From: Sialis fuliginosa | Taxonomy: Eukaryota > Arthropoda > Insecta > Megaloptera > Sialidae | DNA length: 64,000 nucleotides | Direction of reading: 5' to 3' | Assembly (NCBI GenBank): GCA_961205875.1 | Contig: OY540820.1 | Span: 5,084,001-5,148,000 of the forward strand | Shown: positions 1 through 64,000 of the stretch, piece by piece | Numbering within the stretch: position 1 is the first letter of the stretch | Layout: the number at the start of each line of letters is the position of its first letter | Made by a program: the position numbers and the translations under genes | The notes under the pieces: generated by a model | Seen by the model: only the letters and a program-made list of their open reading frames with translations | Database searches by the model: none | What the model was told of the DNA's origin: nothing

Positions 1-600
1 CCTTTTAGAAGAGCCCTAAAGTTGTGTGACGAAACGTTGACCGATAACACGACAAAACCGACACGGCTTACACCCAGAAGCCAAGATCCATTCATATTTT
101 GTTTGTAAAAAACAGTTGTAATGCAGTAATAAAACATTTTAAAATTCGCACACCTCAATTCGACATGAAGAAGCTTTAATATTTACTATTGATAGATATG
201 GTATAAGGAAAATCCAGGATGACATGACCAAACCGACACGGCTTACACCCAGAAGCCAAGATCCATTCATATTTTGTTTATAAAAAACAGTTGTAATGCA
301 ATAATAAAACATTTTAAAATTTGCACCCCTCAATTCGACATGAAGAAGCTTCAATATTTACTATTGATAGATATGGTATACTGAAAATCCAGGATGATAC
401 GACCAAATCGACACGGCTTACACCCAGAAACCAAAATCCATACATATTTTGTTTGTAAAGAACAGTTGTAATGCAGTAATAAAATATTTTAAAATTCGCA
501 CACCTCAATTCGACGTGATAGAAGCTTCAATATTTACCATTGACAGATATGGTATAAGGAAAATCCAGGATGACGAGCTAGCTAGTTTGACGGACATGCT
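1..600 (+). repeat. Tandem ~175-bp units with a Penelope-type terminus
   Basis: Three near-identical units follow each other; the landmark CGACACGGCTTAC recurs near 60, 235 and 410, giving a 175-bp period. The first unit is preceded by GACGAAACGTTG (28-39), and the same block recurs in inverted form at 62,661-62,862. Head-to-tail terminal repeats and a GAAAC-type motif are known from Penelope-like retroelements, so this is probably the tandem terminus of such an element; the assignment is inference. Unit three has lost the stops present in units one and two and carries a 60-codon open frame (449-631) with no recognisable family, which I do not regard as a gene. Confidence 0.6.
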
Positions 601-614
601 CTTTAGTAGACTTC

Positions 615-800
615 CAACCATTCCACAGTGAATGACAGGACGATGCAATCACCAACCGTGTGTGCGGAGGTTCACAAGTCGTCGCTCTATCGGCAGCTGC
701 AGGTGACGATCGATTACTCACCCAACGCGGCCCGGAACTGCCGTTCGCCCACTACTTTTCGACACTTCACGGTATTGGTTTTAGGTAAACAATAATATGA
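615..800 (+). other. GC-richer island with a weak 50-codon frame
   Basis: This stretch is clearly richer in G and C than its surroundings. An ATG at 643 opens a 50-codon frame that ends just after a GGTAAAC, a possible but poor splice donor. No protein family is recognised. It could be the first exon of an unknown gene, a fragment of a retroelement continuing from the tandem units on its left, or chance. From 800 to about 1,075 the sequence is AT-rich with nothing recognisable. Confidence 0.2.
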
Positions 801-1076
801 TTTTATTTTGAAATTCATGATTTATGTTCGGTCTGGTTTGTTTGTGTCACTTAAGAGTTCCCTTTTATTCAGCGAATTCGACTTCCACGGTTTTCTTACG
901 TGATTTTTTATTTCCTTTTTAGAAGAGAGGTTTCTTTACATTTTATCAAAATATTTTATTAACAAAATTTAGGAATACATATGAGATATGACATTAAACT
1001 CGTATTTTGGAAAAAAACATAAACTGTCTAAATTTTTTTAAATAATTTATTTTGGAAATTTACACACATATAATCC

Positions 1077-1786
1077 TTAATATATACAAAGTGTATTTAT
1101 TAGTGCGCTTATCACTCGAGAACCACTTATCCGATGTACGTGTCTTTTTTTAATTCATAGATACGTTCTCTGGCCAGGTTATAGGCTATATTTTGTTACG
1201 TTAGGTAACATAATAACTAAGCAGTGACGATAATAGTAAATCAAGTCGGAAAAAAATATTGAACAGAATAATGCAGTGAAGAATTGTGTAGAATCAAAAG
1301 ATCTACAATAAACTCCACGACACCATATGTCGTACTTTTATATTTAAGCCACAATGACTGCTTTTATGTTACAAAGAAAATATAAAATATTTAGGTTCTG
1401 TTTACGTGGACTTATGACCTGCAAAACATTAATCCTTATCGAAATAAATGATTTCATCGTCATAAGTACTTAATGTAGATATAGTTTGCTCTTTACAGCA
1501 TCCAATTTAGTCTTTTGGTTTAGGAAATAACTTGAAATATACATACAGTAACATATTATTCTGCGCTCGGCCGGTAGTTATTTATTTTATTTAAAATAAT
1601 TAACTTTTAAAAAACAGAACAAAAATTATTTGTAATTTTTGTTCTGATTCGTGTTTTTGGGTAATTTAGGTTTTGATTAGTTATTATTACAATAATAATT
1701 AATCGTGTTTGTAGTTGATTCAACAATATATTTTTCAAAAATCCTAAACAATAATTCCGCGAGCGAAGCCGCGTGGTCACAGCTAG
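1077..1786 (+). mobile_element. Non-autonomous Helitron-like element, copy 1
   Basis: The 3' end has the layout expected of a Helitron: a GC-rich hairpin (CGCGAGCGAAGCCGCG, 1758-1773), about nine bases, then CTAG (1783-1786) followed by T. The 5' part is degraded; sequence shared with the other copies (AGTGCGCTTATCACTCGAG, near 1100) is visible, but a clean TC start is not. The interior matches the copies at 9.8, 14.8 and 28.5 kb in order and spacing. No Rep/helicase coding sequence is present, so it would depend on an autonomous relative. Left boundary uncertain by about 30 bp. Confidence 0.65.
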
Positions 1787-1787
1787 T

Positions 1788-2771
1788 ACATAATCAGATA
1801 TGATATTCTTACTTTTCTGCACCGTGATGAAACCATCTGGCACACATGTTCACCAACAACTCAATCTTATTGTGAAACTTTATACCAGTTAACAACATGT
1901 TGTACCAAGTTGGTATTCCTGATCATTCGCCACTATTTGTTTAACATAATAATTAGACAATTAACTTTTTAATAACATTCGTGTACATTTGCAATATGTT
2001 TTAGGTTGGCATTAATGAAATTGATTGATAAAACAATAGAGGAAAGTGGTGTATCACTTACACTATTCCCGTTTAGCATAATTATATTAAATAGTGGATC
2101 AAAAATATACTAAAGTTATAAAAATAAAATTTAAAGATTTTTTTGAAGAGTGCAAATGGATTACCTAAAAAACTTTTTATTTAATTCCGGCGAGTGGGGT
2201 ATCAAATGAAAGTTGACAATTCAAGGAATTTCGTTATTATTTGTCGTGCTCGTGTCTTCTGAATCTTATAAGATACTTTTAGACAGCCTTTTTACACCAA
2301 GTTTAAATAAAACTTGATGACAAATCTGTATAACTGAAAAGCCTCTTTTTGTATTCATTTAAATAAAAACAAACATACGAAAAAATCTTTTTACGCAAAC
2401 CATACACACGAGTTAATATTTTTTACACAATCCGTCATATTTAACTATGTTCGTAAATATAAAAAATTCCCCACAACATTTTATTATGAAACATATTACC
2501 GCAATATGTATGGTAACTACCCCAGCCTTTTTTCCATCTTCCTTACTCCAGAATTACTCACCCACCACTTTTAGCTGTCATATCGCATTTGTCTTAAATT
2601 CTCAACAATATTATTCAACCTTGTATTTGGTAAGTACCTAAACTAAACTGGTGCGTTTTTAAAGTTAAAACATTTAAATTGATTCTTTAAACCAAAAATA
2701 GAAAATATGTACTTCTGCTATTACAATATTTTGCTTCATCGCAATATCGTTAAGAATGAGATAAAAAAACA
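1788..2771. other. AT-rich interval, nothing recognised
   Basis: No open frame with the composition of a gene, no terminal repeats and no match to the repeat families elsewhere in the window were seen. The short frame at 2447-2641 is low-complexity AT-rich sequence and is not supported. Confidence 0.5.
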
Positions 2772-4125
2772 AGTAAATGCAGAGTGCTTCCTCTTGCCAA
2801 ATTCACCAAAGGTAGTTAATTATTGAACAATTTATATAAGAACCGATAAAGTGCTCAGATAAATTGCTTAGCATTGGTTAACCATTTAATTTTTGTACAT
2901 ACAATTTTACTAAAAAATATGTTTTTTTCAATCTAAATCTAAATTTCTGCAAACGTCAAAATGACATTTAATATGCCAAAAAAAATATCAATTAAAAATA
3001 AAACAAATGACGATTTTTTAAAGCAAGTGAGATAAATCTTTGTAAGGGAATATTTTACAACAAACTTGTAGACCCAAATTATAGGAAATTGAAAAAAATG
3101 CACGTTTTTTATTATGAACTTTAAACTTATATATTTCAAAACATAATTAAGCTACTTAACCGAATTTTTTATGCATTTCGTCAATTTGTTGACAATACCT
3201 TTCTGCTGTAATTGTTTCACCAGGATTTAAGATGTTGTAGCGGATTAATCCCTGTACAGACCACCAAACGGTCACCATTGTCTTCTTTGGATGCAAACTT
3301 GGCTTTGGAAAGTGTTTAGGAGCTTCAACTTTATTTAATCACTGCCCTAAACATATCCTATTGTAATATAAAACCATTTTTTATCGCACGTTACAATACG
3401 TTCCAAAAATGGATCGTTTTTGTTGCGTATAAGAATCATAGAAAGAATTTCGTAACGACGATTTTTGTGATTTTCGTTTAATTCGTGTGGCACCCATTTA
3501 TCAAGCTTTTTTGTTTTGTCAATCGTAGTTAAATGCCGTGAAATGGTTTCTGGGTCTATTCGTAGCTCTTTTGCAAGTTCTCGAACAGTTGTTTGTGGGT
3601 TAGCTTCCACTATAGCTTTCAACATGTCATCAACAGTAGAAGGACGTCCGCGACCCTCTTGGTCTTCCAAATTTACTTCACCTGCACGAAATTTTCGAAA
3701 CCAACGCCGCACCGTGGATTTATTAATGGACCCCTGCCCCCAAACTTTATTGATGTTTCTGACCGTTTGCGCTGCACTGCAGCCGAGTTTGAACTCATAA
3801 AAATAAATTTTTCTAAAATTTTCACGTAACATGTGTCGTTCTTGGGATATTTTGAAAAAATAAATATTTTGGGATTTCACCCCTCCCCCTTACACACGAT
3901 TTTGATGATTTTGTATTGGGACCGTCATCATGCCAGACCTAACCATCCAACCAAGTTTAATATCGGTCTATTGGTTCATGAGTTATGTGTGTGAGTAGGA
4001 TTCACACGACAGACAGACAGACACAAACAAAGTGTTTGTCTTGTCCTGAAACATAAATATCAATTTAAATTTTGGAAATCTAAGAACTTTTTTATTTTAA
4101 AACGATCACAAAGCTTCTCGTATCT
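2772..4125 (+). repeat. Repeat family J, copy 1 (interrupted by mariner)
   Basis: The left part (2772-3110) and right part (3800-4125) both align, by eye, with the uninterrupted family J sequence at 23,268-23,940 (opposite strand) and partly at 33,872-34,285. Shared landmarks are CTTTGTAAGGGAATATTTTA near 3040, the ACCCCTCCCCCTTACACACG block near 3880, a CAGACAGACAGACA stretch near 4010, and GATCACAAAGCTTCTCGTA at the right end. Copies end at different left positions, which resembles 5' truncation of a retroposon, but no reverse transcriptase is visible. Class unknown. Confidence 0.6.
3158..3880 (-). pseudogene. Decayed mariner transposase (DD34D type), 3' truncated
   Basis: The 177-codon frame 3347-3880 contains the mariner N-terminal region (YEFKLGCSAAQ and GQGSINKSTVRRWFRKF, helix-turn-helix for TIR binding), then the linker KLDKWVPHELNENHKNRR and the segment around the first catalytic aspartate (IVTCDKKW). 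It breaks at 3347: a stop, a short deletion and a frameshift follow. Beyond the break, another frame continues with APKHFPKPSLHPKKTMVTVW and NPGETITAERYCQQIDEMH down to about 3160. The rest, including the second and third catalytic acids, is missing. About the first 24 residues do not come from mariner; they are read from the enclosing family J repeat. Resembles the mellifera-type mariners; dead copy. Confidence 0.9.
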
Positions 4126-4370
4126 TAGATATTGCGAGGAAGCAATTATGTAAAAGTATCACCTCCATTTTAATGATATTAGTAGATCAGGTCAGGAAGG
4201 AGTCTTGTAGGAAAAGTTGTTGGTTCGAGAAGATTCACTGTATTATACACAGTTATCACATATGGTGGAGGTGCCGAGTAAGAAATAACGAAAATATATC
4301 TAGATTGAAGCTACCACATAAGTGCCTGTCATAATATATGTCCTTGTAAAAAGAAAGAAAAAAAGAAATA

Positions 4371-5132
4371 AAGAGAGGTTGGGCTTGTAAACATAGTATA
4401 AGGTTCAAGAAAAAAAAAGACAATTCTTTCTTATATCAATGAAAGTTATTGCAAATATTAAATTCTCTATAAAAAAAATAAAACTTATTTAACTATACCT
4501 TTTCAAGTTCAAATTGAGACTATTCAATTTCAAATTAGAAATAATCAATTTCAAAATTGAGACTATTCAATTGTAAATTTGGAACTATCAATTTTAAATT
4601 GGTACAGTGAGTTTAAAAGCTAGTATTAAAAGTGATCTAGGCATTAAAATACCATATATCCCCAGTGTTGAAGACAGTAAATATGACTCAAACTGAGTTT
4701 CGATTACAGCAGCTAAAAAATATTGTACGAGAAAATATCACGAAAATTATTGTTAATTATTTTCGATATGTCATTCATGATATATTTTATATATAATACA
4801 TTAATTATGATTTGTTAATTTGGACAATAGTAAATAATTGAGGGCCTGATTTTAAATAAAATTAAGAAATTAAAAATCTTTAATATATGTTAACTTAATT
4901 AATTACCTAATATTCGTAACAATAATAAGTTAAATAATAATTGTAACAGTGGCTCCTACATGAGTGCGCGGGGGTGGGGGGGGGGGGGGGTGCTGACAAG
5001 GCTCTAGCCTTGGGGTCTAGGGCTAAGGGGGAGAGGTTGGGCTTGTAAACATAGTATAAGATTCAAGAAAAATAAGACAATTCTTTCTTATATCAATGAA
5101 AGTTATTGCAAATATTAAATTCTCTATAAAAA
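4371..5132. repeat. ~100-bp direct repeats flanking a G-tract segment
   Basis: About 100 bp at 4371-4472 (AGAGGTTGGGCTTGTAAACA onwards) recurs almost unchanged at 5031-5132, 660 bp further on. Between them lie a short degenerate minisatellite at about 4503-4610 (motif near GAGACTATTCAATTTCAAAT) and a G-rich block with an uninterrupted run of about 15 G (4976-4990). The arrangement fits a segmental duplication or an insertion with a long duplicated flank. CAGTGGCTCC just before the G-block (4948) could be the start of a hAT-type element, but no partner end was found. Confidence 0.6.
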
Positions 5133-5855
5133 TTGTACTGAATCATGTGTTGGATAAACTACATTACATAATTAATTAAAATTAAATCTACACCTTAATT
5201 GATTAGAAAAATCTATCTTAACAAACAATATAATTTAGTTCATTATCCTCATTAAAAATACCGATACTATGTGTTCATAAATTGTTAATTACTTTTGAAC
5301 AAAATGAGTCGTACGTTATAAGAAGTCGAACCAGCAACCTTCAAAATGGAATTTAATTAATCTTCGTTAATAAGATTCCCAAGTTTTTGATCTTTACTAT
5401 ATCTAATACCGCATGTAATTATCAGGTAATTTATTAAAAACAAAAAGGAAGATTTACTTGTTCTTTTTTTCTTTGTGGGATGAGTTTTGCTAATGCAGTG
5501 TTGCCAACTTTTTTTAAACAAAATCAATCAATGTAATACCAACGCTGTCTATACAAAAGATGAATATAAAGTAATATAATGTAGTCAGTTATGAAAAGTG
5601 GTGAACCACTGATTCTGAAATATAATAATTCCAAAAACGCCCTTCGTTACGCTCATTGCGGCGTAAAAATGGAATAATCACCACTTATTAAGTGAATATA
5701 TCACAAAATATGATAAGTTCATCTATAAAATGTTACTTACAAATACTTACAATAAGTCTGATATGTATCTATTTGTACTAATTTGCGTAATAGAGTGCAT
5801 TCATCCCTCGATTTACACGGTAAATAGGTTCCAAGAAATATCAAGTGATTGTATC
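5133..5855. other. AT-rich interval, nothing recognised
   Basis: No gene or classifiable repeat seen. GCGTTACGCTC-like short palindromic text near 5640 is the only GC-richer spot. Confidence 0.45.
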
Positions 5856-5859
5856 ATAC

Positions 5860-6290
5860 ATACAGGGTGTCCCAAGACTGTGTCAAAGTACAATATTTCA
5901 ATTATTATAACAAATGGAAGAAAACTTTAATACAAAAGTTATTAGGATAGACAAGCAACAAATTTAAAAAAAAAAAACATTTATATAAGGTGTCCCAAAT
6001 CAAAGTTATATTTTTTTAATTGATAATCTAAAAGCATTTATTTTTTTTGAGATTTTTGTACAAGCATATGTGAAATTATACTGAGCAATTTAGAAATTAT
6101 GACCATTTTTGTAAGAAAATTGGAATATTTTCAACACACAAAAAATATTGTTCTTTGCTAAAAATAGTTTTGGTATATGCTTTATTATATCAAACATTTA
6201 CAAAATTGTATTTTTTTGTATAGGGTGTATCAAAACTCTGAACCCAATTTTTTTCAAAATTTTCAAATGGAACACCCTATATATTTTCAC
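5860..6290. repeat. Cluster of CAGGGTGTCCCA-type transposon end motifs
   Basis: ACAGGGTGTCCCAAGACTGT at 5861, AAGGTGTCCCAAATCAAAG at 5988, AGGGTGTATCAAAACTCTG at 6222 and the reversed AACACCCTATAT near 6271 resemble terminal repeats of Tc1/mariner MITEs that insert at TA. Matching pairs cannot be assigned with certainty, so element borders are not given. Confidence 0.35.
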
Positions 6291-6299
6291 ATTTTCGAA

Positions 6300-7188
6300 T
6301 TGCTTATTCAATTCTAAACATTTTTTATTTTTTTATTTTTTATTAATCAATAAATTAAAAAAAATTCATACATCCCATTCAATTAACTAGATGTAAAATA
6401 TGTTTAAAGTACTTAAATGTTTGTTAGTGAATGTATACATTTTGAATTCTAAACCAAAGAGATTTTAATCCAAAATGATATTTACATTAATAATAAATAA
6501 TTTCAGTCAACTTATGAAATATTAAATACATTTTAGATTTTATCTCAATCTTGTAAATAATAAAATCTCTACATAATATAATTTTAATAACTATAAAAAG
6601 CTTTTACTTTATTTCTAATGTAACATTTATATTTGATTTTGATTCATTTTCAACGTAGTAGAATTTAAAAGTTTTTGTTTACGGTATCCTATAGAACTAC
6701 CTACTTACTTACTTTTTACTATATGATTTTTTTTTCGTCTAGATATGAGACAGCAACCACATTTGTAACAAATCTTGTAAGTAGCAAAACTGTACCTAAA
6801 AATTATTTTTTTGTTCTTTATTCAATAATCAAAATCGTAAATATCTCGGCTTTTAGATAAAAAATTGCACTATCTAACCCCGTCATTAGTCGAAATTTTT
6901 ATTTTTATTGAAGACTATTTTATCCGAATTTACTTTAATATCATAAAATGTTGTGTAGTTAAATATGTATGTATATCAAAATTTAAAAATGTTTAAAACC
7001 AATCCCCCCCCCCCTATGCTAACAATTGGCTTATTATTATTACTTTTTATAGTGAATTGTTTAATGAACCAATATTGTGTTTTATCATTCGTTAAAAAGT
7101 TGGAAATATAATAATTATAGATAAATCAAAATAAACAAATAACATATTTTGCTGGGAGAACAAAATACTAATAAAACAAATGTTTTAT
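6300..7188. other. AT-rich interval with a family B fragment
   Basis: Around 6750-6815 the sequence CCACATTTGTAACA...GTAGCAAAACTGTACCTAAAAAT matches the right part of repeat family B (13,735-13,775). A run of ten C lies near 7006. Otherwise nothing recognised. Confidence 0.4.
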
Positions 7189-7196
7189 CCAGTGGT

Positions 7197-7454
7197 TAGG
7201 GTGACCAGGTCTCCGGTTTTGACCCGGAGTCTCAGGATTTGCACACTGGATCTCCGGTCTCAGGGTTTCGGTGCAATTTTTCCGGATTTTGCAAAAAATG
7301 GCGACGCCTAAAAAAAAAGGTCGTCAAAAATAGAGCAGGGGATATAACAGTGCAGATTATGGTAACAAATTTTATAAAAAAAAAAAAGATAAGATAAAAA
7401 AGGGGTCTTTATTTACATCTCAGGGTTTACCAAAACTAAAATCTGGTCACCCTA
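7197..7454. mobile_element. hAT-type MITE, 258 bp, 8-bp TSD
   Basis: Terminal inverted repeats TAGGGTGACCAGGTCTCC (left) and CTGGTCACCCTA (right) are flanked by an exact 8-bp target duplication CCAGTGGT (7189-7196 and 7455-7462). TAGGG-type ends and 8-bp duplications are the signature of hAT elements. No transposase frame; non-autonomous. From 7463 to about 7735 nothing else is recognised. Confidence 0.88.
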
Positions 7455-7739
7455 CCAGTGGTCCTTGTATACAAAGCATTCTAACCGGTTTGCGAAACAA
7501 CTCGCCACAGGGCGAAATCTTTGCGAGAGTCAAAAACCCTTTATTCTGCACTCCATTTAAAAGCCAGTATTAGGTACTTAGATATATTTTGTTAGATCTT
7601 TTGTGGAGAGCTCCAAATACCATGAAGTTAGGTTCGGTTAGGTGTGCATATATCTTATACATATGTATATTCAATCGTATATATACATACATAAGTTGAT
7701 AATATAGATTTCTGTTAAAATAGTCGGTAAAACAAGTGT

Positions 7740-8998
7740 TTAGTTTTGAATTTTATTTTGAAGATGATGCCACTACGCCAAATAAGTATAATATCTAACA
7801 CATTTTTTTAAGCTGTAATAACTAATAAAGCTTAACGTTTTTTAAGTTGATACCTCTGGAAAATAAACATTCTATAGTACAGAACATTCACTGAAAATTA
7901 ACTATTAACTATTTTTGTTTTATAAAATTGTTAATAATAGAATCATGCTTGTCTTTGATTAACAATAAAAGTTTTTGTAAAACCTTTATTTTTGTACTCA
8001 AAGACTTATATAATCGATTCCCACCATAAAAAAGTAAAATTTTTCAATTCTTTGGCAAATGGTAACACTAAAATCTTATTGTTGAGTTTTTTGTATTTTA
8101 AATCAATCCAATTGTTTCATAGAACCAGCAATATTTAAAAAAAATAGCCAAGAACCTGCTCTGAACAATTATTTGTCTATTAGTGAAAACCACATTAAAA
8201 TCGGTTCAGTAGTTTTCGAGATAAGCGGTAAAAGATACAAATTTAAGCTTCTTTTTATGTAGGCAGAGTTAATTAATTGTATATAAAATCAATTTTTATA
8301 GAAATTGTGTGGTGTGTAATATACATAAAATAACTTTAAAATTACTGAATCGATTTTAATGCGGTTTTCACCAATAGATAAATAATTATTCATAGCAGGT
8401 TCTTGGCTATTATTTTTTAATATTTTTGGTTTAATTGAATTGGGTTAAAATAAAAAAAACTCAATAATAATATTTTAATGTTACCATTTGCCAAAAAATT
8501 GAAACATTTTACTTTTTTATTGTGGTTGTACAAAAATAAAGGTTTTACAAAAACTTTTATTGTTAATCAAAGACAAGCATGATTCCATTATTAACAATTT
8601 AATAAAACAAAAACAGTTGATGATATCAGGTCCTAATTTTGAGTGAATGTTCTGTACTACAGATTGTTTATTTTTCAGAGAAATCAACTTAAAAAAACGT
8701 TAAACTTTATTAGTTATTACAGCTTAAAAAAAGTGTGTTTTCAGCCATTTTAATCAGCGTAGCGGATAACTTGTATTTAAAACTTTTTTTTTGTATAATA
8801 CTTATTTAGACCGTTACTTATTTAGCAAAAATCAGAAAATCTGAAGAATTTTGTAATTGAACCATGGTTAACTGTCGCGGACAACCAAAATCGGAGCAAA
8901 CTTAGGGTATTATTCTATACCACTTTTGTAACATATCCTGTAATTATTAAAACTGTACGCAAAAATAATCTGTTTTAGTCTCCACAGCTTGGACTATA
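7740..8998. repeat. Two family B repeats in inverted arrangement
   Basis: The copy at about 7800-8225 reads on the - strand and the copy at about 8310-8998 on the +. Both carry the same ordered blocks: AATCGATTTTAATGCGG or a variant, GTTCTTGGCTATT, GTTACCATTTGCCAA, AATAAAGGTTTTACAAAAAC, AATCAAAGACAAGCATGATT, and AACGTTAAACTTTATTAG. They face each other across about 80 bp centred near 8270, giving an imperfect palindrome of over 1 kb. A third, single copy lies at 13,070-13,800. No coding capacity; class unknown. Confidence 0.75.
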
Positions 8999-9061
8999 CA
9001 TAAAATGACTGATTCGATGTTTCAGGGTGTCAAATAAATACAACGTTATATATACCTGTAT

Positions 9062-9316
9062 ATATACCTATTTTGTAGGGGTTTTTTCAGGTCAAAATAT
9101 TAATTAAAAAACTAAACCAAAGTTCAAATCATTTTAATTAATAGCGCTTATTTTAATTTTCAACATTTTGTCTTCATCAGAAATTAACATAAACATCCCT
9201 ATAAGAAATAAATGTTGAAAATTAAAATAAGCGCTATTAATTAAAATGATTTGAACTTTGGTTTAGTTTTTTAATTAATATTTTGACCTGAAAAAACCCC
9301 TACAAAATAGGTATAT
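9062..9316. repeat. Perfect 107-bp inverted repeat with 41-bp spacer
   Basis: Positions 9062-9168 are the exact reverse complement of 9210-9316, with no mismatch found over 107 bp by eye. The spacer (9169-9209) contains TTCATCAGAAATTAACAT. Perfect arms in such decayed surroundings mean either a recent insertion or continuing correction between the arms. TSDs could not be defined because the flanks are simple AT-rich sequence (ATATACCTGT). Confidence 0.9.
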
Positions 9317-9795
9317 TTAAATAATATCAAGATGGTCATATATATGAATACTAATACCTGTATATATATAGTATGCCTTTTAAATCTAATTGTTAGTAAA
9401 TTGAAACATTAATTATCGTAGACATTCATTCAACTACGTATTATAATTTGTAATAAACATCTTTCTAACTGGCAACATCGAGTTTCTTACAACCGAGTTC
9501 TCTTTTTCTTCTTCTCTGATATCACAAAACAAGTTCACCGATGCGTACATTTGCAGAAACTTTAACAGAAGAAGTTAGCTCATAAATAACTTGCGCACGT
9601 ATACAATTTTTAAAACGGGACTTTTTTAATCTAATTATGAAGTTTTAACAAACCGTTTGTTATTGGATACTTAGCATTTTTACAGCGAGAATGCACATCA
9701 CATGTGTGATTTAATTATTATTGTGTAATTAATTATATTTAGTTTTTATTTAGTCACATTAAAAAGGATTTAATTATACATTATAAAATAAGGAA
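9317..9795. other. AT-rich interval, nothing recognised
   Basis: No gene, terminal repeat or shared repeat family seen. Confidence 0.45.
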
Positions 9796-9799
9796 AATA

Positions 9800-10322
9800 T
9801 TTGTAACAGGTCACCCTCGCGCGAATGATATGTTCCCATATGTATATTTCAAGTTATTTCCTAAACCAAAACACCAAATTGGATGTTGTAAAAAGCAAAT
9901 CATATCTACATTAAGTACTTATGACAACGAAATCATTTATTTCGATAAGGATTAATGTTTTGTAGGTCAGAAGTCTACGTAAACAGAACCCAAATATTTT
10001 TAATTTTCTTTATAACATAAAAGCAGTCACTGTGGCTTAAATATAAATATTTTAGATATTTTGAGTCTACACAATTCTTTACAACATTATTTTGTTCAAT
10101 ATTGAACGGTTTAAACAGCGTACTGCAAAAGAGCGCGCTGGCGGCAAACTTTTTTCCGACTTGATTTACTATTATCGTCACTGCTTAGTTGTTATGTTAC
10201 CTAACGTAACAAAACATAGCCTATAATCTGGCCAGAGAATGTACCTATACTATTTATCGAGTGATAAGCGCACTAACGGACAGACAGACAGACAGTGGCA
10301 CGTTGAGCTTTATATACATAGA
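9800..10322 (-). mobile_element. Non-autonomous Helitron-like element, copy 2
   Basis: Read on the - strand it begins with TCTATGTATATAAAGCTCAA at 10,322, preceded by A, as expected for a Helitron inserted between A and T. A CTGTC-rich stretch and GTTAGTGCGCTTATCACTCG follow. The body matches the other copies through AACCCAAATATTT and ATCATTTATTTCGATAAGG. The 3' hairpin and CTAG end are absent, so the copy is 3' truncated near 9,800. Confidence 0.65.
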
Positions 10323-10904
10323 TGAACGTAGAATTATCCCAAATTGTATCAAACATTTTCCGTGAAAATCCTTATTTTTCAGATATTTTGCAGTCTCAAA
10401 TTGTTACCAAATGATACGTATGAAGAGAATTACAGTAGTTTATTAATAATACAAATGAGATGTCAGAAAATGAGAAGATGCACTTCACAAAAAACTCGTG
10501 AAGAAAAAAAACAAGTTATTTGGTATAAAATGATATTCTAAGCGTATTTATATAAAATTGTAAAATATATACGGTATATTCGAGATTCTATAGAAACTGA
10601 AATCTAGACTAAAGTTTAATTTATTCATTCATTCACAATAAACTCAGCTATGACAAAGACTACAAAGATACAAAGTTCTGGTGCTCTTTATTCAGAGCCT
10701 GTCTGATCATCTGATATAAACATTTTATATGCGCAGTAAAAAATGACTAAAGTTTACGTATATAACAAAATGTAATTTTAAAAATGCATAAACGATTTTA
10801 GCCGAATAAAAAAAGTCAGAATATAAGGTATTGGTTAACGTTATTATTATTTCTACATTAGAGAATTCCTGAGTGAATTTTGGGACGTAAGTACTTAAGC
10901 ACCC
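10323..10904. other. AT-rich interval, nothing recognised
   Basis: A 65-codon frame at 10,344-10,541 has no gene-like composition or family match and is not called. Confidence 0.4.
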
Positions 10905-11880
10905 ACTAAGAAGGGGTTTTTGGAAATTTAACTCTCTGTAAAGTGCAAATAAGATACAATTAATTTAAGACAAAACACTAGGGTGATGACACCCGGGGCG
11001 GAAATTGAGTGTCACCCCCCCAACCGCCAAAAAAATCTATAGTTTTTATTTTTTACACAATACATGAGTGTCACCTCTGTGAACGACAGAAAAATATCAA
11101 TTTTTTAAAATAAATTGAATGGTTGACATAGACTTTCAATGACCAAAAAATTTTTTTTTACACATTTTACTTCCTGGAAGCTTAAAATATCTTAAAAGAT
11201 ATGGTAAATAGGCTTTATTTTTTAGCATATTACACGGATGTTACCCCTTTGAGGGTAACACTCGGGGCGGTCCCTCCTATTATTTCAAAATTTAAAATTA
11301 TATTATTGACTTTAGTATTTGTAGTTGGTAATCCTACCAAAGCCTCATTACCAATTTTTTTTCAGATTTTTTGAGACAGTATTTATAGAGTAAGAGGGAA
11401 GTGGGGCGGGGGCAAAATAAAATACTGCTTTTAACCCCCTACAGGCGTGATTTTTTAGTTAAAAAATAGAGTCAAAATTACTAACTGAGATGTAGTACAT
11501 TTTGATACCTCGCATGTCTTGGTATACATTTTTTTTATTTTTTTTATTTGCTTTAAAGCCTCTGCAGACACCATTTTTATTTAGAAAAAAATTAGAAAAA
11601 GAGTCAAATTCCGCTTGTTTGGTTACACATTTTAACGTGCCACATGCCTTGGTATAAAAAAAAAAATTACCTAGCTTTAGCTCCTTAATGCCCCCCTTGA
11701 AAAATTATTTTTTCAATAAATTTGTACATTTTTTACTAGAGGGCATCATTTCACATCTTCAGTAAAAATTTCAAGTTTCTAGCTTATATAGTTTATACGA
11801 ACTATTTAGCTTTGAGTGAAAACGACGGACGGACGGACGACAAAGTAAGATTAATAGGTAGGTCTGTAGGTTGTATATAT
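10905..11880 (+). repeat. Repeat family F, copy 1
   Basis: From about 11,280 to 11,870 this matches the reverse complement of 17,810-18,370 block for block: AGTATTTGTAGTTGGTAATC, ACAGGCGTGATTTTT, GTGCCACATGCCTTGGTATA, CTAGCTTTAGCTC, GGGCATCATTTCACATCTTC, and ATAGTTTATACGAAC. It ends in a GGACGGACGGACGACAAAG stretch. The left third has several short GTGTCACCC/GGGTAACAC blocks. A third fragment is at 43,405-43,551. Such repeats are typical of insect retroposon or Helitron remains; class not established. Confidence 0.6.
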
Positions 11881-12494
11881 TCAAAAAAAATCAAAATAAT
11901 AAACAAATCAAATTCTGAAAGAAAATAACAAAACAAAAGTTCACAATTTTCAATAAAAGACACTTAATAAAATTGGGAACGAAAAAAATGTCGTTAAATA
12001 TCACGGAATGTTAGAAACGCATAAATAAGAGTAAATAAAAACTGTAAAATACAAATACCACCCTGCTTCTCCAAGTGTGTACTACATCATGATGAAAGTC
12101 TGATTTCAATATTCATAAAAAGTTTATATTCTTCCTGTTCTATATCATGTTTTTCCCAACCGCGTTCTGTCATCTTTCCGAAATATGTGGTTTTGTTTTT
12201 CATATGGTGGCTTCGAAAGTAACTGCGCGTAACCGCGAAATATCCGTGAATATTGTTCTTGTAACTGTCAGATTATGTCGTTCAGAATTTATATTTATTA
12301 TTTCTATACAGCAATACACATAAATCTATGTACAGCTATGAAATTGTTTTTACTACAATATTATAATATCTCAGATTATTTTTACATACGATTTTTCATC
12401 TAGATACTATATTTTTTATTAAGTACATAATTTGTCTTCTTTGAAAGTAATGTGTTCAATCGTATCTTTTAAAATAATATATTTGTACTGTTTT
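11881..12494. other. AT-rich interval, nothing recognised
   Basis: No gene or repeat structure identified. Confidence 0.4.
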
Positions 12495-12502
12495 AACCCA
12501 GA

Positions 12503-12885
12503 TAGAGGCGTAGCCAGAATTTTGTTTTGAAACCGATTTGGTCGGCGCGTTTTGCCTAGGACCACGAGGTTAAGGGAGGTTTAGGGGGGTCGAACAGCCA
12601 GTAGTTAAACTTTTGGGTGTTGAGGAGCAAAAAAAGCTTGAAATATAAAAAAAAAAAACATAAACAAAAGTTTTTCTTGTACAAAAAGGATTAACGACAA
12701 AGATATTAACTGTTTACCCGCTATAACAAGAGATTGCAATAAAAAAAAACAATGATATTTAAATTGTCCAATCTAAAATATAGATTTTACACCTAAGAAT
12801 ATCAATGTTTAGCCAATGAACTGATTCATTTGTTACTCTTTGTCCACGAGCTAGAGGGGTGGGGGCATGCCTGGATACGCCCATG
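12503..12885. mobile_element. hAT-like MITE (CATGGGCGTAGCC type), 383 bp
   Basis: Flanked by an exact 8-bp duplication AACCCAGA (12,495-12,502 and 12,886-12,893). The right end CTGGATACGCCCATG matches the terminal repeat of the longer relative at 40,493-41,659; the left end (TAGAGGCGTAGCCAG) is a mutated version. Internal blocks shared with the relative include GTCGGCGCGTTTTGCCTAGG and a TAGCCAATGAACTGATTCAT segment. No transposase. Confidence 0.82.
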
Positions 12886-13069
12886 AACCCAGATATGCTT
12901 GACATTTAGAGCTGGTCATGTGAGTAACTTTTGCTCACGACCACGCAAATTCACGAACAAAATATGTTCTGTTCACTGGCAGTAGGTATAATGTATCTTT
13001 TTTAAACTTCTTATAAATACAAAACTTGTCTTCTGATAAAAATTATATTTATTTTAATAGCCAAAATTA

Positions 13070-13800
13070 CCGCTTATTTCGAAAACTACAGAACCGATTT
13101 TAACGTGGTTTCACCAATAGACAAATAATTGTTCAGAGCAGGTTCTTGGCTATTTTTTTTAAATATTGCTGGTTCTATGAAACAATTGAATTGGTTTATA
13201 ATAAAAAAAATCAACAATAAGATTTTAGTGTTACCATTTGTCAAAGAATTTAATTTTTTTACTTTTTTATGGTGGGAATCGATTATATACAGTTGTACAA
13301 AAATAAAGGTTTTACAAAAACTTTTATTGTTAATCAAAGATAAGCATGATTCCTTTATTAACAATTTAATAAAACAAAAACAACTGAAGATATCAGGTGG
13401 TTATTTTCAGTGAATGTTCTGTACCACAAAATGTTTATTTTCCAAGGGTATCAACTTAAAAAACGTTAAAATTTATTAGTTATTACAGCTAAAAAATGTG
13501 TTTTCAGCCATTTTAATCAGCGTAGCGGATAAACAATTTATTTTTTTCAAAATAGAGGTTGAAGGGAATTTTATAGCTTTTATTTGAAACTTTCTTTCGT
13601 ATAATACTTATTTGGACAGCTATTTAGCAAAAATTAGAAAATCTGAAGAATTTTGCAATTGAACCACGGTTTACCCATGACGCGGACAACCATAATCGGA
13701 GTAAACTTAGGGTACTATTCTCAACCACATTTGTAACTAGTCCTGTACGTAGCAAAACTGTACCTAAAAATAATCTGTTTTAGCCTCCACAGCCTGGATT
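13070..13800 (+). repeat. Repeat family B, copy 3
   Basis: Aligns through its whole length with the + copy at 8,310-8,998, starting at GAAAACTACAGAACCGATTT and ending at TGTTTTAGCCTCCACAGCCT. It holds 94-codon and 92-codon frames on opposite strands (13,129-13,413 and 13,086-13,364); these are not conserved in the other copies and are not genes. Confidence 0.65.
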
Positions 13801-14762
13801 AATACAAGAATTTCTTAGTAGTCAACTGCGAAAAAAATAGCAGTTAGCTGAATTTTTGTATACACCTTCGTTACAGTGTTATAAATAACGTGTAAAAATT
13901 CCCCAACGATATCGTGTCGGCGTTGCAAGATATTAAAGGTCTAACGTCACAAAAAACGGTTATTCACGAATATCTCGCTTCCTATGACTCAGAGGTCAAT
14001 GGAGGTTATTATATAAATGGTGTATTATTTAATTCTTAAGAAAAAAGGTTCTTTCCACTTTTTTTTAAAACAACCGTTTTCGTGGTAGAGCGTGGAGAAA
14101 GTATGGCTATATATTTGCATGCAGTATAACGCACGCTATAGGATTTGACTATTTGTATATGACTATTTACACGTGAAAAATTACAAGATAAAAATTAAAG
14201 AGTAAATAGCAATCCGATTATAATAAAAAATCATTTTTAACCAATTTTAATCACATTTAACAGAACTACACACATAGCGATTTATGAAAAATTAAATTCT
14301 TGTCCAATTTTGTGTTCAAAATCTATATCTAAGCTTTTATCTGTGGGCCAACGGTTGGCGACCGCTATTCTAGAACGTTAAGAATTTATGTATGCTATTA
14401 AAATGTATTATATATATATGCTTTTTTAATATTTCGCCACATATCTAGAACAGTAAATGAATATAATAATTGAGATTGTATTTATAATGTTAATAATAAT
14501 GCAAATTGCAAATATATTCATTGTATTTATTGAAAAATAATTATATCATTATATGCATTTTACATTCTCTAAAATATATTATTTTCATATCAATTTTACC
14601 TTAATAGGTACAAAATTTTTATAGACAGATGGAAAGACGGACAGAGCGAAACAGTAAGGAATAAATCTATTTTAGTAGATATAATTCTTATTATAATATA
14701 CAGGTTAAAATTGTAATAATCTATGTTCATAATTGTATACAAAAAGCTGTAATTATAAAAAA
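13801..14762. other. AT-rich interval with a short shared block
   Basis: The segment 13,845-13,900 (CTGAATTTTTGTATACACCT onwards) reappears in reverse at about 16,810-16,860 inside the pogo-like element. Nothing else recognised. Confidence 0.4.
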
Positions 14763-15639
14763 CTAGCTGGGCCCACGCGGCTTCGCTCGCGTGGACTACG
14801 GAATTATTGTTTAGGATTTTAAAAATATATAGTTGAATTAATTACAAACACGATTAGTTATTAATGTAATAAAAACCAAATAACACTTAAATTACCTACC
14901 TAACAAAAACGAATCAGAACAAAAAGTAAAAATAATTTTTGTTCTATTTAAATTTAAAAGTTAATTATTGAAAACAAAATAAACAATTGACAATCAAAAG
15001 AATACTGGCCTGTTCCCTTCCCTCTGCCCTGCGCTTCTAGTTGGTACGTTCCATCGCCATACACGGGTCACCATCGCACGAATAATATTTTCCCGTATAA
15101 CATATATTTCGATATTTTCTAAACTATACGACCAAATTGGATGCTGTAAATGGCAAATTATATCTACATTAAGTACTTATGACGATGAAATCATTTATTT
15201 CGATAAGGATTAATGTTTTGCATGTCATAAGTCCACGTAAACAGAACCCAAATATTTTATGTTTTCTTAGTAACATAAAAGCAGTAATTGTGGCTTAAAT
15301 ATAAAAGTTAGACATATGGTGTCGCGGACTTAATTGTAGAACTTTTGATTCTGCACAATTCTTTAATACATTATTTTGTTCTATATTGAACGGTTTAGGC
15401 AGCGTATTACAAAACAGCGCGCCGACGGCAAAATTTTTTCCGACTTGATTTACTATTATCGTCACTGCTTAGTTGTTATGTTACCTAACGTAAAAAAATA
15501 TAGCCTATAACCTGGCCAGAGAACGTACCTATGAATTAAAAAAAAAACACGTAAATCGGATAAGTGGTTCTCGAGTGATAAGGTAACTAACGGACAGACA
15601 GACAGACAGACAGAGAGACGTTGAGCTTTATATATATAA
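14763..15639 (-). mobile_element. Non-autonomous Helitron-like element, copy 3
   Basis: This is the most complete copy. Its 3' end lies at the left: CTAG at 14,763-14,766, followed on the - strand by T, and preceded by the CGCGAGCGAAGCCGCG hairpin. The right end contains the conserved 5' region: TATAAAGCTCAACGTC, CTGTC-rich repeats and CGAGAACCACTTATCC. The first bases of the 5' end have drifted, so the TC start is not exact. About 875 bp, no coding sequence. A short GGTTCC...GGAACC inverted motif follows at 15,700-15,725. Confidence 0.75.
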
Positions 15640-15966
15640 AAAATATATTCCTGCAACCGCTCAGTTCATTTACAAGTTTAAACCTATGACACAACATAAG
15701 GGTTCCTAGTTTTCTACGGAACCCTAAAAATGGTTACTTTAGTTTCATTTGTAAAGAAGAAAAAAAATAATACAGTCGACTCTTGATAATTTGAAATGCA
15801 AGGTACCAGAAAAAAGTTCAAATTGCCGAGAGTTCAATATAATAAGAGTTCAAATAACCAAGAGGAAGTTAGGAAAAAAATCAAATAAACAAGAGTTTGA
15901 CTAAAAGTCCGTACATACATATGTACTACTTGGTCTTTATTTAAAAAGTAATACATATACTATGTA

Positions 15967-16347
15967 CAGTCGCCTGCAGAACTCGTCTGGCACCCAAAAG
16001 GCTAGAATCGCTTACAACAGATTTCAAATTTAAAGACAAACATCATCGGTTATCTTTTTCTATCAAGCTTAATATATTTAAATACTAAAATTTGGCATAT
16101 CAAATATTTATTGCCACAAAATTTACTTATACAATTTTCAATAGATAATTTAATCGTACAAATATATATATGAGTACTATAGACGAAGAGTAGTTCTTTA
16201 TCTAGCAAATGAATTTCAAAATATCTGTCTTTGTTTGATACATGGAGAAATGATTTAAATATTATAATAACCAAATGGGAGGAGCCTACTAAGTTTGTGA
16301 TAAACGAAATTGAATACAAACTGCAAGACCATTAATGCAGGTGACTG
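15967..16347. mobile_element. MITE G, copy 1, 381 bp, TA target
   Basis: Terminal inverted repeats CAGTCGCCTGCA and TGCAGGTGACTG are flanked by TA on both sides (15,965-66; 16,348-49). A near-identical copy of the same 381-bp length is at 58,357-58,737. TA duplication and CAGT ends suggest mobilisation by a Tc1/mariner-superfamily transposase. The 89-codon frame inside (16,050-16,319, -) is a by-product of the repeat. Confidence 0.88.
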
Positions 16348-17095
16348 TATACATACATGGTTGAATTGGTACATACACTTATGAATAATAAATTACGAAA
16401 TTTTGGGCCCTTCAATGCGGGTGTTCCGAGGCCTACTTTGTTAAGGAGTTTTCAAGAAATATAAATCTCGGTATGTTCTAACTACTGACAAAATTTGGAA
16501 TCTCACACATTCGTCATAATATTTACATTAGTCAAAAATTATACGTTGCGTGAGCTAGTATAGTATTTGCTTAAGTCGTATATTTTGTACCCAGTTTTCG
16601 TGAAAATTATAGCTCGTATGAAAAACTATAAAGAACCATTTTTGTAGAGAATTTTCTAATCTTCACATCGTTATATAACTTTTATTATCGTAAAATCTAT
16701 AAATACAGAGATATTTTCATAAAACTAATTATTAGCACCTTTTGTGGGCTGTAAAAAAGTATGCTCGCAAGAGATCGATGGGGACTTTTGGTACCTTATT
16801 TATAAAGACAAAATGAAGGTGTATACAAAAATTCAGCTCCCTGCGAATTTTTCCCCAGACACATCTATTTTTCGTCTAAATGTACTGGACTAATATATGG
16901 TTCAATTGGTACATACACTTATGAAAATATTAAAGATGACTAAAAACTCAATTATGTACGTAACAATGTACCTAAACAAATGACAAGTCTGTGATTATAC
17001 ATAATAAAACAAATTACAGAAGTGATTAAAAGACTTCAAATTATAGAGTGTTGGCGAATAAGATGCCGTTACTACAACTTCAAATTACCGAGGGG

Positions 17096-17650
17096 CAGTG
17101 CCGGATTAACTATGTAGCAGGAGTAGCAAATACTACGGGCCCCGCGTCTTTGGGGGCCCCGCGGATACCGTCCAATGATTGTTACGAAGTGTCTAAATCT
17201 ACAGTAATGATTAATTTAATTTTAGGGTTTCCAAACTCGACTTAATTTAATCGAAAAATCGATTTTTAAAGCTCCGATATTTGATTTTTTTAATCGATTT
17301 TTCAAAATTTGCTCACATTAAACGCCTCGAGTGACACCCGTCTCATTTGTTAATAAAATAAACCCTATTTACCTCCATTTTTTTGGTTATTTAAAGCTTC
17401 TAAGGGGTAAAATGTCTGATAAATTGAATAAATTGACTTATTTTTTGGTAATTGTCAAGTTTATAAGGGGTAATAACCGTACAATTTATTAAAAAAAAAA
17501 AATAGAGCCCACTGATATTTTTTCTGTCGTAAAAAATTCGCAAGGAGTGCACTCGCTTAATGCACAAAAAATAAATCCTATTGATTTTTTCGGAGGGGGG
17601 GGGGGGGGCACCATCGATTGAGTCACCTTAAGTGACTTAATCCAGCACTG
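17096..17650. mobile_element. hAT-like element, 555 bp, near-perfect 8-bp TSD
   Basis: Ends CAGTGCCGGATTAA and TTAATCCAGCACTG (reverse complements with one mismatch). Flanks CCGAGGGG (17,088-17,095) and CCGAGGGA (17,651-17,658) agree at 7 of 8 positions. Contains GGGCCCCGCG blocks near the left end and a G run at 17,595-17,607. It lies inside the pogo-like element. No transposase. Confidence 0.8.
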
Positions 17651-17804
17651 CCGAGGGAACGATGATACATAGATTTTTTTCAATTTATCGAGTGTTTTTC
17701 AGGTGACCGAAAAAAACTTCAACTTATTGAGAGATTCAAACTATCGAATGTCAAATTATCGAGAATCGACTGTGTAAGCATTCGTGTTTTTGTACGTTTT
17801 TAGG

Positions 17805-18480
17805 GTTCTGAAGAAACCCTATTAATCCCACTTTGTCGTCCGTCGTAAACTATATAAGCTAGAAACTTGAAATTTTTACTGAAGATGTGAAATGATGCCC
17901 TCTATTAAAAAATGTACACATTTATTGAAAAAATAATTTTCCAAGGGGCGCAATAAAGAGCTAAAGCTAGGTAAAAAAATATTTTTTTTATACCAAGGCA
18001 TGTGGCACGTTAAAATGTATAACCAAAAAAGCAGAATTTGGCCTTTTTTCTAATTTTTTTCTAAATTAAAAATAGTGCTTGCAGGGGTCTTTAAATCAAA
18101 TCCAAAAAAAAACAAAAAATGTGTATACCAAACGGGTATCAAAATGTAGATCTCAATCAGTAGATTTTTTAAACTTAAAAATGGCGCCACCAGGGGGCTA
18201 AATGCAATATTTTATTTTGTCCCCTTCTCATCTAACTTTGTAACTACTGGCTCAAAAAATCTGAAGAAAAAAATTGGCAATGAGGCTTTAGTGGGATTAC
18301 CAACGACAAATACTAAAGTCAACAATATAATTTTAAATTTTGGAATTATAGGGAGGGGTGTCAGAATTTTTTTAGTTTTATTTTCATGTCTAGGCATGTT
18401 GGGTGTCGAAATATACATCTCAATTAGTAGAATATGACCTTTTTTTTATAACTCAAAAATGGTGCCTGTAAGTGGCTCCA
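17805..18480 (-). repeat. Repeat family F, copy 2
   Basis: Inverted relative to copy 1 at 10.9-11.9 kb and collinear with it. It begins with AGGGTTCTGAAGAAACCCT and contains CATGTGGCACGTTAAAATG, CCACCAGGGGGCTAAATGC and a GGATTACCAACGACAAATAC block. The 68-codon frame at 18,212-18,418 (-) runs through repeat sequence and is not called. Confidence 0.6.
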
Positions 18481-18875
18481 AACAGTCCACGTATTACGTA
18501 CTTCGGAACCCTTATGGCATACACTCATGTATGTCTTGCCCGAATTACTACACGTTCTTTTCTAATTCTAACACTTGCAATGTGTGTGGTACGGTTAAAC
18601 ATCGACAGAAGTCCTATGTGAGCCCAAGTCGTCGTAATCTCCAAGGGGAATAATCAGAAATCGTACACGTTCGAGTGTGTTCTATCGTACAGATTGAACA
18701 TTTCGCGAGAACCAATCAGTATAATGGAATCTATACCACAGCCGCAATGTACATTGTTGTTGTCGTCTTTGTAATACCTACGCCATACTTCCAATATTAC
18801 ACGGTTAATGCTACATAAAATATCTGCCATGGATGTAACGGGACTTTTTTTTATACCTTTCTTCCAAAAATACAT
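18481..18875 (-). other. GC-balanced stretch with weak open frames
   Basis: Composition rises to near 40% GC. On the - strand, 18,654-18,875 encodes 73 codons including SMADILCSINRVILEVWRRY and CGCGIDSIILIGSREMF; on the + strand, 18,459-18,653 has 64 codons with four cysteines (SCMSCPNYY, TCNVCGTV). Neither is recognised. One may be a degraded exon of a gene or transposon; they overlap only at the edges. Codon support is too short to decide. Confidence 0.2.
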
Positions 18876-19007
18876 CTAATAAATAATAATTCTTTTTTTA
18901 CACCAAGCCACAAAACTGCTGTTATGAGAAAATAGTATTAAATTGTTTCGTAAAACATTAAAATAATATAAACTTAATTATCTGGAAAAAATTAATCAAT
19001 TTCGAAG

Positions 19008-19571
19008 TAAGGTACCAGTCTTGGCAAGGACCCCGTAATGGTTATTTTTTAATTAAATGTACATAATTAGAAATATGTATTGGTATTTGATTACTGCCAT
19101 TTCTGAATATTAATCTATATACATTTAACTATCTTACAGCGTGATTTGATGACAATCGGCCGATAGGTGTCAAAATGGTGGACATTTAAACTAATTATTA
19201 GTATAATTTATTTATTAATTATTATATTGTCATAGCAACTGTTTTACATTGTTTTAAATTTGACGATTCTTTCTTTTATATCTTTAGTGTCGTACTTATT
19301 ATTATGTAATCATTAGCAAGTTTCCATCACTGCGTGCTCATTACTGGTTTTACTTTAACCATTACTGGAGAAAAAAACATAAATAAAATAAAAGATTATA
19401 ATTTAAGAAAACAAACTATATTTGCGGACTTTGGTATAATTAAATTAATTAAATAAAGAGTTACTTGTTTTATAAGTAACATGAGTTCATGATAACTATA
19501 AAAAAAGCTCGTCAATCACAAAAACGGTAAACCTTGTTCTTATAGTAGCCATAACTGGTGCCAGTACCTTA
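19008..19571 (+). mobile_element. MITE C, copy 1, full length (564 bp)
   Basis: Ends TAAGGTACCAGTCTTGG and GGTGCCAGTACCTTA form imperfect inverted repeats based on TAAGGTAC(TGG)CACCAGT. TA duplication is likely, the element proper starting AGGTAC. Landmarks inside are GATGACAATCGGCCGATAGG, CACTGCGTGCTCATTACTGG, and a hairpin around GTTACTTGTTTTATAAGTAA. At least ten full or partial copies are in this window. No coding capacity. Confidence 0.82.
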
Positions 19572-20107
19572 TACCGTTACGCTTTTCTCAAATTGTACGA
19601 ACAATTATGTTCCATATAATATTTACATTTGATATTAAACTACTAAAAGTTAAGAAAACACTGTTTTTAGAAGTTACAAAACACGTCACAATTAAAATTA
19701 TTAATTTATCATTTGCATGACAAACTATTAAAGTTAATTAATTTCTATCGGTGAATTAGTTTATTGTGAAACAAAAACTGTACCCTATACATGCACTAAA
19801 CGTAATAACTCTTTAATTACAGCAGTTACGACATATAATACAAGATTGAATTAACTGAATTAATTGGTTTTCATTGACTATAAGATGACAAAATCCGTTA
19901 GAGAGAAACTCCATTTGAACGTGGAAACGTAACAAGAATTGCTTATGTTAGGGCCAGAAATAGCTGCGTTATCAAAGACATACGTGCCTTTAAGTTGCTT
20001 GATTGGAAGGAATATTATATACAATATACATATTAATATAAGTTTAATTTATCATATATATAATAGAGAGAATAATCTAAATAGGACATTATTGTGTTGA
20101 TGAAATA
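19572..20107. other. AT-rich interval, nothing recognised
   Basis: No gene or terminal repeat seen. Confidence 0.4.
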
Positions 20108-20115
20108 TAGCTGTA

Positions 20116-20495
20116 CAGTGGTGTAGATAGCTTTTTGTGATGGGGGGGGGGGGGGGGGGTAAATAAAAAAAAAAAGTTCGTGGGCCTCCAAAATATGCAA
20201 AATTAAAAAAAATTATTATTATTATTTTGAATTGAATGACCTTTTTTTTGATCATATACTTAGATAAACTGTAGTTAGTCTACCTCTTATTACTAAAAAA
20301 AAGGTCGTCCAATTGAAAATTAAGCAACAACTGAAAACCTTTTTTTTTACTCTTAATTTACTCAATTTTTCCTATTTACTTAGTTTAAACAAAATTGTCT
20401 AAGTTAAAAAAATGTCTTTGAATTTTCTCATGAAGTAGACTCATGGGAGGTGATTGATTACCTTGATCCCCCCCCCCCCCCCTATCTACGCACTG
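20116..20495. mobile_element. hAT-like MITE with poly-G/poly-C tracts, 8-bp TSD
   Basis: CAGTGGTGTAGATAGC (left) and CTATCTACGCACTG (right) are the ends; the exact 8-bp duplication TAGCTGTA lies at 20,108-20,115 and 20,496-20,503. About 25 bp inside the left end is a run of roughly 19 G (20,141-20,159); inside the right end a run of 14-15 C (20,468-20,482). The same design is seen at 40,143-40,447 and 59,891-60,325. No coding sequence. Confidence 0.88.
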
Positions 20496-20503
20496 TAGCT
20501 GTA

Positions 20504-21594
20504 GTATGTGTAACTCCTACATAGTGATGTAAAAGTGCCTAATTTTTAAAAACTATTTTATGATGATCTTACGTGTATCCTATTTACAAAAAAATACTTA
20601 TTTCTTCAGAAAATAAAGGTTTAATCACTAAAATTGACTCTCTTAAAACTAATTTTGAATTTGACGCCAAAACGCTCGCAGGTGTCATGGCGCATTTTTG
20701 ACGTCACGCCTATGTAAAGATTCCTTGTCAACAATAATAAATCTTTGTTCCATCGCAAACGTTTCTCGGTTTTAGTTTTCGTAACACAAAACTGAGCAAA
20801 TTGATAATTTAAAACCACAAAATAATTTATAAACAGTGCAGATATTAATTAAACAAAATAATACTTAATTAGCCGTGACGTCATCCACTCTGACTGGTGT
20901 TTTATCTAACATGGCGGATTGCTGTATTTTGTATTTTTATTTGAACAAAAATCATATTAATCTTGCTTTTAATACAAAAATAAATACATTTTTTAGAATC
21001 TGTTTAACCTATTTCATTATTTAAAATCATAATTTCAGTGATACTTTGTTACTGGCATCATGCCTACTTTCAGTTTCAAATCTAGTGTGAAAATTTTTAA
21101 ATTTTGAAAAGTTTTGATTCATTCAAAAAAATATATTTTCATGAAATTTTACATTACTACTTCTACGCCTATTGTTTTTTTATAGAGTAAGCATAGTGTT
21201 GCATCCCCCCACCACATCCTCTCGTTCCTGGATGATCAGTTCATCGAGTTGATCATTAAAAAAACATTTCTTTACTCTAATAATTAAAAATATATTTTTT
21301 TTAAACGATACAATTTTTTAACCAAATATAACAAGAACAAATGGGGTTTTAACAATACTAATGATTAAATAATTCCTATTTTTTAATCCGTACTATGGAA
21401 TTTATAAAATTTAAAAATTCGATCTTTTCTTAAGAAAAATTATAAATTACATTGCTTGTACTTTTTTCTTAAAAATTAATAATTTTTACAATAATTTGAA
21501 GAAAATATTTAAGAAAAATAGATAGTTTGAAATAAACATCCATCACTTGCACCTTACAAAAGGTTTTCTGAGTTACTTGTTAGTAGGAAGTTGG
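20504..21594. other. AT-rich interval, no gene
   Basis: Blocks such as GACGTCACGCC (20,700) and ACGTCATCC (20,879) with ATGGCGCATTTT and ATGGCGGATTGC nearby resemble those near 28,065 (GACGTCACGCAACATGGCG), so part is probably an unclassified dispersed repeat. The frame at 20,621-20,818 lies in it and is not called. Confidence 0.4.
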
Positions 21595-21596
21595 CT

Positions 21597-21690
21597 AATA
21601 CAGTGGAACCTCGTTAGTACGTTTTTAAAGGGACTGGAGGGAAAACACACAATAACAAGAAAAATATACTAACGAAATATTTTAACATTT
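21597..21690 (+). mobile_element. pogo/Tigger-like terminus, single end
   Basis: TACAGTGGAACCTCGTTAGT is a classic Tigger/pogo-type end following TA. Only this end is present; the element is cut off by the MITE C fragment starting near 21,697. Confidence 0.5.
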
Positions 21691-21696
21691 AATTGT

Positions 21697-22055
21697 TTTT
21701 TTAAATTATAGCCTTTTATATTGTTTATATTTTTTCTCTAGTAATGAGCACGCAGTGATGAATACTCGCTAAAAATTACAAAATGATATGTAGGTACTAC
21801 GATACAAAATATATTAAAGAAACAATGTAAAGCTGTTACTAAGATAATATAATTATTAATAAATAAATTATACTAATAATTAGTTAAATGGTCACCATTT
21901 TGACACCTATTGGCCGATTGTCATCAAATCACGCTGTAAGACAGTTAAATGTATTTATTCAGAAATGGTAGTAATCAAATATTCACAAATATTTCTAATT
22001 CAGTACATTTAATTTAAAAAAGCCATTACTGGGGTCATATCTAAGTAGTACCTTA
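21697..22055 (-). mobile_element. MITE C, copy 2, truncated
   Basis: Reverse-strand copy that retains TGGCCGATTGTCATCAAATC and one end (TACCTTA at 22,049-22,055) but lacks about 200 bp of the other end. Confidence 0.75.
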
Positions 22056-22869
22056 TATTCCTTGTTTACTATTTGAACTTATTAATTAACTGATACAATA
22101 TAATACGTTTTAGTTTATTATTTAATATTTATATTAATTTTACTAGCGTTATTCCTAAAATTACCCAAAATTATTTCATTTCATTATCCTACAAATTGAA
22201 ATTATGAAATAACCAAATTATATATTGAATTTATAAAGAAAAAGCCAGTATTCAAAATACATTCCAATAGGTAGGTATATAAATTCTATCTTCTTATAGT
22301 TTAAGAGATAAATAGAGTGACACAAACAACAAATTCGAAACTGTATGGAAGCCATCTTAGTTAGAAATCGACTCAATAATGTCAAGAAATTGAAAGAGCT
22401 CAACAAATAATCTATTACAAAGACGCGGAATACAAATGGGTTCATTTCAATACAATTTCTTTCAAAAGAGGATCGATTTCATTGTACTACACAAGGGATA
22501 TATTCGGATATACATTTTCGCACTCGGCCTTCCTTCAAAGGATACAGCACAGTAATTCTCCTCGCTTGTGCAAATGTTAATTTTACGTCTTAAAAGAAAA
22601 TAATTATAAAGTTCAATTCAAATAGAAAAAGTGTTTATGTATAAATAACGTATTTTCTTATTATATGGAAAACTTTCTTATTATATACTGTAGCTACAAG
22701 CAAGTTTTGTTGAATGTTTTTATTAATAACTTTTGCAATATTAAATTACTTACATTATTAATAGTAGTAAGTATAAAATGTATATTATATTTTATATAGT
22801 GTGTTCCATAAGTCTCGAATCATAGGGGTTGGTAGTTTCTATTATGTTTCATACAAAAATATCAAGGTT
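22056..22869. other. AT-rich interval, nothing recognised
   Basis: A 75-codon frame at 22,218-22,445 (-) is AT-rich and unsupported. Confidence 0.35.
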
Positions 22870-23110
22870 AAAAAAATCTATTGAATGATGAGGTGTCGAG
22901 ATATTAACTATTCAACTCATTTGTAAATTTATCAATTTTAATTTGTTTATAATAGGGGAAGGGTGTCTCGACGGTCTTAGGGCATTTGACAGTCTTAAAG
23001 TTAATGATGTAAGCTATATAGACCGGGAACTAGAAGGAAGTGAGTGGACATATTATGACAACCGGCAACTACATATGTTCAGATTCGTATACCTGAGAAC
23101 TCAAAGAACA
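22870..23110. repeat. Repeat containing the empty target site of MITE H
   Basis: The sequence around 22,925-23,010 matches the reverse complement of the flanks of the MITE H copy at 35,568-35,899. Here the flanks are joined without the element, as GTCTTAAAGTTAATGATGTA with a single TTA at 22,995-22,997. This is therefore a related site that never received the insertion. To its right a 33-codon stretch (to about 23,112) reads without stop but is too short to call. Confidence 0.75.
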
Positions 23111-23267
23111 TAAAAAGTCAAGGTGCCAGTCGGTACTTGGGTGCAATATTTTTAAAGCGCGAAAAGGCCCTACAAAAGGAAAAAAATGTTTTTTTAATTC
23201 AACACTTTTTTGTATCATCATTAGGTCTTTCCGCTTAAAAAGGTCCTCCCTAACAAAAAAAAATGTT

Positions 23268-23940
23268 CTCCGATTTCAAAATTTTAAATTGATCTATCCG
23301 TTTCACGTCAAGACAAACACTTTTCGTTCATGTCTGTCTGTCTGTCCGTCCGTGTGTCCCTCTGTCCCCTGAATCCTGGTCACACGCATAACTCATGAAC
23401 CACTAAACCGTTATTGTTGAAACATGGTCGGATGATTGGGGCTGAGTTAAGGACGGTCCCATTTCAAAATCATCAAAATCGTTTGTAAGGGGGTGGGGGG
23501 ACATCCAAAAATATTTATTTTTTCAAGATATCTCAAGAACGACACATGTTACGTGAAAATTTTATAGAATATTTTTTGTAGAACATTAAATTTCCTATAA
23601 TATGGGTCTACAACGTTTGTTGTAAAATATTCCCTTACAAAGATTTATCTCAATTTATTTTAAAAATTCGTGTTTTATTTTTCTAAATTGATATTTGCTT
23701 GGACATATTAAATGTCATTTTGACATTTGCATTTTAGATTTAAATTGAAATTGTCAAAAAATTAAAAATATATGAAAAAATATTCTAATATTTTCTAGTA
23801 AAATTGTATAAAAATTAAATGGTTAACCAATTCCAGGCAATTTATATAAACACTATCGGTTTTTATTTAAATTGTTGAATAATTAACTACCTTTGGTAAA
23901 TTTAGCACTGTGCATTTACTTGGCTATTTTTATCAACTGC
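23268..23940 (-). repeat. Repeat family J, copy 2, uninterrupted
   Basis: Collinear with the split copy at 2,772-4,125 on the other strand. It carries a CTGTCTGTCTGTCCGTCCGT stretch (23,332-23,351) and, at 23,540-23,600, the exact region where copy 1 is broken by mariner. Used as the reference for the mariner insertion point. Confidence 0.65.
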
Positions 23941-24345
23941 CATTTAACGCCTTAGACTTTAAAATTAATTTTCTTGGTCAAAAAATCTGAAATTTCGAAT
24001 GCAATTGTTGCATCGATTATATTCTATAATGTTAAAAGAGAAAAGACCGGACCGACCGGACAGTGGAGTGGTTCTAAACCACGGCTCGTAACAAAGACAT
24101 TGTGGATGAATGTATGTGTACATGTGTGTGTGTGTGTTATGTGGCGCGGCCGCCTTGGATTCCATTACACTGATTGGTTCCAGTTAGATTGACGCGCCGA
24201 TGGAATCCGTGCGCCGCGTGGATCCCCGTTTTATTTCGTACAATTTCATTCCAGTCAATCTCGCAGGATTGTGACGGGAATAATACTTATACATATACCA
24301 CCGTCTCTCTATTCCTTCGTCATACACACATAGCTCTAATAAATT
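23941..24345. other. Unique GC-richer stretch, no gene assigned
   Basis: Includes a (TG)n run at 24,123-24,137 and CGCGCCGATGG...GTGCGCCGCGTGG near 24,192. Open frames on both strands (23,965-24,165; 23,974-24,192) overlap and have no recognisable content. Could be a gene-flanking fragment; nothing firm. Confidence 0.3.
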
Positions 24346-25152
24346 AGTCTGATGAGAATTCTGGTCTCCGGGTTGTGATTTTATTACAATCTTTATACCG
24401 TGGGGTTGTTTTTTTCTGTTCGTTCTTTTTCGGTTCTGATTTTTCCGTTGCTGAGATTAAATTTTAGCTTTTGAAAATCAGATACAATCTAGAGATGAAA
24501 TATTGTTTCAAAATGCTATATTATAAGTAGTCTGATGAGAATTCTGGTCTTCGGGTTGTGATTTTACGAGTATTACAATCTTTATACTGTGGGGTTGTTT
24601 TTTGGTTCTGATGATTCCATTGCTGAGATAAAATTTTAGCTTTTGAAAATCAGATACAATCTAGAGATGAGATATTGTTTCAAATGGCTATATTATAATT
24701 AGTCTGATGCAAATTCTGGTCTCCGGGTTGTGATTTTACGAGTATTACAATCTTTATACCGTGAGGTTGTTTTTCGGTTCTGATTTTTCCGTTGCTGAGA
24801 TAAAATTTTAACTTTTGAAAATCAGATACAATCTAGAGATGAAATATTGTTTCAAATGGCTATATTATAATTAGTCTGATGAGAATTCTGGTCTCCGGGT
24901 TGTGATTTTACGAGTATTACAATCTTTATACCGTGAGGTTGTTTTTCGGTTCTGATTTTTCCGTTGCTGAGATAAAATTTTAACTTTTGAAAATCAGATA
25001 CAATCTAGAGATGAAATATTGTTTCAAATGGCTATATTATAATTAGTCTGATGAGAATTCTAGTCTCCGGGTTGTGATTTTACGAGTATCTATTACAATC
25101 TTTATACCGTGGGGTTGTTTTTTCGGTTCTGATTTTTCCGTTGCTGAGATTA
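24346..25152 (+). repeat. Satellite: 4.6 tandem units of ~172 bp
   Basis: Units begin AGTCTGATGAGAATTCTGGT at 24,346, 24,529, 24,701, 24,873 and 25,045; spacing is 183, 172, 172 and 172 bp. Units three and four are almost identical. The first is longer because of an extra TTTCTGTTCGTTC segment, and the fifth is cut at about 25,150 where a MITE C copy begins. Confidence 0.92.
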
Positions 25153-25157
25153 ATAGA

Positions 25158-25644
25158 GTAAGGTTTACTGATTTTTTGTAATTTTCATCAACTCATGTTA
25201 CTAATAAAACAAGTAACTCTTTATTTAATCAATTTAATTACCAAAGTCACCAAATATAGTTTGTTTTTTAAAATTAAAGCCTTTTACTTTGTTTATGTTT
25301 TTTCTCCAGTAATAGATAAAGTAAAATCAGTAATGAGCACGCGGTGATGGAAACTTGCTAATGATAACAAAATGATAAATACTTCAACACAAAAGTTATA
25401 AAAGAAGGAATCATCAAATTTGAAATAATGTAAAGCAGTCGCTATGATAATATAATAATTAGTAAATAAATTATAGTAATAATTAGTTTAAATGTCCACC
25501 ATTTTGACACCTATTGTCATCAAATCACGCTGTAAGACAGTTAAATATGTATGTATATAGAATATAGATTAATATTCAAAAATTACATTAACCTAAGTAA
25601 TTTAAAAATAAGGGGTCATATACAAGACTGGGGCCAGTACATTA
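25158..25644 (-). mobile_element. MITE C, copy 3
   Basis: Runs from internal sequence (AAGGTTTACTGATTTTTTG) to the end TACATTA (a mutated TACCTTA). The outer end adjoining the satellite is missing. Confidence 0.75.
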
Positions 25645-25769
25645 TACCCTTAAAAAAAATTATATTTCTTATATTAGCTTAATAGAGTTAATTTTTTAAT
25701 CAATATCCCTATATCATAAATCTACAAGAAACTTTGAACAATACCCTGTAAATATGGTACTAGATAATG

Positions 25770-25830
25770 TATATAAATAAACACAAAAAGACGCATCTGT
25801 CATGGTTTGAACGATTCATCATCGGTGAGT
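25770..25830 (+). promoter_or_regulatory. Possible TATA promoter and first-exon donor
   Basis: TATATAAATAA at 25,770 is followed about 30 bp later by TGTCATGG (initiator-like) and at 25,825 by GTGAGT, a strong donor. Many insect cuticle genes have this layout. The only ATG there (25,802) stops after two codons, and no downstream exon was identified, so this is a low-confidence candidate. The 85-codon frame from 25,807 is proline/serine-rich and unrecognised. Confidence 0.2.
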
Positions 25831-26208
25831 TTGCGGACGACATCTACAAAGACTCCCGCCCAATTAATTAAGTGCAGAAAGACACCGTCACCTTCACTGG
25901 TACATCCCTCTCACTCATCATCACCACAATTTATCTTTCTCTGTCCAGCACAAATACTCTGCTATCACATTAATATCAACATCTTTAGTTTATTAAAACA
26001 AATCAATTTCATAACTTCTTATAGATCAGGGATGCGCAAACTTTTCATACCGCGTTTTTGTTAAAAATACAAATAGAGTAATCTGGAAATATTTGACATA
26101 CCGTAAACCGGGGTTACTTTACTCCACTTTTATGATTATTTTTTAAAACTCGGAGAAACTGTGGTTTCTAGTCACTAAACTATAATATACACCTTAACCA
26201 CAATAAAA

Positions 26209-26266
26209 CAATGTCACTCGACACGTGTTTCGACTTCACAAGGAGTCCTCATCAGGAGCCTAACAG
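26209..26266 (-). ncRNA. Hammerhead ribozyme motif, core intact
   Basis: On the - strand: CTGATGA (26,255-26,249), stem II GGACTCCTTGTGAAGTC with one C-A mismatch, GAAA (26,231-26,228), stem III CACGTG, then the cleavage triplet GTC (26,222-26,220). Flanking GGCTC and GAGTG can form a short stem I (three pairs and a G-U). The order CUGANGA / stem II / GAAA / stem III / NUH is that of a type I hammerhead with a minimal stem III, the form described for Penelope-like elements and retrozymes. Cleavage is predicted after 26,220. Activity is not shown by sequence. Confidence 0.72.
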
Positions 26267-26388
26267 TTCCAGACTGATATAGTCTTGGTCAAACGTAATA
26301 TAATAAGTTGATTGGTCAAAATCATTGAAGCGAGTTAAGCCCTTTTAGTATATATATTAGGTTTGACCAAGACTATATCAGTCTGGAA

Positions 26389-26446
26389 CTGTTAGGCTCC
26401 TGATGAGGACTTCTTGTGAAGTCAAAACACGTGTCGAGTGACATTG
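26389..26446 (+). ncRNA. Hammerhead ribozyme motif, core mutated
   Basis: Mirror copy of the motif on the other strand. CTGATGA is at 26,400-26,406, with a perfect six-pair stem II (GACTTC/GAAGTC), but AAAA replaces GAAA at 26,424-26,427; CACGTG and TC follow. The changed base corresponds to G12, the general base, so this copy should be inactive. Confidence 0.7.
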
Positions 26447-27095
26447 TTTTATTGTGGTTAAGGTGTATATTTTTAGTTTAGGGTCTATAGAAATAAATAG
26501 AAAAATCGATAGAAATGATTTTTTGCCGTTTAGTACTTATATATGGGATCTAATACAACATATTCACATGGTCACTTATTTGATAAATAGTAAAGTAATA
26601 TTTAATTTTTTTTTTGTTAAAAAGTGGAGCAAAGTTTCCCATAGGCCGGGGTTACTTTGCTCCATTCTATAGTTTTTCATTATAACGCCACTATTTAAGT
26701 AGATAGAGCAAAGTTAAGCATGTGTTTTATCGACTTTTATCCGGGGCTCATGTCTGTCCAAAAAAATTTCAAATATTATACCTATGGATTTTGTTTTTAT
26801 TATAAGAAAATGAAACTACATTTATTCATTAAAAATGTGTAAAGCTACATTGAAACTCTTTTACTAATAGAGCAAAGTAACCCCCACTGGCGCAAAGTAA
26901 CCCCGGTTTACGGTACCTTTTTTATTACTTAATTGCAAAGATTAAGCTAAAAAAATAATAATAGCAAAACAAATTATATTTTTATTGCTCAATTTTAAAT
27001 TATTCAATATTAAAATTCGTAAAAATCAGCTCGCATTTAAAACGCGAAGTAATTGATTAAAGGGTTTGTGACGTCACAAATCGTATTCTGTCATC

Positions 27096-27864
27096 CATAG
27101 ACATAGAGAATGGACCACGCATCTGACTCAAAAACAGAGCCGTGTCAAAAAAAAGAGATAGAAACAGATTTGGAATATACTTGTACTTTTTTTAAACAGG
27201 AGTGTAACTATTTCATTCTTGGTCCCGAACATTAAAAATATTCATAGATATATATAAAGAGGTTAAAAAACAAAAAATAATTAACGTTATAAAAAAAATG
27301 TATTAAAAAAAAAACAATTATTGATTTCTAAATAATATAAGTTTTGAATTTTTTGACCCAATTTTAATATCTTTTTCTTAGCTTCGTAATGAAACCTAAT
27401 ATCAAAAAAAATATTTAAAATTCTGTTAAGTATATCTTGTATGTGCTGGTTGTAAGTGCAATCCACCTCATCATTTTGTAGCAACCACATGGGAATTGAT
27501 TTAAAACTGTTTTTTATTAATTATACATTTAATATTTTTGGTTCATAATTTGGCAAATTTCTATCATATCAATTGATGTTTTTTTTTAAATTTCCTCGAT
27601 GAAATATGAACCATTATAGTATGTTTATTGTTTATATTATTTACTTTTCTAATAAAAAACTTATTGCACAAAAATCACAAGATAGATATACAAAAATATA
27701 TCAGATAGAAATACTACCCTGAACTGTAGTAAGCTACCAATCAGATTCTTAGAAAAAGAGATAGATATATTCCAAACTACACTGCATCTCTCTCTCTCAC
27801 TTTTTGAACAGATGTTACACCATTGTGTTAATACAGAATGCACTGTCCATTCTCTATGTCTATG
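27096..27864. mobile_element. TIR element with CATAGACATAGAGAATGGAC ends
   Basis: CATAGACATAGAGAATGGAC at the left and its reverse complement GTCCATTCTCTATGTCTATG at the right define a 769-bp element. The adjoining 8 bp, CTGTCATC and CTGTCGAC, agree at six positions, compatible with a decayed 8-bp duplication. CA...TG ends and 8-bp duplications occur in P-type and hAT elements; superfamily open. No transposase; the frames inside (27,287-27,490; 27,661-27,843) are AT-rich. Confidence 0.7.
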
Positions 27865-28515
27865 CTGTCGACTATATAGAATAACCTTACTTTTAATTTT
27901 TTCCTTCTGGCTCAGTTATATATCTTTTTCCAGGAGTTTTGTGAGTTGAATTATTACAAGGTACGAAACAATATTTATAGCTTATTATTTTTCATGCGTT
28001 TTCCATGTTTATCGTTGACGTATATTTAAGAATTGATTGACATTTCAATTCTAAATTATGACGTCACGCAACATGGCGCACAATTGGGAGCGTTGGAAAA
28101 GTAAATTTTTTTTAATTTGATATTTTGGGGTCGGGATAAAGAGTATGAAAAATGTTTTTAGGGGTTTTCATTTTTGACCGGATTATTCTATTCTTAAACT
28201 ATATTATACACTTATTTGTAATGAAACGTAGATTGAGATAACAATCAAAACAATATTACTTACTTAAGAATCACTGAAAGTTCATCATCGCCAAACTATT
28301 ATAATTTGTAAAGTTTCATATCAGGTATTTGGAAAAAATAGTCAAAGCCAAAATTATACGAAGCAGGAACTCCAAGGCCCTCATGTACACTGTATCTATT
28401 AGTGAAAACCGGAAAAAAATCCCTTCAGTAGTTACTGAGAAAATTGTACATAGACAGACAGACGTGAGGGGGTACTTTGTTTTAAACTATGTATAGATGT
28501 TCATAAAAACAAAAC
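27865..28515. other. No gene; unclassified repeat fragments
   Basis: GACGTCACGCAACATGGCG at 28,062 recalls the block at 20.7 kb. CTATTAGTGAAAACCGG and ACAGACAGACGTGAG near 28,400-28,470 resemble text in families A and B. Nothing coding. Confidence 0.35.
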
Positions 28516-29258
28516 AACGCGAGCGATAGCACGGGTGGACCACTAGGAAATTATTGTTTAGGATTTTTGAAAAATATAGTTGATTTAAGTACAAACACGA
28601 TTAATTATTATCGTAATAATAACTAATCAAAACCTAACGTAGGTACCTCAAAAAAAAAAATCAGAACTCTCCCCGCGACACTTCATCATAGTTCGCGTGA
28701 ATTGCCGCAAATAATATGTTATTGTATGTATATTTCACGTTATTTCCTAAACCAAAAGACCAAATTGAATTCTGTAAAGGGCAAAATATATCTACATTAA
28801 GTACTTATGACGAGGAAATCATTTATTTCGATAAGGATTAATGTTTTGCAGGTCATAAGTCCACGTAAACCGAACCCAAATATTTTAAATTTTCTTTGTA
28901 ACATAAAAGCAGTCATTGTGGCTTAAATATAAAAGTTATACATATGGAGTCGTGGAGTTTATTGTAGATCTATTGATTCTTCACAATTCTTTAATACATT
29001 ATTTTGTTCAATATTGAACGGTTTAGGCAGCGTATTTCAAAATAGCGCGCCGACGGCAAATTTTTTTCTGACTTGATTTACGATTATCGTCACTGCTTAG
29101 TTGTTATGTTACCTAACGTAACAAAATATAGCCTATAACCTGGCAAAAGAACGTACCTATAAATTAAAAAAGAAATCACGTAAATCGGATAAGTGGTTCT
29201 CGAATGATAAGCGCACTAACGGACAGACAGAGAGACGTTGAACTTTATTATATAAAAG
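28516..29258 (-). mobile_element. Non-autonomous Helitron-like element, copy 4
   Basis: Collinear with copy 3: TTATTGTTTAGGATTTTT, TTTATTTCGATAAGGATTAA, TTTAGGCAGCGTATTTCA, TAAGTGGTTCTCGAATGATA and ACGTTGAACTTTATTATAT occur in order. The hairpin end at the left is rearranged (ACAACGCGAGCGATAGCACG) and the CTAG is not in place. Confidence 0.6.
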
Positions 29259-29765
29259 AAGCAATGTTTAATAGTTAACCAATGAAAGGTTAATTGAAAC
29301 TTGGAATAATTATAATTGATAAATGTCTGTATAAACCTTTACTTTTCTTATTCAGTTCTCTTCAATATACGAACTTGAAGAGAATATCTTCACGTATTTA
29401 GCTTCAATTAATTAAATGCAAGAATACCTCCATCCCCCAACCTAACTCTTGTCGCCATCAACCCCTTCGCTCACATATCTTGTGAAGACAAGAAACCAGT
29501 GATGGCAACACACGAGGAGGACAAGGGGGCGTTGACGGCCAAAGTTTAAATCATTCGTGGGATAGTTTCACAAACTTTATGTGTTCTACAAGGCTACTTT
29601 GATGTGTAGTACTTAACAAAATGGTTGGAATATAAATAGAACGTAATATTTGATAATTGCTAATGTTTTTTTTAGGTATATAATACTTTTTTGTTAAATA
29701 ATATTTACTGTAAAAGTGTTTAATATCTATACTAAAGTAAAATTAATTTTTAAAACAAATACTGT
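29259..29765. other. No feature; short GC-richer patch
   Basis: 29,425-29,555 is richer in C and G (CTCTTGTCGCCATCAACCCC) but holds no convincing frame on either strand. Confidence 0.35.
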
Positions 29766-29935
29766 ACTTATTGTTTAGGATTTTGGAAAAATATACTTGA
29801 ATTATTCTTTAACTTTTTGCATAATAGCGGCAAACTTTTTTCAGACTTGTTTTATTGTCACTGCTTATTCCTTATATTACCTAACGTAATAAAATATATA
29901 CTAATACCCAGGCAAAGGACATATAAATTAAATAA
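29766..29935 (-). mobile_element. Helitron-like fragment
   Basis: GTTTAGGATTTTGGAAAAAT, GGCAAACTTTTTTCAGACTTG and TTACCTAACGTAATAAAATA match, with large internal deletions, the Helitron copies at 15 and 29 kb. Confidence 0.5.
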
Positions 29936-29973
29936 TCAAAATAAATAAAATATATAAATAATTCAAATTAATA

Positions 29974-30534
29974 TAAGGTACCTGCACCAGTCTTGGATAT
30001 GACCCCAGTAATGGCTATTTTTGTATTAAATGTACTGAATAAAAATATTTGTTGATATTTGATTACTACCATTTCTGAATATTAATCTATTTATTATTAT
30101 CTAGATTTGTTGACAATCGGCCAATAGGTGTCAAAATGCTGGACATTTAAACCAATTATTAGTATAATTTATGTATTAATTATTATATAATCATAGAAAC
30201 TGCATTACATTATTTCAAATTTGACGATTCTTTCTTTTATATCTTTTGTATCGTAGTACTTATAATTTTGTAATCATTAGCAAGTGTCCATCACTGCGTG
30301 CTCATTACTGGTTTTATCTTTGCCATTACTGGAGAAAAAACATGAACAAAATAAAAGGCCATAATTTAAAAAACAAACTATATTTGGTGACTTTGATAAT
30401 TAAATTGATTAAATAAAGAGTTACTTGTTTTATTAGTAACATGAGTTCATGAAAATTACAAAAAAAGAAGCCCGTCTATCACAAAAACAGTAAACCTTGC
30501 TCTTTAAGCAGCCATAACTGGTGCCAGTACCTTA
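29974..30534 (+). mobile_element. MITE C, copy 4, full length (561 bp)
   Basis: Ends TAAGGTACCTGCACCAGTCT and CTGGTGCCAGTACCTTA are the clearest terminal pair of the family. Flanking bases are compatible with a TA duplication. Same internal order as copy 1. Confidence 0.85.
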
Positions 30535-31060
30535 TTTAATTTATAATAATGCTAAAATATCTGTACAAATAAACATAAAATTTTAAACACAAAAAAATTT
30601 ATTAGACCAGTTTTTAAAACTAGTTGATAAACAATGTAATCTTAAAACGGTTTAACATTCCATCTAACATTTAACAGTACATAAAACTTGTTAAAGTATG
30701 CTACTGCAGCACACTCTACTCCCAAAGCTGTTAACGGTTTATTAAATATTCACATGTGTTTTCATTTTCTTGAATTTCTGCTCAAGATTAACATTAACTT
30801 TCGTGAGTGATTGTTTTTAAGTTTTTAGTATAGATTCCAGAGAAAACTTATTACTATATTATGTAAAACTATTCAAAACATAAATGAATATTTAACAAAA
30901 TGATTTTTCATATTGATATACATAAGTGAAATTTATATTCCAAATAATTTTTATAATTTATACATTGTACTGTAATGCTATTTGATACAGACACATAAAG
31001 TATTTCTTACCTATATGTAAAAACTTGCAGTACAAAAGCTAACGACTTTTTTGATAAATC
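30535..31060. other. AT-rich interval, nothing recognised
   Basis: No gene or repeat structure identified. Confidence 0.35.
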
Positions 31061-31637
31061 CAAAGGTCGAAACAAGTTCAATGTTCAAAAATACTGATTT
31101 TACTGACACAGATATCTAAAAATACTGACTTTTACTGACTGTCTCATCCGAGTTAAAAAATGTAGGTATTATGTATTAAAAAAATACTTGTATAATTATT
31201 GGCCTTCACCATCCTCATAGCCAACCCTTACCACCTTTGTATTATGTTCATAACAAAAGTAACAAACTTTACAATTAATTTTTGTTAATTTTTCTCACCG
31301 AACTTACAATTAGTATAGCCAGTGCTAGGGTGAGATTTATGTTGTTTATATTTTCATTTATACATACGTTACAATTATGTCATAAAATATCTTCTAAAAG
31401 TTGGTAATAAACAATACAAATAAGTAAACAAAATAGAACATTATTTATAATTTGAATATATTTTTCACGGTATTGTGTCGTTTTGAAGCCAAATAGTGAG
31501 TTTTTTTCACGTTGTGAAAACTGAGTTCCAAACCCAAAAAACTGACAAAACTGACCATTTTTCCAAAAAACTGACTTTAACTGACCGGGTTATAAAAACT
31601 GACTTTTACTGATTTTACTGACCAGTTTTGACCCCTG
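31061..31637. mobile_element. Possible hAT-like element with ACTGAC repeats
   Basis: The right end ACCAGTTTTGACCCCTG is a typical hAT-type end in reverse; the proposed left end CAAAGGTCGAAACAAGT matches it at most positions. Both ends carry repeated ACTGACTTTTACTGA motifs (31,100-31,141 and 31,538-31,621), as in hAT subterminal regions. No matching 8-bp flank was found, so borders are tentative. Confidence 0.45.
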
Positions 31638-31752
31638 TAATAATTTTCTAAGGGCTGAACCTTTTTAAATTATATTTATCCACTAACTGACAAGGAATGG
31701 GTTGAATGCCTGGCACAAATAAAATTAGATATTAAGAGCTATAATTGTGATA

Positions 31753-32032
31753 TACGGTACTGGCACCAGTTATGGCAGCTATAATAGCAAGATTTACTGT
31801 TTTTGTGATTGACGGACTTCTTTTTTGTAATTCACATGAACTTATGTTACTAATAAAACAAGTAACTCTTTATTTAATCAATTTAATTACCAAAGTCAGC
31901 AAATATAGTTTGATTTTTAAATTATAGCCTTTTATTTTGTTTATGTAATGTAAAACCAGTAATGAGCACGCAGTGATGGACACTTGCTAATGATTACAAA
32001 ATGATAAGTACTATGACACTAAAGATATAAAA
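31753..32032 (-). mobile_element. MITE C, copy 5, first part (split)
   Basis: Starts at GGTACTGGCACCAGTTATGG and runs normally to GATATAAAA, where it stops at 32,032. The opposite end of the same element resumes at 32,760-32,810 (AAAAATAGCCATGACTGGGG ... CAGTACCATA). About 280 bp of the middle is lost, and 727 bp of family D stands in its place. Confidence 0.75.
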
Positions 32033-32759
32033 TGATGTTTACTCTTGTCAATTTTTGAATTTTCGACTTATTTTTGAAACAAGAAAAAAATGTTTTAGAT
32101 AAAAAATGTTGAGTATGTTATTATCTATAATTTATTCCCCATGTATTTTTTTCCAACATTTATGATTTAGCCAGAAAGAATATTTTTATGTAATTATTTA
32201 GACTCACCTACACTGTTCACTCTCAGTATTACGTATAAGAAAGTCCCATGGTACCTATGGTAAACACGCACACTGTTCAATCTCTGTAATATGTATAAGA
32301 AAGCTCCAAGACACTCATGGTAGATATTTCTTCTCTGTTATGAACCATTTGAATTATAATAAAAAAAAAAATTTTAAAAATGTTTTCGAAAAAATGAATA
32401 GAAAATAAATTATAATTGATATTACCTACAATTTTTAACTTGACCATTTTTTTCTATCTCGCACTGTTTCAAAGTAATTCGAAAATTTCAAAAATCGATG
32501 TAGGCAAACATCCGCATCCGGTTGAAAGATCAGGCAAAAATTAATCTTAAATATAAAATTTCTTCCTTCTATGATTTGTCGGTGTTAACTTACAGCGCTT
32601 ATAGACAGACGGACACACACACATCATGTCGAAAATAGTCAGAATGGATTAAGGGAAGATCAAAATGGATAATTCCATCAAAATCCGTATTTCGAAAAAA
32701 ATCGGCTTCACTATACTTACTTATACCCATGTTTATTTCATATATATGGGTATAAGTAA
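32033..32759 (+). repeat. Repeat family D, copy 1, inserted in MITE C
   Basis: Carries a CACTGTTCA(A)TCTC...GTATAAGAAAG block twice (32,213 and 32,271), CGCACTGTTTCAAAGTAATT, and a CGGACACACACACATCATGT block, ending in an ACTTACTTATACCCATG hairpin. Similar sequence lies at 52,330-52,745 and, in part, 63,000-63,190. Such CACACACAC-containing blocks are common in insect retroposon 3' regions; class not established. Confidence 0.55.
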
Positions 32760-32810
32760 GTAAAAATAGCCATGACTGGGGTCCTATCCAAGACTGATGC
32801 CAGTACCATA
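32760..32810 (-). mobile_element. MITE C, copy 5, second part
   Basis: Terminal about 50 bp of the copy that begins at 31,753, ending in CAGTACCATA. Confidence 0.7.
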
Positions 32811-33131
32811 TGTCATATGAAGTTTAAAAGAAATAATATAGAACAAAAATAAATTATATTGTTCATATTAATTTACACATCAACAAAAAAACCCTTATTT
32901 TAGATAAACAATCAATCAAATTAAATATATTCACATTTGCACTTAATGTTTCACATAAAAGCAGTTACTATATCAAACAACAGAGCAAAAGCAATAAAAT
33001 ACACCCTTTAGATATTCCACCACCCACATTACAACTACACATATTTGTCTCCATCCTCATCGAGTCCTCGTAACTCGCGCTTCGCCCTTTTAGATTTTCC
33101 GAACTACCCAGAAATACACCCCCCACCTATC
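32811..33131. other. No gene; possible 3' flank of the frame to its right
   Basis: GC content rises from about 33,000 (CGAGTCCTCGTAACTCGCGC), continuous with the reading frame that follows on the - strand. No clear AATAAA on the - strand was found. Confidence 0.3.
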
Positions 33132-33395
33132 CTAGTTGCGTCGACAGCGGTATGACGCATTAATCAACTTTTTGTCGTCGGTTTCTACACCCTCATTAAC
33201 CGACCTACATAATTGGTCATATTTATCATTTTGATGAAGATGCTGTACCACTTCTCGCAGCTTCCGCGGTTTCCCAGCAGCCTCAGTGCCTGCTAGATCA
33301 GGCCTATGCTTGCGCTGTATTATATATGTGACGTATAAATACAAGCCACTAAATATGAAGTATGATTCTGCATTGTTGTGATAATATGGGCTCAT
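33132..33395 (-). CDS. Possible small single-span membrane protein
   Basis: An 87-codon uninterrupted frame from ATG at 33,395. Composition is nearer to coding than anything around it, and the start has a reasonable context (CGACAATGAG). The N-terminal third has a hydrophobic, tyrosine-rich stretch (FIFSGLYLYVTYII, about residues 13-26) that could be one membrane segment. The remainder is charged: GTEAAGKPRKLREVVQHLHQ and a basic C-terminus RCRRN. No family is recognised. It lies outside identified repeats, between MITE C copy 5 and the hAT copy at 33.55 kb. It could instead be an exon of a longer gene or a chance frame. Confidence 0.35.
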   Translation of the reverse strand: MSPYYHNNAESYFIFSGLYLYVTYIIQRKHRPDLAGTEAAGKPRKLREVVQHLHQNDKYDQLCRSVNEGVETDDKKLINASYRCRRN

Positions 33396-33549
33396 TGTCG
33401 GTCGCCAAGATTTTAATAGTAGGTGTAGTTAGTTTTAGAATATCGTTTTTTTTTTTTAAGATTTAGTACTGCTCAAAATCCTAACAACTAAAAAAATGAA
33501 ATGTTTGATTTTTTTTTAAATTCTAAAAAGTTTTTAAAGGTGAGATTTC

Positions 33550-34430
33550 AATGAAAACGGGTCGTTAGACCCGCGTGAGCGTGAGTGGTTTTCAAATCTT
33601 GAATCGTGAGCGGGCGTGATCGTGAGTCAAATTAAAACAACCGTGCGTGAGTCCGTGAGTATGTATATTTTGAAGATAATTTTTTTTATAAACTTATTTG
33701 ATTTTTTTTTAATATTTGAACTAATAATGCATAAATGTAATAATGTTTTAAAATGAATTTTGACATTAAAAAATATATAGTATAAAAAATAAATGTTATT
33801 TTTAAAAGCACTTTCACATGGTCAGTATTTCCAACTATGTATAACAGAACACCAAAAAAAGATTTAAAAACGTTGTAGATCCATATTATAGGAAATTTAA
33901 TGCTCTACAAAAAATATTCTATAAAAAGTTTACGTAGCATGTGTGTCGTTCTTGAGATATCTTGAAAAAATTAATATTTTGGGGTGTCACCCCTCCCCCA
34001 TACATACGATTTTGAAGATTTTGAAATGAGACCGTCCTCAAGCCAGACTCAATCATCCGACCAAGTTTCAATAATATCGGTTCAGTGGTTCATGAGTTAT
34101 GCGTGTGACAAGGATTCAGGGGACAGACAGACACACACACGGACTGACGGACGGACGGACAGACAGACAGACACGGAACGAAAAGTGTTTGCCTTGATGT
34201 GAAACGGATAAATCAATTTAAAATTTTGAAATCGGAGAACATTTTTTTTGTCTCAATCTGAAACGATCACAAAGCTTCTCGTAGCTTTATTTTCTTATTG
34301 TTTTGTTTGCTATTACTGTTCTAGAGTGCAATTTAGAAGAAAATAATATGAATATAAAATATACACAATATATTGCACGTAAAAAACTTTAATTTTCATC
34401 ATTTCAAAATTTAATTTACAACAATTAGAT
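33550..34430 (-). mobile_element. Second copy of the 717-bp hAT element, interrupted
   Basis: Collinear with the reverse complement of 45,130-45,640: GACCCGCGTGAGCGTGAG, TCAAATTAAAACAACCGTGC, GGTCAGTATTTCCAACTATG, CAGAACACCAAAAAAAGATT, then after an insertion TAGCTTTATTTTCTTATTGT through TTTACAACAATTAGATTAAA. Both outermost ends are missing. A family J copy (33,872-34,285) interrupts it. Confidence 0.75.
33872..34285 (+). repeat. Repeat family J, copy 3, inserted in hAT copy
   Basis: Begins at ATCCATATTATAGGAAATTT and ends at CACAAAGCTTCTCG. It lies exactly between two blocks that are contiguous at 45,280-45,310, and GTAG is present at both junctions, consistent with a short target duplication. 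Shorter at its left end than copies 1 and 2, as in 5'-truncated retroposition. Contains CGGACGGACGGACAGACAGA at 34,148. Confidence 0.65.
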
Positions 34431-34458
34431 TAAATCGAAGCCGCGCGGGTCCAGCTAG
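34431..34458 (+). mobile_element. Helitron-like 3' terminus alone
   Basis: GAAGCCGCGCGGGTCCAGCTAGT ends in CTAG (34,455-34,458) plus T, the family's 3' signature, but is joined directly to the hAT remnant. Only the distal half of the hairpin remains. Up to 34,700 nothing else is recognised. Confidence 0.5.
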
Positions 34459-34705
34459 TAATAAGTATAATGTAAAATCTTGATAATATTTAATCGTATA
34501 CTATAAATGATTTCGTATTTTAACTGACGTTTGAAACGCTTCTTGTGTTCATGTTTTCACATTATTGTGTGCTACAGACAATATAACAAAAGAGACACTG
34601 GTTGCTCAACTAATCTAGTGTATTTGCAAATTCTTAATTAAATTATTGTTTTTGAAGTTTGATTTTAATATGTGTTTATTTATAGAATAAGAAAGAATAC
34701 TATTA

Positions 34706-35264
34706 CAGTAAAAGCTCTTTATTCGCGGGGTATATGTTCCATAAATATGCCGCGAATACAGAAACCGTGAATACGGAATGGTAATTTATATAGGATTATA
34801 GGGGATACGTTCCTAGGTGACAAAATAAATAAACAAATACAATATAAAAAAATCAATTTAATTGAAGTTTTTGACCATATTGATTAATTATTATCTTCAG
34901 GCTTAGGCAATGGTTTAAAGAATTTTGTAATTTTTTCTTGCTTGGCAGTTTATCAATTCAGACTGATATTCAGTAGTGGCATTAGCAATTTGCCTCTTAA
35001 AAATAAGACTCCATAGACGGATCAATTTTCATAAAGAAATCACAAAGCTCATTTGCCATTCTTAAACCTTCACTAAGATTTTTCAAATTACAAAAGATAT
35101 TGGGTTGGATACCTATTGGAATCCTTTTTATTATTATGTATGTACTGATTAGATCCGCGAATAAAGAAATCTTTAGCCACGAATATAGGAATTGGGTCGC
35201 ATTTTTTAAATCCGCGAATAGTGAAAACGCGAATGAAGGAAGCGCGAATAAGGAGCTTTTACTG
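34706..35264. mobile_element. Tigger-like MITE, 559 bp, TA target
   Basis: CAGTAAAAGCTCTTTATTCG and its inverse (ATAAGGAGCTTTTACTG) are flanked by TA on both sides (34,704-05; 35,265-66). CGCGAATA motifs are repeated several times inside both ends. The 84-codon frame at 35,100-35,354 runs through these repeats and out of the element; it is not a gene. Confidence 0.85.
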
Positions 35265-35362
35265 TATTTTTTCCCTTTTTGTATTTCTTGTGCAATCTTA
35301 ACTAAATCATTGGGTTATAAAAATAATCTAGAAACTGACACATCGATCCCCTAGTTCACAAT

Positions 35363-36307
35363 CAGAGCCGGCCTTAACAAGTCTGGCGCTCTGGGCGAGA
35401 TTTATTTTTCCGCCCTCTTTCCCCCTAAAAAAATGTTAAAAAAATCACCGAAAATGTCAATTAAAATTGATAAATTAACAAATAAGTTGAATAATTTATA
35501 TCTCAGCTTGGCGCGATCCTACAGACTCCAACTTTTTTTTTAATATAGATTACATCATTAACTTTAATGTCCGGTATTATAAAGGACCTAACAAAATTTG
35601 TTAGCTAGCATTTACATTCAAATGGGGTATTAATACTGTACTAGTATTTATGGATTAGTTATGGAATTTAGAGCAGTGATACTTCAACTAATTGTAACAC
35701 AGTTGGCATCTTTGACCGTACAAAATAATTTTCATAACATCACCACTGTTTTAATAACGTTTGTATTTACCTTCAACGCGTGCGCGAAACTTGTCAAAGT
35801 CATCAACAAACTCCAAAAGAACTGTCATATAAGTTTGATATCTCAGTTGAAAGTGCTTGTTAGCTAACAAATTTGTTAGGTCCTTTATGATACCGGCCAT
35901 AAGACTATCAAATGCCCTAAGACCGTCGAGACCTCCTTTTCTTATTATGAACAAATTAAAATTGATAAATTAACATATAAGTTGATTAGTTAGTATCTCA
36001 GCTAATACCTTATTAAAGGTTTTCTGGGTTGCTAAATAAGGATTTGTTAGTTAGCAGCTATCAAATAATCGATTTTTCTTGAATTTTTTTACAAATTAAC
36101 ATTGCTTATATTCAGCTATATTTTTTTGCTTAATCGGGTCTAACAGATCGACAAAAAATTTAAGATAAAAAAAAAATTTACTCAAAAATTACACTTGTAC
36201 ACTGATTTGAACTAAAAAAGTAATGTATGCTTCATTGTGCGCCGCCTCATCTGGCCTGGCGCCCTGGGCGGTCGCCCTGGTTCCCCCCCCCCCTAAAGCC
36301 GGTACTG
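35363..36307. mobile_element. hAT-like element, 945 bp, contains MITE H
   Basis: Ends CAGAGCCGGCCTTA and TAAAGCCGGTACTG; flanks TTCACAAT (35,355-35,362) and TCCACAAT (36,308-36,315) differ at one base. Subterminal GGCGCTCTGGGCGAGA and CCTGGCGCCCTGGGCGG blocks recur in the element ending near 47,585. It contains an 11-C run. MITE H (35,568-35,899) is inserted inside. Confidence 0.82.
35568..35899. mobile_element. MITE H, copy 1, 332 bp, TAA duplication
   Basis: Ends TGTCCGGTATTATAAAGGAC and its near inverse (TCCTTTATGATACCGGCCA), arms about 40 bp including CTAACAAAATTTGTTAGCTA. Flanked by TAA on both sides (35,565-67; 35,900-02). A 3-bp TAA/TTA duplication is characteristic of PIF/Harbinger elements. 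The unoccupied version of this site is at 22,995. Confidence 0.88.
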
Positions 36308-37454
36308 TCCACAATCATACTAATAACGGGAAAAAGGTGGTGCAATTAGGACGATAGTGCACAAATCATAAAGTTACAATTTCATTGACAAAAAAATTGT
36401 AATTAATATGATTGTGAACTAGGGTATCGAATTGTAGAGGTCGGAAGGGGCGGCAAAATTTGAATAGCCTACTGGCGGAAAATGTGTAAATCCGCCACTG
36501 TATAATACTCATTTTATCAAATTTCATACGAAAAAAAGAATGGGACGAGAGTAATACCACACTGCAAAGCATGCTTTGGGTGTGCTAATATAATATCACT
36601 GAAAAGCATATTGATTGATACTGTAATAACATTTTTCTAACAATAATGTTTTTAATTCTAGGGTCAAATACCCTATTGCAAATATATTTTTAAATTAAAA
36701 ACTTAAATTTAAGTAACACATAAAATTTATATTAATTAACCTTTCGTTATTTATTAATTCTGTAGATAATAAACAGCATTTCATCGCGATTTCGTTAAAA
36801 ATTGTATTCCCATTGCACTACCGACCACATAAGTACAATATAACAAGTAACACTTTAATCAAGTCTGGATAAAGTTTTATTCAAATGAGATAATACGTAA
36901 TTTCGATCTAACCGGAATATTCAAGGCCGTCACTGTTCTTCGCGATGAGGGACTCTTGAATACCATAATGAAATTTCCAGAGCCCTGATATAAACTAAGT
37001 GCCTCGTAAATCGCTCATCTATTATTACACTCATTTTGAAATTCAATTTATTTCCATCGCTTAGAAAATATAGGAACGACGAACGTTTAAATAAACGCAG
37101 CAATCATTTGTAAAAGTTGCAATCTGATGAAATTAAATCATTTATTATAAAAACATTTTTTTCGTTTTTTGGTTTAAATCGGTGATATATTTTACTGTCT
37201 GCCTTTTGATTTATCGTTTGAGAATGTAGAATAGTTTCTGAGTTTTCTTTATTGTAAAATTGTTTGGATAAAATAATAAATTATTTTTATACTACAATGT
37301 TTTTGAGAGTCATAGGTGCGTCAAAAGAAGAATAAAGGCAGAATAATTATTAAAACTTAGTGTTAGAACTTTCGTCCATTTAACGTAATTCTATTTTTTT
37401 GTAAACTTAACCTAGATAATTTCATTTATTTATAAAAAACCTCACATATTTATA
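36308..37454. other. No gene; remnants of TIR elements
   Basis: GATTGTGAACTAGGGTATCGA (36,408-36,428) mirrors ATCGATCCCCTAGTTCACAATC just left of the 35,363 element, so that element landed inside an older inverted-repeat unit. TAAATCCGCCACTG at 36,491 is a lone hAT-type end. 36,510-36,595 recurs inverted at 63,869-63,955 (GGGACGAGAGTAATACCACA). A 27-codon frame ending at 36,987 (TGIFKAVTVLRDEGLLN) is noted but not called. Confidence 0.4.
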
Positions 37455-38250
37455 CAGGCTGGGGCATTTAAAGTGTTACAGATTATTATCTCAGAACCAT
37501 CGCATATTTGAAAGAAATGCTTCAACCAAAAAATGTTTGGTTGTAAGGGGGTAATTGAATAGTAATATTTATTTGTTATTTTAACGTAACCTTCAATGAT
37601 ATTTGAAGGACATCATTTTTTTAAATAGGTACCTATAGTTATTATTTAGTAATCTTATTTTACGTGAAAAAATACGAATCTTTCATTGAAAACTTTTTTT
37701 TGAACAACCTAAACTTTCCAAGATATCTGACAAAATAATTCAAGATTTTGAACTTTCAAGAATTTTTTACTCAGAAACCATAAACTTTAGAAAAAAAACA
37801 CAAGATACAAAAAATGTTTATTTTGGTCTAATAAAGCGTGGAGAATTATTTAAAAAAAATTATTTTATTTTAGCAAAAACAAAAAAAAGTACGAAATGTT
37901 AAAAAAAATCTAGAATAATTCTCCAAGCTTCATTAGATCAAAATAAACATTTTTTTGTATCTTGTACTTTTTTTCTAAAGTTTATGGTTTCTGAGTAAAA
38001 AATTCTTGAAAATTCAAAATCTCGAATTATTTTGTTAGATACCTTGGAAAGCTTGAGTTGTTCAAAAAAAAGTTTTCAATGAAAGATTCATATTTTTTCA
38101 CGTAAAATAAGATTACTAAATAAAAACTATACTAAACAAATAAATATCACTATTCGATTCACAACCAAATATTTTTTGCTACAAATTTTTTTTTCAAATA
38201 TGCGATAGTTCTGAGATAATACTCTGTAACAGTTTAAATGCCCCACTCTG
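37455..38250. mobile_element. Long-inverted-repeat element, 796 bp, TA target
   Basis: CAGGCTGGGGCATTTAAA and TTTAAATGCCCCACTCTG mark the ends, both bordered by TATA. The arms extend inward for about 380 bp with scattered mismatches: GCATATTTGAAAG, TTTTACGTGAAAAAATACG, GAACAACCTAAACTTTCC, AACCATAAACTTTAGAAAA. Only a short loop lies near 37,880. No coding sequence. Probable Tc1/mariner-type foldback MITE. Confidence 0.78.
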
Positions 38251-38546
38251 TATAATGGAAAATTAATTTCGTTCTAATTGACGGAATTTTTTCCATAAAA
38301 AAACTTTCATGTTAATACTTTTTTTTAGGGTTCTGCAGAAGAAATAGGAACCCTTATAGTTTCACCCTGACCGGTCATCCGTCTGTCTGTCTCTCTGTAA
38401 AGCCAAATCAATTAAATTAAAGATTAATCTAAATTACCAAAAAATATATCAAATATTCTTATTTTCATACAAATTTCTGTCATATAATTTAAACTAATTG
38501 AACTAAATTAAATTTAAATTAAAATATTTAAATATATATATGTATA
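38251..38546. other. Short repeat remnant
   Basis: AGGGTTCTGCAGAAGAAATA and GGAACCCTTATAG with a following CCGTCTGTCTGTC stretch (38,327-38,398) resemble the left end of family F. Confidence 0.4.
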
Positions 38547-40138
38547 CAGTGTATTCCAAGTTGATTAACACTTAAGTCTTTGGTCAAATTCAACGATGTG
38601 TCATTGGTGCATTTTGAAATGCCACCACAAAGTTTAATAAAATACTGATTAGTATTTTGCTTTCAATTTTATATATCTGTCAATTAAATTAAATTAAATA
38701 TTATAAATTTAATTAAAATATTTCAATTGCAGAAATTGTAACTCATTGGTACAAGTAATAAACGGATTAAACTACATATTAATTAATTATACTATTGTAA
38801 TTTTATCTCGGATGTTTTATTTAATGTTATGTTGTTTTTTAATCTTTACTTTCTATGATACTCTAGTTTATATTAATGTATTTATTTTTTACACGCAAAT
38901 TAAATGATTATATTTTAATTTCTAGTTTACACTTGCCAAATATGTATTACTGGAACGAAATCAGTAAAAAGTGGATACATAAAAATAAATATATTTAATT
39001 TAAAAAATACATTAAGTAATAAATAAAGAATAACAAATGTTCTTTTAGTTCTTTTAAATTATTGAATATATTTCGATGATAAATAAATCTTTCACTAAGA
39101 AATAACGTCCAAATGTATCCATTTGCAATTTTTCTTTAATCATGTACTAGATAATAATGTAGAATGAATTACAATAATGTTTTAATTATTCTGTGTACCA
39201 GATTCTGTGATTACAATAAATATTTAATTTTTTTTGGCAGATATAAAATTGAAAACGAAATAATAATCAGTATTTTCTTAGACAAGGAAAGATAAAGGAG
39301 AAATATCACATTACCTAGCGTTGTTACCATATCGCACCACGAATCATTGGCGTATCATTCAGGTTTTTAAATAAATATCAATTGTTTTGAATTATAAAAT
39401 AATAAATATTTTATATTGTCTTTAAAAGTATTTCATTGATAATTGATTAACAGAGAAACATCTATTTGGAACTATCATCTCTCATACATACTAAATTCAA
39501 TTGTAATTTAAAGCATATTTGCATATTATAAATTTTCAACTGACGCCTATGGGATAATATGCGGTTTTGACAATTAAAAAAAGATGGCCGCCTACAAATT
39601 TTGGTAACACTTTCATATACGGACTAGCATTGGTTGTTATGTATCCATAGTCTTTCCTAATCTAATGTCCGGTATTATAATGGAGCTAACAAAATTTGTT
39701 AGCTAGCAATTACATTCAAATGGGGTATTAATTCTGTACTAGTATCTATGGATTAGTTATGGAATTTAGAGCAATGACACTTCAACTAATTGTAACACGG
39801 TTGGCATCTTTCACCGTACAAAATAATTTTCATAATATCACCACTGTTTTAATACCGTTGATATTTACCTACAACGCGTGCGCGAAACTTGTCAAAGTCT
39901 TCAACAAACTCCAAAAGAACTGTCATATATGTTTGATATCTCACATGAAAGTGCTTGTTAGCTAACAAATTTGTTAGGTCCTTTATAATACCGGACATAA
40001 GAGTATTTTATTAAATATTGTGGCGGCATTTCAAAATGCACCAATCACACATCGTTAAATTTGACCAAAGGCTACTACAACATTTCTAATTGTCCCCATG
40101 TTAAATTTCCTATTTCTTAATCAACTTGAAATACACTG
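38547..40138. mobile_element. TIR element, ~1.6 kb, with MITE H inside
   Basis: CAGTGTATTCCAAGTTGATT and its inverse (AATCAACTTGAAATACACTG) are the ends, each next to TATA. Inward, about 100 bp remain similar (TTGGTCAAATTCAACGATGT; CATTTTGAAATGCC). MITE H copy 2 (39,666-39,997) is inserted near the right end. No transposase frame is seen; the rest is AT-rich. Confidence 0.75.
39666..39997. mobile_element. MITE H, copy 2, 332 bp, TAA duplication
   Basis: Same length as copy 1 and very similar throughout. TAA at 39,663-65 and 39,998-40,000. A 68-codon frame starting MEFRAMTLQLIVTRLASFTV matches the 68-codon frame in copy 1 (35,661-35,867) without frame breaks. Confidence 0.88.
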
Positions 40139-40142
40139 TATA

Positions 40143-40447
40143 CAGTGGAGTAGATAGCTTTTTGCGATGGGGGGGGGGATATATGCAAAATTAAAAAAAT
40201 AATTATTATTATAATAATTTTTTAATTGAATGACTTTTTTTTTTGATCATATAAACTATACTTACTAAAAAAAAAAAGGTCATTCAATTTAAAAAAAATA
40301 CCTTTTTTTTACTCTTATCTTCCCAATTTTTCCTATTTACTTCTACCTATTTTCTTCCTTCTACTTTAAAAAAAAATGTCTTGAGTTTTCTCATGGGGGG
40401 TGATTGATCATCTTAATCCCCCCCCCCCCCCCCTATCTACGCCACTG
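40143..40447. mobile_element. hAT-like MITE with poly-G/poly-C tracts, 305 bp
   Basis: Ends CAGTGGAGTAGATAGC and CTATCTACGCCACTG; exact duplication ACTGTATA at 40,135-40,142 and 40,448-40,455. The duplication includes the last bases of the neighbouring TIR element, so it inserted exactly at that element's end. G run at 40,169-40,177 and a C run of about 15 at 40,419-40,433. Confidence 0.9.
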
Positions 40448-40492
40448 ACTGTATAAGATGCGTTCAAAATTTTTATGTGTAGCCCTCAGCCC

Positions 40493-41659
40493 CATGGGCG
40501 TAGCCAGGGTGGGGCAGGGGGGGGCGCTTGCCCCCCCCTAGCTTGTGGACAAAAAGTAATAAGTAAATCATTATTATTGTTAAAACAGGGATATTTCTAG
40601 ACTTCTATGATGTCCATTGAATTTTTGAACGTAAATTTATATTTTGGATCCAGAAAATCAAATACCAAAGTTTTTTAATCACAATCATCACAATCTTTTA
40701 TTTCTACATGTAAACTAAAATATCAGGGAAAATTAAAAATAAAATAAAAACACCTAAAGGCAAAGGTCGCAGTGTTGGCAACAGTGAAAACTGTGTTTTG
40801 TGTTAAAATAACTACCCACAAAGCATGGGCAAGGGGGGACGCTTGCCCCACCCCCTAGCTTGTGAACTAAGAGTAACAAATGAATCAGTTCATTGGCTAA
40901 ATATTGACATTTTTAGATTCGAAAATTTAAATATCATTGTTTTTTTTATTGCAATCTCTTGTTATAGCGTATTATAGTATACATGTGTATTATCAATTCA
41001 AATTAGATCGATTTTTTACATTAAATAAAAAAATTATAAATAAAAATAAAAACAGCAAAATAGCAACGTAGAGTACATTTTTGTAGAGGATTTTGTCTTC
41101 AAAAAGATATGCACATACATATAAATTAAATTGATTTAAAAAAATGTGGCGAAAATAAAAGAAGAAATGAAAAAAAGAATGACTTTTCATTGTTACTTTT
41201 TGCGCACCTATATATAATAAATAATGAAAATGTTAATTTTTTCATAGCTCTTTTATAATTCCTCGATAATAATCAAGAACACACCAAAAAATTGATTTAT
41301 TAAGTTAATGAAAATCACGGATTTTCACGATCCAAAGTTCCTAGTTGCAACGAAACGATAGAATTTAATTTAAGAAAAAAAGGATTTACCAAATTTTGTT
41401 TACATTAATGGCCATTTATCAGAGTCGTTCTTACACATTTCGAGGTCCCAGACGCCAAAAATTTGAGGTCCACTGAAAATATTTTTATTAAAAAATTTTT
41501 TTTTTTAATTTTTTTAGGTAAGGTTACCATAATAATGTGAGAGCTTTTTTTGCTCACCCCTCTTTTATTACCTCGGGGTACTAGGCAAAACGCGCCGACC
41601 AATCGGTTTCAAAAAAAAATTTTTGCCCCCCCCTGAACAAAATCCTGGCTACGCCCATG
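40493..41659. mobile_element. hAT-like element (CATGGGCGTAGCC type), 1,167 bp
   Basis: CATGGGCGTAGCCAGG and CCTGGCTACGCCCATG are perfect inverted ends; exact 8-bp duplication CTCAGCCC (40,485-40,492; 41,660-41,667). A GCTTGCCCC...CCCTAGCTTGTG block occurs twice (about 40,527 and 40,842), so the element is partly duplicated internally. No transposase; frames at 40,993-41,190 and 41,405-41,602 are low-complexity. Confidence 0.9.
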
Positions 41660-41667
41660 CTCAGCCC

Positions 41668-42107
41668 TATTAACTTACTGCCCCTTAACAATAAGCTAAT
41701 CATTCTTCCCTATAATAAAGTTCGAAATTTAATCCCACAAAACCATAAAAATTATAATAGAAGTTAATATTTTAATACATAAAGTAATTTGAAAATGTTC
41801 ACATTATTGAAATGAAAATCTAAATGAACAATAAGCAGTGTTATAACAGTCTATCCGCAATAATAAAAAAACATTCAAAAGTCAGTATATACACAAATGA
41901 TCCCAGAAATAAGAGTTTCGCGTAAAAAACTAGGGTTTATTGTTCTCGACACACGGTTAAAAGTTTTTATCCTAGTGCGTGCGTTTTCAACAGGTGTGTA
42001 TTAAGTTCATTTTAATATCAATTTATTTTTGAACTTTCATACATTACAATCACAATTTATTTTTGTTTTCATTCCTGAAAAAGAATCATAAAAAATGTAT
42101 AGTTACA
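41668..42107. other. AT-rich interval, nothing recognised
   Basis: No gene or terminal repeat seen. Confidence 0.35.
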
Positions 42108-42557
42108 TAAGGTAAAGGCACCAGTTATGGCCGCTATAAGATCAAGTTTTCGTTCTTTTTTAGATTAATGGGCTTGTTTATTGTAATTCTCATGAACTCT
42201 TGTTACTAATAAAACAAGTAACTTTTTATTTAATCAATTTAATTACCAAAGTCCTCAAATATAGTTTGTTTTTTAAATTATAGCCTTTTATTTTGATCAT
42301 GTTTTTTCTCCAGTAATGGATAAAGTAAAACTAGTAATGAGCACGCAGTGATGGACACTTGCTAATGATTACAAAATGATGAGTATTATGACATTAAAGA
42401 TATAAAAGAAAGAATTGTAAAATTCGAAACAATATTAAGCAGTTGCTATGATAACATAATAATTAAATAATAAATTATACTAATCATTAGTTTAAATGTC
42501 CACCATTTTGACACCTGTTCATCAAATCACGCTGTAAGACAGTTAAATGTATAAATA
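42108..42557 (-). mobile_element. MITE C, copy 6
   Basis: Begins TAAGGTAAAGGCACCAGTTA and includes the GTAATGAGCACGCAGTGATG block. It ends at GACAGTTAAATGTATAAA, about 100 bp short of the other terminus, where a family J fragment (42,558-42,700) starts. Confidence 0.75.
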
Positions 42558-42700
42558 CATTCCAAAATATTTATTTTTTCAAGATATCTCAAGAACGATA
42601 CATGTTACGTAAAAATGTTATATGATCTTTTTTGTAGAGTATAATATATTGCATTTCTCTCTACTACCGTTTATTGTAAAATTCTAATTTGTAAAATAAA
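42558..42700 (-). repeat. Family J fragment
   Basis: CCAAAATATTTATTTTTTCA, AGATATCTCAAGAACGATAC and GTTACGTAAAAATGTTATAT match 23,515-23,575. Confidence 0.55.
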
Positions 42701-43404
42701 CAAAGAATTTGCAGTCAAATGTTTGTTCAATAATTTCTCGAAAACAACAGCTCTAAATAAATTTTGATTTATAATTTATCAATCAGCGAATTTTCTGTAT
42801 ACTATTCTGGAATTATTTTTTTTACAAAAACTAAACGATAAAAAATATTTGGTAATTTATTATACGTTTATTTCAAATAAATATGACCCCCTCCGAGAAG
42901 TGAGGCTGTATACGCGCCTGCTTTTAGATCATTTGTAGATCCACCTCTGTAGATTATTTGTATAGACAGCACATACTTAGCATTTCGATGAAATCAGTTG
43001 ATAACCACAAATTCTTAACATGCCAGTCCTGTTTTAAAGAGGCTTTGTCAGCGAATATATCCTGCGGTCTCATTTCAACCGCTCCAGGCCGCGAGAATCA
43101 ACTGTCTGGAACCCGGAAACGCATCCGGATCTTAGACGTACGCCATGAATATGTTCTTGTTTGTGTCAATAAATTTATAGTTTTATGCCAAACGGAAAAA
43201 GTCGAGTGTATATGCTAGACATTTTTATTCGTATATTTTTTTATTTCTTTGAAAATTCTCTGGTATGATTTGATTATATTCAAAATCACAAAATCAAATA
43301 TTTTCCTTTGAATTAAAATATTGGAATTGATAACCTATCGGTTATAGATTGATAAAAATTATTTCACTTCCAAAATATTTTATTTTAAAGTAAAAAGTTT
43401 TAGT
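42701..43404. other. No gene assigned; one weak 86-codon frame
   Basis: 42,958-43,218 (+) is open for 86 codons (NHKFLTCQSCFKEALSANIS; GTRKRIRILDVRHEYVLVCV) in a less AT-rich stretch. No family recognised and no support beyond length. The rest is AT-rich. Confidence 0.2.
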
Positions 43405-43551
43405 CAAGACCTATACGGTTAGTATTTGCCGTTGGTAGTCCCACCAAAGCCTTGTTACCAATTTTATTTCAGATTCTTTGAGCCAGTAGTTACCGAATTG
43501 GAGGGAGGGGGGCAAAATAAATTACTACCCGGAACCCCCGCTGGCGTCATA
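43405..43551 (+). repeat. Repeat family F, copy 3, fragment
   Basis: GTATTTGCCGTTGGTAGTCC, CCAAAGCCTTGTTACCAATT and GCCAGTAGTTACCG match 11,310-11,395, cut on the right by a MITE. Confidence 0.55.
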
Positions 43552-43710
43552 CCCAAAGTGACTATTTTGCTACCTATTATACCCTATTAAATGAAACATT
43601 CATAATTTTTGTTTGTTTATAATTACATAATTGGTTTTAAATTAATTATAAACAAAAAAAGTTATGAATGTTGCATTTAATAGGGTAAGAAGCAAAATAG
43701 TCACTTTGGG
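43552..43710. mobile_element. Hairpin MITE, 159 bp, TA target
   Basis: CCCAAAGTGACTATTTTGCT and AGCAAAATAGTCACTTTGGG are perfect ends, and the arms pair over about 70 bp with a few differences. TA lies on both sides (43,550-51; 43,711-12). Inserted at the edge of the family F fragment. Confidence 0.88.
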
Positions 43711-44940
43711 TATTATTTAGATAAATTTTTAATTGGAAAACTGTAAGACCCAGGTCCAAACTTTGTATAGTGAATTGATAGGTAACATTATAACACACCA
43801 AAATAATGATAAAAACTACCACATATTATAGGTACTTTTGGGGGAAAATGCCATTTTCATAAAAATTTTCAAAAAAATAAACATATTTTTTGACTTTGAT
43901 AAGAAATAACTCTGAACTGGAAGCTAGACTAGCATGAATGCTAATACTGAAAAATACGTTAGTTAATTACATAGGAAACTGACTTATTATGGTTAAAAAT
44001 ATATTTAGTACAACTGTCATTATAATAGAACTGATGGTGCGGTTCACAGTATGGACAATAATGGACATTCACAGTGTGGAACGTCTACTATATTTTTTTG
44101 CGTTGTCTCTCTCTACATACATTATATACAATATACATATTTATGAAAAAAAATATATATACTTCTGCTAAAAAAATGCCTTTTAATTTTTTTTTCAAAA
44201 CTGCTTTATAGATTTTTTTAAATTTTTATAGAAAAACACTCGGAACCAGTGGCGTATTTACGTTAAATGCCGCCCATACATTAAAAACTTACCTTTTTTT
44301 TTTAGTCGCGTTACTCATTTTTTGTCCCCCTATTTTTTTTAAATACATCCAAGAATCACCCCAATGAAAAAAATTTCAGCTGCAAAAACATTTTATTTAA
44401 AGACGTCATTTGAACACCGTGTGTTAATTTTATCACAGTTGATTTGAACCTCACTTTTCCCTTTATATAAACAACCACTGTACGTTGATTTGCAATAAGG
44501 AAGACGGCACGGACGACAGTAGAGCGTCAAAGCATTGCAAATGATAATATATAGTATACATAGATACCTATATAGAGAGGTGTAACTTCATTTACAATTG
44601 TAATTTAATTTCTATTCGTTTTCCATGTTTATGAAACGCCGTTACCAGTGCCTTTGATGATATAACACGAAGAAGAGTTCGTAGGGAACAAAGCCAAGGC
44701 TTCATCATCGTTTCGTTTTAACACATCAATTAAAGTTTGCGTAATATGAAGAAACTTGCCTTTAATGACACATGAAATGAGTTTTGTAAAATGTTAGGGA
44801 GTGAAACTAAAATAATGTGGTTTGGTAAGAGACTAATTAAAATTTTAAATTAGTAATATTTTTAAGATTACGTAGATAAACCACACAATGAAAGTTACTT
44901 ACTTTGATACTGTATTATGTATTTGTTGTCGTCCTTTGTG
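43711..44940. other. No gene; a lone hAT-like end
   Basis: CAGTGGCGTATTTACG at 44,246 is a hAT-type start without a partner. A GC-richer patch at 44,490-44,540 (GACGGCACGGACGACAGTAG) holds no frame. Otherwise AT-rich. Confidence 0.35.
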
Positions 44941-44948
44941 CTTCGTGG

Positions 44949-45665
44949 TAGAGCTGGGCGCGTGAGTAATTTTTGCTCACGATCACGCACGCTTACGAGA
45001 GAAAATTTTTTAGTAACGCCCGCTCACTCACGGTTACAAAAAAAGTATTCACGATCACGCACGCTCACAAATTCTATTTTTTTACTCACGCCCGATCACG
45101 CACGGCGGGTCACACTCGTGACCCGATTTAATCAAATTGTTGTAAATTAAATTTTGAAATTATGAAAATTAATATTTTTACGTGCAATATATTGTGTAGT
45201 ATATATTATATTCATATTATTTTCTTCTAAATTACATTCTAGTACAGTAATAGCAAACAAAACAATAAGTAAATAAAGCTACAATGCATTTTTAAATCTT
45301 TTTTTGGTGTTCTGATATAGTTGGCAATACTGACCATGTGAAAGTGCTTCCAAAAATGACATTTCTTTATTATACTATATTTTTTTATCTCAAAATTCGT
45401 TTTAAAACATTATTATATTTATGCATTATTAGTTCAGATATTAAAAGAAAGATGAAATAAATTTATAAAAAAAATTATCTTCAAAATATACTCACGGGAT
45501 CACGCACGAGAAAAATCTACTCACGCACGGTCACGCACGGTTGTTTTAATTTGACTCACGATCACGCCCGCTCACGATTCAAGATTTGAAAATCGCTCAC
45601 GTTCACGCGGGTCACGACCGTAACCCGACGTGACCCGATAAATTCACGGCCCGCGCCCAGCTCTA
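44949..45665. mobile_element. hAT element, 717 bp, CACGATCACGC subterminal repeats
   Basis: TAGAGCTGGGCGCG and CGCGCCCAGCTCTA (apart from a CC/GG spacing change) are the ends; exact 8-bp duplication CTTCGTGG at 44,941-44,948 and 45,666-45,673. About 170 bp at each end consist of imperfect CACGATCACGCACGCTCACG-like units in the same sense as read on the +. The AT-rich centre is non-coding. Second, broken copy at 33,550-34,430. Confidence 0.92.
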
Positions 45666-45707
45666 CTTCGTGGTAAATGCATGGACTGTATAATTCGCTG
45701 GTCGGAG

Positions 45708-45924
45708 CAGTGGCGGATTTAAACATGGGCAACATGGGCTACTGCCCAGGGCGGCGAAATTTTTGGGGGCGGCAGATTCTGAGAGAATACAACTTTTTTA
45801 GTTTAATACACAACACTTTAAAAAAAGGAATACAAAAAAATTACTCTGATTATAAAAACGATTTTTCTACATCTTGTAAAAAAAAAAATTGCCCAGGGCG
45901 ACACATAACGTAAATCCGCCGCTG
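45708..45924. mobile_element. hAT-like MITE, 217 bp, 8-bp TSD
   Basis: CAGTGGCGGATTTA and TAAATCCGCCGCTG; exact duplication GGTCGGAG at 45,700-45,707 and 45,925-45,932. GCCCAGGGCGGCG and GCCCAGGGCGACA blocks face each other inside. Only 34 bp separate it from the previous element's duplication. Confidence 0.92.
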
Positions 45925-45932
45925 GGTCGGAG

Positions 45933-46235
45933 AAACGACAGACGGCTCCTTCATAGATATAAAAATGCACAAAAAAAGGACTCACTCTTCTCCGGCGGGG
46001 TTTGCCCAGATACGATCCCTGTAAAACTCCCTAATTGGACTGCAAGATGGTTTTCTTTCTGTGCACACCACTGTCGTACTCCAAAATTTTCTTTTTGAAT
46101 AACACTTTCAATTTGACAATTTGTTTTATAACAATAATTCAAGGATGTTTACTATCACTCTCATTAACAACACACATTAATTCTCTATTTTGTTTCTATA
46201 GTACATTACTTTATAAAAACTTGCGACCAAATAAT
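45933..46235. other. Unique sequence, no gene assigned
   Basis: 45,951-46,142 (-) is open for 63 codons (NHLAVQLGSFTGIVSGQTPP) in balanced composition. Not recognised; might be an old exon, but there is no further support. Confidence 0.2.
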
Positions 46236-47617
46236 CAGTGGCATATTTTAAGATTTGGCGCCCTGGGCCAATAAGGTTTGCCGCCCCATAAATTAACAAA
46301 AAAAAAGTAAAAATCTTTTAATAATGAAAAAAGGCCATACAAAAGAATACACACTAACAAGGGGAAGCAACAGCACGGTTAATGAGAATTTCAATGAGCT
46401 TGTGGTATGTCAAACTAGAGCAAAAATAAAAAGACACGTGTCAAAAAATTTGATCTCATAGGCCTTAATTACAAAGATAATTAACTTTGAAAATTTGTGT
46501 ATTCAATATAACCGTGTATTACGTTCGCTCGAAATATATGTAAGTGTGTTGACCCTACGGTCAACGCGCTGGCGTCTCGCCTAGTTTTAAGATTTTTATT
46601 TTTTTTTTATTTACAATTATTTTTTATTTTTTTGTACACATTACCTCTCCCACTTGCGAAAAAATCGATAAATTAGACATAAATAAAACATATATTATTA
46701 TTGACAATAGATGTTTGTGGTTTCTTTCAAGTTTGTTTTTTATTAAAACTTTTCAATTTATTAATTAAAAACTAATGAGTTGTGTCAATAATAAATTAAA
46801 TTTACTTTAAAACAAATTAATAATTATGTACTGGCGTATATATCAATATTTTCATTGTCAATAATAATATATGTTTTATTTATGTCTAATTTATCGATTT
46901 TTACGCAAGTGGGAGAGGGAATGTGTACAAAAAAATAAAAAATAATTGTAAATAAAAATTAAAATCAAAATCTTAAAACCAGGCGAGACGCCAGCGCGTT
47001 GACCGTAGGGCCAACACACTTATATTTCGAGCGAACATAATACACGGTTATATTGCATACACAAATTTTCAAAGTTAATTATCTTTGTAATTAAGGCCTA
47101 TGAGATCAAATTGTTGGACACGTGTCTTTTTATTTTTGCTCTAGTTTGACATACTACAAACTCATTGAAATTCTCATTAACCGTGCTGTTGCTTCCCCTT
47201 GTAAGTATTTATTAAACATTTATATTTTTTTGCGATGCAAAAATTGGTTGAAAAATTCGTCAATAACACTCAGAATTAACGGATTTTGTTTTGCAAATTG
47301 TAATGATAAACTTGATAATGCAAAAGAATTTTTGATTCTTGTATTGAGAAAATATTGGTTTTATAAAAGTTATTTTTTTTCTCAATTTATGTAACGATTA
47401 CACTGGCCGACAAAAAATCTATTTGCTGCAAGGTATACAACAACTTTTTAAGGGTAATTTGGGCACGCTGAATCTAAAAATGACCATCATTTTGCTCAAT
47501 CAGCTCTTGTTTTGCGATATTGCAAAAAAAGAAGGCGGAAAAATAAATCTCGCCCAGGGCGCCAGACTTGCTAAGGCCGGCTCTGTCTAGTCTGCCTAGG
47601 CCAAAATCTGCCTCTGC
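46236..47617. mobile_element. Probable hAT-like element around the foldback
   Basis: Left end CAGTGGCATATTTTAAGATT and right end AAAATCTGCCTCTG are partly inverse. Internally GCGCCCTGGGCC near the left and CGCCCAGGGCGCCAGACTTG near the right match the 35,363 element's termini, and a second end-like GGCCGGCTCTG occurs at 47,577. No matching 8-bp flank was found, so the outer border is uncertain. Contains the foldback element 46,358-47,201. Confidence 0.5.
46358..47201. mobile_element. Foldback element, 844 bp, ~350-bp arms
   Basis: Left arm 46,358-46,708, right arm 46,854-47,201, loop about 145 bp. Ends CAAGGGGAAGCAACAGCACG and its exact inverse; arms stay nearly identical inward (CGCGCTGGCGTCTCGCCT; CTCTCCCACTTGCG). 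TAA lies on both sides (46,355-57; 47,202-04), suggesting a 3-bp duplication and a Harbinger-like origin, though the end sequence alone does not prove it. No protein coded. Confidence 0.85.
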
Positions 47618-47959
47618 TTTCACTTTTAATCTGCTGAAAGGCTCTGCATGATATACCTAATATATTACCTCCATGATTACTTACTACTCCGTGAATTCAG
47701 CGCATGCGTATTGTTTGTGTTTGTGACGTTTATAAAACATGGTTTTGACAATTCAAATTTATTTTAATTTAAATAAATATAACCTCTGGTGTTTCTGCTA
47801 ATTATTAATTAATTTTCAAATTTAACATATTTCTTGCTAATCTGCATAAAAAATCTGTGATTTCTGAAATAAGATTTTGATTGAATATATTTATAACCTA
47901 AAATTTAAGTGCACGTGTGTATTCTTCATATAACATAAGCATAAGTAACAAGCAGAAAA
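47618..47959 (+). promoter_or_regulatory. 5' flank of NOC3
   Basis: Only about 340 bp lie between the transposon and the start codon. A palindrome GCGCATGCG (47,700-47,708) resembles the core of an NRF-1-type site, frequent in housekeeping promoters. TATAAAA (47,731) could be a TATA box, but 230 bp before the ATG it would imply a long leader. Both readings are weak. Confidence 0.3.
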
Positions 47960-50900
47960 ATGGTATGTTTTTTAATTTATCTTTTTAATGAACTTGGCAT
48001 TATATAAATTTTACTTTATTTAAGGCTGTAAAAGTTTCAAAAACCAAACGTAACAATAAAATGACAAATCGCCTTGTAAAAGCAGGAAAAATAAAGAAAA
48101 CTAAAAAGAAGAAAGTTTTTAATAATAAGCCTGTTATTCAAACACCTGCAGTAGTTGAATCAGAATCAGAAGAAAGCGATCATGGTGTAGGCATGTTAGA
48201 AATGGTCGAAGACGATGACGTTTCTTTTTTAAAACAATCGGTTATAGATCAATCGTACTCTATATTTAAAAACATTAGGGTTGCAATGTACGTATAGTTA
48301 TAAAATCACAGAATTGTCTCTATATTTGCGTAAATTGTAGGAATAATGAAAATCAACATAGAAAACCAAAACGAAAAATTATTAACGATGAAAATCTTGA
48401 AGATGACTATGAGACACAAGCTGGTTTAATATCAAAAGATACAAAAAAAATTAGGACGCTATTGCCAATTAAAACTAAAGAAGGACTTACAAGTCGATTT
48501 ATGGAAATTAATGGTAGTCAATACTATTTTTTAATTATTAGTTCAGAGTATGTAGCTATTTACTATATATTTTAGATGAAGAAGACACTGGTAATGAAGA
48601 TAATCAAGATGAAGAAAATGAAGTTGACTCTTCTGATAAAGAAAGTAATTTTGACATTGAAGATTTAAATGAAATTGAAAATGATGCTCCGATAACACCA
48701 GTTAAATTATTATCATTGCATGAAAAATCTGTGTCACAACAGCAATTGAAAATAGCTGGGCTTTGTGCTGAAGTCTTAGAAACACCAGAAGTTAAAATTG
48801 GAAATTTAAGAGTTATTATTAAAATGCTAGAAAATTTTGAAAATGGTTTTATCATACGAAAGTTAGCGGCTCTATCTTTAGTTGAAGTTTTTGATGATAT
48901 TTTACCTTCGTATGAGATTAAAGAACATGATATGAGTGTTAAATGTATGATTTTGTATATCCTAGTTCATTTGAAAATTTACCACTTGAATATTTTTGAA
49001 ACTAACTGGTTTGGAGAGGGAAACAAATTTTTTTGATTTGGTGGACATTTTCAAGGTCAATATTGTTTTTTTTCAAATGGAAACATATTTTTAATTATGC
49101 CTAATTATTTTTTGTACGACTTAAAATTTCCAAGACAAAATGAATGCATAATTTTATTCGATAATTTTTTACACGAAAACCAATCACTTTAGAAAAAAAT
49201 CTTAAAGAATTAATTTAGAAGATTTTTTTAACTTGGCATATTTTTAAATAGCACAAGTAAAAAAAGTTAAAAAAAAAACAAAGCTGACCTTAAAAAGGTC
49301 CAACAAATCCTCAAAACCAAAGAACATTTATTTGAAACATTTTTTTTAAATGCATAATTTCAGAAATATTCGGGTGATAAGTTTTTGAATATATAAACAT
49401 ATATTTTATAATTCATATTATTTATTTATTTTATAGTAAAGAAGGATACTTTACAATTATATAAATACGAGGAAGCATTATGTTCTGTGTATAAAAGTTT
49501 CTTACAAAAATTAGAAAAAATATCAAATCTCTTGCTGAAAAATAGTAATAATGCTGCAGAGGTATATTTTATTAATTTTGTCGTAAGTGAGAGAAATAAT
49601 AATATTTATTATATATTTCTAGGATAATAAAAAAATAGCAGAAGTAGCCATATCATGTTTCTGTAAATTATTAATAAAACATTCATATTTTAACTACGCA
49701 AAAAACATAGTGCAAGTTATTGTTCGGTTTTCTAATCACAAAATAAAAACAATCAGGGAAGAAGTCCGAGATACAATGAAGGAAATTTTCAAAGATGATA
49801 GAAAAGGAGAAATATCTGTTATTGTATGTATTTCAGTTTTATTTAAAATGTGTTAGAAATAATTATTTAATTTTTCAGATTTTAAGAAATATAAATATTA
49901 TAACAAAACAAAAATCAGGGAATATGAGACCTGAAATTTTAGAATCATTTTTGACACTAAAATTAAGAGATGTTAATTTAGATCATCAAAAGGAGGAAAA
50001 CTTAAAACAAAAGAAAATGAAAAGTAAAAAACATATGATTTTGAGTATGTCAAAAAAAGAAAAAAAGGTATGTATAAAAATTTATATTTACTGTATCGAG
50101 TATTTAATTATTTTTTATAATTTTTCAGCGAAAGAAAAAATTGCAAGCTTTAGAACAAGAAATGTTAGAAACTAAAGCAGAAGAAAGTGCTTCAGAAAGG
50201 CAAAAAAATTTAACGGAAATAACTAAAATACTTTTCACAATTTATTTTAGGGTTTTAAAACAGTCAGAATCAAATAATAAATTATTGACAATTACTTTAC
50301 AAGGATTAGCAAAGTAAATATTTACTTAAATTAGAATACGATTTTTTTTTTATAAACTAATTTTTGATTTGTTCTACTTTATAAAAATAACTAGCTGGCA
50401 TCTTAAATCCCCAGAGAATATATATACAAAATTTCAAGGTTGTCCTTCTTTAAACCCTTTAACTTTTGCCTGAAACATTTTGCTTTGTTTTCGAAATATT
50501 AGGGGCGATTAGAATAAATTTGTATAAATAATAATAAAAAAAAAGATTTTTGATCAAAATGACTCTTTAAACAATTCCTACTTTATTTCAGGTTTGCTTA
50601 TTGTATCAACGTAGAATTTTTCAGCGATTTAATAAACGTTCTCAATGGATTACTCGAAGAAAATAAATTGGGGTTCCGAGAGCATTTATACTGCGTGCAA
50701 ACAGCTTTTACTATTTTGACCGGCCAAGGCGATATTTTAAATATCGATCTTCTTCGATTTTATATCTATTTTTATAAAATTTTACTTGCTCTGCCCAAGC
50801 ATAAAGATGACTTTACTAACATTATCGATACTCTCAATATGGTTTTAATAAAACGAAAGAAAAAAGTCAACAATGAACGGCTTCTAGCATTTTCTAAACG

Positions 50901-51924
50901 GGTTATGACCATATCTTTACATGTAAATATTCAGTAGGGTGGCACAATTTAAAAAAAAATTGTTTTTCAATCTCGTGATAATTTTTTAGTTCACTATATT
51001 TTAGGAAGCTCCCTTTTTTATAACTATTAAAAATATTGAAAAGTTCGCTCATGACAAAAAAATCATATTTAAATTTCCCACTATCTAATTTTTTTTTGTA
51101 GTGTATAAATATTAATATTAATATTTGGCTCTGAAATTTTAGAAAATTTGATTATGATACATTAAAAAAAAATTAGACAGTGAAAAATTGAATTAGAAAA
51201 AAAATTTCTTTTTTATAAATTTTATGATTTTTAAAAATCATGAGGACCTTTTTCAATTTTTTAATGGTTATAAAAATTTAGTGAGCTTCGTAAAATATAG
51301 TAAACTTAAAGATTTTCACGTGATTGACCAAAAAAAAATTTTTTTTTAATCGTGCCATCCTAATATTCATTGGCGATTTTTTGTATCATATTAAAAATGT
51401 ATTGTATACTTTAGATGTCGCATGCAAAAACATTAGCTTGTCTTGGAATTGTGAAATCAATTTTACACGGAAGCAAAACAGCAGAAATTCTTTTAGATTG
51501 TGACAATTCAGCTGGCGATGGAAGATATTTACCGTTCTTAGATGAACCAGATAATTGTTGTGCAAGTAGCACGGCATTTTGGGAATTGACAATGTTACAA
51601 AACCATTATCACCCAACTGTGTCACAAATGGCAAGAAAAATTGCAATTACAATAGATCCTACGGCCAAACAAAGTTCTTTACCTCCTGAAATATGGCGAA
51701 TGTAATTTTTATTGTATTAACTCATTTATTATTTTATTTAATCAAAATGATTTTTTTTTAGGTCAGCTGATGATTTGTACACAAAATTTGATTCTTCGTT
51801 TATGGCATTCTATCCGCCAATTGTACCACCCAAAAAATGTAACCCAAATGAAAAAAACATAAGGCATTTGATTAGTTCAGATTTAAAAAAATATTGTAAA
51901 AGTGTTTTGAAGAATAAAGTATAA
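47960..51924 (+). CDS. Noc3: NOC3, nucleolar complex protein 3 homolog
   Basis: Nucleolar protein of the NOC3 family, which pairs with NOC2 to mature and export 60S pre-ribosomes; the yeast protein also serves in replication licensing. Eleven exons: 47960-47962, 48025-48287, 48341-48513, 48576-48944, 49437-49561, 49623-49823, 49879-50067, 50129-50313, 50592-50922, 51415-51701, 51762-51924. All introns are GT-AG, phases agree, and the sum is 2,289 nt, 762 residues (human about 800). Residues 1-45 are lysine-rich, then acidic segments to about 190. The NOC3p domain spans about 195-300 (KIAGLCAEVLE, LSLVEVFDDILPSYEI). The CBF/Mak21-type region covers about 500-690, including GLAKFAYCINVEFFSDL, CVQTAFTILTGQGDILNID, FLDEPDNC and NHYHP. 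The ATG (AAAATGG) is chosen because the frame then runs into the basic N-terminus. Confidence 0.95.
50937..51360. mobile_element. MITE in NOC3 intron 9, 424 bp, TA target
   Basis: GGGTGGCACAATTTAAAAAA and its inverse (TTTTAATCGTGCCATCC) are the ends, TA on each side (50,935-36; 51,361-62). Removing it and one TA leaves a 66-bp intron, the usual size for this gene. Confidence 0.85.
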
Positions 51925-52329
51925 CAAATTGTACAGTTTACTTACATTGTATTATTTATTTCTCTGTCAGTCAGTTTATTTTTCAGATATTTTTAAAGCC
52001 TTGGCACTTTACAGAAACGGTCTCTGTAACAAAGTATCACTGAAATTATCATTTTAAATAGTGAAATTGGTTAAAAAGATTCTAAAACTTTTCTTTACGT
52101 TTTGAAGTTAGTACAATCAGAATTTGTTTCATTTTCTCGGACACGATTTTTCGATGGTATTACAATACTTCCATTTCTTTCAGAACATGGAAGTAAAAAA
52201 TGTATTTAGTTTTATATTAAAAGCGAAATTAATTAATATGATTTTTGTTAAAATAATACATTTTTTTCTAATACGTACCGTTTAAAAAATAATTTTAAAA
52301 ATTAAAGAAAATTGAATATTTTCTAAAAA
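51925..52329. other. 3' flank of NOC3, no further gene
   Basis: AATAAAG (51,913) overlaps the last codons, and no canonical signal is clear within the next 100 bp. AT-rich sequence follows. Confidence 0.35.
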
Positions 52330-52745
52330 AAATTTGGGGGGAAAAATGAACAGAACATAAATTATAGATAAGAGCATTTTCTATAACTTTAATCTAAAAC
52401 ATTTTTTTCTACTGCGCACTGTTTCAACAATAATTCGAAAAATTCAAAAATTGAAGTCAGTAAACATGCGTTTCCGGTTTAGTGATGGTTTTTAAAAATA
52501 GGAGGTGCACATCTATAGTATACAAGAACCTTAAGTTTAAAGTTTCATGTCTGTAAGTCCCACCGTTTTGGCTGTAGAGTGTTCACATACACACACACAC
52601 AGACGTCATTGAGATAATGGTCGTACGTGATTCAGGGACCCTCAAAACGTGTAATTTCGTTAAAATCTCGAGTTTGAATTTTTACACAATCACTAACTAT
52701 ACTTTATTATACAGTTTACATTTTCATATATGTATAAAAAATACA
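52330..52745 (+). repeat. Repeat family D, copy 2
   Basis: GCGCACTGTTTCAACAATAA, CATGCGTTTCCGGTT, a CACACACACACACAGACGTC block and CACTAACTATACTTTATTAT match 32,440-32,720 in order. Confidence 0.55.
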
Positions 52746-52846
52746 AAATATAGCAATCCAGTATTTTTTTTGGAAATAGCAGACACCTAAGATCATCATA
52801 AAATAGTTTTTTTTTTAAATTAGGCATCATGCCTATAATATATTTT

Positions 52847-53039
52847 ACCTTAAAATGTCCACTATTTTGACACCTATTGGCCGATTGTCATCAAATTACG
52901 CTGTAAGACAGTTAAATGTATATAGATTAATATTCAGAAATGGTAGTAATCAAATATCAACAAATATTTCTAATTCAGTACATTTAATTAAAAAATAGCC
53001 ATTACTGGAGTCATATCCAAGACTGGTGCCGCTACCTTA
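52847..53039 (-). mobile_element. MITE C, copy 7, truncated
   Basis: From TAAAATGTCCACTATTTTGA to the end TACCTTA (53,033-53,039), with TGGCCGATTGTCATCAAATT inside. About 190 bp of the usual 560. Confidence 0.75.
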
Positions 53040-53487
53040 CCTGATTTTACATGTATCTTAACTCTCTCAAAAAGTTTTTAGTCTTCACATTTATTTAACG
53101 TTAATAAAATATAAAAAAAACATATTTTTTTATCAACATACATTTTTAAATAAAAAATATATAATCTCTTTTACTTGGTTAACAATCTGAATCTCTCATG
53201 AATGTAAAAAAATTCACTGAATATTTTAACACAGAAAATAATTTCAACTGCTTTACATATTTTATGTAAAAATAAATTCTCTTGGGTGCATTTTGAGAAA
53301 TAAATTACGCATTCCCACCTTACAATAATGGCCAATTTATTCTACTTGCTTTTTCCGTATTTGTCCTCATGATGTTTTTCTTCTATAAAAACGATCTGTA
53401 CCTACAGACAAAGAAAGAAAAAAAAATCGTAGGTACCTGACAATTACTTATCTATGATACTTTCCTTATAAATGATGAAAACTATTA
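53040..53487. other. AT-rich interval, nothing recognised
   Basis: Lies between two MITE C copies; no gene or repeat identified. Confidence 0.35.
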
Positions 53488-53905
53488 GTACAATTACCAA
53501 AGTCCGCAAATATAGTATTATTTTTTTTTAATTATAGCCTTTTATTTTGTTTACGTTTTTTCTCCAGTAATGGATAAAGTAAAACCGATAATGAGCACGC
53601 ACTTGCTAATAATTACAAAATGATAAGTACTACTTATCGTTTAATTTGAAACAATGTAAAGCAGTTTCTATGATAATATAATAATTATTAAATAAATTAT
53701 ACTAATAATTAGTTTAAATGTTCACCACTTTGATACCTATTGGCCGATTGTCATCAAATCACGCTGTAAGACAACTAAATGTATGTATATAGATTAATAT
53801 TCAGAAATGGTATTGTAATCAAATATCAACACATATTTCTAATTCTGTACATTTAATTAAAAAATTATTACTGGGGTCCTTACCAAGACTGGTGCCACTA
53901 CCTTA
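53488..53905 (-). mobile_element. MITE C, copy 8
   Basis: From AATTACCAAAGTCCGCAAAT to TACCTTA (53,899-53,905). The first ~90 bp of the element and a small internal piece are missing. Confidence 0.75.
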
Positions 53906-54067
53906 TTTATAAGTTCGATTTTTTAACCAATTCGCAACTCCTAGTATTACAGTTATTAAAACGTTTAAAAAATATGTTTTTGTATTAACACATTCTTGTT
54001 TTGTTCTAAACTTTAGTAAATAATAAGTAATATTAATTTAAAACCACATAAATAAAAAATAAGTAAT

Positions 54068-54073
54068 TTATTT
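54068..54073 (-). terminator. Poly(A) signal AATAAA of the cuticle gene
   Basis: TTTATT on the +, i.e. AATAAA on the - strand, about 118 bp after the stop codon at 54,191; a plausible distance for an insect 3' UTR. Confidence 0.6.
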
Positions 54074-54190
54074 AAAATTGTATTAATGATTTAACAAATA
54101 TGTACACAACAAGCATTAAAATCTAATAATCAATATCAAAATAATAATAATAATACTGTTTCTCTAATACTGTTTCTGGAATCACTAATT

Positions 54191-55018
54191 CTAATAGTGA
54201 TGTTCTCTATTCACTATTGGACCAGAAAAATTAATTTGTGATGTAGCTCCACCGTGTTGTGGTTGGATAGCATGTTGTTGGAAAACAGGAGCTTGGTATT
54301 GTTGAAATTCATGTTGTTGTTCAACAACTGGTGCAACATGTTGGAACTGTTGAACAGGTATTTGTTTATGAACTACAGGAGCATAATGTTGTTGCTGGGC
54401 AATAGGAGCTGTATGAATTTGCTGATGGAAGATTGGTACAGCCTGTACTTTCTGTTGGATTGGAGCAACTTGGAAATGTTGTTGATGAACTATTGGTGCC
54501 GCTTGGAATTTATGTTGAACAATCGGAGCAGCTTGGAAATGTTGTTGATGAACTATCGGGGCTACTTGTTGTTGTTTACCCTGAGCATAATGCTGTTGAT
54601 GAGGTTGATGCACGGCCTTTCCTTCATACTGAACTTGAGCCTGGAATCCACTATGTTTATCAGCAGTATAATGAACGATACGACGTCTTCCATCAGGTTG
54701 CACCAAACTGTAGTATCCTTTAACAACATCACCATCACGTTCTTCTTTCTGTTCTTTCACATCCCCTGTATGTCCATCGTGGACAGCGTATTCAAAGTGA
54801 TATTTCGCTGGTGCATATTCTTCGTGATGATGGTGATGGTTATCACCATATCCAGCTTGTTGCTGTTGTTGCTGTCCCACATGTCCGTACACAGCTTGTT
54901 GTTGCTGTTGTTGTTGTCCCACATGTCCGTACACAGCTTGTTGTTGTCCGTAACCTTGATGTTGTGCGGATACACAAGCCACAAACAATAATGTAAATAA
55001 TGTGATATAGTTTGCCAT
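54191..55018 (-). CDS. RR-2 chitin-binding cuticular protein
   Basis: Secreted structural protein of the exoskeleton, 275 residues. Residues 1-18 ([18 protein letters not shown]) form a clear signal peptide, cleaved before QHQGYG. Residues 19-67 hold two AVYGHVG plus poly-Gln units and a HHHHH run. Residues 68-133 are the extended Rebers-Riddiford domain of the RR-2 subtype: [49 protein letters not shown], with the aromatic residues that stack on chitin. The C-terminal half repeats API(V/F)HQQHFQ-like units, rich in His and Gln. RR-2 proteins are typical of hard cuticle, and His supports quinone cross-linking. Unlike most family members there is no intron inside the signal peptide. TATA box 70 bp upstream. 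Reading frames in other phases here are shadows. Confidence 0.97.
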
Positions 55019-55086
55019 TGTTGTACAGTTGTAACTGTTTTCAATGATTTATTGGTTGTGATATGACTTCCAAAAATTCACCTGCG

Positions 55087-55095
55087 TTATATATA
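55087..55095 (-). promoter_or_regulatory. TATA box of the cuticle gene
   Basis: TATATATAA on the - strand, about 70 bp before the ATG. Transcription would start near 55,065, where TCATA is a weak initiator, leaving a leader of about 45 nt. A strong TATA box suits stage-specific cuticle genes. Confidence 0.7.
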
Positions 55096-55099
55096 GCTG

Positions 55100-55680
55100 T
55101 CGTGAATTTGGACGAAGATGGGCGGGACCTTTCTCCTAACGGCTACTGCTCCACATTCGCGTAAATCAAGTCACATTATGCGTTCGGTACCAAGGTTATT
55201 CCGCGTTCACTTTCTTTTGGATTATATAATTAAATTTAATTTGCAGATATGTAAGTGACTTAGCTTCCGAAATAAATGCCCGGAGAAAATGCACTCAATT
55301 ATTTTGTCTGCAAAAAAATGCCAATTATGTATTGGTATGGTGTTATTAAGTATCACAATGACCGTTGGTTCCATTACATAGCAAGAATTATGAAATTCAT
55401 TATCCCTTAAACGGATAAACTATATAATTAATTATTACGTGATATTATATAATATTTTAAAACTTTATCTTCAAAATTAATATGTTAGTCTTCGTATTCC
55501 TTATTATTATTATAATAAATATTTTCCATTTCTATTAGCAGGAGTTGTTTTAAGAAAAATTTTCAACTGCAAATATCTTTTTTTTACTTTACATTTACAC
55601 TTCTTATATTTTTTTTCTATTTTCAATTTTTTCAACTACACAAATTAGCAGTTCTTACAAAGTTATAGTAACTTTTTTTG
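55100..55680. other. Upstream region of the cuticle gene
   Basis: The first 100 bp are less AT-rich (GGGCGGGACCTTTCTCC at 55,111) and may carry control sites; none is identified. The rest is AT-rich. Confidence 0.35.
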
Positions 55681-56320
55681 CTCTACACTTATACTTTTTA
55701 GGTTTCCGTAAAAAACTATTTTAAACCGATTAAGATGAAATTTGGTATACGGATGAAGACTGATAACACAAAAACAGAAATGATGAGATTTTTGAAAGAA
55801 AATTTTTTTTCGGACTACCTTTCCATAGACTGAAAAGTGAACTCACATTTTTTTTTCACTTATCCCATTAAGTGGGATGTCATTATTTAGGTCTTCTGAA
55901 ATGCAATAAAAAATGTTATATGACATTTTGATTTTAACTCTTCAGTCCCGATATATTTGCGTTCAAAGTCGTGATCAGAGCGTTCCACCCCCTTAATTTC
56001 TAAACTATTTATTCAAAAAATCTGAAAAAATTCGAGAATGTAGCTTTTAATTAGTACTTCCACTGAAAATTATAACGAACACTGTCAAAATTATTTTGGA
56101 CCCCCCTCCCATATACTGAAAAGTGAACTCACATTTTTTTTCACTTACCCCATTGAGTGGGATGTCATTAGATAGGTCTCCTAAAATGCAACAAAAAATG
56201 TTGTATGATCTTTTGATTTTAATCCTTCAGTTACGGTATATTTGCAAATGTCGTTATCAGAGCGTCCCCTCCCCCCTTATGATAAGCTCTGAAAGAAAGG
56301 GAGGTTTTTTAACGAAAATA
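55680..56320 (+). repeat. Tandem duplication, ~288-bp period
   Basis: CTGAAAAGTGAACTCACATT at 55,831 recurs at 56,117, followed in each copy by GTGGGATGTCATTA, AATGCAA(T/C)AAAAAATGTT, TTTTGATTTTAA and ATCAGAGCGT. The second copy is the less complete. Class unknown. Confidence 0.65.
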
Positions 56321-58228
56321 TATTATTTTAAATTGTATATCAAGTTTTGCTAAAATAAGGAAAAACTATATGTAAACATTAATCCTAGAAATCAGTTGTG
56401 ACAAAATATGTACATATTTCTCTTCTCTGTTTGATGTAGGTGCTAATTATTTATTTATAAATTCACAATCACGTTTCGTATAATATGATTGTGTTTAAAT
56501 TATTTATATATTGTATATACATACTCATGTACTGTAATGTTACTATTACTTATTAATTAAATTAACACATTAAACGCCGTATGAACTTAGGATGCTTTTT
56601 AAATTTTTCGGTCCCATTGGCCTATATTTTAGCTTTAGATCAAAAATTAATTGTCCCAAATTTCAGACTCGTAGATCAAACCAGTGAACGGCGCAAACCG
56701 AGTCTTTTTTCCATTTGATTAACATGGGAAAATTAATTTCTTACTTATGCGTGAATAGCTTGTTGAAAAATTTATTTATTTGAATTTCCTGCAGCAGCAT
56801 ATTATATGTAGATAATTAAATTTCCTACAAAAAAGATTTCAACTGCTCAATTCATAGATCCAGTATTTTTAAAGATATATTCGTTTAAAAATTATCATAA
56901 AAAGTAAAATCCAATTTTTATAATTTTTAAATAAACATATCTTTAAAATAACTGGATTTATGAATTGAGCACTTAAATAGCGGCCATAACTGGTGCCTTT
57001 ACCTTATTTCTTTTATTTTCAAACTGACCTTTATCCTCATATTTCAACTTAAAAAGTATAGATACGTTATTTTTAACTTTAATAATTGATATATAGAGGT
57101 GTATATTTTGTATTGTTGAAAATATTTTCACTAATTTCAAGTAATTTATAATACAATGTTTCCAACTCTTCATGACGGTTAATTCAATTATTTAAATGGC
57201 AAAGAGCATATTATCCTTTTACAAAAGTAGATGGTCATCGATTTAACGATAATGTAGTGTTTTGTATGGGACAATGGCATGTCTATTAAATAGAAACCTT
57301 TGTGTTAAAAATGCGTTTTATACATATATAAAATCGAATTTTCATAAACCTTTTGAACTAATGTGTTCAATATATATGTAAATTAGAATCGATTAATCTA
57401 AAATAATCACATTTATACTCCTTATATTGATAGGTTACTGTCAATTATTAAATTTTATACGTTTTATAGTTTTTTCTGTTGTAATAATGACTACATAATT
57501 ATTTCTAATAAGCGGCAATTCTATTAATTGAGAATTTTGCAAAAAGAATAACAGATACCCCATTGACAAGAATTTTTATTTAATTTAAATAAAATAAAGA
57601 AAAATTATAAAAAATTAAAAAATAAATGTTAGGTTAGATTATCATAATAATATGAAAGCTTTTTTTGCTCTTCAGCGCCAAAAAAATTTAAAGCAACCAT
57701 CTTGTAAAATAACCGTCATAAATTTTATTTCAACTTGTTTCATTAACGAACAAGAAAACAAATACATTATTTTCATTTAGGCGATTAGTAATACTTTAAA
57801 AATTTTATGTTCTGCAAAAAAGATTTTTATTTTTAAATAAAATTTCGTAAAAACTTTTTAACGAAATTCTATGTAACCAATGAAGTGAATTCTATCTTGA
57901 TAAGTTGATTCAATTACTTGAATTGAAAAGGACATATTATCGTTCCTGTAAAGTGAATGGACATCAATTTGGTAATAATGTGCTTTTTGTTTGCAGACAA
58001 TCGTACAGCGGTTTTAAACTAAAAAACCTTTTCAGAATAAAATAAGTAAGTATTGTTAGATTTTATAAAATCTATTTGTGTCTATTTTTTTTATTATCAA
58101 CTTCAACAAATATACGATATCAGTATATTCCTGAGATCTTAACCCATTAACGCCCAAAAGAAAACAAAAACATGCAGAAGAAGTGCATTCGAACGAATAA
58201 ATTTTGCAGATATGAAGCCTATTTTGTG
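56321..58228. other. No gene; short inverted repeat and a MITE C tail
   Basis: 56,839-56,900 and 56,916-56,970 are inverse (TGCTCAATTCATAGATCCAG / CTGGATTTATGAATTGAGCA). The last ~28 bp of a MITE C lie at 56,979-57,006 (GGCCATAACTGGTGCC...TACCTTA). 57,625-57,680 resembles 41,500-41,555 (ATCATAATAATATGAAAGCT). Otherwise AT-rich. Confidence 0.45.
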
Positions 58229-58885
58229 TGAGACTAATATGCCCGGTATTATCAACAAATTTAAAGCTCCTTTAGCGCTAAATGCTCCTTTAACCTAAAT
58301 TTTGTATATTACAAACGTGATTTATATCAATATTAAGGGTCTCAATGAAAAATGTACAGTCGCCTGTAGAACTCGTCTGGCACCCTAAAGGCTACAATCG
58401 CTTACAACAATATTTAAAGACAAACATCATCTGTTATCTTTTTCTATCAAGTTTAATATATTTAAAAATTAAAATTCGGAATATCAAATATTTATTGCCA
58501 CAAAATTTATGTATACAATTTTCAATAGATTACATAATAATTTAATTGCACAAATATATATGAGTACTATAAACGAAGAGTAGTTCTTTATCTAGCAAAT
58601 GAATTTCAAAATATCTGTCTTTGTTTGATACATGGAGAAATGATTTAAATATTATAATAATCAAATGGGAGGAGCCTACTAAGTTTGTGATAAACGAAAA
58701 TGAATACAAACTGCAAGACCATTAATGCAGGTGATTGTACATAATATGCCTTGTAAAAACATAATGTAGAAAATTAAAAACCCATTTGATTAAATATATT
58801 ATGCTTGGTTCTGTTAATAATGTGACAGTTAGTTAAAGGAGCATTTAGTTAAACTTGATAATACTGGACGCTAGTCTGATATAAT
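58229..58885. mobile_element. TIR element enclosing MITE G copy 2
   Basis: AGACTAATATGCCCGGTATT at the left and AGTATTATCAAGTTTAAC... in reverse at the right pair over about 60 bp (CCGGTATTATCAA; AAATGCTCCTTTAAC). CCGGTATTAT also begins MITE H, so the two may be distant relatives. Target duplication not resolved. Without MITE G it would be about 275 bp. Confidence 0.6.
58357..58737. mobile_element. MITE G, copy 2, 381 bp, TA target
   Basis: CAGTCGCCTGTA and TGCAGGTGATTG with TA on both sides (58,355-56; 58,738-39). Nearly identical to copy 1 at 15,967. Confidence 0.88.
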
Positions 58886-59882
58886 TTTTTTTTAGATAAA
58901 TTACATTTAAAAATCAAGTTAATGTGTGTTTAAGTTATTCCATATGATTTAAACAAAATTCGAAATCACATGCTTCAGTTGGATAAAATATATTAGCATA
59001 TCACATGCCTCTATTCATATACAAATAATTCACAGCAATTAAAACACGTTTAAATATTAATGAAATTAATAACGTTAACAGATTTTGTTTATTGCAATAC
59101 TAGCATCTGATTTTTATGGAAATATTGTGAATTAATATCCATATAAAGCAACACGAATTATAAAATGAGGTGTACACAAGTGTGTACGGCGGGCGTTAAT
59201 GGGTTTATTTGGTTTAAAATGTATTATACCTAATTGTAAGTATACTTTTTTAACACTCGGTTTATACCAAGATTTTTCTTGCAAGCAAAATCAGTCCAAA
59301 ATCTTTTTGTAGGGTGCTAACGTGTTATGTTATCTATTTTGCTCTTTGTAGAAACTTAATGAATTCATAAACAACATGGCATTGACTAGGTCTGGCAGAC
59401 TTTCCAATAAGCTAATTTTAGAGGGCGGCAAAATTTCAGCGACGATGAAAAAAAAGATTTATATATGAAAAAATTTGAAAAGGGATTTTTTTATTTGTCG
59501 GGATTTTTATTTTCGGAATATTGTTCGGCACTTCAATGGTTTATATAAAATATTATAAATTTTTTTTTCTAATTTACATATATTTTATCCATTTTTCTAG
59601 TATAAATAACTATTTTCAAAATTCTAGATTTTGTACAAAAATAAACGAAAAATTCATATGGCGGCAACACAAAACAGCAGTTTATTTAATTCGAGATTGT
59701 AAAAGTTACTAAATTGATAGTACAGGTTAAAATTGAAATTTTTAATCGGCAACTGTAATTTTTAATAAAAAATCGACTGCATTTTCTCCTATATGAAATT
59801 TTCATGTTTTTTTATTATTAGTGTTTTTATACCTGTCATTTATTTAGTTAAAAAATTCATAACTAACATATACTATTTATTG
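58886..59882. other. No gene; AT-rich
   Basis: GAGGGCGGCAAAATTTCAGC near 59,421 resembles subterminal text of hAT-like elements, without defined ends. Confidence 0.35.
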
Positions 59883-59890
59883 AAGTGAAG

Positions 59891-60325
59891 CAGTGGCGTA
59901 GGAACGGGGGGGGTTTTGGGGTCGAAACCCCCCCCCCCGAAATATCCAATGTTCTTAAAATATATGAAATTATTATTACAATTTTGAATTGAATGACCTA
60001 TTTTGTGATTATAACCCCACCCGAAATATTCAATGTTCTTAAAATATGCGAAATAATTATAATAATTTTGAATTGATGACTGACTTTTCTGTTTTTTTTT
60101 TTTGATCATACAGTTAACTGCACTTACTTATATGACTAAAAAAAAGGTCTTCAATAACTACTTATTAATTAACTTTCAATTGTGAGTCCTTTTATTTTTT
60201 TTAGTCATTAGATTAGAAATTAGATTTTAGATCATTCGATTAGAAATTTTAATAATAATTTCGCATATTTTGCGACCCCCAAACATACCTCCTCCCCCTC
60301 GAAAATTTTTCTTACTACGCCACTG
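59891..60325. mobile_element. hAT-like MITE with G/C tracts, 435 bp, 8-bp TSD
   Basis: CAGTGGCGTAG and CTACGCCACTG are perfect ends; exact duplication AAGTGAAG at 59,883-59,890 and 60,326-60,333. GGGGGGGGTTTTGGGG and a run of ten C follow the left end. An AATATTCAATGTTCTTAAAA block is repeated inside. Related to the elements at 20.1 and 40.1 kb. Confidence 0.92.
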
Positions 60326-60333
60326 AAGTGAAG

Positions 60334-60813
60334 GAAAGTATTCCTAAAATATAAGATTATATGTATCTACATAATAAGTGTAACAAATCCCCTTAGGCTT
60401 TCACATATATCATAATTAATAAATTAATCTAGATTACGTCATATCCCTGACACAACAATATTACTAACGACATGTTATAGTAATCACTTGTATATTGTAG
60501 ACACCATTATGGACACGAGTAATAACACTTTAGGTATAACACCTTCTTGTACAGCGGTCTTCAAACTTAATGTTTTTAAATATTTTTTTTTATTCCATGT
60601 ATTTAGATCAGAACTGACCAACCCGCGGCCCGCGACGCTATTATGTGCGGCCCGCGGCCACATTAGAACAAATTAAGTTTTTATAATTTTTAATTATCAG
60701 GTGTTTCAGAATAATTGAGGTTGGTTTTAATTTCCCGTTGTTTTCTTGAAAATATTGTTCTATTTATGTAACTTTACTAATAATTGTAATTGATAATTTT
60801 GTTTTATAATAAA
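60334..60813. other. No gene; lone hAT-like end
   Basis: CTGACCAACCCGCGGCCCGC near 60,615 is a known style of hAT end but has no partner. Rest AT-rich. Confidence 0.35.
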
Positions 60814-60892
60814 CTAGCTGGGCCCGCGCGGCTTCGCTCGCGTAGACTACGGAATTATTGTTTAGGATTTTTGAAAAATATAGTTGAACTAG
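60814..60892 (-). mobile_element. Helitron-like 3' end, truncated copy
   Basis: CTAG (60,814-60,817), GCGCGGCTTCGCTCGCG hairpin and ATTATTGTTTAGGATTTTTG match copies 3 and 4; the copy stops near 60,892. Confidence 0.65.
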
Positions 60893-62639
60893 CGCGTTGG
60901 ACCCGGTGTTACCGTTTTTACAAAGTTACAAGTTTTTAAATACCATGTCGTGGATAACAGCCCAGAAATCAAGTTCATACAAAATGTACTAATTTTCTAA
61001 CTTTATGAATATGAAGGAATCCTTACATGAATTAAATAGTTTCAGTTTTTTGTTATGTTTTTGTGTTTGTAACATAAGTATCATCAGCTTAAATTATCTG
61101 TTCCATCCGGTGTATGTACTCGAATAATCTGTAAAATTAATGACAATTTATGTTTTTAAATACCATATCGTGCATAATAGCCCAGAAATCAAATTCATAC
61201 AAAATCTCCCCGTAGCAGAGCCATTCGTCCATATCCAACCGTGTTAGAATTTGTATGAAAAAATATTAAGAAAATAAATAGATTAGCAACAATCATAATA
61301 ATTAATTTTGATATTTTATCTATGTTTAAATTTTCAATCGATATAGGTATTTCAAAATATTTAATTGTTAACATGTGTCAAAAACTATTGAATTGTTCGA
61401 CAAAATATATGAAAAAGACGTAATCATTAGTAACATTAATTAATAAAATAAAATATTGAAACCGTAAATTATAAAATTCTGTATTCCATGGCTAGGTACT
61501 ATGTTTTATATACCTAAATTATAATATATCTAATTAAATTATTTTTATATCGTCCCCTACCAGGCAAAGTATCGTAAGAGACATTTTTTGCAAAATTGAG
61601 TTATTGTGGTTACGATTCTAAAAAACTCTTATATAAGCGACAAAATTCTCTTTCCCTGTTAAAACTTTGACTATCGTATAATCGACATTTCTTTTTAAAG
61701 AATAATAACCAGACAATGTATTGTAAGCACTGATATCTGTTTTATGAAATATCGTAACCAACAATAATATTGTATCGTAACCAGTCGTGTAGCTAGCCCT
61801 GAGTGGGCCCTGTATCGAATAGGGGGAGGAGGGGGTTTTACTTTTCTATGGACTAGGTTTTTTTCGTATAAAAGCTGGTTTATATGGTAGGTACTTTCCC
61901 GCGACGAAATAATATAGAGCTGTGATGGAGTGCTTTATTATTTATTCATTAGAGCTGAGCTTTTATCAATATGACTTCTTAAAAGTATGAACTATTATTT
62001 AACTATTTCAGTATTGATAAAGTGAACTTGTGTATTTTTTAATCAAATATCAACTTAATTTTATTCTTTAATTTTACTAATGTGTGGATTAAATTTTAAG
62101 ATATTTTAGAAAAATCATACCTGTTAAAATTTATATTACACAAATTAAATATGGTTTCTCTATAATGTTTTTTCAATATATTTTTTACCCTCAATAACTC
62201 AATTTGGTTGATATTGAAGTATGATGTAGAACAGTGCTTCCTAAACTTTTCCTACGACAGAACACTTCACAAATCCTGAAATTTTAACAGAACATTTTGG
62301 TTATTTTGTATGTAATATATAAAATAATGAAAAAAGTAAATTTAAATCAGGCAAGCATGTTTGAACTTCTCGCAGCATTTAAAACCATTGAATATTAATT
62401 TGGATATTTTTTACGCTTAAACTGATAAGACATACATACTTTATATATCGTAGTACAGATATTATTATTATTATTATTATATATGTAGAACTTATTTGAA
62501 CCCTAAAGGTATAAAGTGTTTTTTTTTTTCAATATTTAATTTTATTTACTATCTGATATCATCCCTTAAAATAAGGTCAACAGAAATATAAGAAAATATG
62601 AAAGAAATTTTAAAAATCATGGGTAAATCATGTCTTAAG
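60893..62639. other. No gene; a direct repeat and lone transposon ends
   Basis: TTTTTAAATACCAT(G/A)TCGTG...AGCCCAGAAATCAA(G/A)TTCATAC occurs at about 60,934 and 61,153. CAGTCGTGTAGCTAGCCC (61,785) and CAGTGCTTCCTAAACTTT (62,233) are hAT-type starts without partners. A (ATT)n run is at 62,461-62,480. Confidence 0.4.
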
Positions 62640-62660
62640 ACTTCCGCGGTGATCTTGATA

Positions 62661-62862
62661 TGGATCTTAGATTCTGGGTGAAAAACCGCGTCGATTTGGT
62701 CGTGTTATCGGCCAACGTTTCGTCACACATTGCAGTGGACATCTTCTAAAAGTGAAGAGTTAGAAGAGCCCTAAAGATGTCCACTGCAATGTGTGACGAA
62801 ACGTTGGTCGATAACACGACCAAATCGACACGGCTTACACACAGAAGCCAAGATCCATTTTC
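62661..62862. repeat. Penelope-type termini in inverted arrangement
   Basis: Left arm 62,661-62,751 (read on -) and right arm 62,770-62,862 (read on +) both run AGATGTCCACTGCAATGTGT, GACGAAACGTTGG, CGATAACACGACCAAATCGA and end near AAGATCCA. The right arm is the same sequence that opens the window. About 18 bp separate the arms. Confidence 0.65.
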
Positions 62863-63716
62863 ATGGGTTATTAGAAATCTAACTTTACATTTTCAATAAA
62901 ATCCAGTAATTTTCAACCCCCTGTTTATTTATTATATTTTTAGTTTGATGATGACTATGACTATGACAGCTTGCATTTAATTTTTTCTTCAATAAGTTCT
63001 GTCGTTTAAACAAATATTTTTTCTTATTCGCTCTTTCAAAAATAATTTGAAAATTCAAAAATTGACTTAACTTATTATAAGTCTCATTAATTTTATTTTA
63101 TCTTTTTTTAGTTTGCCAGAAATATTTTTTTCGAAAATATTAGAAACACGTTCCTAGGTACACTGTTAACTGTCAGTATTACGTATAAGATATTTTTTTA
63201 GTCTTTAGCGACGAGGTGAAACGAGAGTCAAGTAAGTCCAGTCTCGTCTCGGTTTTTGGATTACAATACATCAAATAAAGTGTTAAATATTTAGAACATA
63301 GAATAAATTTGTTTGTATAAAAATAAAACATTATTAATATCCATTGTGAAAGAAATTCCGTAAGGAATTGCATTTTGAATTTTCTATTAAATGTTCACCA
63401 TTCCACTAAAGAATTGATTCTCCCTTATTGTTAGTCACATTTCAATGCCCCCAGCAAGGATTCCGTCTACTGTGCCTTGACTTCCAAATGCTCGCCAAGT
63501 ATAATGGAACTAGGAACATTGTAAAAAGATTCAACTAACATAAAATTTTCTTTAAAAAATAAAATAAACCCGGATTGTAAAAATTTGTTCTTTATCTTTT
63601 TCTTAAATTTTTAATAGCGCAATTTTTTTTTTAAATATACGAAAATTCGTAATCTATAAAAAAAACATAATTTGTTACCCCGGGGCCCTCGAGCCTCTAG
63701 TTACGGCCCTGCACAC
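62863..63716. other. No gene; family D fragment and a hAT-like end
   Basis: 63,000-63,190 resembles family D (TTTGCCAGAAATATTTTT; TCAGTATTACGTATAAGA). AGCCTCTAGTTACGGCCCTG near 63,690 is a lone hAT-type end. Confidence 0.4.
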
Positions 63717-63868
63717 ACTGGCCGAATGTCATCAAATTAAGCTGTTTTACAATTAAGTGTCTGTAGATTTTGATTCAGTATCAATAAATATTTCTAATTT
63801 TGTAGGTACATTTAATTAAACAAGTGTCCAACAGTGGGCTATGTTCCAAGACTGGTGCCATACCTTAT
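63717..63868 (-). mobile_element. MITE C, copy 10, truncated
   Basis: CACTGGCCGAATGTCATCAA to CCAAGACTGGTGCCATACCT; the degraded terminal ~150 bp of the family (copy 9 is the tail at 56,979). Confidence 0.65.
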
Positions 63869-63955
63869 TAGCACACCCAAAGCATACTATGCTTTGCAGT
63901 GTGGTATTACTCTCGTCCCATTTTATTTTCGTATGAAATTTGATAAAACGAGCAT
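63869..63955. repeat. 87-bp repeat shared with 36,510-36,595
   Basis: AGCACACCCAAAGCATACTA through GTATGAAATTTGATAAAACG is the inverse of the block at 36.5 kb, with few differences. Class unknown; the window ends shortly after. Confidence 0.6.
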
Positions 63956-64000
63956 TATATATTAATTTTCTTTTTTTAACTTCCCAACTGAAGTTATTGT

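What the first reader, a model, noticed from the sequence alone, without database searches (positions are those of the whole stretch)
26176..26480. Two opposed hammerhead-ribozyme motifs in one inverted repeat
Each arm has CTGATGA, a stem II, an A-rich GAAA-position block, CACGTG and TC in the order of a type I hammerhead with a minimal stem III. The - strand copy has the intact core GAAA but a C-A mismatch in stem II; the + strand copy has a perfect stem II but G12 changed to A. Opposed copies could leave transcripts cut on one strand only. Hammerheads of this form are established in Penelope-like elements and retrozymes; the head-to-head layout inside a TA-target transposon is what is unusual.
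Basis: partly seen in the sequence, partly recalled or inferred. Interest (0 to 1): 0.72.

Follow-up and report, generated by a model that had tools for sequence, protein, structure and literature searches.

The report
Penelope retroelement insertion with paired hammerheads
The two back-to-back ribozyme motifs are the paired ends of one decayed copy of a very abundant insect retroelement of the Penelope kind that landed inside another transposon; the ribozyme type and the inverted layout are known, but the copies show a strict asymmetry that hints at how such elements insert.

Summary
Each arm of the inverted repeat holds a minimal type I hammerhead core (- strand 26215-26260, + strand 26395-26440), each with one private defect. 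[quoted passage not shown] Related arms lie directly downstream of a reverse transcriptase/GIY-YIG reading frame, and a 47-mer of the motif (up to 3 mismatches) occurs 1441 times in the 392-Mb genome (reversed control 0). The window copy is one 332-bp insertion (26152-26483) in a TA-flanked TIR transposon; 17 of 19 other copies show the uninterrupted site, and two lack that stretch. Inverted pLTRs and minimal PLE hammerheads are published: a new member of a known kind. 'Cut on one strand only' is unlikely: either transcript is predicted to fold arm to arm (about -220 kcal/mol), and a full stem III needs two copies. Unexpectedly, 46 of 46 two-armed insertions examined have one short end and one end with a ~37-nt tail, mostly with ~12-bp target duplications, as if each insertion used two reverse-transcription start sites once each. 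Ribozyme activity was not tested; Rfam scores are below threshold (17.7 versus 34 bits), also in an intact copy.

The parts
26099..26126 (+). left terminal inverted repeat of the host TIR transposon, with flanking TA (26099-26100)
   Evidence: 93% complementary to 26888-26915; host element found in 19 other fetched copies
26888..26915 (-). right terminal inverted repeat of the host transposon, with flanking TA (26914-26915)
26152..26483 (.). whole Penelope-like insertion (332 bp); TC at both edges
   Evidence: 17 of 19 host copies read AAAACTC-TATAG uninterrupted; the other two do not cover that stretch
26151..26302 (-). left arm: pLTR with partly preserved tail at its outer end
   Evidence: blastn map of L046 1652-1803, q440-593; window = L046 + 24499; the match runs one base into the host
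26215..26260 (-). minimal type I hammerhead, core intact, C.A mismatch in stem II at 26243; predicted cut between 26220 and 26219
   Evidence: RF00163 17.7 bits, below gathering
26306..26480 (+). right arm: end of ORF plus pLTR, short end (no tail)
   Evidence: blastn map of L046 1807-1981, q393-567
26306..26348 (+). remnant of the C-terminal codons and stop (CCTTTTAG) of the RT/endonuclease ORF
   Evidence: corresponds to q393-435, the end ...SLKRDKPF* of the L012 ORF
26395..26440 (+). second hammerhead motif, perfect stem II, G12 to A at 26424
26302..26306 (.). junction of the two 5'-truncated arms
   Evidence: the two blastn pieces meet here with 3 unassigned bases

Best explanation
The feature is one 5'-truncated, two-armed insertion of an abundant Penelope-like retroelement in an insect-like genome, nested in a TIR transposon and now decayed. 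Proposed mechanism: the element's protein cuts both target strands about 12 bp apart. Each 3' end primes reverse transcription inside the element RNA, one at a short site just past the pLTR and the other about 37 nt further on, past the tail. The two cDNAs run towards their RNA 5' ends, often stop early, and are joined, which leaves two outward-facing pLTRs. The pLTR carries a minimal type I hammerhead about 20 nt downstream of a likely transcription start. In the intact element it probably works, if at all, as a dimer or with help from the protein. In the window pair both copies are damaged and would be locked in an arm-to-arm hairpin, so the pair most likely does nothing as a ribozyme. Shown: family membership of the arms, pairs, tail rule, target duplications, uninterrupted site in other host copies, motif copy number. 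Inferred: priming order, start sites, ribozyme activity, transcription start.
For: ORFs directly upstream of related arms: RVT_1 E 1.2e-12, and GIY-YIG E 0.0019-0.0039 (below cut-off) with the GIY...YIG motif in place. 1441 genome hits of the 47-mer with at most 3 mismatches, reversed-pattern control 0. 46 of 46 two-armed loci have one tailed and one short end: 23 of 38 loci of the similarity search (one of the 38 a duplicate), 8 of 8 picked from the pattern list (7 as close inverted pairs, L069 as a tandem array), 15 of 20 of a positional sample. Target duplications in 19 of 23 entries by script, against 8 of 400 random placements scoring as high in a near-identical routine. Uninterrupted host site in 17 of 19 copies. 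Published PLE features: inverted pLTR, optional tail at one of them, TSD (PMC3846280, passages); both strands cut and extended, two adjacent internal RT starts matching the tail, HHR cleaving only with protein and dispensable for insertion in vitro (PMC11167929, parts 1 and 2 of 4); minimal PLE hammerheads without helix III that may cleave as dimers (PMC7761336 and PMC6155905, passages).
Against: GIY-YIG is below Pfam's cut-off. No full pLTR-ORF-pLTR copy was found in the loci read. The window copy has only a 2-bp duplication, not 12, and a shortened tail. Rfam scores are sub-threshold. There is no covariation test because the family is too uniform: no shared variants in the core, and the contrast with the flanks is not significant, p = 0.31. 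Single-armed loci exist (for example L077, L081, L090, L094 in the positional sample). No activity data.
Confidence: 0.93

Rival explanations
1. A working pair of opposed ribozymes inside a DNA transposon, tuned so that only one strand's transcript is cut.
For: Both cores are present in opposed orientation and only the - strand core is fully intact.
Against: Each defect is found in 1 of 50 arms; several relatives (for example L010, L011, L012, L025, L026, L042) have both cores intact; each strand folds arm to arm at about -220 kcal/mol; the host transposon lacks the pair in 17 of 19 copies, the other two not covering the site.
Confidence: 0.03
2. A retrozyme (small non-autonomous tandem repeat with a hammerhead that spreads through circular RNA).
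For: One relative, L069, holds four 176-bp tandem units each with the hammerhead.
Against: The window has a single inverted pair, not tandem units. Of the other 65 loci mapped none shows tandem hammerhead units, although L085 has a second, 74% identical piece on the same strand about 590 bp away. The ends are PLE ends with tail.
Confidence: 0.03
3. A foldback or MITE-like DNA element whose long terminal inverted repeats happen to contain a hammerhead-like sequence.
For: Long, nearly perfect inverted repeats; short; many copies.
Against: Arms of one insertion differ in length at both inner and outer ends; 5' truncation points vary widely; longer arms run into RT/endonuclease coding sequence.
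Confidence: 0.02

Closest known systems
Penelope-like elements with pLTR hammerheads (Cervera and de la Pena 2014; Lunse et al. 2017; seen only as citations; not held)
   Same: RT with GIY-YIG-like end, pLTR, inverted pLTR, optional tail, TSD, minimal type I hammerhead lacking a proper helix III
   Different: Extra G between CTGATGA and the 6-bp stem II (an extra core nucleotide is on record for a viroid hammerhead: title of a 2001 paper in the reference list of PMC6155905); the window copy is a 332-bp fossil with a 2-bp duplication
PAc, Poseidon of Anolis carolinensis (PMC11167929, parts 1-2 of 4)
   Same: Hammerhead at the pLTR; two adjacent internal RT start sites that correspond to the tail; both target strands cut and extended
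   Different: In PAc the hammerhead overlaps the start codon, and no start-site difference between strands was seen in vitro; here each two-armed insertion has exactly one of each end
Penelope families of Adineta vaga (PMC3846280, passages)
   Same: Head-to-head inverted pLTRs with a tail at one of them, TSD, TATA plus initiator-like motif in the pLTR
   Different: Described there as of low copy number, over a thousand hammerhead copies here; the word hammerhead does not occur there
Animal non-LTR retrozymes (PMC7229834, passages)
   Same: Type I hammerhead in a mobile element
   Different: [quoted passage not shown] only the relative L069 resembles that

Membership tests
Penelope-like element | telomerase-like RT in one ORF with GIY-YIG endonuclease | tested here: inconclusive
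   RVT_1 above cut-off (48.4 bits versus 29.6); GIY-YIG 17.9-18.9 bits versus cut-off 22.6, motif SGIYKI...YIGQT in place; relation to telomerase not tested
Penelope-like element | pLTRs, with an inverted pLTR completing the insert | tested here: met
   46 two-armed loci
Penelope-like element | optional 30-40-nt tail at one pLTR | tested here: met
   about 37-nt tail, sometimes shortened, at exactly one end in 46 of 46
Penelope-like element | target-site duplication | tested here: met
   19 of 23 entries, 11-16 bp, mostly 12; not in the window copy itself (2 bp)
Penelope-like element | full pLTR-ORF-pLTR copy | tested here: inconclusive
Type I hammerhead ribozyme | conserved core CUGANGA...GAA...(A-U)H with stems I and II | tested here: met
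   majority sequence of 50 arms; extra G noted; of the two window copies the + one departs in the core (G12), the - one in stem II
Type I hammerhead ribozyme | Rfam RF00163 above gathering score | tested here: not met
   17.7 of 34 bits in the window - arm and in an intact copy; so described as a hammerhead-like minimal PLE motif, not filed as a proven ribozyme
Type I hammerhead ribozyme | self-cleavage at the predicted site | not testable with these tools
   needs in vitro transcription
Retrozyme | tandem hammerhead repeats of a few hundred bp | tested here: not met
   window: single inverted pair; one relative, L069, has tandem units

The most novel reading that the evidence does not exclude
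Every two-armed insertion of this element is built by one complex that starts reverse transcription once at each of two fixed sites, one per target strand, so that a short end and a tailed end always come together. The hammerhead lies in the first ~57 nt of the transcript, and many templates were uncut there. The arms thus record, in over a thousand fossils, an obligatory division of labour between two reverse-transcription events.
Probability: 0.65. Interest if true: 0.55.

Novelty: new member of a known kind. Interest (0 to 1): 0.38.

Why it matters
How Penelope-like elements insert is still largely open. The 2024 in vitro study (PMC11167929, parts 1-2 read) found two RT start sites and cutting of both strands but saw no start-site difference between the strands. 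Here 46 of 46 two-armed insertions carry exactly one end of each kind, a sharp prediction for that system. The same copies also allow one to ask from genome data whether insertion templates had been cut by the hammerhead; many had not. The original finding itself is ordinary.

Tried and rejected
Rfam miRNA hits (mir-580, mir-39, MIR860) over the repeat are sub-gathering and follow from the long hairpin. The 172-bp array at 24422-25150 contains CTGATGAG but no CGAAAC match and no Rfam hammerhead hit, so I do not count it as a hammerhead array. Selection on the ribozyme from within-family variation: 0 of 36 core and 4 of 78 flank positions have shared variants, p = 0.31. Run-off ends at the cleavage site: among 61 arm hits of the first set 1 start lies within 2 nt of it (L022 at 524); in the positional sample one arm starts exactly there (L087). 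Partner arms of that sample are not selected for the motif: of 15, 7 reach across the site, 7 start at or beyond it (L087 exactly at it), and in 1 (L084) an internal deletion removed it (read), so use of cut templates is not excluded. Genome counts of 26-mers (up to 2 mismatches) just upstream, just downstream and at q468-493 were 2030, 1852 and 1100: no rise just past the site, but mismatch tolerance differs between words. Target motif: C precedes the duplication on the short-end side in 12 of 19 versus G on the other side in 3 of 19, p = 0.007; the maximal-match rule for duplications biases this, so I make no claim. The 176-bp array L069 as an inserted circular-RNA multimer: the four units differ at 1 position in all while its left arm is 96.5% identical to the query, which suits later DNA amplification or homogenisation as well. 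PDB search with the ORF: no useful relative; NCBIfam: only remote RT models far below their cut-offs. The counts of pairs come from the loci read, not from the whole genome.

Full report
What is in the window. The inverted repeat is real (arms 26184-26302 and 26353-26471, 119 nt, 97%), and both arms read as minimal type I hammerheads on opposite strands. The - strand motif has the full core and a C.A pair in stem II; the + strand motif has a perfect 6-bp stem II and G12 changed to A. The pattern CTGATGAG-N6-24-CGAAAC occurs once in the window and in 0 of 100 shuffles. Rfam's type I model gives 17.7 bits (gathering 34) to the - arm and reports nothing for the + arm.

The family. Searching the window's own genome (392 Mb, 20 contigs; insect-like from an insect cuticle protein; species not identified) with the region gave 104 matches from 40 scored of 1728 candidates. 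I fetched 38 loci around them, one of which, L046, is the window itself and one, L013, a duplicate of L014. The arms found there by pattern mostly read GGCTC-CTGATGA-G-GACTTC-TTGT-GAAGTC-GAA-ACACGTGT-C-GAGTG. In 50 aligned arms no core position has a variant shared by three or more, and each window defect is found once. A 47-mer of the motif with at most 3 mismatches occurs 712 + 729 times in the genome, reversed control 0 + 0. An intact copy also scores 17.7 bits in Rfam.

It is a Penelope-like element. [quoted passage not shown] The window's + arm still holds the last codons and the stop (26306-26348). I therefore read the arms as pseudo-LTRs. Published descriptions match: an inverted pLTR completes the insert and a 31-bp tail is optionally present at one of the inverted pLTRs (PMC3846280, passages); PLE hammerheads are minimal type I motifs without helix III that may cleave as dimers (PMC7761336 and PMC6155905, passages). 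The two primary papers on PLE hammerheads were not held.

Nested insertion. The host is a TA-flanked TIR element (TIRs 26099-26126 and 26888-26915). Of 19 other copies, 17 read AAAACTC-TATAG where the window has a 332-bp insert at 26152-26483 with TC on both sides; the other two (L067, L068) do not cover that stretch. So the layout 'inside a TA-target transposon' is a retroelement that landed in a DNA transposon. This copy lacks the usual 12-bp duplication.

The pair rule. I mapped each locus with blastn using one concrete arm (coordinates q: stop q435, CTGATGA q487, first base after the predicted cut q523, short end about q569, tail end about q606). Of the 38 loci, 23 show two outward-facing arms (L013 left out as a duplicate). 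Of 8 loci chosen from the pattern list, 7 as close inverted pairs and one as a tandem array, 8 do. Of 20 loci taken in positional order on contig 1 from the listed part of the pattern hits, skipping those already fetched, 15 do; L077, L081, L090 and L094 show one arm and L085 is unclear. In all 46 one end is tailed and the other not, 22 with the tail left and 24 right. For L075, L076, L084, L091, L095 and L096 an end was also read by eye from printed flanks; the tail is shortened in L039 and L046, cut by the end of the fetched stretch in L014, and internally deleted in some others. With independent ends and p = 0.5 the chance is about 1.2e-7 already for the first 23. Duplications of 11-16 bp, mostly 12, flank 19 of 23 entries in the first set, L013 standing in for L014 (8 of 400 random placements score as high). 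Two-armed loci are therefore mostly single insertions. The 2024 study of the Anolis PLE found both strands cut and extended, and two adjacent internal RT starts that correspond to the tail, without a strand difference (PMC11167929, parts 1-2 of 4). My reading is that each insertion uses both starts once. My paper searches and the passages read showed the tail described for one of the inverted pLTRs, but no count of this kind.

Where the RNA starts. In the positional sample 14 of 31 arm hits that reach the 3' end begin at q465-468, in the picked loci 11 of 16, in the first set (chosen by similarity to a longer query) 1 of 61. The place is a TCAGTC motif, like an arthropod initiator (recalled); its A (q467) lies 31 nt downstream of the first base of a TATATATA or TATAAATA stretch. 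The end is joined to target DNA in L077 and L081 and to a partner arm that starts elsewhere in L078, L086, L093, L095 and L096, so pairing between two like ends does not explain it. I infer a transcription start about 20 nt upstream of the hammerhead, and run-off of reverse transcription at the RNA 5' end. The predicted cut would lie 56 nt into such RNA. Of 61 arm hits in the first set 55 cross it, but that set was selected for length; of the 15 partner arms in the positional sample, which are not selected for the motif, 7 cross it, 7 start at or beyond it (one exactly at it) and one has lost it. So many templates were uncut, as in vitro for PAc, but use of cut ones is not excluded.

What the ribozyme can do. 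The predicted monomer fold prefers another hairpin by about 10 kcal/mol (-19.2 versus -9.1). Stem III is an 8-nt palindrome, ACACGTGT; fully paired it needs a second copy (a monomer can form at most 2 pairs with a 4-nt loop, -8.2). In the window pair either transcript folds arm to arm (-226 and -220 kcal/mol; shuffles -73 and -66). One-strand cutting is therefore unlikely; activity of the intact family motif is open.

Verdict.

Noticed in passing
L069 (G000:C1:39235600-39237800) 560-1266: Four tandem 176-bp units, each with the hammerhead (pLTR q467-548) fused to about 94 nt of a dispersed repeat, lying between PLE ends (tail on one side, short on the other) with a 14-bp duplication with one mismatch; retrozyme-like. 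The dispersed part gives 43 matches, 4 of them the array itself, from 776 candidates of which 40 were scored.
   Followed up: partly
q465-468 of the arm (L069-L096): Pile-up of 5' ends at a TCAGTC motif 31 nt downstream of a TATA stretch: likely transcription start of the pLTR.
   Followed up: partly
tail of the pLTR (L026, L038, L045, L075, L076): The AGAAACCACAGTTTCT hairpin in the tail is wholly or partly deleted in several copies, as if reverse transcription skipped it.
   Followed up: no
window 24422-25150 and 43-574: Tandem arrays of 172 bp x 4.2 and 175 bp x 3.0; the first has CTGATGAG but no hammerhead core.
   Followed up: partly
window 26099-26915: Host TIR transposon copy; most of the other fetched copies carry several hundred more internal bases, so this copy seems internally deleted near 26836.
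   Followed up: partly
window 3347-3880 (-) and 54191-55018 (-): Mos1-type mariner transposase fragment and an insect cuticle protein gene.
   Followed up: no
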